Source of the DNA: an uncultured Bacilli bacterium
Lineage (GTDB): Bacteria > Bacillota_I > Bacilli_A > RF39 > UBA660
Length of the DNA: 64,000 nt
NCBI GenBank assembly: GCA_910586425.1
Contig: CAJUHL010000003.1
Location: 1-64,000, forward strand
Reading direction: 5' to 3'
Shown here: in pieces, positions 1-64,000 of the stretch
Position numbering within the stretch: position 1 is the first letter of the stretch
How the letters are laid out: every line of letters starts with the position of its first letter
The notes under the pieces: generated by a model
What the model saw: the letters and a program-made list of their open reading frames with translations, nothing else
Told to the model about the DNA's origin: nothing
Databases searched by the model: none
Program-made: the position numbers and the translations under genes

Positions 1-234
1 TGAACTCTGTTCTTGTGTTTGCTCATCAGTTTCTTGCTCTGAACTTTGGTCTTGTGTTTGTTCTTCAGATTCTTGTTCTAAATTTTGGTCTTGTGATTGC
101 TCATCAGTTTCTTGTTCTGAACTCTGTTCTTGTAATTGCTCATCAGTTTGTTGCTCTAAATTTTGGTCTTGTAATTGCTCATCAGTTTCTTGTTCTAAAT
201 TTTGGTCTTGTGTTTGTTCTTCAGTTTGTTGCTG
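1..234 (-). repeat. 39-bp tandem repeat, six copies, coding
   Basis: Six consecutive in-frame 39-bp units encode residues 41-118 of the partial gene. Units vary mainly at positions 3, 5, 8 and at the end (DQNL versus EQSS). The array reaches the window edge, so the true copy number is unknown. Such arrays expand and contract by slippage without breaking frame. Confidence 0.85.
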
Positions 235-354
235 ATTTTGATTTTCTTTTTTTCTATTATTATCAATTCTAAAATAATCATTCATTATTAAATCTGGATA
301 TTGATACTCTTCACCATAATTTAATAATTCTTCTAAATTAGGAATATTTTCCAT
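1..354 (-). CDS. Partial gene: N-terminus plus Q/E/D-rich 13-residue repeats
   Basis: The reading frame is open for 118 codons and runs off the left edge, so only the N-terminus is visible. Residues 1-40 are a short acidic segment starting MENIPNLEELLNYG. Residues 41-118 are six perfect-length 13-residue repeats of the type EQETDEQLQDQNL. The start ATG overlaps the stop of the upstream AAA+ gene as TAATG, so translation is very probably coupled. MoxR-like AAA+ ATPases are usually paired with a von Willebrand A (VWA) domain protein, and in CobS/CobT-like pairs the partner has a long acidic linker. A VWA partner with the repeats as linker is therefore a reasonable guess, but no such domain is visible here. 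Confidence 0.75.
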   Translation of the reverse strand, partial: MENIPNLEELLNYGEEYQYPDLIMNDYFRIDNNRKKENQNQQQTEEQTQDQNLEQETDEQLQDQNLEQQTDEQLQEQSSEQETDEQSQDQNLEQESEEQTQDQSSEQETDEQTQEQSS

Positions 355-2624
355 TATTTTAAAGTCCTTTTTATAACTTTATTTGGGGTAATAATAGCAG
401 ATGGTTGAGAAATAGAATCATAATAATTTGTAAAATCGGGTTCAGCAGTAATATCTTGACTTATACCTGGGATTCTATTTCTATTATTTTCACTACCAGT
501 TTGAGACATTGTTAAAGATGAAAAATAATTAGGATTTCTTTCGTTAGAAAATTGAGGAATAAAATTACCAAAAATACTTCTTGCAATAAAAGCAATTTCT
601 CTTTGAAATGGATCTAACTGCTTAAAAACATCATTATTTTCAAAATCTGCATCAGAAGTATATAGTAAATACTCTCCTTTTAATTTATATTTTGGATAAA
701 CATATAATCTTTTCTTATCTGTATCTCTTTCAACTTCCCAATCAAAAACAAAATTATCTTCATCAATATTTTTAGGGTTATTACCCCAATAATCATTACT
801 AGGGCTCATACTAACAAAAGCTAAATTCATTGGTACAAAGTCCTCAATATGAACTTCCCAACCCTCTAATTTTAATCTTTCCCATTCTTCTTTTTCTTGT
901 TCAAAACGTGATAATCTTCTAACTAAATCTCTATCAGTAAATACACTAAATTTTTTTGCATTAATAAATGAAGCTGGGATAGCTAGTTCAGGATTGAATC
1001 TACAAATTTTTTCTATTGCTTCATAAAGTGGTTCAGCCTTATATTTTTGCAAATATCTAAAATAACTAATATTTAGACTATCATCATGTGTGATTTTTAC
1101 ATTAGATGTTTGATAAGTATGAACTCCGTTTTGAAAACTCATTTTATCTAAAACTAAATTTGGTATATTAGACAATATTTTAGCATTTAGTCCAGTAAGT
1201 TTAAAATCTTTTGCCGAAATTTCTGAAAAATATAAATGATTCATATCGATATTTTCTTTATGGTCATAAATTATAGTTATTATAGTAGATAAACCTCTCA
1301 TTAGTAGTCTTGGAGAAACATATTCTTTATTGGCAATTAGTATTAATGTATTTTTATATTTCATTAATCCTACAAAATTGTCATCTTCAAAATTTAAAAA
1401 GCCAAATCTACTATTAGGGTTTCCTTTAAATTTAACTTTTTCAAATAAAATCTCTAAAGCCCTAGGATCTTGATGGGTAATAACTCCTAGTTCTACAATT
1501 TTTTCTCTATTTTCTTTATCCAAAAAAATTAATGCTTGATCATCTTTCATATTATCAAGAATACTGGCAATATCTTTCATTGGATCATCAAATTCATCCT
1601 CTTCAAAAATATATTCTCCATTATCCTTTTTCTCAATATATTGTTCCACTAAACTATCAGCATCTTTTGTACTCATATAGTCATCTTGATTATCCATATC
1701 TAAATCAAGCGTTTCGTTGGTATAATTACTTTCTTGATTTTGATATTTGAATTTTTTTGTTAATATGTTTGTTATAATTTCTCGGCTTTCGCTATCCTTA
1801 CCTAATTTTCTTATTAAACTGTTAATTCTTCTTGTACTACTAACACCATTTTCATATAATTCATTATCACTTGTGATTGCTGTAATAAGTTCTTGAAGAG
1901 CAGGCAAACGAGATAATAATTCTTCATTACTATTCATTTGTTCATTATAAATTGCTTCATAAACTTTACTAATGAATTTTAAAAATTTTGGATCATGTTC
2001 AACATTTTCAAATCTTCTTAACAATGTTTTATATGCTAATACTGGTGGCATTGGTGGAAGTTTTATAACTGAACATCTTCTTAGCAAGGCATCAAGTAAA
2101 TTTCTTTCATTATTTTTAGCAAGAATTACATATAAATTTTTTCTTCCATCTTCTGTTAAAGACAATATTTCATTATTTGAAGTTTCGATTTTACCATTTT
2201 GCAAAAAGTCCAAAAAGTAAGAATCTAAAACTTCTCTTGCTTTATCTAACTCATCTATGGTTAATACAACCTTTTTTCTTGAATTTGCTAAATTTATTGA
2301 TCTTGTTAAAATGCCTTCAGCAATAGACTTGTCTGCATCCCCTTTAACAATAGCAGGTACATTATATGTAGCAATTAATCTATCACTATTCGTTTCTTCA
2401 ACACATTGTGTATAAATATACTCTGTCTCCGTTCCTAAAAACTGACTAAAAACTTCAGATAAAAAAGTTTTACCACAACCAGGATCACCTTCTAGTAATA
2501 TAGCTGAAACTCCTTTATTAGCTTGATTATTATAAAATTTATAAAATAAGTAAACATCTTCTAAAACATCTGCACTTTGAAATGTATAACCTAATTCTTC
2601 AAATAATTCCTTAAATTCTCTCAT
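354..2624 (-). CDS. MoxR-like AAA+ ATPase
   Basis: A 756-residue protein whose first 250 residues are an AAA_5/MoxR-type ATPase. The Walker A motif GDPGCGKT is at residues 46-53 and Walker B VVLTIDEL at 119-126, followed by an asparagine sensor-1 region (ILAKNNE) and an LLRRC arginine-finger-like segment. The remaining ~500 residues are acidic to mixed and match no family I recognise; they hold no obvious membrane segment. MoxR ATPases remodel partner proteins, usually ones with VWA domains. The gene has its own promoter (2651-2679) and ends by overlapping the next start (TAATG). Substrate and pathway are unknown. Confidence 0.85.
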   Translation of the reverse strand: MREFKELFEELGYTFQSADVLEDVYLFYKFYNNQANKGVSAILLEGDPGCGKTFLSEVFSQFLGTETEYIYTQCVEETNSDRLIATYNVPAIVKGDADKSIAEGILTRSINLANSRKKVVLTIDELDKAREVLDSYFLDFLQNGKIETSNNEILSLTEDGRKNLYVILAKNNERNLLDALLRRCSVIKLPPMPPVLAYKTLLRRFENVEHDPKFLKFISKVYEAIYNEQMNSNEELLSRLPALQELITAITSDNELYENGVSSTRRINSLIRKLGKDSESREIITNILTKKFKYQNQESNYTNETLDLDMDNQDDYMSTKDADSLVEQYIEKKDNGEYIFEEDEFDDPMKDIASILDNMKDDQALIFLDKENREKIVELGVITHQDPRALEILFEKVKFKGNPNSRFGFLNFEDDNFVGLMKYKNTLILIANKEYVSPRLLMRGLSTIITIIYDHKENIDMNHLYFSEISAKDFKLTGLNAKILSNIPNLVLDKMSFQNGVHTYQTSNVKITHDDSLNISYFRYLQKYKAEPLYEAIEKICRFNPELAIPASFINAKKFSVFTDRDLVRRLSRFEQEKEEWERLKLEGWEVHIEDFVPMNLAFVSMSPSNDYWGNNPKNIDEDNFVFDWEVERDTDKKRLYVYPKYKLKGEYLLYTSDADFENNDVFKQLDPFQREIAFIARSIFGNFIPQFSNERNPNYFSSLTMSQTGSENNRNRIPGISQDITAEPDFTNYYDSISQPSAIITPNKVIKRTLK

Positions 2625-2650
2625 TATTACACCCCTTGAAATTAGGTTAT

Positions 2651-2679
2651 ACTATAGCATAAAATGGTAGAAATATCAA
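2651..2679 (-). promoter_or_regulatory. Sigma-A promoter of the AAA+ gene
   Basis: On the minus strand, TTGATA (2679-2674) is followed after 17 bp by TATAGT (2656-2651). It lies about 30 bp upstream of the AAA+ start codon. Confidence 0.6.
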
Positions 2680-2824
2680 TAAAATGGTTGTCATTTATTA
2701 AAAAATATTCTTCTAAAAATTTAGGAATTTTGGGTTGTTCTTTTATAAGTCCTTAAATGTATTTATAACCTTTGTTTATAAGTGTTTTCGGTATTTTGAT
2801 TTTTGAAAGATATTCACATATATT

Positions 2825-2878
2825 TTTATAATTTCCTATATTTTCGCTTTCAAAAGTAGTAAATTGGTAGTAAAATTT
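2825..2878 (-). promoter_or_regulatory. TTACTAC box plus promoter next to the structured repeat
   Basis: On the minus strand a direct repeat of TTACTAC (about 2878-2856) runs straight into a -35 TTGAAA (2853-2848), then 17 bp and -10 TATAAA (2830-2825). The same arrangement recurs at 55469-55511. The AAA+ gene has a second, closer promoter, so this one may drive a short RNA or an alternative AAA+ transcript. Confidence 0.5.
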
Positions 2879-2915
2879 AGGAATTTTTTATATATTAATT
2901 TAAAATATTAATAAA

Positions 2916-3030
2916 ATACTATGCAGTGCCATAGTATCGAAACGTAGTCTCATGGGCGGGACTAGTGGTGTAGCCACTAAAGTCTTCGCATAATAAGGCA
3001 TAATATTACCCTTATTATGTAGCATGAAAC
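2916..3030. repeat. Structured dispersed element, copy 1 (four hairpins)
   Basis: P1 pairs ATACTATG with CATAGTAT (2916-2937). P2 pairs GTCTC (2947-2951) with GGGAC (2958-2962). P3 pairs AGTGGT with GCCACT (2964-2978) and is enclosed by an alternative stem, GCGGGAC (2956-2962) with GTC-T-TCGC (2982-2989). P4 pairs ATAATAAGG with CCTTATTAT (2990-3018). P2 and the enclosing stem share GGGAC, so they exclude each other. Copy 2 at 55541-55653 keeps every stem. Most differences between copies are wobble-compatible on the plus strand, but on the minus strand P1 is followed by a T-rich tract like a terminator. Orientation is therefore open. No known RNA family recognised. Confidence 0.7.
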
Positions 3031-3076
3031 ATATAGCAAAATAATTCAATTAACCTTTTTTTGAAAATTTAAAATT

Positions 3077-3715
3077 TTAATCTATTAATGTTATTACTTT
3101 AGCTATTTCTTCTTTCTTTATTTTGCCTTCCCTTATAATAATTGCTTTTTCGTTGTCTATTTCCACAATCGTGGAAGTAGTATCATTACTTACATTTCCA
3201 CTATCTAAAATATAATCCACTTTACCATTTAATTCCTTAATAATATTTTTTATGTTTATTCCTGTAGGATTACCAGAAAGATTTGCACTTGGAGCAACAA
3301 TAGGAACCCCTGCTGTTTTAATAAGATTATAGGCAAACCCATCTTTTAAAAGTCTAACTCTAACGAATTTATCTCCGGCAGAAATAATATCTGGTAAAAC
3401 ATTTTCTTTTTTCTTAAATTTTATTGTCAATGGCCCTGGCCAAAATGCATCAATTAGTTTTTTTTCTATCGGACTAATGTAATCTACCATTTTTTTTAAC
3501 ATAGATAAATCGGAAATCAATACACATAACGGTTTTTGCATAGGTCTTCCTTTTATTTCGTAAACTTTTTTGCAGGATTCTTTATCAAATACATTTGTTC
3601 CAATTCCATATACTGTATCAGTCTTAAAAACTATGATTTTTCCATCTTTTATGGCATTTGATATTTCAACCATAATATTATCATCTATATCTTGTTCTTT
3701 TATATACTTTGTCAT
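3077..3715 (-). CDS. tsaC: Threonylcarbamoyl-AMP synthase (TsaC/YrdC)
   Basis: Makes threonylcarbamoyl-AMP from threonine, bicarbonate and ATP, the first step of t6A formation on ANN-decoding tRNAs. The 212-residue protein is a single YrdC domain: KTDTVYGIG near residue 30, KGRP, FWPGPLT, APSANLSG near residue 140 and TTSTIVEI near 180. It lacks the extra C-terminal Sua5 domain, so the short TsaC form is the better name. An AGGAAG ribosome site lies about 10 bases before the ATG. In many Bacilli this gene follows prfA-prmC; here those genes are 50 kb away and tsaC sits in an accessory stretch next to the structured repeat. Confidence 0.9.
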   Translation of the reverse strand: MTKYIKEQDIDDNIMVEISNAIKDGKIIVFKTDTVYGIGTNVFDKESCKKVYEIKGRPMQKPLCVLISDLSMLKKMVDYISPIEKKLIDAFWPGPLTIKFKKKENVLPDIISAGDKFVRVRLLKDGFAYNLIKTAGVPIVAPSANLSGNPTGINIKNIIKELNGKVDYILDSGNVSNDTTSTIVEIDNEKAIIIREGKIKKEEIAKVITLID

Positions 3716-3813
3716 TTTAAAATTTCACTTCCTAATTATTTATTATAACAGGTTTTGCCAAAAAAATTAATCTACCATTAATGTACCCAAAATAAAATTT
3801 CAAGAAAATTTGT

Positions 3814-3830
3814 AAAGTAGTAAATTGGTA
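3814..3830 (-). promoter_or_regulatory. TTACTAC-type box upstream of tsaC
   Basis: The 17 bases at 3814-3830 are identical to 2853-2869 next to the structured repeat. Read on the minus strand they give TTTACTAC followed by a weak -35-like TTTACA. Together with 2853-2869 this box brackets tsaC and its 3' structured element. Confidence 0.4.
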
Positions 3831-3849
3831 AAGGTCTTTTCCAAATAAT

Positions 3850-3949
3850 CAATATTTTTTTATTAAAAAAAGGAATTACCTCTCTTTCGAAATTGTCAGT
3901 TAATTTAACCTTAAATTCATTTCTAACATCTTCAATTATAGCTATCATA
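3850..3949 (-). pseudogene. Frameshifted remnant of an AlbA_2 (Schlafen-like) ATP-binding protein
   Basis: A GGAGG site precedes an ATG at 3949 that encodes MIAIIEDVRNEFKVKL and then hits a TGA after one more codon. A one-base shift near 3900 restores TDNFEREVI. The joined text resembles the N-terminus of AlbA_2/RecG-like ATP-binding proteins (EFKxKLTDxFExEVIAFLN). The family is normally several hundred residues; here homology stops after about 30 residues, some 20 bases before the TTACTAC box at 3814-3830. I read it as a decayed 5' fragment. The family assignment rests on one short motif. Confidence 0.5.
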
Positions 3950-4075
3950 GTACCTCCATTTATATCACTCGATCATCACCTGCTAGAAAAATCTTGTTTA
4001 GTTGTAATTGAAACATCATTATTCTATCTGCAAAACTAAACAATAAAAATCCTTAATAAATTAATCCTTTAAAAA

Positions 4076-4103
4076 AGACCATGCTTTAATATTATAGCAT
4101 GAC
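4076..4103 (-). terminator. Intrinsic terminator overlapping a stop codon
   Basis: On the minus strand CATGCT pairs with AGCATG and is followed by GTCTTTTTT. The 5' arm contains the last sense codons of the glycosylase-family gene, and its TAA lies at the base of the loop. Confidence 0.75.
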
Positions 4104-4781
4104 CCTTTCTGATAAAGGTACCTTGTTTTCAGTTAATTCATTTTCAATAATCCACTTAATATCTTCAATAGACTTATCTATATTAAAACGTCCATTGCCA
4201 ACAGGATAATAAACAGAATAAAATTTATATTTGACGCCATTAATAGATTTTTCAAAACATTTTTTTCTAACCTGTGAAACAGATATTTTTTCATCTAATA
4301 CTATGGAACTTACTTGATTACCAAATAAAATAATTACTTTAGGATTAATAATATTAAATTCTTGTTTTAAAAGATTTAAATATTTTTTATACACTTTATC
4401 TGGCAATTCCCTCGCATCTACTTGTGTACATTTGCCCAAATTGGTTATAAAATATTTATGCTTTTCAACATCTCTATAAACCTCACTAGCAAATTCTTCT
4501 GTCCACTGTGAACCTTTTATCCTTTTGATATTATGATAAATTATTTTATCTAATAAATCTACTGCATAAAATAAATCCCATATATTTTTTGTACTAATCC
4601 AAGGAGATTTTATTCCTTTCCAATCTTTTGAAGAAGCAATATTTCTTCCTGTTGGATTCATAAAGACAAAGCAAATATCAGGATTATCTTTACAACCACC
4701 ATTATATATTGAATCCAACTCTTTTGCTCCATATTTCTTTTGTAACCTATCATAATCTTTATTCAAATCTTCTAACTGCAT
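4092..4781 (-). CDS. Uracil-DNA glycosylase superfamily protein
   Basis: A 229-residue protein with the layout of the uracil-DNA glycosylase fold. The active-site-like motif FVFMNPTGR is near residue 40, the core KYFITNLGKCT near 110, VIILFGNQ near 150, and the leucine-loop-like YYPVGNGRF near 190. Family members excise uracil or related bases from DNA, but the subfamily cannot be named because the classical GQDPYH and HPSPLS motifs are replaced. It stands alone with a promoter at 4978-5007 and a terminator built into its 3' end. It lies between a gene remnant and a membrane-protein operon, so a horizontally acquired or defence-related role is possible but unproven. Confidence 0.7.
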   Translation of the reverse strand: MQLEDLNKDYDRLQKKYGAKELDSIYNGGCKDNPDICFVFMNPTGRNIASSKDWKGIKSPWISTKNIWDLFYAVDLLDKIIYHNIKRIKGSQWTEEFASEVYRDVEKHKYFITNLGKCTQVDARELPDKVYKKYLNLLKQEFNIINPKVIILFGNQVSSIVLDEKISVSQVRKKCFEKSINGVKYKFYSVYYPVGNGRFNIDKSIEDIKWIIENELTENKVPLSERVML

Positions 4782-4977
4782 CCTATTTCCCCATTCTATT
4801 TAGCTTCTATAAAGGCAATTATTTCCTCTAATATAGAAATCAATAAACTAGAGGTACTTATGAAAGTAATCAACATCGCACATTTCTATCTAAACACCAT
4901 ATAAATTTTCCAAACGAAATACTACACCATTTAAACTAAATACAATTTTTTGATTCATAATACTAAATGATAAAAAA

Positions 4978-5007
4978 ATTATATCATATGCACTATGAAT
5001 AAAGCAA
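4978..5007 (-). promoter_or_regulatory. Promoter upstream of the glycosylase-family gene
   Basis: TTGCTT (5007-5002) and TATAAT (4983-4978) are 18 bp apart, with a TG just before the -10. The predicted leader of about 190 bases contains only a 22-codon open frame starting MNQKIVFSLNG, which I do not call a gene. Confidence 0.4.
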
Positions 5008-5047
5008 CAAACACCTGTTTCAAACAAAAAGGATTACCAATGTAACC

Positions 5048-6229
5048 CTATTTAATGTCCTTATCGTAATCAATATCAGATACTTCATATTTTCTTCTTC
5101 TTGATATTGCACCCAATATCTTTGTAGAAAAATACCCAAGTAATGCCAATGCAAAGAAATATGCAACACCGAATACTGTAATTTCAGGTGCAGAATTCGT
5201 CAGTAAGCCAATAATAGAAGCTCCTGCACTCATGGATGTTACAAGTGTCAAACTATCAACGGATTTACTTGTCACATCTGATTTTACACTATTAAATAAT
5301 TTTTGGGCTGATGATACATGCGTTTGCGTCATATCCCATAAATACTTAATATAATCTAGTGTATCTCTTAATGTTTCATATCGATATCCAGAAATCGCAA
5401 GAAATTGAGCCAATTCAGGATCACTTTTCGCGATTTTTTCTCTTGTAGAAACATAAGTACCCATTTGATTAATTCTTCCATCAATTAAATTAATTGTTTT
5501 AGCATAACCATCTAATTTAGTCGTAAACTTAAGAATTTCAGAACCTTTGACATTCATTTTCTCTTTAATCGCATCTATTTTTTCCCAAATAATACGGTGC
5601 AAATTCAAATAGCGATGTAACTGCCCCTTAAATTCACGAATAAAAATTTGTTCTTCAATGTAGCGTTCAATATTTTCAGAAGATTTCTTTTTATTGTTAA
5701 TAAAATAATATTTATCACCACGAACAACATCATAGTTTTCGTTTCGAAACTCAAAATACTTTTGTTTTTCTGTGCGCGATAACATATCTGCCAAATTCTC
5801 ATTGGTGGCATTGTCACAAACAATAAAATATGGATATACTGTTTCAATATTGGCAAGTTCTTTGGGAACCGGTGCACCTAAACTAAATAGATAACTGAAT
5901 GCTGGTGATAGTTTATTTTCATAATAATCGGTTACATGATCAATATCTGCAAATAAAGTATCTTCACTTACATTACTATTGTTTAAAACAATTAATCCAT
6001 CTTCAAAAATTTTAACAGTAATATTATAAGAAGTCGTGAAACGAATATACTCTTCTCCCGAAACGCCATAGTCAATTCTTCCAATTCCTAAATTTTTACG
6101 ATATTCTGCTAATTTTTGTGCATCCAAATCTAGTTTTGTTTTGCACTCTCTTAAAAAATCATAAATTTCAGTTAATTGTAACATGGTTCTTTGAAACCAC
6201 CCACCAACATAAACATTACTTATTTTCAT
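5048..6229 (-). CDS. Hypothetical membrane protein with CorA-like layout
   Basis: 393 residues, family not recognised. The first ~330 residues are soluble, with helical, charged stretches between about 190 and 330. Two hydrophobic segments follow near 325-345 (LTLVTSMSAGASIIGLL) and 350-372 (VFGVAYFFALALLGYF), then a basic and acidic tail. A long cytoplasmic part with a helical stalk and two C-terminal membrane helices is the CorA plan, but the GMN signature is absent and the connecting loop is TNSAPEITV. It is 14 bases downstream of the acetyltransferase gene and probably co-transcribed with it. A GGAG ribosome site supports the ATG. Confidence 0.65.
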   Translation of the reverse strand: MKISNVYVGGWFQRTMLQLTEIYDFLRECKTKLDLDAQKLAEYRKNLGIGRIDYGVSGEEYIRFTTSYNITVKIFEDGLIVLNNSNVSEDTLFADIDHVTDYYENKLSPAFSYLFSLGAPVPKELANIETVYPYFIVCDNATNENLADMLSRTEKQKYFEFRNENYDVVRGDKYYFINNKKKSSENIERYIEEQIFIREFKGQLHRYLNLHRIIWEKIDAIKEKMNVKGSEILKFTTKLDGYAKTINLIDGRINQMGTYVSTREKIAKSDPELAQFLAISGYRYETLRDTLDYIKYLWDMTQTHVSSAQKLFNSVKSDVTSKSVDSLTLVTSMSAGASIIGLLTNSAPEITVFGVAYFFALALLGYFSTKILGAISRRRKYEVSDIDYDKDIK

Positions 6230-6243
6230 AACGAATCTCCTTA

Positions 6244-6681
6244 CTATATTTCCTTGGAAAAGAAAGTTGCATCATTTGGCTCAAATCCATATTTTTTATA
6301 ACAAGAATGAGCAGGAATTCGATAATTATTGGACCATAACTCAATTGCCTTACAATTTCTTTCCTTACAAATTTTGGTTACCTCATCTAACATTTGTGTT
6401 GCAATATTATGACGTCTATACTCTGGCTTCACACAAACATGATTGATAATAGAATATGTGTTCATCTTTTCATAAATAGTTGGTATAATGGTAATTTTGG
6501 TATGTGCAACAATGTGATTATCTACCAGTCCCACCAAATAAATTTGATTGGTGTCATGCATTGTTTCTTCAAATATTTGTTTTGCATATTCATAAGAGGT
6601 TTCTTCTCCAAAACATTCATTGCAAAGTGTAATAATACCCTCGACATCATCAAGAGTCGCTTTTCTAAATAATACTTCCAA
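6244..6681 (-). CDS. GNAT family N-acetyltransferase
   Basis: Transfers an acetyl group from acetyl-CoA to an unknown acceptor. The 145-residue protein is one GNAT domain: the acetyl-CoA motif VKPEYRRHNIATQML is near residue 90, followed by CKAIELWSNN and the C-terminal CYKKYGFEP typical of the fold. The start is TTG at 6681, supported by AGGAGG seven bases upstream. It is the first gene of a two-gene operon with the CorA-shaped membrane protein, under the promoter at 6707-6735. Confidence 0.85.
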   Translation of the reverse strand: MEVLFRKATLDDVEGIITLCNECFGEETSYEYAKQIFEETMHDTNQIYLVGLVDNHIVAHTKITIIPTIYEKMNTYSIINHVCVKPEYRRHNIATQMLDEVTKICKERNCKAIELWSNNYRIPAHSCYKKYGFEPNDATFFSKEI

Positions 6682-6706
6682 ACTAAATCCTCCTATTCCT
6701 ATTATT

Positions 6707-6735
6707 TATATATCATTTTTTGTCGATTTTTGCAA
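6707..6735 (-). promoter_or_regulatory. Sigma-A promoter of the acetyltransferase operon
   Basis: TTGCAA (6735-6730), 17 bp, TATATA (6712-6707), about 25 bases before the TTG start. Confidence 0.5.
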
Positions 6736-6829
6736 GATAACATGACAATTGGTTGACATAAAAATAATTAAAAATTTACATTGTAACAAAACCCATTCTT
6801 ATTTTCCCCTTTCAAAAATATTAACAATA

Positions 6830-6860
6830 AAAAATTAGGATTGCATATTTCCTAATTTTT
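6830..6860 (-). terminator. Intrinsic terminator of thrS
   Basis: A perfect 11-bp stem pairs AAAAATTAGGA with TCCTAATTTTT around a 9-base loop. The T-run of the 3' arm serves as the termination tract just after the thrS stop. Confidence 0.85.
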
Positions 6861-6868
6861 ATTTTGCA

Positions 6869-8602
6869 TTATTTTTTACTTTTAATTTGATCCTCTAGTA
6901 AAGCAATAAAATCATTTTGGGATAAAGTAGTCGTATCATTTTGTCCAAATAATCGATAGCTAATTGTCTGATTTTCTACCTCTTTATCTCCCAAAATAAG
7001 GGTATAAGGAATTTTCATTGTTTGACTTTCACGCATACGATATCCTAGTTTTTCTTCCCTTGCATCTACTTCTACACGAATATTATGTTGTTTTAACAAA
7101 GTTTCTATACCTTTTGCATATTCTAAATGATACTCATTATTTACAGGTATTATATTGACTTGTGTAGGTGCTAGCCAAAGAGGAAAAGCACCTGCATAAT
7201 GTTCAATTAAAATACCAATAAATCTTTCAATAGAACCAAATATAACACGATGAAGCATAATTGGCCTTTTTTTATTGCCATCTTTGTCAATATAAGTCAA
7301 ATCAAATCGTTCTGGTAAATTAGCATCTAATTGTATTGTTCCACATTGCCACACTCTCCCCAAAGAATCTTTGATATGAAAATCCAATTTTGGGCCATAA
7401 AAAGCCCCATCTCCTGGATTAATCTTACAATCATGCCCTGCTTCATGACAGGCTTTCTGTAAAATTTCCTCACTATGATTCCAAGACTCGATTGTTCCAA
7501 TATATTTTTCTGGTCTAGTTGATAATTCAATATCATATGTTAGTCCAAATACAAGATAAATACGATTGATAAATTGAATCAAACGGATAATTTCACTTTC
7601 GATTTGGTCTTCTCTCATAAAAATGTGTGCATCATCCTGTGTAAATGTTCTTACCCGAAATAAGCCATTCAAAGACCCACTTGACTCATGACGATGGACC
7701 TGTCCCAATTCACCACAACGAATCGGTAAATCTTTATAGGAATGTAGAGCGTTTTTATAAACTAACATGCCACCAGGACAATTCATAGGCTTAATTGCAA
7801 ATTCTTTTTCATCAATGGTAGAAGTATACATATTTTCACGATAATTTTCCCAATGTCCTGACGTTTCCCAAAGTTCGCGATTTAACATAATAGGGGTTTT
7901 GATAAATTCGTATCCTTCTTTGGTATGCTCCTCATACCAATAATTTTCTAATATATTTCTTATAATCATTCCCTTTGGTAGAAAGAATGGAAAGCCTGGT
8001 CCATATTCACTCATCATAAATAGATTAAGTTCACGGCCTAATTTACGGTGATCTCTTCTTTTGGCTTCCTCTAAAAACTCTAAATGTTGCTTCAAATCTT
8101 CTTCAGTCTCAAAGCAAATACCATAGATTCTTTGTAACATTTTATTGTTAGAATCGCCTTTCCAGTAAGCTCCACTTACCTTTAACAATTTAAAATACTT
8201 TATTTCTTTTACTGTTTCTACATGCGGTCCTCTACAAAGATCCGTGAATTCCCCTTGCGTATAACAACTGATGACAGTATCTTCTAGATTCATACGTTCT
8301 ATTAAGTCAATTTTATAAGGATCATTGGCAAACGCTTGCAATGCTTCTTCTTTGGTTAACTCCTGTCTTACAATACGTTTTCCATCTTTGGAAATTTTTT
8401 TCATTTCATGTTCAATTTTTTCTAAATCTTCTTCCTTGATGACATCATCCCCTAAATCAATGTCATAATAAAATCCTTCTTCAATAACAGGCCCTACCCA
8501 AAACATCGCCTGTGGATATAACCTTTTAACTGCTTGTGCTAACAAATGGGCACAACTATGATTTAATATACTTAACCTTTCATTTTCTTTAATATTCATC
8601 AT
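6869..8602 (-). CDS. thrS: Threonine-tRNA ligase lacking the TGS domain
   Basis: Charges tRNA-Thr. The 577-residue protein starts directly at the editing domain (HxxxH: HSCAH near residue 15; CRGPH near 120), followed by the class II core with NCPGG, VHRHESSG and DDAHIF, the zinc-site LHRVIFGS and the anticodon-binding domain. Typical bacterial ThrRS is about 640 residues with a ~60-residue TGS domain in front; that domain is missing and no coding for it is seen upstream. The start ATG overlaps the stop of the preceding gene as ATGA. Expression is controlled by the T-box at 9062-9267. Confidence 0.95.
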   Translation of the reverse strand: MMNIKENERLSILNHSCAHLLAQAVKRLYPQAMFWVGPVIEEGFYYDIDLGDDVIKEEDLEKIEHEMKKISKDGKRIVRQELTKEEALQAFANDPYKIDLIERMNLEDTVISCYTQGEFTDLCRGPHVETVKEIKYFKLLKVSGAYWKGDSNNKMLQRIYGICFETEEDLKQHLEFLEEAKRRDHRKLGRELNLFMMSEYGPGFPFFLPKGMIIRNILENYWYEEHTKEGYEFIKTPIMLNRELWETSGHWENYRENMYTSTIDEKEFAIKPMNCPGGMLVYKNALHSYKDLPIRCGELGQVHRHESSGSLNGLFRVRTFTQDDAHIFMREDQIESEIIRLIQFINRIYLVFGLTYDIELSTRPEKYIGTIESWNHSEEILQKACHEAGHDCKINPGDGAFYGPKLDFHIKDSLGRVWQCGTIQLDANLPERFDLTYIDKDGNKKRPIMLHRVIFGSIERFIGILIEHYAGAFPLWLAPTQVNIIPVNNEYHLEYAKGIETLLKQHNIRVEVDAREEKLGYRMRESQTMKIPYTLILGDKEVENQTISYRLFGQNDTTTLSQNDFIALLEDQIKSKK

Positions 8603-9012
8603 TCAAACCATTCCTTTCTTTTTTGGTCAAACTTTTTTTGATAAGATTTTTTACGGGTGTACCCGCGCTCTTCGGATATTTGGTCAACTGGTACTACTGA
8701 AAACTCTGTTCTCTGTAGCATAATTTCTAATAATAGCCCTACATCCATTCCCCTCACTAATCTAGCAATTATTTCCTCTGCAGAAATATTGCCAAGTAAT
8801 AAAGGGTTGATATATGGTAATGTCTTTCCAGAACGATCGCGTACCCATAGAACCATTCCTCGAATTGTATATTCCTCTTGATAACACATCATTGGAAATC
8901 TCTCTATCTTCATCCCACTTATCTTATCTTTAATACAATCATGTGGAAAATTACAATATCGAAATGCCTCATTGGATTCTACTTGAACATACTGTACAAG
9001 AAAATCGTACAT
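8599..9012 (-). CDS. Hypothetical protein between the threonyl T-box and thrS
   Basis: The frame ends in ATGA overlap with thrS, so the two are translationally coupled under the T-box. The start is unsettled. An ATG at 9108 lies inside the T-box antiterminator and cannot be real. The first ATG after the terminator is 9012, without a ribosome site. An AGGTGAG at about 9061-9055 would suit an upstream start, but only TTG (9039, about 15 bases away) or ATA (9051) is in frame. The product (137 residues or more) has a central VLWVRDRSGKTLPYINPLL and ends in basic residues. A chorismate-lyase/UTRA-like fold is a weak possibility; I do not recognise the family. Confidence 0.6.
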   Translation of the reverse strand: MYDFLVQYVQVESNEAFRYCNFPHDCIKDKISGMKIERFPMMCYQEEYTIRGMVLWVRDRSGKTLPYINPLLLGNISAEEIIARLVRGMDVGLLLEIMLQRTEFSVVPVDQISEERGYTRKKSYQKKFDQKRKEWFE

Positions 9013-9061
9013 AGATATGATATATTTTTCTGAAAGCAAAACTTTTTTTATACACTCACCT

Positions 9062-9267
9062 ACAAATAAAAAACACTCCCATAAAGGAGCGTTTTCACGC
9101 GGTACCATCCTAGTTTATCACTTAATTTCTGTTAACGGAGTCACCCGGTAATCTCTTTCGAGTACGATTCATAGGGAGTAATGTATGCTAAATTGATTAT
9201 CTTCCACCAAACGATAACTCTCTTTTACAATATTAAACATGCACCATGTCCTAATCAAAATCTTTCT
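9062..9267 (-). promoter_or_regulatory. T-box riboswitch controlling thrS
   Basis: The minus strand carries the conserved T-box bulge sequence TAGGATGGTACCGCG (about 9112-9098). It is followed by a terminator hairpin ACGCTCC / GGGAGTGT and TTTTTT. Uncharged tRNA-Thr binding would stabilise the antiterminator and allow transcription of the hypothetical gene and thrS. Confidence 0.9.
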
Positions 9268-9273
9268 ATTACT

Positions 9274-9301
9274 AGAATAACACGTATTTTAAATTTGTCA
9301 A
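9274..9301 (-). promoter_or_regulatory. Promoter of the threonyl T-box transcript
   Basis: TTGACA (9301-9296) and TATTCT (9279-9274) with a 16-bp spacer. Confidence 0.65.
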
Positions 9302-9326
9302 TGCTTTCTATTTATTTTATGCAAGT

Positions 9327-10247
9327 TCAATCCCGCAAATTCTGACTAATCATTTCAACTGGCTCTGCCATTTGTTTAATTCGTTCAATAATTCTTCTCG
9401 CTTTAATTAAATCAACACCATCTTTGGTCATACTAAAATGTTGTTCCAAAGCTTTCAAATCCAAATTAGAAGTAAAAAAGGTAGGTAATTTTTCTTGCAT
9501 CCGATATTGCATGATAGGACAAAATATTTCATCCCTACCCCATGCTGTTGTATTTTCCGCACCTATATCATCAATGAGTAACAGAGGTGCTTTCATAACA
9601 GTATTATATTTATTTTTAAATTCATCTTTATCACCTGTAAATGAATTTTTTAAATCTCTCAAATAATCTGGCCAAAAAACAATGGCACTTTTAATTTTAC
9701 GATTCGCAAATTCATGAAATAAGGCGGATAATAAATAGGTCTTTCCACTTCCGAAGCTTCCATACAAATAAATTCCTTTCCCATTTGGATATTTTTTCAA
9801 GAATTGATTCATTGCCTTAATCGCTTCAAATCGATTTTCATCATCCGTATAAATTTCTTTCATTTTCGCATTTTGAATTTCCTTTGGAATTTCATAACAT
9901 TTCATATATTGTAAATGACTTTCCTCTTTTAATCTTTTCTGTTCATATTTACAAGCTTGATATTCAAATTCTAAATGATTTTCTCTGATATGTGGCAAAT
10001 AAGCATGTCCTGTTACTTTATTTTGACAAGCTGCAAGTCCTTTACAATGTTTACAATGTTGAAATTCAACCGCACACTCCTCTAAAATAGAAGTATACTG
10101 CGCCAATACCTCATAAGATATAGGTAATTTTTTCACCAAAGCTTTCATAGAATCCTCTTCTATGGAGTCCAAAAAATTTTTCATAAGACTGGTTTTTAAA
10201 TCTTCGGTTACTTGGTATTTATGCGTTGTTGACTGTAATGTTTTCAT
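9327..10247 (-). CDS. dnaI: Primosomal protein DnaI (helicase loader)
   Basis: Loads the replicative helicase at the origin and at restart sites. The 306-residue protein has a DnaI N-terminal region with a cysteine cluster (CKHCKGLAACQNK near residue 80) and a C-terminal AAA+ domain: Walker A YGSFGSGKT near 165, Walker B LLLIDDIGAE near 225, sensor TFFTSNLDL near 255. The start follows AGGTGG by six bases and lies eight bases after dnaB, so the two primosome genes form one unit. The C-terminus matches the family length. Confidence 0.92.
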   Translation of the reverse strand: MKTLQSTTHKYQVTEDLKTSLMKNFLDSIEEDSMKALVKKLPISYEVLAQYTSILEECAVEFQHCKHCKGLAACQNKVTGHAYLPHIRENHLEFEYQACKYEQKRLKEESHLQYMKCYEIPKEIQNAKMKEIYTDDENRFEAIKAMNQFLKKYPNGKGIYLYGSFGSGKTYLLSALFHEFANRKIKSAIVFWPDYLRDLKNSFTGDKDEFKNKYNTVMKAPLLLIDDIGAENTTAWGRDEIFCPIMQYRMQEKLPTFFTSNLDLKALEQHFSMTKDGVDLIKARRIIERIKQMAEPVEMISQNLRD

Positions 10248-10255
10248 ATAACCAC

Positions 10256-11536
10256 CTATTGAAATGCCTTTAACATTTCTTCCATTTCTTTTTGTTTTTC
10301 TTTACTTGCTTCTTTTACTTCAATTTCCTTATCAAACCATTCAGGTTTGATTGCTTCTACTTTCTTCCGGGTATTATTTTTTCTAGCATGATATTCTTTC
10401 TCTGCCAAGGCCATCGCACCTTCTACTGTTTCTACTTTACTTTTAGCCCACTGCGACGCAATGGTTTCTACAAACCCTTTGGTAAGTTTATTTTGATTGA
10501 TTTTTAACACATAATCGATTAAAACATTCACAACTCCAGGCTTTAAATCCATATCCAAAAGTAAATATTCGAGTAATTTTAAATCAGAACGAGATGGTCT
10601 TACCCCATTATATTTACTACATAGCCAATCATAAGGCGATGTGGTTTCAAACTGATAAATCATTTTAGCTTTTTTCGATTGATCACCGACAGGCTTTCTT
10701 AAATATTCTGGCTGATTCCGAAAAATCAAACTTGGTAATTTCCCATTATTTTCAAACTGATAATATTTTCGGCAATTATTCTTCAATACTGTTTTATCAA
10801 TTCCATTTCTCTCATTCAGAGAATTACGAATTAGCTCACACATTTGTTCTTCATTAAATTGATAAATAAATCCAAGTTTATGAAGTAAATGTCGCATTTC
10901 TTTGGTAACGGACTTTTTCGAAAATAAATCCTCTGGTATCATTGCAAAAATACTTTCCAAATCCAGACGACTTTCTACCTCTAATACAGCTGTTTTTTTA
11001 GACTTAGTTTCTAACTCCAATTGCTCTACATAAGAAAGATTCGTCGATTCAAATACATCTTTAAACGACATGGTAACTTCCTCATAATCCCGTAAATTGA
11101 GTGATGGTATTTTAAAATATTCCATCGTTTTTTTATAGGCTGTATCTCCTATATTACGATACAAAGTAGTACTTAAAATAGGATTATTCATAAATTCAAA
11201 AGGGGTTAATGGAGAAAATAAAGTATAGACATAATGATTGACATTCCCTTTCTTCTGATAGGTTTTCATCAATCCAATTGCCTCTAATTTTTCCCTAGCT
11301 TCTTCAATATCATTGAGTTTCATACGCATACAAGTCATTAGATGATGATGTGTCCATTCATTGGAGTTAGTTTCCGTTGAATCCAAATAAGACCAAAGCG
11401 TATGATAAAGGCTGACTGCTGTACTTCCTAAAATAGGTTGATATAGAAGAAATAGAATTTTATGGTCAATATTTCCTAATATGGTTTTATTATAAACAAC
11501 ATATGTATCAGCAGGTAAAAGTGAATCATGTACCAT
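10256..11536 (-). CDS. dnaB: Replication initiation and membrane attachment protein DnaB (Bacillus type)
   Basis: Works with DnaD and DnaI to recruit the replicative helicase in Firmicutes; not the helicase itself. The N-terminal winged-helix text (DHKILFLLYQPILGSTAVSL) and the C-terminal DnaB/DnaD domain with YLLLDMDLKPGVVNVLIDYV near residue 345 identify it. I place the start at 11536, where AGGAGG stands seven bases upstream of MVHDSLLPADTYVV, rather than at an upstream in-frame ATG. It precedes dnaI. Confidence 0.9.
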   Translation of the reverse strand: MVHDSLLPADTYVVYNKTILGNIDHKILFLLYQPILGSTAVSLYHTLWSYLDSTETNSNEWTHHHLMTCMRMKLNDIEEAREKLEAIGLMKTYQKKGNVNHYVYTLFSPLTPFEFMNNPILSTTLYRNIGDTAYKKTMEYFKIPSLNLRDYEEVTMSFKDVFESTNLSYVEQLELETKSKKTAVLEVESRLDLESIFAMIPEDLFSKKSVTKEMRHLLHKLGFIYQFNEEQMCELIRNSLNERNGIDKTVLKNNCRKYYQFENNGKLPSLIFRNQPEYLRKPVGDQSKKAKMIYQFETTSPYDWLCSKYNGVRPSRSDLKLLEYLLLDMDLKPGVVNVLIDYVLKINQNKLTKGFVETIASQWAKSKVETVEGAMALAEKEYHARKNNTRKKVEAIKPEWFDKEIEVKEASKEKQKEMEEMLKAFQ

Positions 11537-11589
11537 AAAATAACCTCCTAACACAAATCTATCACTAGTGTACCATAATTTCAACCAGA

Positions 11590-11616
11590 AAAAAAGAAAA
11601 CCAACTGATTTTCTTT
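11590..11616 (-). terminator. Terminator after the DUF2207 gene
   Basis: AAGAAAA and TTTTCTT form a stem followed by T residues. The stop TAA of the DUF2207 gene touches the base of the 5' arm. Confidence 0.6.
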
Positions 11617-13321
11617 ATAAATTGAATTCATGGGTTTCTAACTTACATAAAAAAGTTGCCAAAGACTTTCGAAGCGTTTTTAAAGAACCACATTGCTGAT
11701 CTACATACCACTTTGGTAACTGTGACATCACTTGGTATCCACTCATCATCCATTTGTCATAAAAACCAAACACATAAGCATAAGAAAGCATTTCATAAAA
11801 GTAAGCAGTATTTTCTTCCATTTGCTCTTGCAAAGTAGAAACACGCATCTCATAAAGCCCAGAATGGAAGCCATAGATTTTACCTAAGACTTCATTCCCA
11901 TATCGTGTTCGTTTGGGTAATTTGTGGAAAATAGAAGCACTAATACATAAGAAAACAACCCCGATAAGATGTATTATCCATAATAAAAGCTCTGAATATA
12001 AATAGTATCCACTCATTGCTAATACAAAAAATAACAAAATCATTCCAAATACGTTTCTAAACTTTTTATGTTTTTTAATAAAAGTAAATAAAAGTCCACA
12101 GAAAAGAAAACAAGTCATGCTAACAGCCAAAACCAAAAAAGATACACGATAGATGGGAATTCCTATGACACCCAAACAACCCAGTAGTAGCAATAAATAA
12201 AAGATTACAGAAATTTTTTTATATTTTCGTTCAAAAATATGGTTTTGATGATCTGGATTATCAATAATTGCCTTTAATTCCTGTTCATGATCGTTAAAAT
12301 ATGACTGTAATTCTGCTTCATATACAACATCTGACTCATGAAATAATTCATCAAATAACGTTTTTTGTAACGCATTTTGACCATCATAAGATTTTATTTT
12401 TTCTATATAATAGATATCATCTTGATGAATAATACGTAAATAACCTTGATTTGCAAGTACGAGTAATAAAGAGATAAGATCTTTTCTGGTTGTATACCCA
12501 TTCATAAGAAAGGAAATTTCTGCAGAATCAAATTGATGAGGTGGAACAATCATATCTTCTATGATAACCTTACTATTTCGAATCCATCTAATCCATATAA
12601 AAATACCATAAAGCAAGCATATGATTGGAAAGAAAAGAACACTACAATAAAAAACGATATCCATTGGTTTTGTCACAAAATAGCCTTTTGGAAAAAGCAC
12701 AGAAAGAGACAATGTTTGATTTTCCCCTAACGCAGTCGGTAGAGTCCCTATTAAAGCATTTTCATCGATTTGATAAGATACCATATTGGTCTCATTTCCA
12801 TTCAAATAAAAACGAATCGCATTTTTTTCTACTGACATTGGGAAATGAATCACAAAATGAATATTAGATATCATCGCTTGAGACGTTCCATCTACAATAT
12901 CAAAAAAAAGTTCATCGGTTTCTTCTCCAAACACCTCTCCTAAATCTCTTTGATAATTGATTTGAACAAAACCATTGTTATCATCAATCATATCAGGACG
13001 AACTACCCCTGTCTTTTCCTCATTTTTAGGATATACAATCGCATTGGGAGAATTTAAACTCAACTTAAAAATTCGATTTTTTCTTGAAAAGGAAACCCCA
13101 TTTCTTTGAATTCCTTTCTGTTCATAAACCAAATTTCGTTCAAATAAACAAGAAGGTGTATATACATAAATTTGATATGTTTCTTGAATTTCTATCGTAT
13201 GATTTTGAAATACTGTAGCATCATAATGATAATCTAATATATCGTAATCTTGTGCCTGTATTTGAAATGGAATATATAAATACATCAACAATAATATTCG
13301 TAATATGTTATGTTTTTTCAT
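11615..13321 (-). CDS. DUF2207 membrane protein
   Basis: 568 residues with the DUF2207 plan: signal peptide (ILRILLLMYLYIPFQIQAQ), an extracellular beta-rich domain of ~190 residues, a membrane segment near 230, a cytoplasmic domain beginning with the winged-helix-like SAEISFLMNGYTTRKDLISLLLVLANQGYL, two or three more membrane segments near 380-455, and a soluble tail containing YAYVFGFYDKWM. Function of the family is unknown. AAGGGTG eight bases upstream supports the ATG at 13321 over the in-frame GTG at 13330. Confidence 0.85.
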   Translation of the reverse strand: MKKHNILRILLLMYLYIPFQIQAQDYDILDYHYDATVFQNHTIEIQETYQIYVYTPSCLFERNLVYEQKGIQRNGVSFSRKNRIFKLSLNSPNAIVYPKNEEKTGVVRPDMIDDNNGFVQINYQRDLGEVFGEETDELFFDIVDGTSQAMISNIHFVIHFPMSVEKNAIRFYLNGNETNMVSYQIDENALIGTLPTALGENQTLSLSVLFPKGYFVTKPMDIVFYCSVLFFPIICLLYGIFIWIRWIRNSKVIIEDMIVPPHQFDSAEISFLMNGYTTRKDLISLLLVLANQGYLRIIHQDDIYYIEKIKSYDGQNALQKTLFDELFHESDVVYEAELQSYFNDHEQELKAIIDNPDHQNHIFERKYKKISVIFYLLLLLGCLGVIGIPIYRVSFLVLAVSMTCFLFCGLLFTFIKKHKKFRNVFGMILLFFVLAMSGYYLYSELLLWIIHLIGVVFLCISASIFHKLPKRTRYGNEVLGKIYGFHSGLYEMRVSTLQEQMEENTAYFYEMLSYAYVFGFYDKWMMSGYQVMSQLPKWYVDQQCGSLKTLRKSLATFLCKLETHEFNL

Positions 13322-13382
13322 TGCACGCACACCCTTTTATTCTACAATCGATTATAGCATATCTCTTTTATCAAAACAACAA

Positions 13383-13404
13383 AAAACTGACTTAAGTCAG
13401 TTTT
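13383..13404 (-). terminator. Terminator after the second pilin-like gene
   Basis: Perfect palindrome of AAAACTGACTT and AAGTCAGTTTT, flanked by T-rich sequence on the minus strand and A-rich on the plus strand. Confidence 0.7.
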
Positions 13405-13410
13405 AGATTC

Positions 13411-13896
13411 TTAACTATTTGAATCTGGTGTAGTAGTTGTTTTACCTAAAGCAGCTTCGACTTTAGCTTTTGCGTCAGCTGTATCTGTTGGAGTTGCATC
13501 CGTTTCGTCTTTGCTAGTTGCTTTTGCAGTTTCTCCAAAAATATATCCAATTGCTTTTCCATAACTATTGAATTTGAATTCAGCATATTGTACATATCCT
13601 TTATCATTTACAACAACCCATCCTGATGTTGGTTTTTCTCCTTTTACTTCTATGTCTTTAAGTGCTTCTGCATTCCATTCATAGATACCTGATTTAATTG
13701 TAATATTATCAAGTTGACCAATCATAGAATATTTTTCAATAGATTCAATATATCCATTTGCACTTGCTTCTGCAGCACCTTTCTTTGCCTTGTCGATTAC
13801 ATCCATAATCATTGGTGTTGCAATTAACGCAATAATTGCTAAAATAACGATTACAGCTAGTAACTCAATTAATGTAAAACCTTTTTGACTTTTCAT
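13411..13896 (-). CDS. Type IV pilin-like protein (class III signal peptide)
   Basis: Starts MKSQKGFTLIELLAVIVILA: a short basic leader, prepilin peptidase site G/FTLIE with the conserved Glu at mature position 5, and a hydrophobic helix to about residue 27. A ~100-residue globular part contains EVKGEKPTSGWVVVNDKG. The C-terminus is a low-complexity T/D/A/K tail ending in TTTTPDSNS. The start is fixed by AGGAGG eight bases upstream. It has its own promoter (13927-13956) and is a paralogue of the next gene. No pilus ATPase, platform protein or prepilin peptidase is in this window, so the assembly machine must be elsewhere. Confidence 0.85.
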   Translation of the reverse strand: MKSQKGFTLIELLAVIVILAIIALIATPMIMDVIDKAKKGAAEASANGYIESIEKYSMIGQLDNITIKSGIYEWNAEALKDIEVKGEKPTSGWVVVNDKGYVQYAEFKFNSYGKAIGYIFGETAKATSKDETDATPTDTADAKAKVEAALGKTTTTPDSNS

Positions 13897-13926
13897 TCTA
13901 ACATCCTCCTCTATTTTTACAAGTTT

Positions 13927-13956
13927 AGTATAGCATAACTCAAAAACATTAGTCAA
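13927..13956 (-). promoter_or_regulatory. Promoter of the second pilin-like gene
   Basis: TTGACT (13956-13951), 18 bp, extended -10 TGCTATACT with TATACT at 13932-13927. Confidence 0.55.
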
Positions 13957-13980
13957 TCTATTTATTTACGATTTACAAAA

Positions 13981-14481
13981 TTATACATTAGGATTTAATG
14001 CATTATGCACAGCATCTACGACTGTCTTTTGAAAGTCTGTTATACTTTGTCCTTCTGATTGAATTGGTTTTGTAACATTCGCATCTAAAATCGCTTGAGC
14101 ACGGTCTATTTCAGTATAGCCCACATATTTATCATAACTACCAAATTGTAAAGATGCGGCAACCACAATACCTCTACTATCAATGAATACCCATCCTGAT
14201 GTTGGTTTTTCTCCTTTTACTTCTACTTCTGAAAGTTCTGAAGCATTATAATCATACAGCCCTGCTGGAATTACAGAAGTGTTTCCTGTATTTTGATCTA
14301 ACATGCCAACAACTGTATATTTTTCAATTGCCTCGATATACCCATTCATACTCGATTCCACTGCACCTTTTCTTGCTTTATCAATGACATCCATAATCAT
14401 TGGAGTCGCAATCAAAGCAATAATGGCAAGTATTACAATAACGGCTAACAACTCAATTAGTGTAAAACCTTTTTGTTTCAT
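13981..14481 (-). CDS. Type IV pilin-like protein (paralogue)
   Basis: 166 residues. The first ~38 residues (MKQKGFTLIELLAVIVILA and the rest of the helix) are nearly identical to the downstream gene, and both keep EVKGEKPTSGWV in the globular domain; elsewhere they diverge. The C-terminus is a helix-forming stretch (SITDFQKTVVDAVHNALNPNV) instead of a low-complexity tail. Preservation of the leader and helix with divergence of the head is usual for major/minor pilin pairs. A GGAGG ribosome site precedes the start. Confidence 0.85.
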   Translation of the reverse strand: MKQKGFTLIELLAVIVILAIIALIATPMIMDVIDKARKGAVESSMNGYIEAIEKYTVVGMLDQNTGNTSVIPAGLYDYNASELSEVEVKGEKPTSGWVFIDSRGIVVAASLQFGSYDKYVGYTEIDRAQAILDANVTKPIQSEGQSITDFQKTVVDAVHNALNPNV

Positions 14482-14515
14482 GTGATTCCTCCAATCTATT
14501 TAGTAGTATTAACAA

Positions 14516-14550
14516 GAAAAAAGAGAATATACAAAATTCCCTCTTTTTAT
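14516..14550 (-). terminator. Probable valS terminator
   Basis: AAAAAGAG... and ...CTCTTTTTT flank a short loop just after the valS stop, with a bulge in the stem; the 3' arm ends in a T-run. Confidence 0.5.
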
Positions 14551-17087
14551 AGCAATTTTTCCCATTTTTGTAGCAAAATATCCAAAGCTTGCTTTTCACG
14601 TTCTAGTGTCATTCGTTCTTGTTCTACCAATGAAGATGGTGCTTTACTTATGTAATTGGAATTGGCTAGTAAATTTTCTCTTCTGTGAATATTGGCCTCT
14701 AATTTTTCTTTTTCTTTGCTTAACATCTCTTTTTCTTTTTCATGATTTTGTTCAAAAATGAAATCAATTGAATATTGTTTCGTTGCTACATTACCATAAG
14801 TTTGACCTTGTAATTCTTCTTTTGTAACCAATTGTTCTTTTGAAATTTTTAACATATCTAAAATCAGTTGGTCTCCTTCAAAATACACTTTTGCAGTTTT
14901 GGGAATTTGATTTTCTAATTTATAAGTTCTTACCTTTACTACAAATGCAATCATTTCATCCAATATAGATTTTTCGTTATCATAAATTTGTTCTTTTTGA
15001 ACAACAGGATAAGCACTAATCATAATGGATGCTTCATGAAAAGACAACATTTGATAAATTTCTTCTGTAACATATGGCATAAATGGATGTAATAATTTCA
15101 AGATTGTTTCCAATACTTTCCTCAACACTGTTTTACTGGTATCATTCATCTGCATTTTGGCCAGTTCAATGTACCAATCACAAAAATCATTCCATACAAA
15201 ATTGTACAGTTCCGCACCAACTACATTGAATTCATATTGATCCATATGTTTTCTAACCACTTCTATCAAATGATTCATTTTGGTTAAAATCCATTTTTCA
15301 CTCAATCCTAAATGTTCCATGGTTTCATTGCTTGGTGTAAATCCTTCTAAATTCATAAGAACAAAACGACTTGCATTCCATAATTTATTGATAAAATTCC
15401 ATGTCGATTTTACTTTTTCCTCATCATATCTTAAATCCATACCCAAAGCAGACGACGTTGCTAAAAAGAAGCGAAGGGCATCACATCCATAGGTATCAAT
15501 GACATCCATTGGATCCACACCGTTTCCCAAGGATTTGGACATTTTTCTTCCTTGTTTATCACGAATCAGTCCATGAATCAAACAATCATTAAACGGAACT
15601 TTATCTGTAAAATGAAGTCCTTGAAAAGTCATACGATTGACCCAAAAAGGAATGATGTCATATCCAGTTACCAAACAATTATTTGGATAGTATCTTTTGA
15701 AATCAGCTGTTTCATCTGGCCAACCTAGTGTACTAAATGGCCATAAAGCACTACTAAACCAAGTATCTAACACATCGGTATCTTGAACCCAACCTTCTTC
15801 TTCTGGCGCCTTCTCACCCACATATACAGCATCGCCTTTGTACCAAGCAGGAATTCTATGACCCCACCACAATTGTCTAGAAATACACCAATCATACGTA
15901 ATTTCCATCCAATGATTCATAACTTTTTCGAAACGTTCTGGAACAAAATGAACTTTATGATTTTGATTTTTTTGATTTTCCAATACACGGTCCGCAAGTG
16001 GTCTCATTTTGACAAACCATTGTTTGGATAAGTATGGTTCTACCATGACATCAGTTCTTTCACTATGTCCAACACTATGTACCATTGGCTCGATTGCGAG
16101 GAAAAGACCTTGTTCTTTTAAATCCTCTACTACTTTTTTCCTACATTCAAAGCGATCCATTCCCTTATAAATACCTGCATTTTCATTCATTGTTCCATTG
16201 GGATTCATGACAACGATTCGCTCTAAATGATGACGCAGACCTACTTCAAAATCATTGGGATCATGAGCGGGTGTAATTTTGACAACACCTGTTCCAAATT
16301 CAGGATCTGCATGCATATCGCCTACAATTGGAATTTTTTTACCAACAATAGGTAAAATAACATTTTTTCCAATTAAGTGTTTATATCGCTCATCTTTAGG
16401 ATTGACAGCAACTGCAGTATCTCCAAATAAGGTTTCTGGTCTTGTTGTGGCGACTTCTAAATAAGCATCACTATCTTCTAAATAATATTTCAAATGATAA
16501 AAGGCACCTTCTACTTCCTTATAGATAACTTCTTCATTTGATAAAGCAGTCATTGCTTCAGGATCCCAGTGAATAATACGTTCTCCACGGTAAATCAAAC
16601 CTTCGTTATACAAATCAACAAATACCTTTCGAACCGCACGACTTAGTCCTTCATCTAATGTAAAACGCTCTTTGGAATAGTCGAGTGATAATCCTAATTT
16701 TTCCCACTGATTATGGATGTTTTCTGCATATTCCTCTTTCCACTCCCAAGCCACTTTTAGCCACTCATCGCGGTCCATAGCACGAGGATTGATTCCTTGT
16801 TCTTTTAATTTTTTATCTACTTTCGCTTGTGTAGCAATTCCAGCATGGTCCATACCTGGTAACCAAAGTGCGTCATACCCATCCATTCGCTTATAACGAA
16901 TTAAAATATCTTGTAATGTTGTATCACAAGCATGCCCAATATGTAATTTTCCAGTTACATTGGGAGGTGGAATCACGATACAATAAGGTGGTTTGTTATC
17001 ATCACCAGATTGAAAATAGCCTCTTTCTTTCCATGTTTGATATTTGTTTTTTTCTACCTCTTTATGGTTGTATTTGGTTTCTAACAT
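14547..17087 (-). CDS. valS: Valine-tRNA ligase
   Basis: Class I synthetase charging tRNA-Val. The 846-residue protein shows [12 protein letters not shown] (HIGH motif) near residue 42, the CP1 editing domain with [17 protein letters not shown], the HPxD-like [23 protein letters not shown] (KMSKS motif) near 520, an anticodon-binding domain and the C-terminal coiled-coil arm. Length is slightly below the usual 880. Its start overlaps the end of the HD-domain gene by seven bases, and both lie behind the T-box at 17840-18057. Confidence 0.96.
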
Positions 17088-17824
17088 ATATTTAACCTCT
17101 TTTCTATATAATCTATTAAAATCCTTCTGATTTCTTGTATTTTTGCATTTTCTGGAAAATAAATTTCTAATAATTTAATCTTATTTTCTATGATTTCTGT
17201 TTCCTTTAAATATTGTAAAGTATAATCAAAATGAATGTCAAAAACAAATGCAAGAGAACGTAAAATATAATCCTCATCTGCATCCTTCATTTCTGTATCT
17301 TTACACAATTCATGCATCCGAATAGATTGAATCAGTTGTTCATTTAAGATAGGCGAATCTGTTGTAATTTGATTTCCTTGTTCCTTTAAAATATCCAATT
17401 TATCGGCATCTTGAATGATTTGAACATATAAAAGTTCCCTTCCTGACATGAAATCGATGACTCGTTTATGATGATTTTGAACAACCTTCAAAATCAAATT
17501 TTTAACTTCTATATTGGATACAAAGGAGGAGAGAAAATCTATTTTTGTTAAAATTTGAGCCCCTAACTCACCATGGTCCATGGAATATTGATCATGATAG
17601 GTTTGATATCTTGTCCATTGCTCAAATCTACCAATATCATGTAAAAGACCCATAACACCTATAAGCTCGATTTCTTCTTCTTTCAAATGCAATGCACGCG
17701 CAATCTCCATAGAATATTCCATGACTCGGAATGTATGATGAAATTGTTCTAACAACCTTTTTTCTTTTAAATCAAATTGTTTCACATACTGGATCCATTC
17801 TTTTCTACATTGTTGTAACATCAT
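17081..17824 (-). CDS. HD-domain protein
   Basis: 247 residues with a metal-dependent phosphohydrolase HD domain: [11 protein letters not shown] (first His-bearing helix region near residue 30), [11 protein letters not shown] near 65, HGELGAQIL near 90 and VQNHHKR plus QDADKLDIL further on. Substrate unknown; such stand-alone HD proteins often act on nucleotides or phosphates. AGGAGG and GGGATG precede the start. It is the first gene after the valyl T-box and overlaps valS, so its level follows tRNA-Val charging. Confidence 0.85.
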
Positions 17825-17839
17825 CCCTTGCCTCCTAAA

Positions 17840-18057
17840 TAAAAAAACACATCCCTAGATAAGGACGTGATTGCCGTGGTACCACCTTAATTTATAACAT
17901 AAGTTATCTTATATATTTAACGCATATGATACGGAATATTCTACTGATTTTCAAATATTCAGCTCCCAAGCTACCTGCACATTGCTTTATTATCTGTTTT
18001 CACCAACCACAGACTCTCTTTCAATATCACAATTGTACTCCTCTTGTTCCAAGCTTT
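17840..18057 (-). promoter_or_regulatory. T-box riboswitch controlling the HD gene and valS
   Basis: Contains AAGGTGGTACCACGG (about 17890-17873), the canonical T-box bulge. The terminator hairpin pairs CACGTCC with GGGATGTG and is followed by TTTTTTT. The downstream valS indicates a valine specifier. Confidence 0.92.
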
Positions 18058-18063
18058 TATACC

Positions 18064-18092
18064 ATTATATTCAGAAATCAATCATTTGTCAA
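18064..18092 (-). promoter_or_regulatory. Consensus sigma-A promoter of the valyl T-box transcript
   Basis: TTGACA (18092-18087), 17 bp, TATAAT (18069-18064): a perfect consensus promoter. Confidence 0.85.
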
Positions 18093-18126
18093 ATTCATCT
18101 TTCCACCGATAATAACCTCCCTTAAA

Positions 18127-18163
18127 AAAATATAATATCTTCTAACACACTTTTTAAGATATG
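18127..18163 (-). terminator. Terminator containing the spoIID-like stop codon
   Basis: ATATCTT pairs with AAGATAT and is followed by TATATTTTTTT. The TAA stop lies at the end of the 5' arm. Confidence 0.65.
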
Positions 18164-19431
18164 GATGTTCCTGGGTAATAATGAGACAAAATTTGTTGAT
18201 AAGAATAGCCTTCTTTAGCCATACCATTCGCACCATATTGACTTAATCCTACCCCATGTCCCCATCCCCTTGTTGTAATCAACAGATTTCCATTTTCTAA
18301 AGAAATATCAAAATCAGAAGAACGTAGACCTAAAATAGAACGTAAATCAACTCCTTGATAGGTTTGATTTTGTATCCTTACTTCCGATACTCTTCCACTT
18401 TCATTTCGGCTTAAAATTTCAATATCACCATCTTGTACATTGGTAATCCCAAATAAACTTAACAGTTGATTCATATCTTTTGATACAGTATTCATATAAA
18501 AAGTAGTATTGTAATCCCAATGAGAATCCACACTTTGTAAATAGGGAACTTCATAACCCCAAACATTACGAGCAGCTTCGGTTTTACCATTACTAGTAGA
18601 ATGGTACACTGCATCAATATAACGTCCTTGATAACGCAAAGTTTGTCCTTGTGTACTTTGACAAGCTTCTTTCACCTTATTCCAATAAAATTCATAAGAA
18701 GAACCCCATTCAGCTCTCAAACGATTTTCATCATAATATACTTGTGTATCAGTAGAATCTGTAAGAACCTTGCCTTCCTCTATTCTCTTCAATGCATAAG
18801 TACGCACCAGCACTGCCTGTGCTTGTAAGGCAGAAGTATGAAAAGAAGCAGGCATCTCTGCAGCGACCACTCCAGCAACATATTCTTCAAATTCTAATAC
18901 CACTTTAGTTCCATTACGATAAATGGTTATTGGGTTTGTAATAGCAGGGACTTGAGGTTGTTCTTCCTGTTGTGTTTGGGTGGCCTCTGATGGAGATGCA
19001 GAAACAGAATCATGGATGATGGCATCTGCCTCTTCTACCGTTGATTGGATTGGATTATTTTCCTCTACTGTTGGAATTTCTGATTGTTGTAAATTTTCTG
19101 TTGCATCTATTCTTGGAATAGAATCCAGTATAGAAACATCACTGATAGTTTGTGTAATCGCAGGTGAAGAAAAAGAAAAGAAGTCTGGTGTTTCCATCAC
19201 TGGAGCTTCCTTCCATAAAAGAGAGGCAACGACAATCCCACTTGCAAGGACTACAACTTTTTTCCCATAAAAAGAAATATGATTCTTCTTGACCCAATTT
19301 TGAATTTGCTTAACAAAGCCAACCTCTTTTAATTCCTTAAAAAATTCTTTACTAAATTCATAATTATAATTCATATAACAATATAATACTTCTTCCCCAT
19401 TTTCCATTTTAATTTCAAATGATTCTATCAT
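18154..19431 (-). CDS. SpoIID/LytB-domain protein (stage II sporulation protein D-like)
   Basis: SpoIID is a peptidoglycan lytic transglycosylase needed for engulfment during sporulation; relatives also act in vegetative walls. This 425-residue protein has a ~50-residue cytoplasmic N-terminus, one membrane segment (VVVLASGIVVASLLW near residue 60), a Ser/Glu/Gln-rich linker to about 160, and the SpoIID domain with VVAAEMPASFHTSALQAQAV (likely catalytic Glu) and the C-terminal RGWGHGVGLSQYGANGMA. The cytoplasmic head and long linker differ from B. subtilis SpoIID (~340 residues). Start supported by GGTGAT. Confidence 0.85.
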   Translation of the reverse strand: MIESFEIKMENGEEVLYCYMNYNYEFSKEFFKELKEVGFVKQIQNWVKKNHISFYGKKVVVLASGIVVASLLWKEAPVMETPDFFSFSSPAITQTISDVSILDSIPRIDATENLQQSEIPTVEENNPIQSTVEEADAIIHDSVSASPSEATQTQQEEQPQVPAITNPITIYRNGTKVVLEFEEYVAGVVAAEMPASFHTSALQAQAVLVRTYALKRIEEGKVLTDSTDTQVYYDENRLRAEWGSSYEFYWNKVKEACQSTQGQTLRYQGRYIDAVYHSTSNGKTEAARNVWGYEVPYLQSVDSHWDYNTTFYMNTVSKDMNQLLSLFGITNVQDGDIEILSRNESGRVSEVRIQNQTYQGVDLRSILGLRSSDFDISLENGNLLITTRGWGHGVGLSQYGANGMAKEGYSYQQILSHYYPGTSIS

Positions 19432-19507
19432 AGTATCACCAATATTAATATGGAATTTTTTTACATATTTATGAGCATTCTAACCATTCTTCTTTTAAAA
19501 AGAAAGT

Positions 19508-21826
19508 TTATCTCACTTTCTCTTTTGCAATGGCTCTTACTTCAACAGTTTGATTTCCCATAATTACAGCATCTATGATCTGATTTTCAATCTTATCTTT
19601 GATAATTTTATCAATCTTACGCGCTCCATATTCTGAATAATTAGAAAGAGTACAAATTTCTTCTAATACAGAAGGCTTAATTTGAACAGAAATCTTGCGT
19701 TTGTGATATTTTTCCTTTAAATTTTTTATTTTGGTATGAATGACTTCCATAATATTGTCTTTGGTAAGAGTATGGAAAACAATCACATTATCCATACGGT
19801 TGACAAAAGCAACACTAAAGTTTTCCTTTAATTTACTAAGTACTGTATCATTGGTAGCTTCATGGAACCCAACATGGATATCCGTAAACCCAATATTGGA
19901 AGTCATTAAAATAATGACATGATCAAATCGAACCATTTTTCCACTAGCATCCTTGATTTTTCCTTCTTCTAAAATTTGAAAAAACAAATGGATAATATTG
20001 GGGTGGGCTTTTTCGATTTCATCTAAAATCAAAACAGAATACGGTTTGTTACGAATTTCTTCTAATACATTGCGATTATCATCATAGCCAACATATCCAG
20101 GGGGCGCCCCAATGATTTTACTAACAGAGTGGGCTTCTGTATATTCACTCATATCCAAACGAATGACATTTTGATGTCCTACCATACAATCGCCAAATAA
20201 GGTTGCAAGTTGTGTTTTTCCAACACCACTTGGCCCCATAAACATCATAGAATAACATTGATGTTCATAAAAACCAAGCTTGATTTTTTTGGCAATGGCA
20301 AGTAATTCTTCTAAAGCATGATCTTGCCCAACAATCTTATTTTTGAGTTCTCGTTCTAGTGCTTGAATCGTTTTTTGATTGTCTTCTAATATCTCATATA
20401 CAGGAATTTTGGTTTTCAAATGGACCACATCAGCAATGTCTTCTTTGGTAACTGGTTTTCTGTTTTTTTGATACAATTTTAGCTCTAAATGGTTCATTTC
20501 ATCTAAATACTGGTTTTCTGTTTCTTTGAGTTTGGAAGCAGTTTCAAAATCGTGATGAATAACGGCATTGTTTTTTTGCAAAATCAATTCTTCCACTTTC
20601 TTTTTTAACTGATTATATTTTTTGATATCTTTATTTTCTTTTAAACTGACTTTCGCACATACTTCATCTAAAATATCAATAGAACGGTCAGGCTCATTAC
20701 GATCATAAATGTATTTACCCGATAAATCGATAATTAGATCAATCATTTCTTCACCTATTTGAACAAAATGATACTTTTCATAAATACCTTTTAATTTCAT
20801 TAAAATATCTTTGACTACTTCCCGCGATGGGGTATCCACCATAATTTTTTGAAAACGACGTTCTAAAGCACCATCTTTTTCAATGTATTTTTTATATTCC
20901 GATGTTGTGGTTGCTCCAATACATCTTAATTTATTACGCGCAAGTGCAGGTTTAAATATATTAGAAGCATCGATTGCACCTTCTGCTCCTCCAGCACCTA
21001 CTAGTGTATGAATTTCATCAATGAAAAGAATGATATCATCATTATCTTCAATTTCTTTTAAAATTTTACGCATACGTTCTTCAAATTCTCCACGATATTT
21101 TGTCCCTGCAACTGCGGTTGCCATATCCAAGCTGATAATTCGTTTATTTTTAAGTTGCATTGGAACTTCTCCTACTGCAATAAGACGCGACAATTCTTCT
21201 ACAATGGCAGTTTTTCCAACACCGGCTTCTCCAATCAAGATTGGATTATTTTTGGTCCTACGAGATAACACTTCCAAAACTCTTTTGAGTTCATCATCTC
21301 TTCCAATGACTGGATCTAGTTCCCCATTTTGCGCTTTGAGCGTCAAATCGATTCCCAATTCTTCTAACAATAATTTTTTATTTTTCTTATGTTTTTTAGG
21401 ACTAGTAAAACGATAGATAAAATCAGAATACAATTGGTCCAAATCCAGTTGCATGCCAAGCATGATACGGATTGCAACACCTTCTCCTTCCTCTAACAAA
21501 CTAGAAAATAAATGTTCTATTGTTACCTCACCATTGTTATTTTCTTTACTATCCATAATGGCATTTTCTAAAATACGTTTTAAGAGTGGTGTTCTTAAAA
21601 AATAATGATTGGCTTCACTTCCCATTCCTACAATCGCAATAATTTCTTCTTTGAATTTCGCATAATCTAGTCCAGATTCCTTTAGTTTTTGCGAAACACT
21701 ATTATCCCCTTTTAAAATCGCCAAAAGCAAATGTTCACTTCCTACATAAGGATGCTTTAACTCATACATTTCTTTTTTCGCATTTACCAGTACTTTTCTT
21801 GCTTCTTCTGTAAAATTTCCATACAT
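19508..21826 (-). CDS. clpC: ClpC-type AAA+ chaperone of the Clp protease
   Basis: Unfolds substrates for ClpP. The 772-residue protein has two Clp N-repeats (to about 140), AAA+ domain 1 with GEAGVGKT near 200 and [14 protein letters not shown], an M-domain with a UVR-like segment ([19 protein letters not shown]), and AAA+ domain 2 with [11 protein letters not shown] near 530 and [13 protein letters not shown]. This architecture marks ClpC rather than ClpB or ClpE. The usual ctsR-mcsA-mcsB neighbours are absent. GAGGAGATGG precedes the ATG. No CtsR operator was recognised upstream. Confidence 0.93.
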
Positions 21827-21966
21827 AAGATACCATCTCCTCTATTTATTCTATGTATATAATGTTGTAATAACTTCTATTTTAAACAACAATTTATTTC
21901 TTTTTTTCTACAATACTAAAATAACATATGAAAATTGAAGATTCTGTCGCTTATTTGGAAATAAAA

Positions 21967-21996
21967 AAATCTATTTCCTTTTTAAAATAGATTCTT
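21967..21996 (-). terminator. Terminator downstream of the spoVB-like operon
   Basis: AATCTATTT and AAATAGATT form a stem followed by TTTTTATT on the minus strand, about 300 bases after the spoVB-like stop. Confidence 0.7.
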
Positions 21997-22207
21997 AATG
22001 AAAATGGTAAAATACATTTGTTTTACAATGAGGTGGTTCTCAAGTTCTGATATATAAAGGCAATTGCTAGTAATAGAAATTACATTTGGTTTATGATAAT
22101 CATTTCTTTATTATATGGAATTTTTACTTATATTTTTTTGAATTCTGATCGAAATAGCCATTTATTTCATCTATTAATGGATTATCAAATTCACTTATAT
22201 TTGGCCA

Positions 22208-22288
22208 TTACATCATTTTCAAATTATCAACAATTAGTTTCACCAATCCCAATAATAGTTCTGCACTTGCCTCAAAAACAAATTCCAT
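22208..22288 (-). pseudogene. Short open frame, probably a gene remnant, after the spoVB-like gene
   Basis: AAGG seven bases before an ATG, five bases after the preceding stop, leads into a 26-codon frame (MEFVFEASAELLLGLVKLIV, then six more codons) that stops. Coding-like text continues in another frame (SEFDNPLIDEINGYFDQNSK). The rest of the 21827-22292 gap holds no gene I can support apart from the terminator. I read the segment as a decaying gene; a real micro-protein is the alternative. Confidence 0.3.
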
Positions 22289-22292
22289 AGGT

Positions 22293-23918
22293 TTACCTTC
22301 TTACAGAAAATGGGTTCTTTTTCAAATTGAGAAATACATTTTTGAAACCACCACTACGACTAACAGTTACAAAGTATATAATAGCACCTAATATAGCATA
22401 GAAAACTACTTTTATCATTGCAAAAAAACGACTTTCTTCTGCAACAGGAAGAAACAATCCTACAATTTTTAAACTCATAAACATAATGAGTGTCGAAAGT
22501 ACCATTTTGCCAATTACAAATCGACTTGGATATACTGTAATATGATGTTTTTTAGCAAGTACATATAACAAAATCAAAATAGCAATACCTTGTGCAAGCA
22601 AAGTAGCAACACTAGGTCCATAATAAGCCCCAATGGCAAACAAATTACAAAAATACATCATAGGAATATTCAGTACTATTTTTAAAATAAAACTAAACAA
22701 TAAAGTGCCAATTGCAAGCTTGGTATCATTAATCGTTTGTGCAATGTTTAACAAGATAGTAAATAAAGAAAAAGAAATCGCTTGAAAAACAAACAAAGAG
22801 AAAATAGAAGCACAAAGCACTTGTTTGCCGTAGAAAATAGTCCAAATAGGTTCAGATAAAAAACTAAGTCCAAATACCATAGGCAGGGAAAATAGTAACA
22901 ATACTTGAATCGCTTGATTCACCTTTGTATTGACAGAAGCCATATCTTTTTCTACATAACTAGCTGCTATATTGGGAACCAAACTAATACTGATTCCAAG
23001 AGAAATTGATACCACAATCATGTTCAATTTACTTCCCCATGTAGTCAAAACACCTAAAACACTTTCTGTTACAGTTGCTTCATAACCAATTTGGGTAAGC
23101 GTCTTTACTACTGTAAACGTATCCACCAAAGAAAAAGCCGATTTTAACAAATCTATCACCAAAAAAGGCAGTGCGTAAAATACAATTTTTTTCAAAATGA
23201 TAGAATTGGTAATTTTCGCTTCTTTCCTTGTACGTATCTGATTAGAATGAAGGAGTTCCTTATTCTTATGTATTTGAACTGCTAAATAAAAATAAGCCGC
23301 AATAGCACCAGCTGTTGCTCCAAAAACTGCAAGACCAACCGCAGTATCGATACTGGTATGAAACACCTTAATGGCAAAAAAACTACCCAACAATATGACT
23401 GAAACCCGAACAAACTGTTCAATGACCTGTGCTTTACTTGGAGCCTCCATCATCTTATGCCCTTGCAAATAACCTTTCATCACACTTAATATAGGTACAA
23501 TTAATAACGACATAGAAATCACACGAATGACCATTGTTACACTTTCTACCGTATTTCCACCAATCAAATCACCTAAAATCCATTGAGCAAGCATAGGTGC
23601 CATTAACATCATTAGAACAAAAAGAACAATACTGAATGTCATAATAAGAGAAAGTCCAATCTTGTAGACTCTTTCCTTGCTGTTCTCATACTCTAATGTT
23701 TGGTATTCACTTACCAATTTCGATATCGCAATTGGTATACCACTTGTAGATAAGCTTAAGAACACCGCATAAATGGAATAGGCGTAACTATAAAGGGCTC
23801 CCCCTTGACTTCCAATCATAGAAAAAAAGGGAATCACATAAAGAAGTCCTATGATTTTGCAAACAATAATTCCAAACGTCGATATCATCGCACCTTTTAA
23901 AAAACTACTTTTTTTCAT
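22293..23918 (-). CDS. spoVB: SpoVB/MurJ-type MVF flippase
   Basis: A 541-residue polytopic protein of the MOP/MVF superfamily with about 14 hydrophobic segments. SFLKGAMISTFGIIVCKIIG, SGIPIAISKLVSEY and FGLSFLSEPIWTIFYG are typical of SpoVB/YtgP/MurJ-like Bacillota proteins that flip lipid-linked precursors such as lipid II. The start at 23918 (MKKSSFLKG) is preferred to an ATG 48 bases upstream that would overlap cse60; GAGG lies 11 bases before it. Adjacent cse60 and a second flippase make an envelope/sporulation cluster. The exact lipid substrate is not determinable. Confidence 0.8.
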   Translation of the reverse strand: MKKSSFLKGAMISTFGIIVCKIIGLLYVIPFFSMIGSQGGALYSYAYSIYAVFLSLSTSGIPIAISKLVSEYQTLEYENSKERVYKIGLSLIMTFSIVLFVLMMLMAPMLAQWILGDLIGGNTVESVTMVIRVISMSLLIVPILSVMKGYLQGHKMMEAPSKAQVIEQFVRVSVILLGSFFAIKVFHTSIDTAVGLAVFGATAGAIAAYFYLAVQIHKNKELLHSNQIRTRKEAKITNSIILKKIVFYALPFLVIDLLKSAFSLVDTFTVVKTLTQIGYEATVTESVLGVLTTWGSKLNMIVVSISLGISISLVPNIAASYVEKDMASVNTKVNQAIQVLLLFSLPMVFGLSFLSEPIWTIFYGKQVLCASIFSLFVFQAISFSLFTILLNIAQTINDTKLAIGTLLFSFILKIVLNIPMMYFCNLFAIGAYYGPSVATLLAQGIAILILLYVLAKKHHITVYPSRFVIGKMVLSTLIMFMSLKIVGLFLPVAEESRFFAMIKVVFYAILGAIIYFVTVSRSGGFKNVFLNLKKNPFSVRR

Positions 23919-23932
23919 ACACCATAACCTCA

Positions 23933-24106
23933 CTATTTTTGATATACAACCATTGCGGAAAAACAAAATACTTGTTCCTCTGAAAAAACACTTACTGCAA
24001 CTTGATATTTAATATCAATTACTTCTACTTCTTCTTCACTTAAAAATGCATTGATGGCTGCTTCTAAATCTTTCTCATGACTCTCATCAAATAGTTTTAC
24101 TTTCAT
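23933..24106 (-). CDS. cse60: Sporulation protein Cse60
   Basis: A 57-residue protein beginning MKVKLFDESHEKDLEAAINA and containing EVIDIKYQVAVSVFSEEQ and FCFSAMVVY. This matches Bacillus Cse60 (YteV), a sigma-E-controlled small sporulation protein of unknown mechanism, over its whole ~60-residue length. GGGTGAT seven bases upstream picks the ATG at 24106 over a GTG at 24118. It lies between two flippase genes and is almost contiguous with both. Its presence is one of the clearer hints that the organism forms, or recently formed, spores. Confidence 0.85.
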   Translation of the reverse strand: MKVKLFDESHEKDLEAAINAFLSEEEVEVIDIKYQVAVSVFSEEQVFCFSAMVVYQK

Positions 24107-24131
24107 CCTATCACCCACTGGATTATACCAT

Positions 24132-25676
24132 CTAACCCTGTCTAATTCTGTCCAATTTAGAAACGAAAATATTCTTTAATTTTTGATAAAAATATTGAAA
24201 GTCATCCGTATCCTTAAATAACAAATAGAAAATCCCATTGACGATGATTAAACTACAAGTTGCTTTTAAGAAAAACCACAATAAATTACCACTTGGAATC
24301 AATCCAACCACCCAATTGGTGAAAAAAGAAACCCCCAAAAACAAAATCATAAACAAACAATATTTAATAAAATAACGTTTGGGATTTTTCCCAAAACCAT
24401 AGCGATATACAATATAAGGATCCAACCAAGTAATCGTAAAAACACGACTAACTATAGTCCCTAAAACAACTCCTGCAACCCCCATAAATTGAACCAGTAT
24501 AATGGATACGATAATATTGATGGCGATCATAACAAGAGGTCTATATTTGGCCTTCCAAAAAAGACCATACGCATTTCGGAAAGATGTCGTTACTGATTGC
24601 ATTCCTGTAATATAAAAATTGAGTGAGAGTAAAAAAACAACAGAAAAAGATAACAAATATTGTTTTCCAATCCAAATCTCAATAAAAGGATTGAATAATA
24701 CCAATAAACAAGTTCCACAAAGTGCATACAACCAGAAATTAACCAAATTAAGTTTATCGTATATAACAGAACTTCTTTTTCCACTGGTCGTTACCACTAA
24801 ATTTCCAATACTAGAAGTAATCGCATTGAATAGTTGATTTAAAACCAAATTAAGGGAATTGATAATCAACAGATAATTGGAATATATTCCAACCATAACA
24901 AGCCCAATAAATCTTGAAATCACAATATTATCGGTTCCACTGGTCACAACATTTCCAATCCGATAAATAAGAAGTGCAGATACATTTTTAGTAATATCTT
25001 GAATATCTGCTTTGTCCATTTTGGGTACTTTTTTTTGTTTTAAAAAAGGATACAATTGGATTGCTTTATGAGAAATATAAATATTTTGGACAATTACAAT
25101 GACAATACTAGAAAGTAAAAATAATATATAATTTTTAGTTAGCAACAATAATATGATTTGGATTATGGAAAGAAGTGTTGAAAAAACAAAAATAATTTTT
25201 GAAGTAATATATCCTTTTTGATCCGACTCAATTAAAAATCTCTTGTAAACAAAGAAATAACTGGATGCTGAATGAATGACAAACAAACTATAAATCAATG
25301 TCAAATGAGGAACATCAGGGATATCTTTCATCATAAATCCTAAAAAAGGAATCAAAGAAAAACCAATGATTAATACAATAACACCAATTACGTGATATAC
25401 TTTTGCGTAAAATTTCATAAGAATATTGATTTTTTTCGCATCTCTTTCAGCCAAGGGTTTATATAAACTATAAGGAATCGCAACGCCAATTCCTAGATCC
25501 GCCAAAGAAAGCATAGTAATGATATTCGAAAAAAGACCATTGACTCCTAAATACTCAGATCCTAGTGTATGGATAAAAACTGTTTTCACAGCGAAATTTA
25601 TCACAACGGTTAATACTTGTGTTACGATAGATACTGTTGAATTTCGAACTGAATTTTGGGTTCTAGAATCCTTCAT
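24132..25676 (-). CDS. Polysaccharide (PST-type) flippase
   Basis: A 514-residue membrane protein with about 12-14 helices. It starts with the amphipathic SVRNSTVSIVTQVLTVVINF and LGSEYLGVNGLFSNIITMLSLADLGIG, the signature of Wzx/PST oligosaccharide exporters in Firmicutes. It would move undecaprenyl-linked sugar units across the membrane. Promoter at 25703-25731 and an AGGATATGTGAT ribosome site directly upstream. No adjacent sugar-transferase cluster is present, so its polysaccharide is unknown. Confidence 0.82.
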   Translation of the reverse strand: MKDSRTQNSVRNSTVSIVTQVLTVVINFAVKTVFIHTLGSEYLGVNGLFSNIITMLSLADLGIGVAIPYSLYKPLAERDAKKINILMKFYAKVYHVIGVIVLIIGFSLIPFLGFMMKDIPDVPHLTLIYSLFVIHSASSYFFVYKRFLIESDQKGYITSKIIFVFSTLLSIIQIILLLLTKNYILFLLSSIVIVIVQNIYISHKAIQLYPFLKQKKVPKMDKADIQDITKNVSALLIYRIGNVVTSGTDNIVISRFIGLVMVGIYSNYLLIINSLNLVLNQLFNAITSSIGNLVVTTSGKRSSVIYDKLNLVNFWLYALCGTCLLVLFNPFIEIWIGKQYLLSFSVVFLLSLNFYITGMQSVTTSFRNAYGLFWKAKYRPLVMIAINIIVSIILVQFMGVAGVVLGTIVSRVFTITWLDPYIVYRYGFGKNPKRYFIKYCLFMILFLGVSFFTNWVVGLIPSGNLLWFFLKATCSLIIVNGIFYLLFKDTDDFQYFYQKLKNIFVSKLDRIRQG

Positions 25677-25702
25677 AACATCACATATCCTTTTCTAGTT
25701 TC

Positions 25703-25731
25703 ATTATACAGAAAAAAAGAACAATTGTAAA
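25703..25731 (-). promoter_or_regulatory. Promoter of the flippase-cse60-spoVB operon
   Basis: TTTACA (25731-25726), 17 bp, TATAAT (25708-25703). The -35 touches the stop region of the preceding gene. Confidence 0.6.
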
Positions 25732-25974
25732 TTAGTTCCTTTCCTCCATATCAAGCGTTGTTATGATTTGTTCTAATTGATAGGTTTCATCACACAAGGT
25801 ACAAAAAGTACTCAATTTTTCTAAATACAAATCATTGGCCTTTTCTAAAATTTGTAACTGTTCTTTTGTGACTGCATCCCCTAACTTATTCAACTGCATT
25901 TCTTCCTGTTTGATAAATGTTTCAATTGGTAAAAGAATGTGATTACTATAGTGATCTACAATATCTTTTCTCAT
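25732..25974 (-). CDS. Hypothetical small helical protein
   Basis: 80 residues starting MRKDIVDHYSNHILLPIETF, rich in Glu, Gln and Leu and predicted to be mostly helical (LGDAVTKEQLQILEKANDLYLEKL). No family recognised. GGGGGA eight bases before the ATG at 25974 decides the start over two upstream in-frame ATGs. It follows the M23 peptidase gene by about 57 bases and may share its transcript. Confidence 0.6.
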   Translation of the reverse strand: MRKDIVDHYSNHILLPIETFIKQEEMQLNKLGDAVTKEQLQILEKANDLYLEKLSTFCTLCDETYQLEQIITTLDMEERN

Positions 25975-26031
25975 AACACTTCCCCCGTTCATATAAAACG
26001 AAAAACATACTGCAAACACCTAATTTTATTT

Positions 26032-27228
26032 CTAATAAGCGGTCAAACGATCGGTCCAACGATTGTATAAACCGGATGGAAAATTAATCACATCTCTAGG
26101 ATTAATAGAATATTTTTGGTTCAATTCATATGTCCAATCATCATAATCCTCTAAAAATCTACCAGTTGCGATTGTCACATGTAAATGTGGTCCTGTTGTA
26201 CATTGGTCATATCCACCAGCGGTTCCACCAGAATATCCAATAATGGTATTACGGTCTACCGTTTGTTTGGCCTGAACACTTACAGAAGATAAATGGGCAT
26301 AAACTGATGTATAGTATTTTCCATGAATATTGTGCCAAACAATTACCATATTTCCACCACATTTATAACGTACTACTGCCGCGACAATCCCATTGCCAGT
26401 CGAATAAACAGTGGTTCCTACTCCAACACCAATATCAATTCCTTCATGCCAGTTTCTACCAAGTAAATCCCTTGGTCCCCACTCACTGGTAATATACCCT
26501 GCTTGTGTTGGACGATAAAAAGCTGTACCTTCTGGTATAATTTTACGACCACACGTCTCGACATCTTCATGATCTTCACAGCCTTTGGATTCATATAGTG
26601 CGATTACTTCTTTTTGATATTGAATCAAGTCCTCAATGTCAACCGCAACCGCATTGGTATTGACTATTTCTTGGTCAAGAAATTTCATTTTTTCCTCAAG
26701 TTGCTTTCCTTGCTCTGCCATTTCACTTTGTTTTTGTGTCAATTCTTTTTGTTTCTGTTGATTTTCCTGTATCATTTGATGATACTGTTCTATTAATTTA
26801 TCATTATATGAAGTCAATTGTTCTGAAACTGCCATACGATAAATAAAATCTGTAAAATCTTTTGCTCCGAAGGCATACTCTAAATATGCTGATTCCCCAT
26901 TAGATACTTGTACAAAATTAATAATATCCTTCATCTCTTGATCTTTTTTCGCAATATCCTCATTTAATAAATCAATTTCAGTTTGTAAATTTGCCATATC
27001 TACATAAATTTGATCAATCAATTTTTCAATTTTCGCAATCTCTGCTTTGGTTTGAGCAATTTCTTGCTCTGTCTGGGCTTTTTTGATTTTATTTTCCTCT
27101 AACTCTTTTTGCTTTAATTCTAGTTCCTTTCGCCACTGCCCCAAAGTTTTCGCTTTCGCCAATTCTGGAACACAAAAAGTAGTCGCAAACATAACGAATA
27201 CACAAATAACTTGAACGAATTTTTTCAT
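26032..27228 (-). CDS. M23 peptidase with N-terminal coiled coil (EnvC/murein hydrolase type)
   Basis: 398 residues: signal peptide (MKKFVQVICVFVMFATTFC...AKA), coiled coil from about 30 to 215 (two long helices with EQEIAQTKAEIAKIEKLI), then an M23 domain. Zinc-site motifs are HEGIDIGVG near 265 and HLHVTI near 355, with YAHLSS between, so the catalytic set looks complete. It probably cleaves peptidoglycan cross-links or activates another hydrolase outside the membrane. GAGGTG overlapping the upstream stop supports the ATG at 27228 over TTG at 27231. The YgjP-like gene ends 9 bases earlier. Confidence 0.88.
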   Translation of the reverse strand: MKKFVQVICVFVMFATTFCVPELAKAKTLGQWRKELELKQKELEENKIKKAQTEQEIAQTKAEIAKIEKLIDQIYVDMANLQTEIDLLNEDIAKKDQEMKDIINFVQVSNGESAYLEYAFGAKDFTDFIYRMAVSEQLTSYNDKLIEQYHQMIQENQQKQKELTQKQSEMAEQGKQLEEKMKFLDQEIVNTNAVAVDIEDLIQYQKEVIALYESKGCEDHEDVETCGRKIIPEGTAFYRPTQAGYITSEWGPRDLLGRNWHEGIDIGVGVGTTVYSTGNGIVAAVVRYKCGGNMVIVWHNIHGKYYTSVYAHLSSVSVQAKQTVDRNTIIGYSGGTAGGYDQCTTGPHLHVTIATGRFLEDYDDWTYELNQKYSINPRDVINFPSGLYNRWTDRLTAY

Positions 27229-27237
27229 CAAAACACC

Positions 27238-27870
27238 TCAATACTCTTTTAACACTTTTCTCATTTCTTTATAATTCGGACAATAGAATTCAACTGTTTT
27301 CCAAAATTCTTTCGAATGGTTGAAATGAATTAAGTGAGACAACTCATGAACTATCACATAAACAATCGCACCGATTTCATAATGGAGTAATTCGGAATTG
27401 AGTGTAATCGTCTCACTCTTTCGGTTACATACACCCCATCTAGTTTTCATTTTACGAATTCTCAATCGGTAAAATGGAATATTTTCTTTCATTTTTTGAT
27501 AACACATTTGATAATACATTTCAAATATTTCTTTCATCTGCATTTGAGCCCATTTTTGTAGTTGCTCTTTACTTGCTGTATATACCGAATTTCCTATCAT
27601 TTCTACTATATCAGTAGGCATTATTATTATATCATAACAATTTCCTAGATAAAGAAATTTTTCCTGTTTCTCCTCTTTTTGTTGACATTTGGTAATCATT
27701 TTACGAATAGACGTCTCATTTTGACCTAAAATGTCTAAAATTTGTTTCTTTGTTACAAAATAGTGCGTGGATATTTCCAATGCACCATTCCGCACTCGAA
27801 TATAGGTATGCTTATTCTTTTTCCGAATAATAACCACTGGATATGTCATTCCATCTATCTGATACTTCAT
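27238..27870 (-). CDS. YgjP-like M48-family metallopeptidase (DUF45)
   Basis: 210 residues of the YgjP/DUF45 family. The zinc motif HELSHLIHFNHSKEFW near residue 170 gives HExxH plus a downstream His, and RKMKTRWGVCNRKSETITLN near 135 is the family signature. Family members have been described as metallopeptidases or UTP pyrophosphatases; the in vivo role is unclear. It precedes the M23 peptidase by a few bases and probably forms an operon with it. Confidence 0.85.
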   Translation of the reverse strand: MKYQIDGMTYPVVIIRKKNKHTYIRVRNGALEISTHYFVTKKQILDILGQNETSIRKMITKCQQKEEKQEKFLYLGNCYDIIIMPTDIVEMIGNSVYTASKEQLQKWAQMQMKEIFEMYYQMCYQKMKENIPFYRLRIRKMKTRWGVCNRKSETITLNSELLHYEIGAIVYVIVHELSHLIHFNHSKEFWKTVEFYCPNYKEMRKVLKEY

Positions 27871-27943
27871 ATATACATCCTCTTATTCATTATACCATAA
27901 ATTCATAAAAATACATAAATTCAACATGATAATATTTGGTAAA

Positions 27944-27968
27944 AAGAAAAGGAATCCGTTCGATTCCT
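27944..27968 (-). terminator. Terminator after the YfcC-like transporter gene
   Basis: GGAATC pairs with GATTCC, extended by flanking A/T pairs, followed by TTTTCTTTTT on the minus strand. Confidence 0.75.
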
Positions 27969-27979
27969 TAATCATCAAA

Positions 27980-29410
27980 TTATCCTAGTAACAATAATAG
28001 GATAACAAAAATTACAATTACACCTAGTGCAAGTAATAAATATTTCCATATATTTTTTAACCATTCTGTATAAGAAATGTTTAAATATCTAAGTCCAGCC
28101 ACTAGAATAACACTGGTTGGGGCAATTAACATAACAAGCCCATGCACCATCTGCATTAACATTCCAATAAAATTATAGTTTGTATATAAACTAGTAATTG
28201 GATTATACAATGCATTTACTAAAAAAGGAAAATCATAGAAGAAAATGCCACCAATCGCTGTCAATGCGCTAAATGAAAATACATTAAATCCTTTGGTCAT
28301 TGTAATAAAGAAATTAGCAATTGTTCCAAAACAAGTAGCACCAGTATTCATAAGTAAGAATAAAATACTTGCTGCAACAGTATATATAGCAACTGGAACC
28401 ATTTGTTTCACACCGCTTAAAAAGGCTTGCCATTTTTCTTGTCCTTTTACATTGTAAATCCATGCGATTAACATAGTCGCTAAAAATAACACAATTGCAA
28501 ATTCATAATTGGTCCAATATCCAATTGGATCAACTGAACCGATCACATTTTTGAAAATTGGATATCCTGAAATTTCAAAAGTAGTAATAGACTGATACAT
28601 ATTGTTAAAAACATCAATTTGAAAACCAGTTTCCCAATTATACATTCCAACGCAGATAATAATCATCATTGCGATTGCTATCACAACCATTGGAACTGCA
28701 CTTTTTTTCTTATCCACTTGATTTTCATATAAAGGGATTTCTAATACTGTTTCTTCTTTCTTTGAATGATTTTTGTCTTTTTTCACAACCACTTTGGTTT
28801 TTTCACTTAATAATAACACAAAACCAATCAATACACTCGTAATTACCAAGAAGAATAAAATACGTGTTGCAATGGTATCATGAATACCTGTTTCAAAAAA
28901 GAAAGAAAGATATCCATTAATATTAAACCCATATGTAGAGCCCATATTTCCTACTAATATTGCGCCAACAGTAGATAATAATGCAATTATCTTATGATAA
29001 CCCAATTTCAATATAATGGCTACAAAGAAAGGAACCATCACAAATAATGGCAATGTAAGCCCTGTCAAAGAGGATAATACTGCAAATACCAAAATGGTAA
29101 TGGTTAAAAAGATATGCCCCTTTTCTTTCCACTGAACAGTAATTCCATGGATGATACTAGCATAAGCACCTGTTTGAATCAATACACCGTAAAATCCACC
29201 AATTAAAAGAATTACAATTGCTGTCAAGCCAAAAACAGATGTCGTTGCAGTTATAATTGGATATCTGAAAATATCAAAGAATCCAAGTGGGGTCACTTCC
29301 CCTTTTACAAAAGTTCCACTGGAATATGTTCCTGTTGGCAAAACCCAACTCAAAACGACAAATGCAAGAAAACAAATTATAATTGCCTTCCACAAATTAT
29401 TTTTTTTCAT
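27980..29410 (-). CDS. YfcC/DcuC-type transporter
   Basis: 476-residue membrane protein with about 12 helices. The N-terminal helix followed by SWVLPTGTYSSGTF, and the helix-hairpin text SSLTGLTLPLFVMVPFF and GAILVGNMGSTYGFNINGY, fit the ion-transporter superfamily members annotated YfcC or C4-dicarboxylate/basic amino acid carriers. Substrate cannot be assigned. GGAGG eight bases upstream fixes the ATG at 29410 over an ATG 33 bases earlier. It is monocistronic, and its start faces the divergent radical-SAM gene. Confidence 0.7.
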   Translation of the reverse strand: MKKNNLWKAIIICFLAFVVLSWVLPTGTYSSGTFVKGEVTPLGFFDIFRYPIITATTSVFGLTAIVILLIGGFYGVLIQTGAYASIIHGITVQWKEKGHIFLTITILVFAVLSSLTGLTLPLFVMVPFFVAIILKLGYHKIIALLSTVGAILVGNMGSTYGFNINGYLSFFFETGIHDTIATRILFFLVITSVLIGFVLLLSEKTKVVVKKDKNHSKKEETVLEIPLYENQVDKKKSAVPMVVIAIAMMIIICVGMYNWETGFQIDVFNNMYQSITTFEISGYPIFKNVIGSVDPIGYWTNYEFAIVLFLATMLIAWIYNVKGQEKWQAFLSGVKQMVPVAIYTVAASILFLLMNTGATCFGTIANFFITMTKGFNVFSFSALTAIGGIFFYDFPFLVNALYNPITSLYTNYNFIGMLMQMVHGLVMLIAPTSVILVAGLRYLNISYTEWLKNIWKYLLLALGVIVIFVILLLLLG

Positions 29411-29543
29411 CTTATTACCTCCATGATAATTATAACAAATCAAAATAAAAATAAAAAGTTTTTTGACATTTTTTGTTAAAATTGTTCATTTTTTTTACAA
29501 AAGAAAATCAATTTCTATTATAATAAAAGATGGAAGTGATACT

Positions 29544-30491
29544 ATGAATAAATTCCAATACACAAATTCAAATAAAAGATACCATACTTTGGATTATTTT
29601 TATAAACAAAAATTCCATTCTAAAGTATTTAAAATAAGTTTAAATGCGGGTTTTTCTTGCCCCAATATAGATGGAAAAGTAGGAACTGGCGGCTGCATCT
29701 ATTGTTCCAATTTAGGCAGTGGAGAATTTGCAGGAAATCAAAATTTAAGCTTGATATCCCAATTTGAAGAAGTCAAAAAGAAAATGGAACAAAAATGGCC
29801 AAATGGAAAATATATTGGATATTTTCAAGCCCATACCAATACCTATGCTCCCCTTCCTATTTTAAAACAAAAATACGAAACCATCTTATCATTGGATAAC
29901 GTAATTGGACTTTCGATCGCAACCAGACCAGATGCCATTGAAGAAGATTGTATGGACTATTTAGAAGAATTATCCAAAAAAACTTATTTGACAATCGAAC
30001 TTGGGTTGCAAACCATTCATGAACAAACCTCAAAATTCATCAACCGTTGTCATACATTAGAATGCTTTGAAGCCTGTGTAAACGATTTACGAAAACGCAA
30101 TATCAATGTAGTAGTACATATCATTAACGGTCTGCCAAATGAAACTCAAGAAATGATGCTAGATACCATTCGTTATTTAAATCAACTCGATATTCAGGGA
30201 ATCAAAATTCACATGTTACATATTTTGAAACATACCAAATTGGGATACTTATATGAACAAAATCCTTTTCCCATTTTAACCAGAGATGAATATGTAAAAA
30301 TTGTTTGCAATCAACTAGAACAATTGCGACCAGAGATTGTCATTCATCGCATTACTGGTGATCCAGATGCTCAAAGTCTTATTGAACCGACTTGGTTGTG
30401 TAAAAAGTTTTGTGTTCTAAATGAAATAGATAAAGAACTTGAAAGACGAAATACTTACCAAGGTATTGCCGCAATCAAAAAAGAGAATTAA
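29544..30491 (+). CDS. TIGR01212-family radical SAM protein (YtqA/YhcC-like)
   Basis: The only plus-strand gene in the window. The 315-residue protein has the TIGR01212 layout: LDYFYKQKFHSKVFKISLNAG, then CPNIDGKVGTGGCIYCSN holding the FeS-cluster cysteines, YFQAHTNTYAP, IGLSIATRPD, ELGLQT and HIINGLPNET. Some relatives act in tRNA wobble-uridine modification or oxygen-independent metabolism; this one's reaction is unknown. GGAAGTGAT precedes ATG 29544; an upstream in-frame ATG at 29463 overlaps promoter-like sequence and is rejected. Its 3' end overlaps the opposing small gene by four bases. Confidence 0.88.
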   Translation: MNKFQYTNSNKRYHTLDYFYKQKFHSKVFKISLNAGFSCPNIDGKVGTGGCIYCSNLGSGEFAGNQNLSLISQFEEVKKKMEQKWPNGKYIGYFQAHTNTYAPLPILKQKYETILSLDNVIGLSIATRPDAIEEDCMDYLEELSKKTYLTIELGLQTIHEQTSKFINRCHTLECFEACVNDLRKRNINVVVHIINGLPNETQEMMLDTIRYLNQLDIQGIKIHMLHILKHTKLGYLYEQNPFPILTRDEYVKIVCNQLEQLRPEIVIHRITGDPDAQSLIEPTWLCKKFCVLNEIDKELERRNTYQGIAAIKKEN

Positions 30492-30787
30492 TGTTTTTCT
30501 CCCTTTCGAAAGAGTGATTTCATAAATCCCTCTTTTTTTTCTTCCATAATATCACATGAAAGTATCTGATATTTTTGACAAAATTCTTCCATGGATAAAT
30601 ATCCTCGTCCCTGTAAATTTTCAATGGTTCGTTCTTTTCCCAATCGATCTAAATAAAATCGTTGTATAAAAGTAGATACAATTTTTTCACCTCTTCTTTG
30701 CATTTCATAAGTATCTACATATTCATCATTTGCCACTTGATAAGTATAACATAAAAAGACTTCTTTCATTTGAAAGTTTTGGAACAT
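30488..30787 (-). CDS. Hypothetical protein
   Basis: 99 residues starting MFQNFQMKEVFLCYTYQVAN, soluble and mixed-charge, with a basic C-terminus (KSLFRKGEKH). I do not recognise the family. AGGTGATGTT leads directly into the ATG. It follows the tex terminator and converges with the radical SAM gene, their stops overlapping in TTAA. Confidence 0.6.
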   Translation of the reverse strand: MFQNFQMKEVFLCYTYQVANDEYVDTYEMQRRGEKIVSTFIQRFYLDRLGKERTIENLQGRGYLSMEEFCQKYQILSCDIMEEKKEGFMKSLFRKGEKH

Positions 30788-30807
30788 AACATCACCTATT
30801 TCATTAT

Positions 30808-30838
30808 ATGAAAAAAAAAAGACCGTTATACCGTCTTT
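30808..30838 (-). terminator. Terminator containing the tex stop codon
   Basis: AAAGAC pairs with GTCTTT around a loop that holds the tex TAA, followed by a run of ten T. The last codons of tex form the 5' arm. Confidence 0.75.
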
Positions 30839-32985
30839 GATGGTTCCAATAACGATAACGATACCTTATTTTTATCCAAAAAGATTTGTTCTACATAACA
30901 ATCTACAATATCTCCAACACTTACAACTTCCATCGGGTGTTTGATATAACGATTGGTTAATTTTGATATATGTGCAAGCCCGTCATTTTTAAGTCCAATA
31001 TCAATAAACACTCCAAAATCGACAACATTGCGAACCGTACCTTGTAATTTCATACCCACCTGTAAATCTTCAATATGTAAAATATCACTTTTTAAAATAG
31101 GAGCAGGCATATTATCACGCGGGTCACGTGCTGGTTTTTTCAAATTTTCAATGATATCTTCTACTGTATAACAATCCGTCTTTAGAGTATCTGCGATTTG
31201 TTTGGTATCTATCAAATCTAATTTTTGAATCAAATGATTGGTTCCAATATCATCAAAAGATAAATCCATGTAATCTAATAAAGCACTGGCAACAGAATAG
31301 CTTTCAGGATGTATTCCTGTTCGGTCAAGCGCATTTTCTGCATCGGGTATTCTTAAAAAACCAATTGCTTGTTCATAAACTTTATCGGTTAATAATTTTT
31401 TCTTTTGCAATTCTTCCCTAGACAAAAATTTTCCATGGGTGTCTCTATAGTCAATTAATTTATCAATATGTTTTTTGGTAATACCAGATACATATTTGAG
31501 CAAACTAGGACTTGCTGTATTGATATTGACACCCACTTGATTCACCGCTTTACTGACAACAAAATCCAAAGATTCTGTCAATCGTTTATTGGAAACATCA
31601 TGTTGATAAAGACCCACACCAATACTTTCTGGATCAATTTTAACCAGTTCTGAAAGTGGATCTTGTAATCTTCTTCCGATGCTAATCGCGCTTCGTTCTT
31701 CTACGTGCAAATCGGGAAATTCAGAAATGGCTAATTTAGATGCAGAATAAACACTAGCCCCTGCTTCACTTACAATAACATATTCTACTTTACGGGTTGC
31801 TGCTTTGATGACATCTACCATAAAAGCCTCACTTTCCCGACTAGCAGTTCCATTTCCAATAGCTACAATATCAATTTGATATTGATCAATTAATTGTAAT
31901 ACCGTTTGTTTACTTTTTTCGTACTCATTTTTAGGTTCGTGTGGATAAATCACTTGAATGGCAAGTTTCTTTCCAGTTGGATCAATCACTGCAAGTTTAC
32001 AACCAGTACGATAAGCAGGGTCGAACCCTAGAACCATTTTATCTTTCATTGGTGGTTGTAATAACAATTTTTCCAAATTGGCCCCAAAATTATGAATTGC
32101 TACTTCCTCTGCTTTTTCTGTTAATTCTGTACGTATTTCTCGTTCAATAGAAGGAGCAATCAATCGTTTGAATCCATCTTTGATTGCTTCTTTTACCAAA
32201 GGACAAACAAATGATTCTCCTTTTTTGATCATTTTGGATTCCAAAAATTCTAAAATAGGTTGGGTATCAAATTCCAAGGAAACAGAAAGTACTTTTTCTT
32301 TTTCCCCACGATTAAGAGCAAGGACACGATGTGGTTTGATTTGTTTGACAGCCTCTTGATAATCATAATACATCTCATATGTTTTTAAGTCATCTTCTGC
32401 GTCTTTTTTCTTTTTGGATACAATCATCCCATTGTGGTACATATCATTTCTAATCCATTTACGGTAATAAGCATTATCACTTACCCATTCTGCAATGATA
32501 TAACTTGCCCCTTCTAAAGCAGCAGCGATTGTAAAGACTTTGTCCGTTAGAAAACGACTGGCAAGCTCTTCTAAACTTCCTTGAATTGGAAAAGATAATA
32601 TCATTTTCGCAAGTGGCTCTAATCCGCAAGCAATGGCCTCCGTCGCTTTGGTTTTCTTCTTTTCTTTATAAGGACGATATAAATCTTCCACTTCCACCAA
32701 TTTTTCTGCTGATAGAATTTTGATACGTAATTCTTCTGTCATCATTTCTTTTTCCTCAATCAAACGAATGACATCTTCTTTTCGTTTTTGTAAATTAACT
32801 TGATATGTATACACTTCTTCAATTTGCCGAATTTGTTCCTCATCAAGTGCTCCAGTTACTTCTTTTCGGTAACGAGCAATAAAAGGAATGGTATTTCCTT
32901 GTTCCAACAGTTGTAATGTTGCTACTACTTGTTTTTCTTTGATTTTCAATGTTTCACTCATTGTTTTGATAATTTCTTGATTCAT
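30826..32985 (-). CDS. tex: Tex-family S1 RNA-binding protein
   Basis: 719 residues with the whole Tex layout: helical N-terminal region with NTIPFIARYRKEVTGALDEE, a YqgF-like RNase H fold beginning LGFDPAYRTGCKLAV near 325, helix-hairpin-helix motifs (NINTASPSLLKYVSGI) near 490, and an S1 domain (GMKLQGTVRNVVDFGVFIDIG) near 640. Tex binds nucleic acid and influences transcription or RNA quality control. It starts 12 bases after mutM and probably shares its transcript. Confidence 0.94.
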   Translation of the reverse strand: MNQEIIKTMSETLKIKEKQVVATLQLLEQGNTIPFIARYRKEVTGALDEEQIRQIEEVYTYQVNLQKRKEDVIRLIEEKEMMTEELRIKILSAEKLVEVEDLYRPYKEKKKTKATEAIACGLEPLAKMILSFPIQGSLEELASRFLTDKVFTIAAALEGASYIIAEWVSDNAYYRKWIRNDMYHNGMIVSKKKKDAEDDLKTYEMYYDYQEAVKQIKPHRVLALNRGEKEKVLSVSLEFDTQPILEFLESKMIKKGESFVCPLVKEAIKDGFKRLIAPSIEREIRTELTEKAEEVAIHNFGANLEKLLLQPPMKDKMVLGFDPAYRTGCKLAVIDPTGKKLAIQVIYPHEPKNEYEKSKQTVLQLIDQYQIDIVAIGNGTASRESEAFMVDVIKAATRKVEYVIVSEAGASVYSASKLAISEFPDLHVEERSAISIGRRLQDPLSELVKIDPESIGVGLYQHDVSNKRLTESLDFVVSKAVNQVGVNINTASPSLLKYVSGITKKHIDKLIDYRDTHGKFLSREELQKKKLLTDKVYEQAIGFLRIPDAENALDRTGIHPESYSVASALLDYMDLSFDDIGTNHLIQKLDLIDTKQIADTLKTDCYTVEDIIENLKKPARDPRDNMPAPILKSDILHIEDLQVGMKLQGTVRNVVDFGVFIDIGLKNDGLAHISKLTNRYIKHPMEVVSVGDIVDCYVEQIFLDKNKVSLSLLEPSKTV

Positions 32986-32997
32986 AATGTCCTCTTT

Positions 32998-33819
32998 CTA
33001 TTTTTGACAATTGGGGCAATAATAAGTACCTCTTCCTCCAACCGTTATTTTGATAATAATACTGCCACAGATTGAACAAATTTCTTCTTGTCTTCCATGA
33101 ACATGCAGATGCTGTTGAAATTTTCCATGAACTCCTTCGCTTACTTCATAACTGCGAATGGTGGTTCCACCTTGATGAATGGCTTCTTCTAATACTTTCC
33201 TTGTATTTTGTATAATAGTATCCAATGTTTTAACCGGTAATTGATTACTAGCCTTAAGTGGATTTACTTTACTCAAATATAGGATTTCATTCGCATAAAT
33301 ATTTCCAATTCCTGTCACAATCCCTTGATCCAACAAACTGGTTTTGATGGGAATAGATTTCAGTTTCAATTTTTCTTGTAAATAGTGTCCTGTTAATTGG
33401 TTATCCCATGGCTCCAAACCCAATTCTGACAATGGTTTTTGTTCATATAATTTTTCTTTTTCAATTAAATGCATACGTCCAAATTTACGGGTATCTTTAT
33501 AACGAAGTTCCATCCCATCTTCGAGTAAAAAGGATATATGTTCATGCTTATCAATGGGTTCATTAGGGTACCGAAATAGATATCTTCCTTCCATTCGTAA
33601 ATGACTAAGTAAATAGTAATGATCCAATTCAAACAAAATCCATTTTCCTCTTCGCTCTAAATTATGAATGGTTTGTCCCACAATCTGCTTTTCAAACTCG
33701 GAAATACTTGGATATTCAATCAAATTTGGATATCTGATAGATATTCCAACTATGGTATGTCCGTTCAATCTTTTTTTCAATGTTTCTTTGATGGTTTCTA
33801 CTTCAGGTAACTCTGGCAT
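32998..33819 (-). CDS. mutM: Formamidopyrimidine-DNA glycosylase (Fpg/MutM)
   Basis: Removes 8-oxoguanine and formamidopyrimidines and nicks the abasic site. The start is set at MPELPEVETIK (33819) because Pro2 must become N-terminal for catalysis; GGATGTGATGTT stands directly before it, and an ATG 30 bases upstream is rejected. The 273 residues include GRRGK-like ERRGKWILFEL, LGLEPWD, the H2TH helix region with VTGIGNIYANEILYL, and a C-terminal zinc finger with CSICG and YYCPNCQ. Confidence 0.95.
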   Translation of the reverse strand: MPELPEVETIKETLKKRLNGHTIVGISIRYPNLIEYPSISEFEKQIVGQTIHNLERRGKWILFELDHYYLLSHLRMEGRYLFRYPNEPIDKHEHISFLLEDGMELRYKDTRKFGRMHLIEKEKLYEQKPLSELGLEPWDNQLTGHYLQEKLKLKSIPIKTSLLDQGIVTGIGNIYANEILYLSKVNPLKASNQLPVKTLDTIIQNTRKVLEEAIHQGGTTIRSYEVSEGVHGKFQQHLHVHGRQEEICSICGSIIIKITVGGRGTYYCPNCQK

Positions 33820-33876
33820 AACATCACATCCTAGATTATAGTTTATCATAAATAATATTCTGTTAAAAGAACTAAA

Positions 33877-33905
33877 AAAGAAAAAAGAGACTTAAATTCT
33901 CTTGG
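33877..33905 (-). terminator. Terminator containing the glycosyltransferase stop codon
   Basis: AAGAGA pairs with TCTCTT, followed by TTTTC. The TAA stop is in the loop. Confidence 0.75.
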
Positions 33906-34962
33906 AATATAGTTTCTCTAATTTTTTCACATTTTCTTTTACATCATAACCACTAGGATAAATATTTCGATCCCATTGATTTTGTTGCAACTGAATTTGT
34001 TCCAATTGATTGACCCAACTAATTTCATCTAGTAACAAAAATATAGACTTTTGGCTAATATCTACTTCATCAACACAAAATTTTGAAAAAATGCAAGGAA
34101 GCCCACTCATTTGTGCCTCTATCCCAGCAATTCCAAAACCCTCATATAAACTTGGAAGGCAAAATGCATCCATTGCTTGATAATAAGGGGCAACCGCTTC
34201 TTGAAAACCAGTAAATATCACTTTTGAGCCTAAATCTAAATTATATACCAATCTATGAAGTTGTCCTTCCAATGCCCCACTTCCTACTATCAGTAAATAA
34301 GCATTGGGATTTGTCCTTACATACTGGGCAAAAGTGTGAATTAAAAAAGATTGATTTTTTTGTGGATCTAGTCTACCAACTGTTCCAATTACAAAAGAGT
34401 CATCTGAAAGATTCAAATCTTTTCGCATCTTTTTTCTCATTTTTTCATTGTAATAAAATAAATGTGTTGGTATAGCATTTTCAAATATATCAAAGGAGGC
34501 TTTACCAAACATCCATTTTCCCGCACTTTTAGAGCAAGCTAAACGCTGTATTTTCATTTGAGATGTAATCAACCGATTTAATGCATGTAATTTACTTTGT
34601 AGTCTTCCTTCCATTCCATTATTATGAGCATGCAAAATAATATGCTTACACCCAGATATTTTTGCAGCCAATAATGGAACGATATCCGCAAAATGAGAAA
34701 TGTGGATATGTACAACATCATACCCATTTTTCGTAATTAAATTTCGAATTTCATAAAGAGAGCAAAGTGGACTTTTTCTGGAATTCGCAACAGAATATAT
34801 ATGTCCACCTAATGATTCTATCTCTCTTTCATATGCAATATGTTCTATCATACGAACAAAATCAAAGGAATATTGTTCCAAATCAATTTGGTTGTAATGA
34901 TTAAGAATCAAGGTTTCTACGCCACCTTTTTCACACATTCCAATTTGTAATACCTTTACCAT
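33892..34962 (-). CDS. Glycosyltransferase family 4 protein
   Basis: 356 residues with the GT-B layout. N-terminal domain begins VLQIGMCEKGGVETLILNHY, and the C-terminal nucleotide-sugar domain has VIGTVGRLDPQKNQSFLI near 195 and DAFCLPSLYEGFGIAGIEAQ (the E-x7-E region) near 265. It resembles EpsF-like enzymes that extend exopolysaccharides. No other sugar genes adjoin it. A consensus promoter at 34990-35018 overlaps the end of the preceding CDF gene, and GGGGATGTT precedes the ATG. Confidence 0.88.
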   Translation of the reverse strand: MVKVLQIGMCEKGGVETLILNHYNQIDLEQYSFDFVRMIEHIAYEREIESLGGHIYSVANSRKSPLCSLYEIRNLITKNGYDVVHIHISHFADIVPLLAAKISGCKHIILHAHNNGMEGRLQSKLHALNRLITSQMKIQRLACSKSAGKWMFGKASFDIFENAIPTHLFYYNEKMRKKMRKDLNLSDDSFVIGTVGRLDPQKNQSFLIHTFAQYVRTNPNAYLLIVGSGALEGQLHRLVYNLDLGSKVIFTGFQEAVAPYYQAMDAFCLPSLYEGFGIAGIEAQMSGLPCIFSKFCVDEVDISQKSIFLLLDEISWVNQLEQIQLQQNQWDRNIYPSGYDVKENVKKLEKLYSKRI

Positions 34963-34989
34963 AACATCCCCTACTTCGATAATATTTGT

Positions 34990-35018
34990 ATTATATATAA
35001 AAGGTTTTTATTTGTCAA
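34990..35018 (-). promoter_or_regulatory. Consensus sigma-A promoter of the glycosyltransferase gene
   Basis: TTGACA (35018-35013), 17 bp, TATAAT (34995-34990). The -35 overlaps the stop codon of the CDF gene. Confidence 0.8.
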
Positions 35019-35902
35019 TTTGCTTTTAATTCCTCTACCGATAAGTCTTTACTTGGATTGACGTGAATCGTAATATACATTGCACGATTATCCAACTCTT
35101 TTAATTTCTTTTCTAAATGTTCCACAACTTCATGTACTTCTTTTAAAGATAATGTCTCATTCATACTAATTTCTCCAGTAATTTGAAAATAAGGGCCATT
35201 TTTAATGACAACAAATTGATCGACATGGTCGACTGCTTCATTTTCTTCTAAAACAGCAATCATTTGTTTCTGATTCATATCACTTGCTTGTTCTCCAATA
35301 ATAGAACTTATATTATCCTTCATGATATCAAATCCTGTTTTAACCACTAAAATACCCACAATGATGGTTGCAATGACATTGGAATATTTCAGTATAGAAT
35401 ACGTTTTTGATAGCTGCATCAATATACTAGAAAGCAGTACAAAAATAGAACTAATCACATCCATACTACTTTCTTTTCCACTTGCTAACAATATTACATT
35501 GTTATGCTTTCTTCCCATGTTACATAAATAAGTGGACAATAAAAATTTGGCAACAATTGTAAGTAAGCTTACTAAAATAACAATACGTGCTGGTACAATA
35601 TATTTACTTTGAAAGGCAGTCCCAATAATTTCTAGGCCCAATAATAGAACCACCAAGCCGATTATCAAACAAGTCAAGTATTCCACTTTACCATGCCCAA
35701 AAGGATGTTCTTTATCCGCTGGTTTTAATGCGTATCTAGCTCCAAAAATCGCAACTGCATCAGTGGATAAATCACTAAAAGAATGCACTCCATCTGCAAT
35801 GAGTGCACTTGATTTTCCAAAAAAGCCAATCACTACCTTTATAATCGATAAAAATAAATTGACAAAAAAACTTTTAAGTAAAGCCTTCGCCGTTATATGC
35901 AT
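35015..35902 (-). CDS. Cation diffusion facilitator (CDF) transporter
   Basis: 295 residues: six membrane helices, with metal-site motifs HSFSDLSTDAVAIFG in helix 2 (His/Asp pair) and SGKESSMDVISS in helix 5, HPFGHGKVEYL in the cytoplasmic loop, and a C-terminal cytoplasmic domain (residues ~210-290) that dimerises on metal. CDF proteins export Zn, Mn, Fe or related ions in exchange for protons; the metal cannot be predicted. AGAGGATGTGATGTT precedes the ATG. Confidence 0.92.
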   Translation of the reverse strand: MHITAKALLKSFFVNLFLSIIKVVIGFFGKSSALIADGVHSFSDLSTDAVAIFGARYALKPADKEHPFGHGKVEYLTCLIIGLVVLLLGLEIIGTAFQSKYIVPARIVILVSLLTIVAKFLLSTYLCNMGRKHNNVILLASGKESSMDVISSIFVLLSSILMQLSKTYSILKYSNVIATIIVGILVVKTGFDIMKDNISSIIGEQASDMNQKQMIAVLEENEAVDHVDQFVVIKNGPYFQITGEISMNETLSLKEVHEVVEHLEKKLKELDNRAMYITIHVNPSKDLSVEELKAN

Positions 35903-36035
35903 AACATCACATCCTCTTATAGTATATGAAATATATGGCTACATGAGATTTAGTATATCACAAAAACAAAAGAAAAGTATCCATTTTATATACTTTTTAT
36001 AAATAAACTATATTATTTTATAGGTATTAGTCTGT

Positions 36036-36533
36036 TTATGTTGAAACCGAAAATGGTAACTTTCGTACCACCAAATTAACAAATTGAATTGAAAAATTAG
36101 TTGTACCAGGTACTTCAATGAAAAGACTTAAAGTTTGTGGTTCATCAAATGAAAATATACTCGTTTGTGAAAAATAAGAATTTTGGGTTCCACTGTTCCA
36201 TCTTCCATACATTTCGGGTAAATTTGTAGTTACACCTAAACTCTCACTCCTCAACCAAATCCCAATATCTTGTTGATCTACATTTTCATCTATCACACCA
36301 CAAAATGTGATTTCGTAAATACCAGCTTCTACAATCGTAATGGTTTGATCTGTTAAATGATAAAAATTAGAATTTTCAGGAAGCAGAATACTATGATTTA
36401 TCCTGATATGATTTTGGGATGTGATAGAATCAAAAGAAACAAAACATAGACTTTCTAAATTAGGGGTCCCCATTGCCCCAAAAGGACCTTGTGGTATTAC
36501 AAAATCTAAAACATAAGTATCATTTCTATTCAT
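36036..36533 (-). CDS. Small BclA/C1q-like surface protein, collagen repeat degenerate
   Basis: 165 residues. The N-terminus NDTYVLDFVIPQGPFGAMGTP is an LDFVIP segment followed by a degenerate Gly-Pro stretch, then a beta-rich domain of ~130 residues (VEAGIYEITFCGVID, SFDEPQTLSLFIEV, INLVVRKLPF-like VNLVVRKLPF). That pattern resembles the C-terminal C1q/TNF-like domains of exosporium collagen-like proteins. It is a paralogue of the gene upstream. AGGTGTGATC immediately before ATG 36533 sets the start over an ATG at 36548. Confidence 0.65.
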   Translation of the reverse strand: MNRNDTYVLDFVIPQGPFGAMGTPNLESLCFVSFDSITSQNHIRINHSILLPENSNFYHLTDQTITIVEAGIYEITFCGVIDENVDQQDIGIWLRSESLGVTTNLPEMYGRWNSGTQNSYFSQTSIFSFDEPQTLSLFIEVPGTTNFSIQFVNLVVRKLPFSVST

Positions 36534-36558
36534 TTGATCACACCTCATATTCTTTGAT

Positions 36559-37038
36559 TTAAAATGGCAATTTTTTAATGATTAAGTTAATCGCACTCAC
36601 TTGAAAATTAGTAGACGCTGCTAGGGTTACAACAACATGAAAGACCATAGTACTTTGAAATTGATAAACACTCGTTTGTGAAAAATGAATCATCTGTGTT
36701 CCATCTTTCCATTTGCCAGACATACCTGGTAACTCCATAGTAGTACCTGACATCTCACCCATTAATTTTACTTCAACTACTGTATTGGCACTATTTGTAT
36801 CTATTTTTCCACAAAATGTTACTTCATAGTTTCCAGATTCTTGAATGGTAACAGTATCAGAAGTGACTATATAATCACTGGTCCCATTCGGAAAAATTTT
36901 GGTTTCATCAATAGTCATATTTCCTGATGATGTAATATCTGCAAATTTTACAAAGCATAAGCTTGGCAAGCCAGCAGGTCCTGTTGGTCCTGTAGGCCCA
37001 GATGGTATTACAAAATCCAAAGTATAATCATTTTTCAA
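36559..37038 (-). CDS. Small collagen-like surface protein (BclA/C1q-like)
   Basis: 159 residues. The N-terminus has KNDYTLDFVIP and then GPTGPTGPAGLP, three collagen-type triplets, followed by a beta-rich domain aligning with the downstream paralogue (TIQESGNYEVTFCGKID, AINLIIKKLPF). The short collagen run would only suffice to seed a trimer. There is no signal peptide, as in many spore-surface collagen-like proteins made in the mother cell. Start is TTG at 37038, seven bases after GGTGG; TTG at 37044 is too close to it. A role on the spore or cell surface is inference. Confidence 0.68.
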   Translation of the reverse strand: MKNDYTLDFVIPSGPTGPTGPAGLPSLCFVKFADITSSGNMTIDETKIFPNGTSDYIVTSDTVTIQESGNYEVTFCGKIDTNSANTVVEVKLMGEMSGTTMELPGMSGKWKDGTQMIHFSQTSVYQFQSTMVFHVVVTLAASTNFQVSAINLIIKKLPF

Positions 37039-37112
37039 TGTCAAACCACCACTTTCTACGAGTGTTAATCCTTTAGAATAGTATATGATTCACAATATAT
37101 TATAAAACCATT

Positions 37113-38333
37113 TCAGTTTTCAAATACAGATTTTTTTCTATGCATCTTTGTTATTATTTTTTGAATGACAAAAACAGTACAAAGAATCAAAAGAATACCT
37201 ATGATGAAAAAGAATCGATTTGCTACTAAAAATGAAAATAAGGAAAATGGAATAGAAGAAGATAAAACGATCTCAAAAGTTTCTATAATTTCATTATGAT
37301 ATATCACATTGACATCTCCCAATTTAGTTCCTTGTTTCATATTGGGCGTAATGATAGATTTTCCATTATATTCGAATATAATATCTTCTTTTTCAATCGG
37401 ATGATTTGCGTATTTGGTAAGCTCTTTGGGTGCATGAAATTCTACCTGTTTATCTTTTGAATATTTTGTTCTTAAGGTTACAATGGTATCTCCTTTTTCA
37501 ACCAATGGATAATACTTATAATGATTAAAATAATAATGATATATATTCACAGCATCCATAATATGTTTGGGACTACTTGGTGCGCCTGTTGTAACTAATA
37601 AATATGTTATTTCGTTTTCTTTATCATATGCGATAGAGGCAAGACATCTACCAGCATCCCCAGTGTATCCTGTTTTTGCCCCCAATATGAAATCATAAGG
37701 AAGTTGATAGTTTTTAGCTGTTTTTTTAAAAGTACTAGTTACTGTCATAGAGTGATCCGAAAATGTATAGGATTCAGTCATAAAGATTTCTTTGAATTTT
37801 TCATTTTCAAAGGCTTTTTTCAATATTTCAGCTACATCGTTTACTGTAGAATAGTGATTGTCATCATCTAATCCTATGGCATTGACAAAATGGGTGTGAT
37901 TTAACCCCAATTCTCTTGCCTTTTGATTCATGAGTGTAACAAAATTTTTTTCACTTCCTACAAGAGAAATGGCAATTGCTCTAGTTGCATCTGCCCCACT
38001 TGCCAAAAACATACCATATAGTAAATCATTGTAGGTTACTTTTTGTTTGTCTTTTAATCCAATGACAGCCGCATCAGCTTCTTCTAGACCAACGAACATA
38101 TTTTTACGGATTATGATTGATTGGTCATAATCTGATATCTGTTCAATCGCAACTAAAGTAGTCATAATTTTGGTTAAACTGGCAATACTTGTCATCTCAT
38201 CTTTTTGTACTTCATAAACAACTTGATTGTCATTTAAGTTGTATAAAACGATATATTCACTATTCAGTTCCAAGGCTTTTACCTCGACACCTAAAAAAAG
38301 AAAAAAGAAAATACAGATGAAATACCTTTTCAC
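37113..38333 (-). CDS. D-alanyl-D-alanine carboxypeptidase (peptidase S11)
   Basis: 406 residues: signal peptide (KRYFICIFFFLFLGVEVKA), S11 domain with active-site SLTK (IASLTKIMTT near residue 55), second motif SGAD where SxN is usual, and KTG in GAKTGYTGDAG near 220, a C-terminal beta domain and a C-terminal membrane helix (FFIIGILLILCTVFVI). It trims the terminal D-Ala of peptidoglycan pentapeptides, outside the membrane. The start is taken as GTG 38333 because AGGATGTGAT is correctly spaced for it; GTG 38342 lies inside that site. The SGA variant may be a normal subfamily feature. Confidence 0.88.
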   Translation of the reverse strand: MKRYFICIFFFLFLGVEVKALELNSEYIVLYNLNDNQVVYEVQKDEMTSIASLTKIMTTLVAIEQISDYDQSIIIRKNMFVGLEEADAAVIGLKDKQKVTYNDLLYGMFLASGADATRAIAISLVGSEKNFVTLMNQKARELGLNHTHFVNAIGLDDDNHYSTVNDVAEILKKAFENEKFKEIFMTESYTFSDHSMTVTSTFKKTAKNYQLPYDFILGAKTGYTGDAGRCLASIAYDKENEITYLLVTTGAPSSPKHIMDAVNIYHYYFNHYKYYPLVEKGDTIVTLRTKYSKDKQVEFHAPKELTKYANHPIEKEDIIFEYNGKSIITPNMKQGTKLGDVNVIYHNEIIETFEIVLSSSIPFSLFSFLVANRFFFIIGILLILCTVFVIQKIITKMHRKKSVFEN

Positions 38334-38525
38334 TATAATCACATCCTATCTTCACTATTCTTATAATAACATACAATTCTATTATAACTATATGTAAACA
38401 AAGAAAAAAGAGTTATGAATTTCCATAAATTTACTTTATATTCAATGCATGATTACATTTTATATTTTACTGCTTGGTATTTATGGAAATAGAGCAACAC
38501 TTGATATAAACTGATTAACATAAAG

Positions 38526-38568
38526 AAGACCTATTTCCCTTTTGTTATCTCAAAGGAAATAAGTCTAA
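38526..38568 (-). terminator. Terminator after the kinase-like gene
   Basis: GACTTATTTCC pairs imperfectly with GGAAATAGGTC and is followed by TTCTTT on the minus strand. Confidence 0.5.
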
Positions 38569-38624
38569 TTCATTAAATCTAACATATCACTTTCAAAAAT
38601 CATTGTAAAAAACTTTCTGATAAC

Positions 38625-39263
38625 TTAATTTTTGAAAGAAGATTGTTTTTGTTGAATCACATCCCCATAAAATGTATCACCACAATGTTTCTTCCGGTAT
38701 TCATTTGCCAAATACATTTTTGTATATTCATTGGGCATTCCTTTTCTGAAAGCATCAAATAGTAAAAATCCAATTAAAAAATTATTCATTATAATCGTAT
38801 TCTTTCTTAAATTTTGAATTTTTAAAAATGGAATATCTGTTTTTAAATAATGATAACTTGTCAAATCATTAAATACAAACTTTTGATCCGTAAAAATATA
38901 ATTATAAAATAGATCCTCTATACAAAAACCATTCTCACTTAAAGTAATTAAATCATGCTTGATATCACTAAAATCAATCAGCTCAACATTTATTTCCTTT
39001 TCTTCTAAAAACATTTCCGTATATCCAACAATTTTATCTTCTTGATATATAATATCAATTGGCTGATTAAAACAAAACAATTCCAACTTCGTTAACATAA
39101 TAAGACCCTCATCAGATATTCTAGGAATTGGGGTCTTCCTTTCATTGTGAAAAAGTTTAATTACTTTATCTTGATATTGATAAACATCTACTTCTTTTCC
39201 TGTTCCTATTTTATTTGCTTCATTTATGTATTGTAATAAATGATCATAGTTTAATTTAGCCAT
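38625..39263 (-). CDS. Degenerate protein-kinase-like protein
   Basis: 212 residues. The N-terminus GTGKEVDVYQYQDKVIKLF resembles a glycine-rich loop followed by the ATP-binding Lys strand, and IVGYTEMFLE resembles the hinge. The catalytic HRD is not visible; FVFNDLTSY could stand for a DFG-like element. The fold assignment is therefore tentative and activity doubtful. Its own transcript ends at the terminator near 38.55 kb. Function unknown. Confidence 0.55.
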   Translation of the reverse strand: MAKLNYDHLLQYINEANKIGTGKEVDVYQYQDKVIKLFHNERKTPIPRISDEGLIMLTKLELFCFNQPIDIIYQEDKIVGYTEMFLEEKEINVELIDFSDIKHDLITLSENGFCIEDLFYNYIFTDQKFVFNDLTSYHYLKTDIPFLKIQNLRKNTIIMNNFLIGFLLFDAFRKGMPNEYTKMYLANEYRKKHCGDTFYGDVIQQKQSSFKN

Positions 39264-39614
39264 AATCCCTCCATCTTATGAGATATATAATCGAGTACAA
39301 AAATGCAGAATAAGTTTTTTAAGTAAAATGTGTAATGTAATGATTTAACTGAATTGCATTTGCTATCGGCATAATTAAGAGACCAAAAAATTTATATATA
39401 TGATGTGATTATCTCTAACACTACCAAACTTAATTTCTTCTATTTATATTGATTAAACTCATCCTTAATAAACGATAAAAAGTAATTTAATATATAACAT
39501 TTTTAGTATAGATTTTCGAAAAATGTTCTTATCCATTTCTAATTACACTATTTATTGATAACGTATGGACTAAATAATAGCTGATATATTTTTTTTAGAC
39601 AATAAATTTATTTA
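39264..39614. other. Intergenic stretch without recognised features
   Basis: About 350 AT-rich bases between serS and the kinase-like gene. I see no open frame with a ribosome site, no strong hairpin beyond a weak AATAAATTTATT palindrome near the serS stop, and no repeat. Confidence 0.5.
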
Positions 39615-40904
39615 TTATTTTTGTTTTGGTTTAATAACTTCTAAACCACCCATATAAGGTTGTAAAACCTTTGGAATGATTACGCTACCATCACTTTGAT
39701 AACACTGTTCAAGTATGGCAATAAGAGACCGTGGACTCGCAATTACTGTATTGTTAAGTGTTGCCAAATATTGATTACCATTTTTAGTTTTCATTCGAAT
39801 TCCTAATCTTCTTGCTTGAGCATCCCCTAAAGTTGAGCAAGAACCAACTTCAAAATATTTTTGTTGTCTTGGACTCCATGCTTCTACATCACAAGATTTC
39901 ACTTTTAAATCTGCCAAATCCCCACTACAACATTCTAATGTTCTAACCGATAATCCCATACTTCTAAAGAATTCTACTGTATAACTCCACATTTTATGAT
40001 ACCATTCCATAGCATCCTCTGGTTTACATAGAACTACCATTTCTTGTTTTTCAAATTGGTGAACTCTATATAATCCTCTTTCTTCAAGACCATGTGCGCC
40101 TACTTCTTTTCTAAAACAAGGCGAATAAGAAGTCAAAGCAATCGGTAAGTCTTTTTCATCAATCATTTGTCCTTTAAACTTACTAATCATACTATGTTCA
40201 CTGGTACCAATTAAATATAAATCTTCTCCTTCAATTTTGTACATCATGGCGTCCATTTCTGCAAAAGACATAACCCCAGTTACCACATCACTACGAATCA
40301 TAAATGGTGGTATAGCATATGTAAATCCTTTGTTAATCATGAAATCTCTGGCATATGCAATTGTTGCTTCATGTAATCGTGCAATATCTCCTACTAAATA
40401 ATAAAAACCATTCCCACTTGTTCTTCCTGCACTATCCTTATCAAGACCACCTAATGCTTCGCAAATATCTGCATGATATGGTATTTCATAGTCTCTTACA
40501 AATGGCTCTCCAAATTTCTCGATTTCTACATTTTCACTATCATCTTTTCCAATAGGGACACTTTCATCAATGATATTTGGAATGAACATCATTTTACTTT
40601 TTAAGTTTTCAGATAATTCACTTTCTTCTTTTTCAATGTTTTCTAATTGATTGTTAATTTCTACAACTCTTTGCTTTTTTGCATTTGCTTCTTCAACTTT
40701 CTTATCTCTAAACAAAACACCAATTTCATCACTTGTTGCATTTCTTTCTTGTCTTAAATTGTCTCCTGCCATCTTTAACTCTCTAATTTTTTGATCTAAC
40801 TCAATTACCTCATCTACCAAAGGTAATTTCTCATCTTGAAATTTTTTCTTAATATTTTCCTTTACTAATTCTTTGTTTTCCCTCAAAAATTTAATATCTA
40901 TCAT
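39615..40904 (-). CDS. serS: Serine-tRNA ligase
   Basis: Charges tRNA-Ser and tRNA-Sec-like substrates. The 429-residue protein begins MIDIKFLRENKELVKENIKK, the first helix of the tRNA-binding coiled coil (to about 110), then the class II core with TSEHSMIS, PCFRKEVGAHG..GLYRVHQFEK (motif 2) and GNQYLATLNNTVIASPRSL with motif 3. GAGG nine bases upstream places the start at 40904; an ATG 27 bases earlier is rejected. Controlled by the T-box at 41003-41194. Confidence 0.96.
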   Translation of the reverse strand: MIDIKFLRENKELVKENIKKKFQDEKLPLVDEVIELDQKIRELKMAGDNLRQERNATSDEIGVLFRDKKVEEANAKKQRVVEINNQLENIEKEESELSENLKSKMMFIPNIIDESVPIGKDDSENVEIEKFGEPFVRDYEIPYHADICEALGGLDKDSAGRTSGNGFYYLVGDIARLHEATIAYARDFMINKGFTYAIPPFMIRSDVVTGVMSFAEMDAMMYKIEGEDLYLIGTSEHSMISKFKGQMIDEKDLPIALTSYSPCFRKEVGAHGLEERGLYRVHQFEKQEMVVLCKPEDAMEWYHKMWSYTVEFFRSMGLSVRTLECCSGDLADLKVKSCDVEAWSPRQQKYFEVGSCSTLGDAQARRLGIRMKTKNGNQYLATLNNTVIASPRSLIAILEQCYQSDGSVIIPKVLQPYMGGLEVIKPKQK

Positions 40905-41002
40905 AAACAATTCCTCTTTTCTATTTTCCAATCATACGCTATATTCGCTAATATTAGACTAACTTCTACTACCTTACGTGGTATAAACCACCTCCAAAAT
41001 AG

Positions 41003-41194
41003 AAAAAAGCTATTAGCATAGGAGCAAATAATTGCGGTACCATCCTACTAATAGCTTAATTCAAATAACGGCTTTCACCGGAAATGTTTTCATTTCTCTT
41101 AAGAGTAGATTCATTTATCTTTATGGTTCATTCGCATCCACCATGAACTTTCTTAACATAAATAACAAATTACTATTCTCTTTCAACGATTTAC
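41003..41194 (-). promoter_or_regulatory. T-box riboswitch controlling serS
   Basis: Contains TAGGATGGTACCGCAA (about 41049-41034). The terminator is long: AGCTATTAG pairs with CTAATAGCT and TAGGA with TCCTA across the T-box bulge, then TTTTTT, so the antiterminator and terminator compete for the same bases. A 100-base leader follows before serS, with GGAGGTGG and a small GTGGTTTATACCAC hairpin but no open frame. Confidence 0.92.
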
Positions 41195-41200
41195 AAATTC

Positions 41201-41230
41201 ATTTTATCATACTCTATTTTTATCTGTCAA
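41201..41230 (-). promoter_or_regulatory. Promoter of the seryl T-box transcript
   Basis: TTGACA (41230-41225), 18 bp, extended -10 TGATAAAAT (TAAAAT at 41206-41201). It lies directly after the polA stop. Confidence 0.65.
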
Positions 41231-41233
41231 ATA

Positions 41234-43840
41234 CTATTTTGCCTGATACCAATCATTTCCATATTCCATATCAACTTTTAATGGAACATCCAAATCCAGT
41301 ACATGCTCCATACATTCTGTTACAATCGCAATAACATTCTCTTTTTCCTCAATTACCACATCGAATACAAGCTCATCATGTACTTGTAAAATCATTTTAG
41401 ATTGCAAATTAGCTTCTCTAAACTTCCGATCGATATCCACCATTGCTTTTTTAATGATATCCGCGCTCGTTCCTTGAATTGGCGTATTTAAAGCAATTCG
41501 TTCCCCACTAGAACGAATGAGTTTATTCTTATTATTCAATTCAGGAATCATCCGCTTACGGTGCATCATCGTTCTTACATATCCATCCTCATATGCTTTT
41601 AAAACTGTTTGATCCATATATTCTTTAATTCCAGGATAACTTTCAAAATAATTATCAATAAATTGTTTGGCTTCATATGGAGTAATCCCTACATTTTCTG
41701 ATAATCCATAACTACTAATCCCATAAATAATTCCAAAATTAACTGCTTTGGCAATCCGACGCATTTCCTTGGTTACTTGATTTTCCTCTACCTTAAATAT
41801 ATCTGCTGCCGTTTTGGTATGAACATCCACCTCTCTTTGAAACGTATCAATCAAAGAATCCACATGTGCCATATGTGCTAAAATACGTAATTCAATTTGA
41901 GAATAATCCCCACTGATAATAATAGAATTGGGACTTGGAACAAAGGCCTTGCGAATTAATCTACCATATTCATAACGGATAGGAATATTTTGTAAATTGG
42001 GTTCAATTGATGACAACCTCCCTGTACGCGTCAAAGTTTGTGTAAAAATCGTATGAATTTTACCATCCGATAAAATGGTATTAATAAGTCCTTCTACATA
42101 TGTAGTATATAGTTTGGTAAGCATTCGATATTCTATTATTTTATTGACAATAGGATGTGCATTTTGAATCTTATTGAGAATATCTACAGAAGTAGAATAT
42201 CCACTTTTATTCTTTTTACCATGTGGTAAATTCAATTTTTCAAATAAAATTTCACCGAGTTGCTTTGGAGAAGAAATATTAAATTCACATCCCGCATCAT
42301 TATAAATATCTTTTTCAACCAATTCAATTTTAATTTGAATCTCTTCTCCCATTTTTTTGAGTTCTTCTTGATCGATATGAACACCATTGTATTCCATATC
42401 TGCAAGTACACGTGCCAAAGGTAATTCAATTTCAGAAAATAAGGAAAATAACTCTTCTTCTTTTAATTTTTGTTCAAATAGCTCTTTTGTCTTATAAATA
42501 AACTCTGCTTTTAAAATCGCATGGTAAGCTGTAATATCAGAATTTTCTTCTTCGTAAATTTCTTTTGTTTTTAACTTTTTAAATACATTTTCATAAAATG
42601 GAATTTCATAATGAAATTGATTGGCCAAATAAGCAATATCATCTTTGATATTATAATCGAGTAAATAAGCTGCAATCATAGTATCAAACTCTACATTTTT
42701 TAAAGAGATATTATGCCATTTTAAAGCTGTGTAGATTTTTTTATAATCATAAGTATACTGTATTAATTCTGCAATTTTATCAGGATCCTGTTGAAATACT
42801 TCAAAAGGAATATAAAAAGATTGTTCTTCATTATAAATGGCAAGCCCCAAAATAGGTGCTGTATGATAATTAGTTCCTAATATTTCTAAATAACCTGCAC
42901 TTGGTTTTTTCACATTTACCTCATCCATGTTTTGAATTGTTTGAAAGGTATGATTTGCTTGTATATGATGTGGCATTTCTTTTTCCTCTTTTTTCAAAAA
43001 AGAATAAAACTCTAATTCCTCATATAGCCGGTTCAATGCTTCATGATTTTTCGGTTTACACTTAACATCTTCCATACTAATTTCCATAGGAACATCACGA
43101 ACAATAGTAGCCAAATGATAACTCAAATAGGCATCTTCCTTACTACTTTCCAGCTTTTCTCTCATTTTTGGTGTAAAAGCATCTAAATGGGCATATACCC
43201 CATCTAAAGTGCCATAATCCTGCAACATTTTTAAAGCTGTCTTTTCTCCAATACCACGTACGCCAGGTATATTATCTGAAGAATCTCCCATCAAAGCTTT
43301 TAAGTCAATAACATGAATGGGATCAATCCCATAAGCTTCCCGAAATGTTTTTTGATTATAACGAATATAATCTTTTTGTTTGAGCAGTTTGATATCCACA
43401 TCCTTGCTAATAAGTTGTAATAAATCTTTATCACTACTCACAATGGTTCCAACGAAATTGGGATCTTGATCACAATAAGCAGCAAAGGTTCCTAAAATAT
43501 CATCTGCTTCATAATTATCACACTCATAATAACGAATTCCCATATTGGTTAACATCTCTTTGGCTTTTGGAAATTGTACCTTCAGTTCATCAGGTGTCTG
43601 TCCTCTGCCACCTTTATAATTCTCATATTCTGCGTGACGAAATGTTTTTCCTTTATCAAAAGCAACAATCATATAAGTTGGTTTTTCTTCTAATATAATT
43701 TTATTCATCATGTTGGCAAATCCAAAAAGAGCATTGGTTGGAAAACCCTTACTATTGGTCATCATACCCCCATTGTATGCAGTTGCATAATAACTCCGAA
43801 ATAGTAAATTATTGCCATCCACTAATATTATTTTTTCCAT
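41234..43840 (-). CDS. polA: DNA polymerase I
   Basis: 868 residues: 5'-3' flap nuclease (LVDGNNLLFRSYYA, GDSSDNIPGVRGIGEKTA), a vestigial 3'-5' exonuclease-like domain from about 310 to 480, and the family A polymerase (SGDYSQIELRILAH motif A; RRIAKAVNFGIIYG motif B; LQVHDELVFDVV motif C). The exonuclease-like domain starts YLEILGTNYHTAPILGLAIY without the DxE metal site, as in Bacillus Pol I, so proofreading is probably absent. Fills Okazaki and repair gaps. Promoter at 43862-43890. Confidence 0.96.
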   Translation of the reverse strand: MEKIILVDGNNLLFRSYYATAYNGGMMTNSKGFPTNALFGFANMMNKIILEEKPTYMIVAFDKGKTFRHAEYENYKGGRGQTPDELKVQFPKAKEMLTNMGIRYYECDNYEADDILGTFAAYCDQDPNFVGTIVSSDKDLLQLISKDVDIKLLKQKDYIRYNQKTFREAYGIDPIHVIDLKALMGDSSDNIPGVRGIGEKTALKMLQDYGTLDGVYAHLDAFTPKMREKLESSKEDAYLSYHLATIVRDVPMEISMEDVKCKPKNHEALNRLYEELEFYSFLKKEEKEMPHHIQANHTFQTIQNMDEVNVKKPSAGYLEILGTNYHTAPILGLAIYNEEQSFYIPFEVFQQDPDKIAELIQYTYDYKKIYTALKWHNISLKNVEFDTMIAAYLLDYNIKDDIAYLANQFHYEIPFYENVFKKLKTKEIYEEENSDITAYHAILKAEFIYKTKELFEQKLKEEELFSLFSEIELPLARVLADMEYNGVHIDQEELKKMGEEIQIKIELVEKDIYNDAGCEFNISSPKQLGEILFEKLNLPHGKKNKSGYSTSVDILNKIQNAHPIVNKIIEYRMLTKLYTTYVEGLINTILSDGKIHTIFTQTLTRTGRLSSIEPNLQNIPIRYEYGRLIRKAFVPSPNSIIISGDYSQIELRILAHMAHVDSLIDTFQREVDVHTKTAADIFKVEENQVTKEMRRIAKAVNFGIIYGISSYGLSENVGITPYEAKQFIDNYFESYPGIKEYMDQTVLKAYEDGYVRTMMHRKRMIPELNNKNKLIRSSGERIALNTPIQGTSADIIKKAMVDIDRKFREANLQSKMILQVHDELVFDVVIEEKENVIAIVTECMEHVLDLDVPLKVDMEYGNDWYQAK

Positions 43841-43861
43841 TTTTCATACCTCATTTTTATT

Positions 43862-43890
43862 ATTATAACACGTAATTTCAATCAGACCAA
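43862..43890 (-). promoter_or_regulatory. Promoter of polA
   Basis: TTGGTC (43890-43885), 17 bp, TATAAT (43867-43862). The remainder of the 43841-44140 gap holds only the terminator at 44080-44101. Confidence 0.55.
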
Positions 43891-44077
43891 GACTATGACT
43901 CGTAAAACAATGGTATCATCTTGTTTTTCAATACAATTAAGAGATTATTTTTACTGAAACACATACAACCACATCATGTATTTAAGAATTTTTGTCCCAA
44001 TGCATATTATTTTCTTCTCGTTTTACTAATAAAAACTCTAATCATAATTTTTTGTAAAAATTTTTCATCATGATAAC

Positions 44078-44101
44078 AAAAAGTACCAACATCAGTTGGT
44101 A
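44078..44101 (-). terminator. Terminator of the ABC transporter operon
   Basis: Perfect stem GTACCAAC / GTTGGTAC with a 4-base loop and TTTTTG on the minus strand. Confidence 0.85.
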
Positions 44102-44140
44102 CAAATCCAATTTATATCTTGTTACATGTGGTAAACCAGT

Positions 44141-44848
44141 CTATCCCCATGGAATCTCGCTTGGTTTCATACGGGTTTCATTTTCTTTGATTTCTACAAT
44201 TTTTCCACTATTCATACGAATAATACGATCTCCAATAAAAGCAATCCCTGGATTATGAGTCACAATAATCATGGTCGTACCCAATTTTTCATTGGCTTCT
44301 ACCAAAGATTCTAATACAATCTTTCCCGTTTTTTCATCCAAAGCCCCTGTTGGCTCATCACAGAACATTACACTTGGATTTTTAGCAAGTGCTCTTGCGA
44401 TAGAAACACGCTGTTGTTCCCCACCTGATAATTGATACATATACTTTTTCTTATGTTTGGTTAACCCAACTGTATCTAAAATAGCGTCAATATCAGTATT
44501 TGCCTTCCCCAAAGAGGCTCCTACCAATACATTTTCATATACATTCAAATGTTCCAATAAATTGTAGGTTTGAAAGATAAAACCTAGATTCTTTTTTCGA
44601 AAACGAGTCATTTTATAATCATGATATCTCGCAATATTTTTACCTTGATAAAAAATCTTACCTTTACTAATTTTATCTAGGCCTGATACCACATTGAGTA
44701 ATGTTGTTTTTCCACTTCCACTTGGACCTAAAATGACGACAATTTCACCCTTGCGGACAGATAAAGATACATCATTTAAAGCTTGACTTCCTACTTTACC
44801 TAGTTGATAAGTTTTATATATATTTTGAATCTCAATTAAATTTTCCAT
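44141..44848 (-). CDS. ABC transporter ATP-binding protein (LolD/MacB type)
   Basis: 235 residues with Walker A GPSGSGKT near 42, Q-loop FIFQTYNLL, signature LSGGEQQRVSIARAL near 140, Walker B VMFCDEPTGALD and H-loop VTHN. The sequence is of the MacB/LolD/BceA subfamily that works with FtsX-type permeases. It follows the permease gene by four bases. Its close paralogue lies on the other side of the permease. Confidence 0.92.
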   Translation of the reverse strand: MENLIEIQNIYKTYQLGKVGSQALNDVSLSVRKGEIVVILGPSGSGKTTLLNVVSGLDKISKGKIFYQGKNIARYHDYKMTRFRKKNLGFIFQTYNLLEHLNVYENVLVGASLGKANTDIDAILDTVGLTKHKKKYMYQLSGGEQQRVSIARALAKNPSVMFCDEPTGALDEKTGKIVLESLVEANEKLGTTMIIVTHNPGIAFIGDRIIRMNSGKIVEIKENETRMKPSEIPWG

Positions 44849-44852
44849 ATCT

Positions 44853-47426
44853 CTACTCCCTCTTTAATGCCACCGCAAGCGGAACTTTATTTAATACACG
44901 TTTGGACATTCCAATCGCAACATAATAGGCAATCAGTAAGCCCACTAGTCCTAAAATCGCCATACTTGGTGAAATCGCAATTGGGATGGTAATTTCAATA
45001 TCACCTACAATTGCCGCAACAATTGCTTTTAAAATTGCAATCATAGCTGGAATGGATAATAAATATGCAATCATAATAAATGGTGTATAAATATTTAAAA
45101 CCATACTACTAATCTTACGATTTTGATATCCCATTACTTTAAGCAATGATATGGTTTTCTTATTTTCTTCTACTACAATATTCGCTATGACAGAAATAAT
45201 TACAAGTACCATAACAGACGCAAAGGCAATAATAATATAAATACTACCATTGAAACGATCCATTTGTTTTTCAATATTTTGTTTCATATCGCTCATATTT
45301 AATATATAAGCAATTTTAGATGCCTCTTCTGCACTTAAATTTTTATAAGACTCGTACTTTTCTTCATTGGAATAAATAGTTGTATAAGCATTACTTCCAA
45401 ACCCCAACTGCGTACCTAAAGCATCCCTGCTGACATAACCACTTTTCCCCATAAATTCTGAACTAAAGCCAGCAATCGTATAAGAAAGTTTCACAGTTTC
45501 ATATTCAAAATAAAGGGTATCGCCAATCTCCAAATGATACAATTCTTTGGCATTTTCATTCACAATAATTGCTTCATCATCATCTAATCTACTGATTAAA
45601 TTATGTTCTTCTTGATCCAAAATGCGCAAGTATTTAGCTGTTGTGTCAAGCCCTGTCAATGAGAATTGAATTTCTTCATCTTCTTGTTTTTCGATTGGTT
45701 TGAGCTTGCCGTTTCGATCTTTGATTTCTTTCAAAGGAACACTCAAAGATAAGACATAATCAGATCCTTCATATTCACTAGAATCTTTATAATCGATTTG
45801 CCCCAACATAACCAAATATTGATAATCCATTCCAGAGAAACTCTCCTCTATCATATGTTGAAATAAGTTAGAACCAATTAAAACCAGTACAATCAGTAAA
45901 CCTGTGCAGAAAGAAGTAATCGTCACGATGAATAATTTTCCCAAACTACGAAAAGCAAGCGAATACTTAAAACGATAATGGAAAGGAAAAAGCATATTAA
46001 TCTTATTCACCATACGACTAAAAAAATTGACTTTAAGATTACTTCCTTCTTTTAGCAATGCAAGTGGTTTTTTACGTAGCATAATAAGCGCTATCAAGTA
46101 ACTCAAAATGGAAAGACTAACCATAGGCGTCATGATGGATTTGATTAAGTAATCAAAATTCAATTGGTAGTTTTCCAAAGGAACTGTATAATAACTAAGT
46201 AAGATATTAGAAATTGGATAATGTGCAAAAACACCAATCAAATATCCTAAAATACCACCAATAATAGAGCCGACTACTGGATAAACCAAATAACTTGCGG
46301 AAATTCCAAACCGATTGTAACCAAGTGATTTTAAAACACCAATTTGTAACCGTTCATCATCGATTCTTTTTTTCGTAATAATCACAATGATTAAAACGGA
46401 AATAGCAAGCAATAAATATAAGAAACATTCTGCAAATAAACGATTGGATGCGAATTCCATTTGTAAAGCAGAAATTCTACCCAAGCGAGTAATTGTATTT
46501 ACATCCATTACTACTTTTTCTTCGTCTAAAATCCGCATAACTGGGTCATTGGCATAAGTGGATTCTGTATTTTCTGTCTCTTCTGTTGGTACAGACACTT
46601 TGATTTCAAATTTTCGATTGGTAGGAAATTGATAATCTAATGCAATACTATTATCTTTTACCCCTATAATTTTTTCATATGCGACTTCATTGACAATTGC
46701 AATATTGTTATTGGTCTCATCAAAAATAGGCATACTAAAAGAGATTAAGGGATAAATATAATCAGATGCATATGCAAATCCAACAATTTTATAGTCTTGA
46801 CTTCCAATGGTATAAGTATCCCCTATTTTTAATTGATTCTGCTTTGCATATCCAGGTAAAATAACAATTTCATTTTCCTGTTGTGGAAACTTTCCTTCTA
46901 TTAAATACATTTGATTGATTTTGTTATCTTCTTCATAAGGTAACACTTTTATTAATTTTTTGTCATCCGAAACGGTTTTAGAACGTTCCAATTCATATAC
47001 AAATTGATATTTATCCTTTAAAGAATCTAATATTCTTGTTTTAATGACCATATCAACATCGTATTTTTCGAATATACCTTGAATGGTATAAAGCATTTTA
47101 ATATCATAAATAGGATTTTCTAAATAGGAACGATATTGCGTTAATAAAATTCGCTCTTCTTCTGTGACATTTTGAAATTGATGTGCTAAAAAATAATCCA
47201 AATCATCCCTGCTTACATCTTTCGCATAATCTACCGTAATTCCAATACTCAAATCTTCAACATTTTGTTCATCCAAATATGAATAATAACGTGTTTCCAA
47301 ACGATCGATTGCTGTATTCATTCCCACATAAACAGCCATCGAAAGTGTAACCATAAAAATGATACCAGCCATTTGGATTTTCTTTTTTCGAAGACCTTTG
47401 ATTGCATTTAGTAATAATAATCTCAC
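44853..47426 (-). CDS. FtsX-family ABC permease
   Basis: 857 residues. An N-terminal helix (KIQMAGIIFMVTLSMAVYVG), a large extracellular domain (~60-330), three helices near 340-450, an inner segment with FRSLGKLFIVTITSFC, a second extracellular domain (~510-710), and three C-terminal helices near 720-840. FtsX-type permeases of this two-domain size transmit force for lipoprotein or peptide handling, or act in antimicrobial-peptide resistance. Start is GTG, one base after the upstream ATPase stop, with GAGGTGG before it. Substrate unknown. Confidence 0.9.
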   Translation of the reverse strand: MRLLLLNAIKGLRKKKIQMAGIIFMVTLSMAVYVGMNTAIDRLETRYYSYLDEQNVEDLSIGITVDYAKDVSRDDLDYFLAHQFQNVTEEERILLTQYRSYLENPIYDIKMLYTIQGIFEKYDVDMVIKTRILDSLKDKYQFVYELERSKTVSDDKKLIKVLPYEEDNKINQMYLIEGKFPQQENEIVILPGYAKQNQLKIGDTYTIGSQDYKIVGFAYASDYIYPLISFSMPIFDETNNNIAIVNEVAYEKIIGVKDNSIALDYQFPTNRKFEIKVSVPTEETENTESTYANDPVMRILDEEKVVMDVNTITRLGRISALQMEFASNRLFAECFLYLLLAISVLIIVIITKKRIDDERLQIGVLKSLGYNRFGISASYLVYPVVGSIIGGILGYLIGVFAHYPISNILLSYYTVPLENYQLNFDYLIKSIMTPMVSLSILSYLIALIMLRKKPLALLKEGSNLKVNFFSRMVNKINMLFPFHYRFKYSLAFRSLGKLFIVTITSFCTGLLIVLVLIGSNLFQHMIEESFSGMDYQYLVMLGQIDYKDSSEYEGSDYVLSLSVPLKEIKDRNGKLKPIEKQEDEEIQFSLTGLDTTAKYLRILDQEEHNLISRLDDDEAIIVNENAKELYHLEIGDTLYFEYETVKLSYTIAGFSSEFMGKSGYVSRDALGTQLGFGSNAYTTIYSNEEKYESYKNLSAEEASKIAYILNMSDMKQNIEKQMDRFNGSIYIIIAFASVMVLVIISVIANIVVEENKKTISLLKVMGYQNRKISSMVLNIYTPFIMIAYLLSIPAMIAILKAIVAAIVGDIEITIPIAISPSMAILGLVGLLIAYYVAIGMSKRVLNKVPLAVALKRE

Positions 47427-48134
47427 TTACGCCCACCTCAATTCACTGGCTTTTTTCACAGTTTCATTTTTTGTAATTTCCATCACTTTTCCACTATTCA
47501 TACGAATGACAGTATGTGCCATATCAGCAATACTAGGATTATGGGTAACAACGATCATTGTCGTATGATATGCTTCATTCATATCTTGTAAAAGCTCTAG
47601 GACTTTTTTTCCTGTTTCCTCATCCAAAGCCCCTGTTGGCTCATCACAAAATAATACTTTTGGATTTTTCACCAAAGCACGAGCAATCGCAACACGCTGC
47701 ATTTGTCCACCAGACAATTGATATGGATACTTATGTGCATGATTTTCCAATCCAACTTGCTTGATTAGTTCCTTAACAGAAAGTGGATGATGAGAAAGTT
47801 CTTTTCCAAGTTCAATATTTTCTTTGACAGTTAAACTTGGAATTAAGTTATAACTTTGGAATATGAAGCCCAAATTGTTTGCTCGATATTCTGTTCGTTC
47901 TTTTTCATTCATCTGATCAATACGAACCCCATCAAATAAAATATGCCCTTTACTTGGAGAATCAATTCCAGAAAGCAAATTTAGCATAGTAGATTTTCCA
48001 CTTCCACTTGGGCCTAATACAACAATGATTTCCCCTTCTGTTAATTCTAAATTTATATTTTCTAATGCATGATAATCCGTATCATAGTTTTTATATGTCT
48101 TATAAATTTGTTCTAATTGGTATAAGTTTTTCAT
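47427..48134 (-). CDS. ABC transporter ATP-binding protein (LolD/MacB type)
   Basis: 235 residues, the same length as the ATPase at 44141-44848. Walker A GPSGSGKS near 42, signature LSGGQMQRVAIARAL, Walker B VLFCDEPTGALDEETG and H-loop VTHNPS. First gene of the ATPase-permease-ATPase operon, with an AGAGGAGG ribosome site. The two ATPases could form a heterodimer, or one arose by duplication. Confidence 0.92.
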   Translation of the reverse strand: MKNLYQLEQIYKTYKNYDTDYHALENINLELTEGEIIVVLGPSGSGKSTMLNLLSGIDSPSKGHILFDGVRIDQMNEKERTEYRANNLGFIFQSYNLIPSLTVKENIELGKELSHHPLSVKELIKQVGLENHAHKYPYQLSGGQMQRVAIARALVKNPKVLFCDEPTGALDEETGKKVLELLQDMNEAYHTTMIVVTHNPSIADMAHTVIRMNSGKVMEITKNETVKKASELRWA

Positions 48135-48436
48135 TTTTACCTCCTCTTAACTGTATGGTAGTCTGTAATAGAAAATGATTACATTCCTATATTTCAAGTA
48201 TACGCTAATTTAAAATAGAATACAAATGTTATATTGGAAATATTAGAATAAATTTTGAGGATAAAATATAAAGTTAGTGAAACAAAAAAGACATTTTTAA
48301 TAGAATTCCTTTCTAAATATTGATAATTCATAAAACTGATTGATTTTTATTACTTTCACAAATCTTTTAAACACAAGAAATTGTTAATTACTTTCATATA
48401 AGAATATTTTTGACATAAAAAGAGGAATAATCCCCT
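48135..48436. other. Intergenic stretch, polC terminator only
   Basis: About 300 AT-rich bases between polC and the ABC operon. It holds the polC terminator at its left end and no open frame I can support. No clear promoter for the ABC operon was found. Confidence 0.5.
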
Positions 48437-48444
48437 TTAAAATA
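48417..48444 (-). terminator. Terminator of polC
   Basis: AAAGgGGA and TTCCTCTTT pair around a short loop followed by TTTTT; the stem starts in the polC TAA. Confidence 0.65.
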
Positions 48445-51400
48445 ATGACAATTGACTGGATTCATCCATACCATCCAAAACACCCATCATTCGCATTTTT
48501 TCGGTCAAAGAAGCAGAAACATGACCCCGTTTCCAAAAATCCTCTACACTTAAAAATTCACGTTTTTCTCTTTCATCTACAATTGTTTGTGCAACAGCCT
48601 CTCCCAAACCATCGATTGCGCTAAATGGAGGATAAATTTCGGTATCACTTTTGACATTCCATACCATGGAATCGCTTTTATATAAATCAATTGGCGCAAA
48701 ATGAATCCCACGAGCTGTTGCTTCTAAAGCTACCTTTAAACTTTCCAATTGACCTAATTCTTTATTGCTTGCTTCATATCCTTTATTTTGAATTTCTATA
48801 ATACGTGCTCTTATCGCATCATAACCACCAATCATAGCCTCCACATCCACATCGGTGGCTTTGGAAGAAAACCATGAAGCGTAGAAATAAACTGGCATAT
48901 GTACTTTATACCAAGCAATACGAAACGCACTAATGACATAAGCGGCAGCATGGGCCTTTGGAAACATGTATTTAATCTTACGACAAGATTCAATGAACCA
49001 ATCTGGAATACCAGCCTCTTTCATAGTTGCTGCATGTTCCTTCCAAGTTTCTGGATCTTTACTTGCCTTTCCTTTACGTACAAATTCCATGATTTTAAAT
49101 GATTTGATTGGAGAAAGTCCACGATACATCAAATAAACCATGATATCATCACGACAGCCAATCGTCTCTTTAAATGGAACCACATTATTTTGAATCAATT
49201 CTTGGGCGTTCCCTAGCCAGACATCTGTTCCATGTGACAATCCTGATATCTTAACCAATTCTGCAAAAGTAGTTGGTTTAGTATCCTCTACTAATTTAAT
49301 GGTAAATGTTGTTCCAAATTCTGGAATACCCAACGTACCTGTATTACACATAATTTGTTCTTTCGTTACTCCCAATGCACGAGTCGATGTAAATATACTC
49401 ATCGTTTCTTTATCATCCATAGGAACCTGCATAATATCAGTCCCCGATTGTTCTTGGATTTGCCTTAATTGCGTTGGATCTGAATGTCCCAAAATATCCA
49501 GTTTAAGAACACATTCTTCAATAGAGTGATAATCAAAATGAGTCGTTCGCCAAGCTTTATCTGGATCTTCTGCAGGAAATTGAAATGGTGTAAAATCAAA
49601 ACAATTCATGTAATCAGGAATTACAACAATTCCTCCTGGATGTTGCCCTGTCGTCCTTTTCACACCAGTACAACCCATCGCCAGCCTTTCCACTTCTGCA
49701 GTGCGCATGACCAAATTTTTTTCTTCACAATAGCCTTTGACATATCCAAATGCTGTTTTATCGGCAACAGTACCAATCGTTCCTGCTCGGTATACATTGT
49801 CTTCACCGAATAATACTTTGGTATAAGCATGTGTACTCGCTTGATTCAAATCAGAAAAGTTCAAATCAATATCTGGTACTTTATCAGCGTTAAATCCTAG
49901 GAAAGTTGCAAAAGGCATATCTTGTCCATCCTTAATCATGGGAATATGACAATGCGGACACATTTTATCTGGTAAATCAAATCCTGAAGAATAAGAAGAG
50001 CCAAGCGGACTTCCATTTTCATCTTCAAAAATACTCATTTTACATTCGCCACATCTATAGTGTGCTGCCAAAGGATTCACTTCCGTAATTCCCATTAAAG
50101 TTGCAACAAAACTAGAACCAACAGACCCTCTTGATCCAACTAAAAAGCCTTCATCATTTGAGTGTTTTACCAACCTTTGGGCAATCAGATATATAGGATC
50201 AAATCCTGCACCAATGACACCACCCAAAGATTTTTTCAAAGATTTCAAAGCTTCTTCTTCTGATAATTCTGGATTTTTTTCTTTCATATGTTCCAAAATC
50301 ATCGTCTTGACTGCATCAATTCCCTTTAGTATGATTTCATGTAGCTCACGAAATATCACTGCTTCTGTTTCTTCTTCCGTTCCCTTTATCTTTTCTTGAA
50401 TGGTATTGAAGACAACATCTCCATATAATTCAGTTGCAATTCTCTTTTCAATCGCATAGGGAAGCGGATTGCCATACCAGCTTTCCGCTTTTGTATAAAC
50501 AAGTTCAGTTACTACTGTTGGACAATCTAGATAAGATTTACCATCATCACTTTTAATTCTTGGAGAAAATGGGGTTCCCCCTGTATCTGGAATGACCTCT
50601 ATTTCTTCTACCATTTCGAGTACTTTATTGGTATTTAAAACCACAATTTCATAGGCAAGATCGCTTCCTAAAAAAGCAAAATCTTCTAGCATTTCCCTTG
50701 TCGTTCTAAAATGTTGAGAAGGGATTTTTTTAATATCACCTTTGGCAAGTGGATGTCTTCCACCACCTGGTACTTTTTGATTGATAATAATTTCCCTATA
50801 AATTTTATCTTCCCTTTTGAAATGATGTACATCTCCCGTTGCTACAATGATTTTACCTGTTTCTTTGGTTGCTTCTATTACTTTTCGAATATGATCTTCC
50901 AATTCCTGTTCATTTTTGAAATCCCCAAGTTGCAACAAATGGTCATACACTTCTTTTGGTTGGACTTCTACCATATCATAGAAGTTAATGATATTGGTTA
51001 ATTCTTGTCCCTCTTTACTTCTGGCTTGATGGAATACTTCTGACTCATAACAACCACTACTAATTAAAATTCCTTCTCTTAATTCTGACAATTTGCTTCT
51101 TGGAATTCTAGGTGTTTTATATAAATAGGTTGTATTGGCTAAAGAAATAATTTCAAACAGATTTTTAAGTCCCTTTTGATTTAACGCAATTGCATTGAAA
51201 TGATAAGTACGACCAAATTTATAGCGATCTTCAAGTGGGACTAATTTATCCAAATCGGCTATTTTTTCATATTTTTGTGCTTCTAATTTTTTAAGCATTT
51301 TAGCAAATACATAAGCCGTTCCTTCGGCATCATAATCCGCCCTATGATGTGCATCTTCTTCCCAAGGTACATTATACCTTTTTACTAAAGCCGATAAACT

Positions 51401-53203
51401 ATGCCTTGCATGCCCTTGGTCTAATGTCCTAGAAAGTTCCAAGGTATCAATCACAGTATTAGTAAACGTTCCAAGATTGTATTTTTTCATTGCCATTTCA
51501 ATAAAAGATATATCAAATTTGGCATTATGTGCAACCATCAAAGCATCTTTGGACCATTCCAAAAAATGTTTGGTTACGGTTTCTTCATCATCTTTTCCTT
51601 TTACCATTTCATCTGTAATACAAGTTAGTTCTGTAATTTTGTCAGGAATATGTCTTTTTGGATCAATCAGTTCATCAAAGCGGTCTATAATTTCTCCATC
51701 TTTGATTTTAACTGCACCGATTTCAATCATTTGATCACCACCACCAGCATTAAAACCTGTGGTCTCTGTATCAAAAACAACATATTCACTATGTATTAAA
51801 TCACGATTATCTGGTCTTACAACAATCCCAACCGTATCATCTACTAGTGTGAGCTCTGTTCCATATAGTCCCTTAAAAATTGGGGGATTTTTCTGTTGTT
51901 GTTTTGCTTCTTCAATTTCCTTTTCCAATTCTTTTTTTCTTGTTTCATCTTGTTCTTCTTGTAATTGCGTTTCTAATGTTTCTATTTGAGATTGAATTTT
52001 TTTTCTGATATTTTTATTATGGGATTGAATGATACTAAAAGAGATTGGAAAAGCCTGACATCCATTGTGATCTGTAATCGCAACCCCCTTATAACCCATT
52101 TGAATGGTTTTTTCAACCAATTCACAAGTATGTTTTCCTAAATCGAGTTTGGTTACACCATCCATTTGACTCATCATGGTATGTGCATGTAATTCGACTC
52201 TTTTGACTTCGGCATCATCCACGACTTCCTCAATGACTTTATCTATCATATTCATATCTCGAATAGTCAAAGAAATATCTGACATATATTTGTCCACGTC
52301 TTTTACTATAGCCCTTATTTTATACCATTTTCCAATTTTGATTTTTTTATCAATCAGTTCAAATTCATCTGGATCATTGACAAATAAGGTCCCATAAATA
52401 CTATCCGTATTATCCGTTATTTTTAAAGATATGATTTTAAGACCTGTTTTGGTTTCTCTTACATCTTTTCCAAAAATAGCGGCTTCTACTACTACAGAAG
52501 ATTTTGGCGTATTTACCGTATCCAAGCGAATGGCTGGCTCATCAATAAATCTTCCTACTACCACCTTCTCATTTTCAGTATCGACAATAAGAGGAGGCCT
52601 TTTATAATCTTTTGGAATAAACCTTTTTTTAGGTTCTTCTTTTTCTTCTATTGTTGTTTTTTGTAATAATTCTTCTGGAATAGGTGATACCATATCACTT
52701 TCAATTTCAGCTTGTAACATACTTTCTTGTTCCATATCAACTTGACATTTAATTGTATAAGGATAGCCAACAGAATGTAAATCGACTTCCAATGTTGAAA
52801 GAATTCCTTCTAGTTTTATTTGCTCCGCCCGATTTCCCACTACAATTGTAAGGAGATTTTCCTCGATATGATATTCATTTTCTAAAAACATTTTTAATAA
52901 AGGAGAATTCTTACTATACTGTTCGATAAAATAACGAAAATAATATGGAAATTGTTCTAAATCAGAATGCTCTACTTGTAGTTGTACATGTAATACAGAA
53001 ATTTCTGAAAAGGCATGAGGTAGTTGTTCTAATAGTTTTTGATACGTTGGAAAAGGCAGGGTATTCTTAAGTGTAAGATAAAAACAATATTTTGTTTTAG
53101 AAGCATTACCAACAATTTTGAGTAATTTCCCTCCCTCAAAATCTTTCACCAGATTTTCTTCCATTTGTACCTTTTGAAGTAGTGTTTCTAGATTTTTTTC
53201 CAT
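48437..53203 (-). CDS. polC: DNA polymerase III PolC
   Basis: The replicative polymerase of low-GC Gram-positives. 1588 residues, longer than the usual ~1440. Order: N-terminal domain, OB fold (VVVEAAIFGKDVRETKTG), PHP (VELHAHTMMSQMDGVT), DEDDh exonuclease inserted in PHP (VVFDTETTGFNAGGGDQMIE near 475; HHRADYDAEGTAY), PHP remainder, then the catalytic core with GSRGSVGSSFVA, zinc-binding cysteines (CGECK, CPHCH), PDIDLNFS and the finger/HhH tail. An unusual ~50-residue coiled-coil stretch (KKIQSQIETLETQLQEE onward, near 405-450) interrupts the PHP domain before the exonuclease. GGTGATGGT precedes the ATG. Confidence 0.96.
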   Translation of the reverse strand: MEKNLETLLQKVQMEENLVKDFEGGKLLKIVGNASKTKYCFYLTLKNTLPFPTYQKLLEQLPHAFSEISVLHVQLQVEHSDLEQFPYYFRYFIEQYSKNSPLLKMFLENEYHIEENLLTIVVGNRAEQIKLEGILSTLEVDLHSVGYPYTIKCQVDMEQESMLQAEIESDMVSPIPEELLQKTTIEEKEEPKKRFIPKDYKRPPLIVDTENEKVVVGRFIDEPAIRLDTVNTPKSSVVVEAAIFGKDVRETKTGLKIISLKITDNTDSIYGTLFVNDPDEFELIDKKIKIGKWYKIRAIVKDVDKYMSDISLTIRDMNMIDKVIEEVVDDAEVKRVELHAHTMMSQMDGVTKLDLGKHTCELVEKTIQMGYKGVAITDHNGCQAFPISFSIIQSHNKNIRKKIQSQIETLETQLQEEQDETRKKELEKEIEEAKQQQKNPPIFKGLYGTELTLVDDTVGIVVRPDNRDLIHSEYVVFDTETTGFNAGGGDQMIEIGAVKIKDGEIIDRFDELIDPKRHIPDKITELTCITDEMVKGKDDEETVTKHFLEWSKDALMVAHNAKFDISFIEMAMKKYNLGTFTNTVIDTLELSRTLDQGHARHSLSALVKRYNVPWEEDAHHRADYDAEGTAYVFAKMLKKLEAQKYEKIADLDKLVPLEDRYKFGRTYHFNAIALNQKGLKNLFEIISLANTTYLYKTPRIPRSKLSELREGILISSGCYESEVFHQARSKEGQELTNIINFYDMVEVQPKEVYDHLLQLGDFKNEQELEDHIRKVIEATKETGKIIVATGDVHHFKREDKIYREIIINQKVPGGGRHPLAKGDIKKIPSQHFRTTREMLEDFAFLGSDLAYEIVVLNTNKVLEMVEEIEVIPDTGGTPFSPRIKSDDGKSYLDCPTVVTELVYTKAESWYGNPLPYAIEKRIATELYGDVVFNTIQEKIKGTEEETEAVIFRELHEIILKGIDAVKTMILEHMKEKNPELSEEEALKSLKKSLGGVIGAGFDPIYLIAQRLVKHSNDEGFLVGSRGSVGSSFVATLMGITEVNPLAAHYRCGECKMSIFEDENGSPLGSSYSSGFDLPDKMCPHCHIPMIKDGQDMPFATFLGFNADKVPDIDLNFSDLNQASTHAYTKVLFGEDNVYRAGTIGTVADKTAFGYVKGYCEEKNLVMRTAEVERLAMGCTGVKRTTGQHPGGIVVIPDYMNCFDFTPFQFPAEDPDKAWRTTHFDYHSIEECVLKLDILGHSDPTQLRQIQEQSGTDIMQVPMDDKETMSIFTSTRALGVTKEQIMCNTGTLGIPEFGTTFTIKLVEDTKPTTFAELVKISGLSHGTDVWLGNAQELIQNNVVPFKETIGCRDDIMVYLMYRGLSPIKSFKIMEFVRKGKASKDPETWKEHAATMKEAGIPDWFIESCRKIKYMFPKAHAAAYVISAFRIAWYKVHMPVYFYASWFSSKATDVDVEAMIGGYDAIRARIIEIQNKGYEASNKELGQLESLKVALEATARGIHFAPIDLYKSDSMVWNVKSDTEIYPPFSAIDGLGEAVAQTIVDEREKREFLSVEDFWKRGHVSASLTEKMRMMGVLDGMDESSQLSLF

Positions 53204-53227
53204 ACCATCACCTTCACTCTATTGTAT

Positions 53228-53257
53228 CAAAAAAAGACATTACGATAAAGTCTTTTT
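53228..53257 (-). terminator. Terminator between prmC and polC
   Basis: AAAAAGAC pairs with GTCTTTTT around a 10-base loop, followed by TT. It would end transcripts from prfA-prmC. Confidence 0.7.
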
Positions 53258-53454
53258 CAAAAAATATAGTTGGAAAATTTTGATTCAAACGCACTGTTTT
53301 CATCATTTCATTGGGTTCATCATTTGACTACCTACGCTAAAAGACAATCATCATCTTACCTATATTATAGTAAATCTCGTTTCTATTTCCTTTTATAAAA
53401 AAAAGAAATTTTTTAAATTTTCTTTCTGATATAAAAAGGACTTTATTGTAGTGA

Positions 53455-54159
53455 TCACTGTTCTATCCACAAATATCGTTCTTTTCCTTGTAAATCTTTT
53501 TCTACAGTAATCACAGCATCTGGGAAAATAGTATGCGCATATTCTTTTAAAATATCACCTTGTTGGTATCCAATTTCAAACGCAATGAGACCCTTCGGTC
53601 TTAAATGTGACTTTGCATCTTTGAGTATCTTTTTATAACAAATTAGACCATTATCTTCTGCATATAAAGCAATTTTTGGCTCATTTTTAGCAACAATCTC
53701 CATAATTTCTTCCTCATATGAAAGATAAGGGGGATTGCTTACAATTACATCATAAGAACCAGAAAGTGGTTTTAAAAAGTCACCTTCATAAAAAGTAATA
53801 TCGACCTGATTGTTTTTGGCATTCTCTTTTGCTACTTCTAATGCCTTTGATGAAATATCAACAGCATCCATCTCACAATTTAACCTTTTTTTTAAAGCAA
53901 TCGCAATACACCCACTACCTGTTCCTAAATCAACTATTTTCAGTGTGCTTCGATTTTTTACTTTCGCAACAATCTGTTCGACCAATCCTTCTGTTTCAAA
54001 TCTAGGAATTAAAACATTGGGATTCACGAGGATTGGATAGCCATAAAATTCAACTGACCCTACAATATATTGCACAGGTTCTCCTGCCTGAAGACGCATA
54101 TAATCCTCTTCATAAGTATTAGGATTTCCATATTTTTTTAAGTATTCACTTGCATCCAT
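53455..54159 (-). CDS. prmC: Release factor glutamine methyltransferase PrmC, short N-terminus
   Basis: Methylates the Gln of the GGQ motif in release factors. The 234-residue protein has GEPVQYIVGSVEFYG, IPRFETEGLVE, the SAM motif IVDLGTGSGCIAIALK and the catalytic NPPY (VSNPPYLSYEEE near 140). Typical PrmC is ~280 residues with a ~70-residue N-terminal helical bundle; only ~30 residues precede the GEPVQY motif here, so the bundle is shortened. It follows prfA by 18 bases, forming the usual substrate-enzyme pair. In many Bacilli tsaC comes next; here it is absent. Confidence 0.93.
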   Translation of the reverse strand: MDASEYLKKYGNPNTYEEDYMRLQAGEPVQYIVGSVEFYGYPILVNPNVLIPRFETEGLVEQIVAKVKNRSTLKIVDLGTGSGCIAIALKKRLNCEMDAVDISSKALEVAKENAKNNQVDITFYEGDFLKPLSGSYDVIVSNPPYLSYEEEIMEIVAKNEPKIALYAEDNGLICYKKILKDAKSHLRPKGLIAFEIGYQQGDILKEYAHTIFPDAVITVEKDLQGKERYLWIEQ

Positions 54160-54177
54160 AAATACACCTATTGTATC

Positions 54178-55233
54178 TTATTCGCCTCTTAATTTCCGCG
54201 CCTGATCTTCCGTAATCAAAGCTTCAATTACTTTATCAATATCTCCTACCATAATACGATCTAATGTATTTAAAGTAAATCCAATACGATGATCGGTGAC
54301 ACGATTTTGAGGATAATTATAAGTTCTTATTTTTTCAGAACGATCCCCTGTTCCAATTTTACTACGGCGTTCTGCCCCCAATTCTTGATCCCGTTCTTGC
54401 ATTTTTAAATCATAAAGTCTTGTTTCTAGTATTTTAATGGCCTTTTCCTTGTTTTTAATTTGAGATCTCTCTGTTTGAGAATAAACAACAAGTCCCGTTG
54501 GAATATGTGTCAAACGAACAGCACTATCAGTGGTATTTACCCCTTGTCCTCCACAACCACTACTTCTTGTAATATCAATTCTAACCTCGCTCATATCCAA
54601 AGTAAAATCAATGTCTTCTGCTTCTGGCATAACAAGTACTGTTGCTGTTGAAGTATGCACTCTTCCTTGCGTTTCTGTAACTGGGACTCTCTGTACACGA
54701 TGTGCTCCACTTTCATATTTTAATTTGGAATAGACATTTTCACCTCTTACCATAAAACTAATTAAGGCATATCCACCAGCTTCTGAACGCTCTTCTTCTA
54801 ATATCTCTATTTTCCAATCCTCTTTCTCTGCTAATTTACGATACATTTCAAACAAATCACCAGCAAAAATATTTCCCTCATCACCACCAGCAGCTCCACG
54901 AATTTCAACAATTACATTTTTACCATCGTTTGGATCTTTTGGTAACAATAAAATTTCAAGGTCACTTTCCAATGTTTGCTTTTCTTGCTCTAACATTGTA
55001 AGCTCTTCTTTGGCCATCTCACCCAGTTCTGGATCCTTCACCATCTCTTTGGCATCAAGGATACCTTGCTCTACTCTTTTATAATTTTGATAAGCCTCAT
55101 AAGCATCTCTTAAACTGGCTTGTTCTTTAGACAAACGCATGGTTTCTTTGATATTAGAAATCACTTCTGGTTTCATCAATTCTTCTGTTAATTCATTGTA
55201 TCTATTTTCAATGGTTTGTAATCTTTCTATCAT
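54178..55233 (-). CDS. prfA: Peptide chain release factor 1
   Basis: Terminates translation at UAA and UAG. The 351-residue protein has the helical domain 1, the PAT-type anticodon region as RVPVTETQGRVHTSTATV near 185, and the GGQ loop SSGCGGQGVNTTDSAVRL near 230. Start set at 55233, where AAAGGTGG stands eight bases upstream; an ATG 30 bases earlier is rejected. Promoter at 55263-55291. Operon with prmC. Confidence 0.96.
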   Translation of the reverse strand: MIERLQTIENRYNELTEELMKPEVISNIKETMRLSKEQASLRDAYEAYQNYKRVEQGILDAKEMVKDPELGEMAKEELTMLEQEKQTLESDLEILLLPKDPNDGKNVIVEIRGAAGGDEGNIFAGDLFEMYRKLAEKEDWKIEILEEERSEAGGYALISFMVRGENVYSKLKYESGAHRVQRVPVTETQGRVHTSTATVLVMPEAEDIDFTLDMSEVRIDITRSSGCGGQGVNTTDSAVRLTHIPTGLVVYSQTERSQIKNKEKAIKILETRLYDLKMQERDQELGAERRSKIGTGDRSEKIRTYNYPQNRVTDHRIGFTLNTLDRIMVGDIDKVIEALITEDQARKLRGE

Positions 55234-55262
55234 AGGAATTCCACCTTTCTTAAGACCTTTCA

Positions 55263-55291
55263 ATTATACTATAGTTTTTTCATTTAAGCAA
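55263..55291 (-). promoter_or_regulatory. Promoter of prfA-prmC
   Basis: TTGCTT (55291-55286), 17 bp, TATAAT (55268-55263), about 25 bases before the prfA start. Confidence 0.65.
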
Positions 55292-55468
55292 TATATTATA
55301 TGAGATAGCGTTCCATATAAAACCATAAATTTTTGATGCTAGAAATTGACCTTTCTGATATAAAAATATAGCATTTTTGAATATCTTTCATAAGTTTTTA
55401 AATACTTTCACAACCCTTTATTTATCGAGATTCATAATTGTTTTCTTTTGGAATCTATTTTATAAATT

Positions 55469-55511
55469 GTTATAATTTCTTATATTTTCACTATCAAAAG
55501 TAGTAGTAAAA
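55469..55511 (-). promoter_or_regulatory. TTACTAC box plus promoter next to structured element copy 2
   Basis: TTACTACTAC (about 55509-55500) abuts -35 TTGATA (55497-55492), then 17 bp and -10 TATAAC (55474-55469). The surrounding bases match 2825-2878 at most positions. prfA already has a closer promoter, as the AAA+ gene does at the other copy. Confidence 0.5.
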
Positions 55512-55540
55512 TTAAAAATTTCTTTAATAAATATGAAAAA

Positions 55541-55653
55541 ATACTATGCGATGTCATAGTATTAATAGTCTTATGAGCGAGACCAGTGGCATAGCCACTA
55601 AAGTCTTCGCTATAATAAGGTATAGTATTACCCTTATTATGTAGTATAAAACA
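55541..55653. repeat. Structured dispersed element, copy 2 (four hairpins)
   Basis: Same layout as 2916-3030. P1 ATACTATG / CATAGTAT (55541-55562); P2 GTCTT (55568-55572) with GAGAC; P3 AGTGGC / GCCACT (55585-55599); enclosing stem GCGAGAC (55577-55583) with GTC-T-TCGC (55603-55610); P4 ATAATAAGG / CCTTATTAT (55612-55640). Relative to copy 1, G-U pairs become A-U or C-G in three stems. On the minus strand P1 is followed by TTTTTT. It lies directly 3' of the cysteine-motif gene and upstream of prfA. Confidence 0.7.
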
Positions 55654-55696
55654 GAAATATTTTAATACATTTCAGCCTTTTGTCTTCTTTATAATC

Positions 55697-56134
55697 TTAT
55701 TTTTTTATTAATTTTGGATTATTTTTAGTGTCTCTAATATTTATACTTTCTTGGATTAAATTATTTAATTTTATAGTTAATTCTTCTCTTGTCATATTAG
55801 GATTTTCCCTTAATAAGCCAAAAGCTAATGTTTGTATAGCATCAAATTTTTCATTACATTGTATTTCATCATTTATATCATATTTTAATAAATAATCTTC
55901 TGCATGCACACATAACTCAAAGGCCATAACACACCCTTCTTCTGCTTGTTGTCCACATATTAAGCAACGCTCATAATTGTCAATAATTCCTTTGTTACCT
56001 AAATTTACTAATATATGCGAACACGATTCTTCCTGCTGCTTAATATTTATATTGATGGATGCTAATTCCTCGGTTAATGCATTTCTTTGTGTTTCTAACA
56101 TTCTTACATAAGCAATTTTTTTAAAAATAGTCAT
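55697..56134 (-). CDS. Hypothetical protein with cysteine motif
   Basis: 145 residues; family not recognised. Residues 1-40 are helical (RMLETQRNALTEELASINI), followed by Cys residues in CSHIL, ERCLICGQ and EEGC, which could bind zinc, and a helical C-terminal half. AAAGGAGG eight bases before the ATG at 56134 decides the start. It sits between a TTACTAC box (56180-56200) and structured element copy 2, the same arrangement as tsaC at the other locus. Confidence 0.65.
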   Translation of the reverse strand: MTIFKKIAYVRMLETQRNALTEELASININIKQQEESCSHILVNLGNKGIIDNYERCLICGQQAEEGCVMAFELCVHAEDYLLKYDINDEIQCNEKFDAIQTLAFGLLRENPNMTREELTIKLNNLIQESINIRDTKNNPKLIKK

Positions 56135-56179
56135 CTTAAAACCTCCTTTATACCAATATAATAGCACGATTTTTGTTTT

Positions 56180-56200
56180 AAAAGTAGTAATTAGTAGTAA
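56180..56200 (-). promoter_or_regulatory. TTACTAC direct repeat upstream of the cysteine-motif gene
   Basis: The minus strand reads TTACTACTAATTACTACTTT and continues into a -35-like TTAAAA and a TATATT -10 about 25 bases before the ribosome site. Fourth occurrence of the box in the window. Confidence 0.45.
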
Positions 56201-56267
56201 ATATCTTTAAAATATTGCATCCATACCCTAAAATAAAGGCTTTTTAAACCTAAACTTTTAACTAAAA

Positions 56268-56294
56268 AAACTCAAGAATTTTTCTTGAGTTTTG
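56268..56294 (-). terminator. Terminator of hisS-aspS
   Basis: Perfect stem AAACTCAAGAA / TTCTTGAGTTT followed by TTTT on the minus strand. Confidence 0.88.
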
Positions 56295-56318
56295 ATTGAA
56301 TAAAATGAATTATGGTAT

Positions 56319-57632
56319 TTATGGATTTAATCTATTAGGTCCTCGAAATAAGAACATTGCTTCTTTCAAAGATGGTAAATCTAAAAGTAGCATTGTAAGG
56401 CGGTCAATTCCAATTCCAAAGCCACCATGCGGAGGACACCCATATTGGAAAAATTCTAGATAAAAAGCAACATCATCTTTAAGCCCTTTTTCTTCTGCTT
56501 GTTCTTTTAACACCTCATACCGATGCTCCCTTTGTGCTCCTGTTGTAATTTCAACACCTCTCCAAATCAAATCATACCCTTGGGGAATTCCATTCTTTCG
56601 CATATGATAGAATGCCCTTTTATCAGCAGGATAATCAGTTACAAAAAGAAATTCACTATGATAGGTATCCATCGCATATTGATAGGATAATTTTTCTGCT
56701 TCTGTAGTTAAATCTACTTTGGCTGCATCTTCTACCTGATACCCATATTTTTCTTCTAGCACTTGATACAAATCAGCTAGTTTTATTCTTGGAAAAGGGG
56801 TAGTTGGAACAATCACAGTCTTTCCATATGTTTGTTCTATCAAATCACCATAACAATCTTTTACCTTTTTTAACATATAAGTTAACAATTCTTCTTCTAG
56901 CTGCATGACATCTTCAAAAGAATCAATATAACTAAATTCCAAATCAAAACCTGTAAATTCAGTGGTATGACGATTGGTATTGGAATTTTCAGCACGAAAA
57001 ACAGGTCCCACTTCAAAAATACGTCCCATACCAGCAGCCATGGCCATTTGTTTATAAAATTGTGGAGATTGTGCAAGATAGGCTTTGCGGTCAAAATACT
57101 TGACCTCAAATACTTCAGAACCTGATTCACTTGCAGCCCCAATCAATTTTGGGGTATGAATTTCTGTAAACCCTCTATCATATAAAAATTGACGCATAGA
57201 TTCTACCATCTTACTTTGAATTTTAAAGATATTCATATTATATTCATTCCGTAAGTCTAAAAATCGATGGTCTAATCTAGTATCAATTTCTGCACTATCT
57301 TTATCCTTAATATGGATAGGTAGTTCAGGTGCAGACAAAGAAGTAATTTCTATATGAGTAGGAATGATTTCCATTCCATTCAATTTTACTTTTGGGCTTT
57401 CCATTAATTTTCCAGTTACTTTGACTGTACTTTGAATTGTCATCTGGCTGACAATTTCATTTAGTACTTTATTGTCATCATTTTTTTCAATAGTCACTTG
57501 TACCTTTTCTGTACCATCCGTAATAACTAAAAATTGAACATATTGTAAATCTCTTAAGCCATCTACAAATCCTTGTATCTCAACATCTTGATTATAATAA
57601 TTGTTTAATTGTTTGATTTCAATCCTCTTCAT
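56319..57632 (-). CDS. aspS: Archaeal/eukaryotic-type aspartate-tRNA ligase
   Basis: 437 residues: N-terminal OB fold (QDVEIQGFVDGLRDLQYVQFLV) and a class II core with RFLDLRNEYN, HTPKLIGAASESGSEVFEV, RIFEVGPVFRAENSNTNRHTTEF (motif 2) and GGFGIGIDRLTMLLLDL (motif 3), ending FRGPNRLNP. Length and text match the short archaeal-type AspRS without the GAD insertion of ordinary bacterial AspRS (~590 residues). Such enzymes are often non-discriminating and also charge tRNA-Asn, but that is not readable here. It overlaps hisS by 14 bases; ATG 57632 has better ribosome-site spacing than 57635. Confidence 0.88.
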   Translation of the reverse strand: MKRIEIKQLNNYYNQDVEIQGFVDGLRDLQYVQFLVITDGTEKVQVTIEKNDDNKVLNEIVSQMTIQSTVKVTGKLMESPKVKLNGMEIIPTHIEITSLSAPELPIHIKDKDSAEIDTRLDHRFLDLRNEYNMNIFKIQSKMVESMRQFLYDRGFTEIHTPKLIGAASESGSEVFEVKYFDRKAYLAQSPQFYKQMAMAAGMGRIFEVGPVFRAENSNTNRHTTEFTGFDLEFSYIDSFEDVMQLEEELLTYMLKKVKDCYGDLIEQTYGKTVIVPTTPFPRIKLADLYQVLEEKYGYQVEDAAKVDLTTEAEKLSYQYAMDTYHSEFLFVTDYPADKRAFYHMRKNGIPQGYDLIWRGVEITTGAQREHRYEVLKEQAEEKGLKDDVAFYLEFFQYGCPPHGGFGIGIDRLTMLLLDLPSLKEAMFLFRGPNRLNP

Positions 57633-58905
57633 CATGTTCCTCCTTTATATGTAAATCCAAAAAGGAAATTAATTCACTCACATCTACTTTATATTCTTGT
57701 TTTGTATGATTGTCTTTTAAAGTTAAAATATTAGTTTGAACTTCTTCTTCTCCAAGTAAAATAACAAAAGAAGCATTCAAACGGTCTGCTTGTTTGAAAT
57801 TACCTTTCATATTCCGTTTCATATAATCCATATCAACAGAAAAACCATTCATACGAAGTGTCTGTGCAAAAGTGAATGCTTTAGGAATTTGTGATTCTTC
57901 AATTGGGATAATATATACATCTAACATATCTTTACCAATACTTATATTTTCACATTCTAACGCTGATAGTAATCTTTCCATACCAAGGGCAAACCCAACC
58001 CCTGGTGTCGACGGTCCCCCAATATTTTCGACCAAATGGTTGTATCTTCCACCACCACATAGGACATTTTGACTACCAAATCCTTCAATCGAAGCTTCGA
58101 CTTCAAAGACAGTATGCGTATAGTAATCCAATCCTCTGACTACATTTGGATTCACTTGATAAGGAATCTCTAGCACATCTAAATAATTCTTGACTTCCTC
58201 AAAATGCTTGCGACTCGTCTCATTTAGATAATCTGATATTTTAGGCGCGGTTTTCATACATTCTAAATCATGATCAATCTTACAATCTAATATACGAAGG
58301 GGGTTCTTCTCATAACGTGTTTTGCAGTCCTCACAAAGTTCACCTAAATGCGGTTTAAAATGTTCTAACAAAGCCTCACGATACGCATTTCTCGATTCTG
58401 TATCCCCCAAGGTATTGATATTAACTTTAATTCCCTTTAATCCAAGTAATCGGTAAAAATTAACTGGAATACTTATCACTTCTGCATCCATCATAGGATT
58501 TTCCGTTCCAAATACTTCTACACCGAATTGATAAAATTCACGAAATCTACCCGATTGTGGTCTTTCGTACCGATACATGGGTCCCATATACCATGTTTTA
58601 ATTGGTTGGCTTGGATTTCCATACATTTTATTTTCAATATAACTTCTTACTACTCCAGCAGTTCCTTCTGGTCTTAATGTCATATTACGATTGCCACGAT
58701 CTATAAAATCATAAGTTTCTTTAGAAACAATATCAGTTGTTTCTCCTACTCCTCTATGAAATAATTCACTCGATTCAAATATTGGTGTTCTCACATATTC
58801 ATAATGATATTTTTCCATTAATGAACGAAGTAAATTTTCTAAATACAATATTTTAAGTCCTAGACCACCATATACATCATATGTTCCCTTTGGTTTTTGC
58901 AGCAT
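57619..58905 (-). CDS. hisS: Histidine-tRNA ligase
   Basis: Charges tRNA-His. The 428-residue protein starts MLQKPKGTYDVYG and shows RTPIFESSELFHRGVGE, TLRPEGTAGVVRSYIE (motif 2 region), RFREFYQFGVEVFG, the histidine motifs GLDYYTHTVFEVE and GFALGMERL, and a C-terminal anticodon-binding domain. AAAGGAGG eight bases before ATG 58905 fixes the start; an ATG 39 bases upstream is rejected. Operon with the archaeal-type aspS, in the position where Firmicutes usually have bacterial aspS. Confidence 0.96.
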   Translation of the reverse strand: MLQKPKGTYDVYGGLGLKILYLENLLRSLMEKYHYEYVRTPIFESSELFHRGVGETTDIVSKETYDFIDRGNRNMTLRPEGTAGVVRSYIENKMYGNPSQPIKTWYMGPMYRYERPQSGRFREFYQFGVEVFGTENPMMDAEVISIPVNFYRLLGLKGIKVNINTLGDTESRNAYREALLEHFKPHLGELCEDCKTRYEKNPLRILDCKIDHDLECMKTAPKISDYLNETSRKHFEEVKNYLDVLEIPYQVNPNVVRGLDYYTHTVFEVEASIEGFGSQNVLCGGGRYNHLVENIGGPSTPGVGFALGMERLLSALECENISIGKDMLDVYIIPIEESQIPKAFTFAQTLRMNGFSVDMDYMKRNMKGNFKQADRLNASFVILLGEEEVQTNILTLKDNHTKQEYKVDVSELISFLDLHIKEEHDEED

Positions 58906-59131
58906 AATATCCTCCTTTAAAATCCAATTTGTTTTGTTTTTCATCTGATTTCAATTCTTCACATATTTCAACACTAATGTCTTCTTCGGTTATTGTTATC
59001 AGATCCTGAACATTATCACTATTATAGCATCTATTTGCATGACTCATCACTATTTTATCAAATAAATTGTCAATAAATCGTCCATTTCCAAAATGTTCCT
59101 GTTTCATAAAATCTAGTATAATTAATTTCAC
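58877..59131 (-). pseudogene. C-terminal remnant of a SpoVK/CbxX-type AAA+ protein
   Basis: An 84-codon frame with GTG start and an AGGTG site. The text FMKQEHFGNGRFIDNLFDKI followed by LITITEEDI resembles the C-terminal lid of SpoVK/CbxX AAA+ proteins (FGNAR.VRNLFE ... L..ED). The ATPase core is absent and upstream sequence does not supply it. The 3' end overlaps the hisS start by 29 bases. It is either a remnant of a deleted spoVK-like gene or a small expressed fragment; remnant is more likely. Confidence 0.5.
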
Positions 59132-59175
59132 TTTTGCACCTATTTTTTCATTCGTATAGATATTTTATCAGTATT

Positions 59176-60045
59176 TCATACATTAGTGAATAATTCTTTG
59201 AATAAACCTTTTTGTTTTTGGTCTTTTATTTCATAATGATTTTTGGCCTGATTATATGCAAAACAATTTAAGTTGAAATGGTAATCTCCACAAATTTGAT
59301 CCCAAGTAGAACACATCGTTTGATTTTGCAAGGATTCTATATATTTAGTAAATTTTGGATACTTTTTTATCAATAAACGAATGGTATTATAATTTAATAC
59401 TACAATAGGATTTCGAATCATAACAGAGGCAAGCTCGGCTTCTTCTATACAGTTTGAAAAATCGTATACGGCAGATAAATCCAAATATTGTGTCGCGTGA
59501 TTTATCTGAAATTGAAGATTCGTATCACCACGATCTTTTTGTAACATATATAAATCTAACGCTAACAGTTTTAAAATATGTTCTTCTAATTGAACTGCAT
59601 TGATAGGATCTATACATAATGATTTTAAAATATCTAGACTGGCTAAATTAAATCTATTTTCCAATAGTGTTTTCACTGGAAGTTGCTGTATAAAATAATA
59701 ATCAGATGACTCCATTCGAAAGTTCTCGGAAGCAATTCCAATAGAATCCTTTGTTTTTGCTACAACAAAGGAAACAGCTGGTAGTTCTATAATCTTTGCA
59801 AGGTAACTCCCCATTAATTCATCTAATATGGAAAAAGGATAACCATATCTACTTTCTTCCGATTTAAAATAAAACCATTTCAAATTCTGATAATACATAC
59901 GTTCAATATATCGATTAGTCAAGCTACTAGAAGGTAAACCCAGTACTTGATATTTTTGTTGTCTAGAGATAGAAACATCATTTTTTAATTCTAAAATTGG
60001 TGTTTCATCTGTAATTAATTTCTGTAAAAACAAAATCGGTTTCAT
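59176..60045 (-). CDS. HipA-like kinase-fold protein, function unknown
   Basis: 289 residues starting MKPILFLQKLITDETPIL. The second half has LALDLYMLQKDRGDTNLQFQ followed by YLDLSAVYDFSNCI, reminiscent of the catalytic and metal-binding segments of HipA/CtkA-type kinases (xxDRHxxNxxF ... PLYDF). Other motifs are not clear, so activity is uncertain. GGATGTGATACT precedes the ATG at 60045, and the promoter is at 60106-60133. An upstream in-frame ATG at 60114 would lie at or before the transcription start and is rejected. Confidence 0.6.
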   Translation of the reverse strand: MKPILFLQKLITDETPILELKNDVSISRQQKYQVLGLPSSSLTNRYIERMYYQNLKWFYFKSEESRYGYPFSILDELMGSYLAKIIELPAVSFVVAKTKDSIGIASENFRMESSDYYFIQQLPVKTLLENRFNLASLDILKSLCIDPINAVQLEEHILKLLALDLYMLQKDRGDTNLQFQINHATQYLDLSAVYDFSNCIEEAELASVMIRNPIVVLNYNTIRLLIKKYPKFTKYIESLQNQTMCSTWDQICGDYHFNLNCFAYNQAKNHYEIKDQKQKGLFKELFTNV

Positions 60046-60105
60046 AGTATCACATCCATCTTTATAAAACACTCTTTTTGAATATATTTTTAAAAAGATA
60101 AATCT

Positions 60106-60133
60106 ATTATACATAAAAATGATATATTGTCAA
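60106..60133 (-). promoter_or_regulatory. Promoter of the HipA-like gene
   Basis: TTGACA (60133-60128), 16 bp, TATAAT (60111-60106). Confidence 0.7.
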
Positions 60134-60176
60134 AATCATAACCAAATATCAATTACTAAATAATATAAACAGGTTA

Positions 60177-60204
60177 AAAATAAAAAAGGAATCACTTTTC
60201 CTTT
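60177..60204 (-). terminator. Terminator containing the AI-2E gene stop codon
   Basis: AAGGAA pairs with TTCCTT around a loop holding the TGA stop, then TTTTATTTTT on the minus strand. Ends the rel-dtd-exporter operon. Confidence 0.75.
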
Positions 60205-61256
60205 TTATCCTTAATATCTTCTATCTTATCACTAATATCTTCCCAATAAAATTTATAAGTCGTAATCAAGATAATTGCAAGTGGTAAAGAAATAATAACC
60301 CCAGCAATTCCAAATAAAATTCCACCTGCAAAGACAGCAAATATACCAACCAAAGGATGTATTTTATTGGTTTTTCCATAAACAAGAGGATTGATTAAAT
60401 ATCCATCTAACCATGATAGTAACATAAAGACAATTAAGGTTTTAATAAACATTGCTGGACTAATCACAAAGGCAGTAACTGCGGCAACTATATTGGCAAT
60501 CATTCCACCAAAATATGGAATCAAGTTTGCAATCATGGCAAGGAATCCAAGCAACAATGCATCTGGATGTCTAATAATGGTATAAGCCAAAGAATACTCT
60601 ACTAATGTAATTAGCATAATTCTTAAAAAGCCTGTCAAATACTGCTTCATCTCATGATCTACTGCTGCAACATATCGAAATGCCTTTTTATTTTTCCTTT
60701 TTAAATACCTTTTAACACAATTACGTATTTTATCCATGTCAATTAAGAAATAAATCGCAGATGCGAAAGCAATAAACGCAATCGATACATATTCCATAGA
60801 AACACCTATCATATTAATAGCGCCATTCGATACATATTTTCCTAATGACATAATAATATCATTGAATCCATTGGATAATGTATCTTGCAATGGTCCAAAA
60901 TTAATATCATATTTCATTGAAATCTCTTTGATAAAAGCAATAATTCCATTAAATAAACTAGACAGTTGTCCGAATAATAACGGTAAAACTGTAATTCCTA
61001 GAAAAGCAATTACACCTATAATAAGCGCCAAAATGATGACAACAGATAATGCCTTTGGAATTTTACGTTTCATCAAATACTGCAAAAAAGGATATAACGC
61101 ATATGCAACAATAAATGCCATGAAAAATGGTACAATAATTTTTTTGAATGTCGCCAAACAACCTAACCATAAATTTCCTGTACGATACACCAAAAAAACA
61201 ATCAATACAATCAAAGCACAATTAATCAATTTAAAATCTGGTTTATTTTTAATCAC
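60192..61256 (-). CDS. AI-2E family (PerM/YtvI-like) membrane protein
   Basis: 354 residues with about 8 membrane helices in the family order: two N-terminal pairs, a central amphipathic region, then the conserved LLGFLAMIANLIPYFGGMIA near 240 and LVGIFAVFAGGILFGIAGVIISLP near 305. Family members are exporters or Na+/H+ antiporters; AI-2 export is proved for few. Start GTG 61256, seven bases after AGGAAG and overlapping dtd by eight bases. Last gene of the operon. Confidence 0.88.
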   Translation of the reverse strand: MIKNKPDFKLINCALIVLIVFLVYRTGNLWLGCLATFKKIIVPFFMAFIVAYALYPFLQYLMKRKIPKALSVVIILALIIGVIAFLGITVLPLLFGQLSSLFNGIIAFIKEISMKYDINFGPLQDTLSNGFNDIIMSLGKYVSNGAINMIGVSMEYVSIAFIAFASAIYFLIDMDKIRNCVKRYLKRKNKKAFRYVAAVDHEMKQYLTGFLRIMLITLVEYSLAYTIIRHPDALLLGFLAMIANLIPYFGGMIANIVAAVTAFVISPAMFIKTLIVFMLLSWLDGYLINPLVYGKTNKIHPLVGIFAVFAGGILFGIAGVIISLPLAIILITTYKFYWEDISDKIEDIKDKKEK

Positions 61257-61698
61257 ATTTCTTCCTACTTTCTATCAATATAGTAACTGGACCATCATTG
61301 GTAAGAGTTACTTTCATATCAGCACCAAACTTTCCAGTTTCCACCTTCACATATTTAGAAAGCTCTTGGTTCCATCGTTCATAAAGGGGTTCCGCCTCTT
61401 TCGCTTTCAAAGCTGCACTATAACTAGGGCGATTTCCTTTTTCTGTATTCGCATATAATGTAAATTGCGAAATACTAAGAATACTTCCCTTTTGGTCTAA
61501 AATAGATTCATTCATTGTTCCATTTTCATCTTCAAAAATACGAAGATGAATTAACTTATTGATACAATACTGAATATCATCTATTCCGTCCCCTACTGTA
61601 AAACCTACCAATACAACCATACCTTTTTCAATTTTTCCAACACAAACTTCATCCACTGTAACCGAAGCCAAAAGGCTTCTTTGGACCAAAACTCTCAT
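61249..61698 (-). CDS. dtd: D-aminoacyl-tRNA deacylase
   Basis: Hydrolyses D-amino acids, and glycine mischarged on tRNA-Ala, from tRNAs. The 149-residue protein is full length with RVLVQRSLLASVTVD at the start, LSISQFTLYANTEKGNRPSY (SQFTLY motif) near 75 and TNDGPVTILIES (NxGPVT motif) near 135. Start overlaps the rel stop as ATGA. The rel-dtd pairing is conserved in Firmicutes. Confidence 0.95.
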   Translation of the reverse strand: MRVLVQRSLLASVTVDEVCVGKIEKGMVVLVGFTVGDGIDDIQYCINKLIHLRIFEDENGTMNESILDQKGSILSISQFTLYANTEKGNRPSYSAALKAKEAEPLYERWNQELSKYVKVETGKFGADMKVTLTNDGPVTILIESRKKCD

Positions 61699-63863
61699 TT
61701 AATCAACCTCTGCACTTCAAACACATTTGTTAATTGTTCCAAATCATTGATAAATTTATCCAATTTCTCTTTATTTTCTACCAAAACGACAATATCATAA
61801 ATCATTCCATCCTCATTATGAAATGTATTAACACTTTGAATGGAAATATTATGATTAGAAGTCTTTGAAATAATATCCAATAATAAATTATCACTATTCA
61901 ATGTATGAATAAGTAAATTGGTTGGATACCGTTTGGCAATTTCATCACTCCATCTAACATCTATAATGCGCTCTGCCAATTCCTGAATATTAGGACAAAT
62001 AGAACGATGTACTGTAATTCCATAACCCTTGGTAATATATCCAACAATTTTATCTTGCGGAACAGGTTTGCAACAAGAAGCAACATTCACTTTAATTTCA
62101 TCAATGCCCTCTACCATAATATCATTTTTTACAGTAGGAAGAATGACTTCTTTATTTTTTGTTCTCTTTAAAATAATTTCTTCTTTGGTACTATTTTCTC
62201 CAGTCACTACATTGATTACAGTTCCTACTGGTATTTTACCATTCCCAAGATTAATATAAATATCGTCTATTCCATCACATTTTAATTCTTTGATGATTTT
62301 ATCAATATTTTCGTTTGACAAAAACTCATTGAATCCCAATTTTCGTTTTCGTAATTCCTTGGCAAGTAATTCCTCACCCTTTTTTAAATATCCCTCTTTA
62401 TCAATTTTTCGATAAAAAGAACGAATTTTATTTTTCGCTTGGGTTGTTTTGGCCATATTAATCCATTCACGGCTAGGCCCCAATGCATTTTTATTGGTGT
62501 TAATCTTTACAATATCCTGATTTTGTAATACATAATCCAACGGAACTATGTTGTTATTGACAATAGCCCCAATCATTTTATCTCCAACACCACTGTGTAC
62601 CTTATAGGCAAAATCAATTGGTGTTGCTCCAGCTGGTAATTCAATAACATCTCCAGCTGGAGTATATACATAAATAGTGTCTTTAAATACATCCTCCGTA
62701 ACAGACCTTACAAATTGTTCATCATTAGGTTCCTCATTGTTGAGTTCCATAATAGAACGGAAAAATTGCAACTTTTGCTCCATTGTATTTTGCATGACTG
62801 TAACAGTACTTCCCTTTTCTTTATAAGACCAGTGAGACGCAATTCCACGCTCCGCTATGTCATCCATTTCATAGGTACGAATTTGGATTTCAAATAAATA
62901 CCCATCAAATCCAAATACCGTTGTATGAAGCGATTGATACATATTGGTTTTAGGCATCGCTATATAATCTTTAAAACGTTTGGGAATTGGCCTATATTTA
63001 GAATGAATCATTCCAAGAGCTTGATAACATTCTTGCTCTGTATTTACAAAAACACGAAGGGCAAGTAAATCGTATATTTCACTAAATTTTTTTCCTTTAT
63101 CCAATTTTTTATAAATACTATAAATACTTTTTGCACGTCCTTTTATTTCATGAAGAATGTGATTTTCATTTAAAATTTCAGACACTTTTTTCATCATTTC
63201 ATTGACAGCATTGTCACGCTCCGCTTTGGTCTGATTGAGTTCCTCAACAATGGAAAAATAAACATCTGGCTTTAAATATCGAAGTGATAAATCTTCTAAT
63301 TCACTTTTGATATGATTCATTCCCAAACGACTCGCAATTGGAGTTAAAATATCTAAAGTTTCTCTTGCTTTTTCCTTCTGCTTTTCTTCTGGATGAACCC
63401 AAATGGTACGAAGATTGTGCAAGCGATCAGCGAGTTTGATAATAATAACACGGACATCTTCACAAAGACCTACTAAAATTTTACGATGGGTCGCAATGGT
63501 TGCATTATTATTATTTTCAAAATTCAGCTTGTTAATTTTAGTAACACCATCAACCAAAGAAGCAACTGTTTTTCCAAATTTTTCTTCTAATTCCTCTTTT
63601 GAAATACCGCAATCTTCTAACACATCATGGAGTAAAGCTGCACATAAGGTTTCTGCATCCGCATTGATTTCTGTTAAAATGGAAGCAACATGTAAAGGAT
63701 GCTCAATATAGTCCTCACCTGTTAATCGTTTGATTCCAAAGTGTTTTTCTGCAGCAAATTGGTATCCATTTTCAATTAAAGATAGCTCCCTTTCATCTTT
63801 GATATAAGTAGATACGGATGCCATAAGATCTGCGATTGTAATATGCATATTTTTTTTGGTCAT
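61695..63863 (-). CDS. rel: Bifunctional (p)ppGpp synthetase/hydrolase Rel
   Basis: Makes and degrades (p)ppGpp in the stringent response. 722 residues: HD hydrolase (ALLHDVLEDCGISKEEL near 80; IIKLADRLHNLRT), synthetase (GRAKSIYSIYKKLDKG, YDLLALRVFVNTEQECYQALG, DYIAMPKTNMYQSLHTTVFG), TGS (VYTPAGDVIELPAGATPIDFAY), zinc-finger region with VASCCKPVP and a C-terminal ACT domain. Both active sites look intact. First gene of the rel-dtd-AI-2E operon; the ribosome site GGGAG is close to the ATG. Confidence 0.95.
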   Translation of the reverse strand: MTKKNMHITIADLMASVSTYIKDERELSLIENGYQFAAEKHFGIKRLTGEDYIEHPLHVASILTEINADAETLCAALLHDVLEDCGISKEELEEKFGKTVASLVDGVTKINKLNFENNNNATIATHRKILVGLCEDVRVIIIKLADRLHNLRTIWVHPEEKQKEKARETLDILTPIASRLGMNHIKSELEDLSLRYLKPDVYFSIVEELNQTKAERDNAVNEMMKKVSEILNENHILHEIKGRAKSIYSIYKKLDKGKKFSEIYDLLALRVFVNTEQECYQALGMIHSKYRPIPKRFKDYIAMPKTNMYQSLHTTVFGFDGYLFEIQIRTYEMDDIAERGIASHWSYKEKGSTVTVMQNTMEQKLQFFRSIMELNNEEPNDEQFVRSVTEDVFKDTIYVYTPAGDVIELPAGATPIDFAYKVHSGVGDKMIGAIVNNNIVPLDYVLQNQDIVKINTNKNALGPSREWINMAKTTQAKNKIRSFYRKIDKEGYLKKGEELLAKELRKRKLGFNEFLSNENIDKIIKELKCDGIDDIYINLGNGKIPVGTVINVVTGENSTKEEIILKRTKNKEVILPTVKNDIMVEGIDEIKVNVASCCKPVPQDKIVGYITKGYGITVHRSICPNIQELAERIIDVRWSDEIAKRYPTNLLIHTLNSDNLLLDIISKTSNHNISIQSVNTFHNEDGMIYDIVVLVENKEKLDKFINDLEQLTNVFEVQRLIK

Positions 63864-63877
63864 ACTCCCACTTCTTT

Positions 63878-64000
63878 CTAGGCAGCTTTTTTGTATATTT
63901 TATCATTATCATATCCGATTTCCACAATACTGCGATTCGGATTTTGTCCTTGATGATCATCCACCACTTTATTTTTTTGAACCCTTTTTTGTGCTTCATA
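63878..64000 (-). CDS. C-terminal end of an unidentified gene
   Basis: The last 40 codons of a frame entering from the right edge, ending QNPNRSIVEIGYDNDKIYKK plus two Ala and TAG, 14 bases before the rel start. Too little is present to name it. A competing frame over the same bases (starting MKHKKGFKKIKWW) runs into rel and has base composition unlike the neighbours; I take it as spurious. Confidence 0.5.
   Translation of the reverse strand, partial: YEAQKRVQKNKVVDDHQGQNPNRSIVEIGYDNDKIYKKAA

Follow-up and report, generated by a model that had tools for sequence, protein, structure and literature searches.

A hairpin cluster in uncultured Bacilli as the probable CRESS-type replication origin of small single-gene elements with Tn916/Tn1549-type ends

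Results and Discussion

The hairpin cluster that occurs twice in the window, by which we mean the whole 64-kb stretch of DNA from an uncultured Bacilli bacterium analysed here, is very probably the origin of a CRESS-type Rep (HUH endonuclease and helicase) carried on small non-autonomous integrative elements that have Tn916/Tn1549-type ends and a single cargo gene. This assignment rests on sequence comparison, in which one hairpin of the cluster, P4, recurs beside Rep genes in autonomous relatives, and in which nearly identical units are found in unrelated surroundings. A reading made from the sequence alone had left a regulatory RNA, a folded recombination site and a non-autonomous mobile element as options. 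The last proved right. The second was right about a folded site, which is better seen as a replication origin than as a recombination site, and the first gives way to the origin reading, as discussed below.

Structure and conservation of the hairpin cluster

The structured element is present at both places where it had been reported, 2916-3030 and 55541-55653. It consists of P1 (2916..2937 in unit A and 55541..55562 in unit B, not assigned to a strand), a composite hairpin on the plus strand that joins the P3 and the enclosing stem of the sequence-only reading (2956..2989 and 55577..55610), and P4, also on the plus strand (2990..3018 and 55612..55640). For unit B, P1 and the composite hairpin were placed from the sequence and an alignment of 47 copies. 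Folding was compared with dinucleotide shuffles, and all four strands beat the shuffle mean (z of -2.83, -4.94, -4.06 and -6.42), with the real fold equalled by 1 of 200 shuffles for the plus strand of copy A and by 0 of 200 for the other three strands.

The alignment comprises 47 of 61 candidates, 11 chance matches and three damaged relatives having been removed by eye, and 94.1% of its cells pair over P1, the composite hairpin and P4, a value that the omission of the damaged relatives biases toward pairing. For P1 alone, 88% of cells are paired over the 47 rows; for the composite hairpin it is 96%, with changes on both sides in 8 of its 14 pairs. The covariation suspected from the two copies withstands a statistical test: in 14 pairs both bases have changed, compared with 4.1 on average in shuffles, and not one of 500 shuffles comes up to the alignment on any of five measures, with the proviso that related sequences without structure can also exceed such shuffles. 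Slid controls likewise fall far below the real pairing values.

Among the hairpins described as conserved, P1, P4 and, as a composite, P3 with the enclosing stem have held, and P2 has not. P2 (TAGTC..GACTA) was thought to compete with the enclosing stem as in a switch. It is paired at 80.1% versus 80.4% in shuffles, that is, at shuffle level, and therefore gives the switch no support; the two mutually exclusive folds of a switching RNA are not both conserved here.

The T-tract that had been noticed after P1 on the minus strand is real, and the two together would suit a possible terminator of cargo transcripts. A terminator scan of both strands returned no terminator-like site; it missed P1 because this hairpin has fewer than the three G-C pairs demanded by the scan rule. 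In the autonomous elements L044, L045 and L053 the composite hairpin persists, and it probably forms part of the origin.

When the surroundings of the two copies are aligned, sequence similarity runs about 200 bp leftward from P1. The homology extends far beyond the hairpins, and the copies are parts of units of 1145 bp and 898 bp. In one related locus (L022, G009:C7) the left half of the copy, including the left arm of P1, has been swapped for unrelated sequence, and the origin side is intact.

P4 as a replication origin

The loop of P4 holds TAATATTAC at 3001-3009 in unit A and TAGTATTAC at 55623-55631 in unit B, a nine-base motif in the loop of a stem-loop as in CRESS origins. We take the letters TARTATTAC to be the CRESS nonanucleotide consensus. 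Of the 32 copies gathered by overall similarity, 29 keep this motif (the exceptions are L026, L034 and L036); in the 47-row set it carries no weight, since it was among the selection criteria there. Adjoining P4 in unit A are three 7-nt repeats (ATGTAGC, ATGAAAC and ATATAGC; 3017..3037, plus strand), presumed to be Rep-binding iterons, and sequence conservation ends right after them. The exact ATGTAGC occurs at least twice in 32 of the 47 copies, once in 10 and not at all in 5. Three are present in L044 and in L045, one in unit A and none in unit B, so that the tandem repeats expected beside such a stem-loop exist in the family and are degenerate in the window.

P4 and the 7-nt repeats to its right are what RF03070 (ssNA-helicase, Rfam) models. 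The sequence-only reading knew no RNA family with the layout of the cluster, which does not hold for the P4 part; P1 and the composite hairpin lie outside the 49 positions of the model. The window copies match it at 2989-3031 with 30.9 bits and at 55611-55653 with 26.5 bits, below the gathering cut-off of 41.5; matches above the cut-off are present in 11 of the 12 genomes in which relatives were first found. Rfam files RF03070 as sRNA, and its authors themselves reportedly already suspected single-stranded DNA.

The same kind of origin stands beside Rep genes in autonomous elements. In L044, L045 and L053, a gene for a Rep of 329-336 aa lies 126-144 bp from the RF03070 match, and L044 and L045 are the two best RF03070 matches in a sample of 145 genomes of one family. 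The neighbour proteins of all three loci match PF02407 (Viral_Rep), and the L045 protein matches solved CRESS-type Rep structures, the best being 7lar (listed as ATP-dependent helicase Rep; E 7.2e-11), which is presumably the porcine circovirus Rep structure. A CRESS-type rep gene thus adjoins the origin in these relatives. Further Rep relatives with 34-44% identity are found beside RF03070 matches (L081, L097, L098, L099 and L100) and beside similar hairpins (L087 and L088).

At 11 of 14 scanned loci, all of which were picked for carrying a Rep relative or its origin, [TCA]A[AG]TATTAC is enclosed by a hairpin with 6 or more pairs. These 11 include neighbours of Rep genes that are 34-65% identical, with unrelated stems, a further point against the proposed switch. 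At the first loop position L087, L088, L098 and L099 have C, and L100 has A. No P4-type hairpin was present at L089/L093 (one element of G104, with a Rep 28% identical and Int present) or at L112. Stems that are unrelated while loop and position stay are the pattern of a Rep origin, and RF03070 is therefore better read as folded DNA. P4 itself is best read as a rolling-circle origin acting as folded DNA.

In L076 (G093), a Rep of the same family and its origin are present, and a close Tn916-type integrase was not found in the element; this layout suggests that Rep and origin may pass as a module from one integration module to another.

Architecture of units A and B

Comparison of the copies gives a common module order: a left end with an int remnant, an arm repeat, the hairpins with the origin, one cargo gene, a second arm repeat and a right end. 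Unit A spans 2715..3859 (1145 bp) and is a non-autonomous element of the Tn916/Tn1549 type; its ends are good to a few bases and were set by comparison with units that have ends fixed by pairwise identity. The left terminal repeat (2715..2735, plus strand, beginning AAAAATTTAGGAATTTTGG) was aligned with the corresponding ends of relatives and of two Enterococcus elements. It is followed by the 3'-end remnant of a Tn916/Tn1549-type int gene on the minus strand (2792..2887; 75% identity by tblastn to residues 397-428 of the L075 integrase, E 4.9e-16) and by the left arm-site repeat (AAAGTAGTAAATTGGTAGTAAAAT, 2853..2876, plus strand); an Enterococcus element encoding a Tn916-type Int has a similar tandem motif at its left end. 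The cargo gene at 3077..3715 on the minus strand encodes a 212-aa Sua5/TsaC protein, L-threonylcarbamoyladenylate synthase (PF01300, 6.5e-52; TIGR00057 above cut-off). After the right arm-site repeat (3814..3831, plus strand), about 35 bp that are present in other units have been deleted. Because of this deletion the end finder missed the right end (3840..3859, plus strand), which was compared by eye with other right ends.

Unit B, the second element, covers 55362..56259 (898 bp), again with ends good to a few bases. It contains an int remnant (55463..55525, minus strand; 57% identity by tblastn, E 2.7e-6), a left arm-site repeat 8 bp shorter than that of copy A (55496..55511, plus strand), a gene for a 156-aa protein without Pfam match (55697..56167, minus strand), a right arm-site repeat placed by sequence (56180..56200, plus strand) and a right end supported by both sequence and end finder (56230..56259, plus strand). 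Could the two window copies still move? Given the degenerate 7-nt repeats in both, the short arm repeat in B and the loss of about 35 bp in A, they may no longer do so.

Ends, arm repeats and integrase

Across the family the arm repeat AAAGTAGTAAATTRGTAGTAAA stands some 147 bp to the left of the origin loop. In compact units it recurs 599-1366 bp further right; in the autonomous elements L074 and L075 the second repeat follows 7.0 and 8.2 kb further right. Its first 20 bases, with up to 2 mismatches allowed, gave 120 matches in 18 carrier genomes versus 3 for the reversed pattern. Between its arm repeats L075 encodes a Rep, an FtsK-like protein and a tyrosine integrase. The integrase matches PF02920 (Tn916 integrase DNA-binding domain) and the 'Int protein' of PDB entry 6en0 at E 5.5e-135, an entry that we take to be one structure from the Tn1549 Int paper. 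The FtsK-like protein (406 aa) matches FtsK/SpoIIIE-like PHROGs at 8.4e-18; it had no match in the PDB up to E 1 and none in Pfam over the cut-off (best E 0.0018), and to label it TcpA, hence FtsK/TcpA-like, is a reading by eye.

The left flanks of the hairpins hold the 3' end of int in antisense, often with stop codons. Matches were obtained for 50 of 52 rows, a count that is not independent, since the rows were chosen by a 12-base motif lying inside the int remnant, and that includes by mistake four right-hand repeats, two of them among the matches. The junction between int remnant and P1 is common to the units and points to one founding deletion, after which cargo would have been exchanged.

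In two Enterococcus elements, with Int proteins of 55% and 63% identity, a stretch of 134-174 bp matches the left end of the units at 69-75%. At this end one of them has the tandem repeat AAAGTAGTAAATGGAGTAGTAAAA, which we assume, from PDB entry 1B69, to be the DR2 arm site of Tn916. A blastn search of plasmids and phages with copy A and its left flank found no copy of the hairpins, and the 69% Enterococcus matches from it lie just past a Tn916-type int.

T and A are enriched around the units: T reaches up to 0.80 at about 6-10 nt ahead of 46 left ends, and beyond 33 right ends A reaches up to 0.94 at about 6-8 nt, where ends were placed by best consensus match, rows below threshold were dropped and a few ends are misplaced. 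This enrichment agrees with the targets given in the excerpted text of the respective papers for Tn1549 (TTTT-n6-AAAA; PMC5871717) and Tn916 (TTTTTA[AT]4AAAAA; PMC12084037). The units share AT-rich inverted ends and TTTT-n6-AAAA targets with Tn916/Tn1549; of the integrase gene they retain a remnant, and it is intact in the autonomous relatives. Integration and transfer genes have been lost and both attachment ends kept, which is the make-up of a CIME; mobilisation in trans by a related element is hinted at indirectly, by the presence of one unit or cargo at different sites.

We also considered the AGTAGTAAATT repeats as the crossover core of a site-specific integrase, an idea that was dropped on finding that homology reaches about 146 bp to the left and up to about 100 bp to the right of these repeats.

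Evidence of movement

Two units from different species, L040 and L056, share 991 bp at 99.8% identity, from AAAAATATAG to AAACTTTT, within unrelated flanks. The same pattern is seen for L035 and L077, which have about 1200 bp in common at 97%. In three more pairs (L017/L054, L018/L061 and L069/L050) the cargo is in common and the flanks differ where readable.

For one unit, comparison also gives an uninterrupted site. The joined flanks of L040 match 6 of 193 genomes, and the three that were aligned run through the junction without the unit: G112 (79% over 84-249), G476 (68% over 85-296) and G543 (84% over 97-153). With the flanks of L018, right-hand matches alone were obtained and no empty site. 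The two genes neighbouring L017 are adjacent in 3 of 4 genomes examined, evidence that is weaker because the site in G003 holds about 1.2 kb beyond the unit.

Two loci show other arrangements. L116 (G002:C8, about 1650-2084) has a left end, one arm repeat and a right end within about 430 bp, without an origin, and looks like a unit collapsed between its repeats. L115 (G007:C42, 1097-2069) has two arm repeats and both ends with no recognisable origin, and is either a decayed unit or a unit with another origin.

Cargo genes

A main ORF of at least 60 aa lies wholly inside 33 of 34 compact units with both repeats, L048 being the one without; this count covers neither the two autonomous elements nor 15 rows in which no second repeat lay within reach. 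The cargo is oriented opposite to the origin in 30 of the 33, and 11 of the 33 contain additional smaller ORFs of 60-146 aa. Grouped by blastp, 34 cargo proteins (these 33 plus the one from L113) form 27 families, and seven of these families occur in two species each, with 81-100% identity. Some cargo ORFs (L035, L054 and L069) have longer twins in other species.

Pfam names could be given to 12 of the 27 family representatives, and 15 are without any. The named ones are SLOG/lysine decarboxylase-like, metallophosphoesterase, NUDIX (two), DUF5680, Ppx-GppA, HD (two), GNAT, radical SAM, DNA alkylation repair and, in the window, Sua5. PADLOC run on the 27 proteins returned scattered matches only, the best at 5.9e-8 to a viperin model; the viperin match of the L059 cargo is below cut-off. 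In a set of 58 genomes, the three proteins most closely related to the window Sua5 have 58-69% identity. In the stretches fetched around these three no arm repeat was found (L122 has a weak right-end-like match), and the window Sua5 thus resembles a captured host gene.

Distribution of units and helpers

An invariant 19-base block occurs in genome contigs at 13 places, each of them in a draft genome titled uncultured Bacilli, Bacillales, Tenericutes, Erysipelotrichaceae, Firmicutes or bacterium, and a pattern scan of viral contigs gave 0 matches. Further copies in relatives, which the sequence-only reading had proposed to look for, do exist: blastn with copy A finds 34 places, some of them partial, in 12 of 12 of those genomes, with 1-6 each. 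At E <= 0.001, RF03070 matches 15 of the 145 family genomes (13 over cut-off; four already known from the 19-base block) and 11 of 395 genomes in a class-wide sample (8 over cut-off), with more than one match in 8 of the 15 and 2 of the 11, respectively. None was detected in 14 control genomes. This distribution is patchy, as for a mobile element.

Rep is present in 7 of the 145 family genomes and a close Int (E <= 1e-60) in 3. These helpers are rare in the carriers as well; of the 15 genomes with RF03070, Rep was found in 4 and a close Int in 2. Missing helpers weigh little, as the genomes are drafts and maybe incomplete. Rep relatives with 40.8-42.5% identity are encoded in six phage records named bajarodino virus, of which the two fetched are filed under Inoviridae, and this leaves room for phage helpers. 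In one of the two, L111 from rodent faeces, a P4-type hairpin lies at 1851 with TAGTATTAC in its loop, and rep starts at 1987; the second fetched phage has no P4-type hairpin.

Proposed mechanism

From these comparisons we infer nicking, replication, excision, the use of helpers in trans, transfer and cargo capture, as well as roles for P1 and the composite hairpin. At the start of the cycle, an autonomous relative would provide, in trans, an integrase that binds the arm repeats and ends and excises the unit as a circle. A helper Rep would bind the 7-nt repeats, nick P4 on the plus strand within its TARTATTAC loop and start rolling-circle copying, which may also serve transfer via the FtsK-like protein of the helper. 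The circle would then reinsert at sites consisting of a T-tract, about 6 nt and an A-tract. Cargo capture by run-on copying is conceivable, as copying that starts at the nick would proceed toward the side of the unit where the cargo lies.

Alternative explanations

It is very unlikely that the cluster is instead a structured regulatory RNA or sRNA of the plus strand, possibly switching between two folds, with the mobile context being incidental. The stems do covary with plus-strand wobble pairs, Rfam types RF03070 as sRNA, and both copies have promoter-like sites upstream on the plus strand. However, those sites fall within the int remnant or beside it, and their number is only 1.2-1.3 SD above shuffles, no terminator-like site was found by the scan on either strand, and the competing hairpin is not conserved. 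What remains constant is the loop motif, beside Rep genes with otherwise unrelated stems. A transcript from the cluster may nevertheless exist; the plus-strand wobble pairs suit RNA no less than single-stranded DNA.

Two other explanations are each improbable, to a similar degree and less so than the RNA. Helper inoviruses could copy the units and package them as single-stranded DNA via the origin, which would make the units satellites of filamentous phages. This agrees with the Rep relatives of the six bajarodino virus records and with the P4-type hairpin just upstream of rep in one fetched phage; the other fetched phage lacks such a hairpin, however, and two of the three closest Rep partners (91-100% identity) lie between Tn916-type ends with Int. 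Alternatively, the units could be decayed, immobile deletion products of autonomous elements, and the genes between their repeats ordinary ones of the host, trapped by chance. This reading holds best when the two window copies, with their worn repeats, are taken by themselves, and the stop codons frequent in the int remnants, the rarity of helpers in carriers and the shortened cargo ORFs of L035, L054 and L069 speak for it. For the family as a whole it is countered by the seven pairs of species with the same cargo family, the 99.8% identical units within unrelated flanks, the uninterrupted site in relatives, and the presence of one main ORF in 33 of 34 compact units, in one orientation in 30 of 33. 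We therefore prefer a CRESS-type origin on non-autonomous elements of the Tn916/Tn1549 type.

Relation to known systems

RF03070 covers P4 and its repeats, and relatives of the units exceed its cut-off, but P1, the composite hairpin and everything else in the unit fall outside the model, which is filed as sRNA whereas a DNA origin is indicated here. With the conjugative transposons Tn916 and Tn1549 the family shares ends, arm repeats, targets of T-tract, 6 nt and A-tract, and int in the autonomous relatives. Unlike them, the units are about 0.85-1.6 kb long, have int cut to its last ~30 codons and no conjugation genes, and carry a CRESS-type origin. Integron gene cassettes contain one gene per mobile unit, mostly in one orientation; they differ from the units in the type of recombinase and in their ends, and the units have a replication origin and no array was seen.

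Integrated plasmids with a Rep of nuclease and helicase parts are described by Kazlauskas 2019 (PMC6668415), and a stem-loop origin with a nine-base loop motif in PMC8780604; in contrast to such CRESS/pCRESS replicons, the units have the origin and no Rep. The autonomous relatives resemble streptococcal IMEs with a Viral_Rep relaxase and TcpA (PMC5704250 and PMC5357655, as excerpted) in their tyrosine integrase, FtsK-like protein and Viral_Rep, where equating these IMEs with class IME_7 rests on matching counts in the excerpts. Those IMEs, unlike the units, encode their own machinery, and the excerpts compared contain no such origin. CIMEs and relaxase-less MGIs (excerpt of PMC5704250) similarly keep cis sites, and CIMEs have lost integration and transfer genes; the units here, by contrast with what that excerpt describes, form a family that spans several species, with a backbone in common and a single, interchangeable cargo gene. 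In open-licence literature we found no description of non-autonomous Tn916-like or CRESS single-gene cassettes; in the same literature RF03070 was not found, and ssNA-helicase occurred only in one benchmark mention.

Each module is of a known kind, and it is their combination with one exchangeable gene per unit that seems new. Whether the units form an undescribed single-gene cassette system of uncultured Bacilli, in which a backbone of Tn916-type ends and a CRESS origin, served by helpers acting in trans, picks up individual host genes, spreads them and exchanges them between species, we regard as evenly balanced. If true, a transposon combined with a virus-like replication module would provide an integron-like route of gene flow, and an orphan Rfam 'RNA' would be explained as a DNA origin. 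The origin reading gives RF03070 a concrete function and shows a virus-like replication origin riding on minimal, transposon-like one-gene units, which would constitute an unrecognised path of gene exchange for small-genome Bacilli (NUDIX, HD, Sua5, metallophosphoesterase, acetyltransferase, radical SAM and others). Gene capture by them would be testable, as backbone, ends and cargo are short and separable.

Other features of the window

A 39-nt repeat forms five head-to-tail copies at 1-270, 68-88% alike over a 114-nt reference. Two 235-aa ORFs at 44141-44848 and 47427-48134 share a 297-nt stretch at 71% and appear to be a duplication, and a similar pair of ORFs lies at 13411-13956 and 13981-14481. 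A T-box leader on the minus strand at 17858-18060 (122 bits) is the sole Rfam match over its gathering score in the window.
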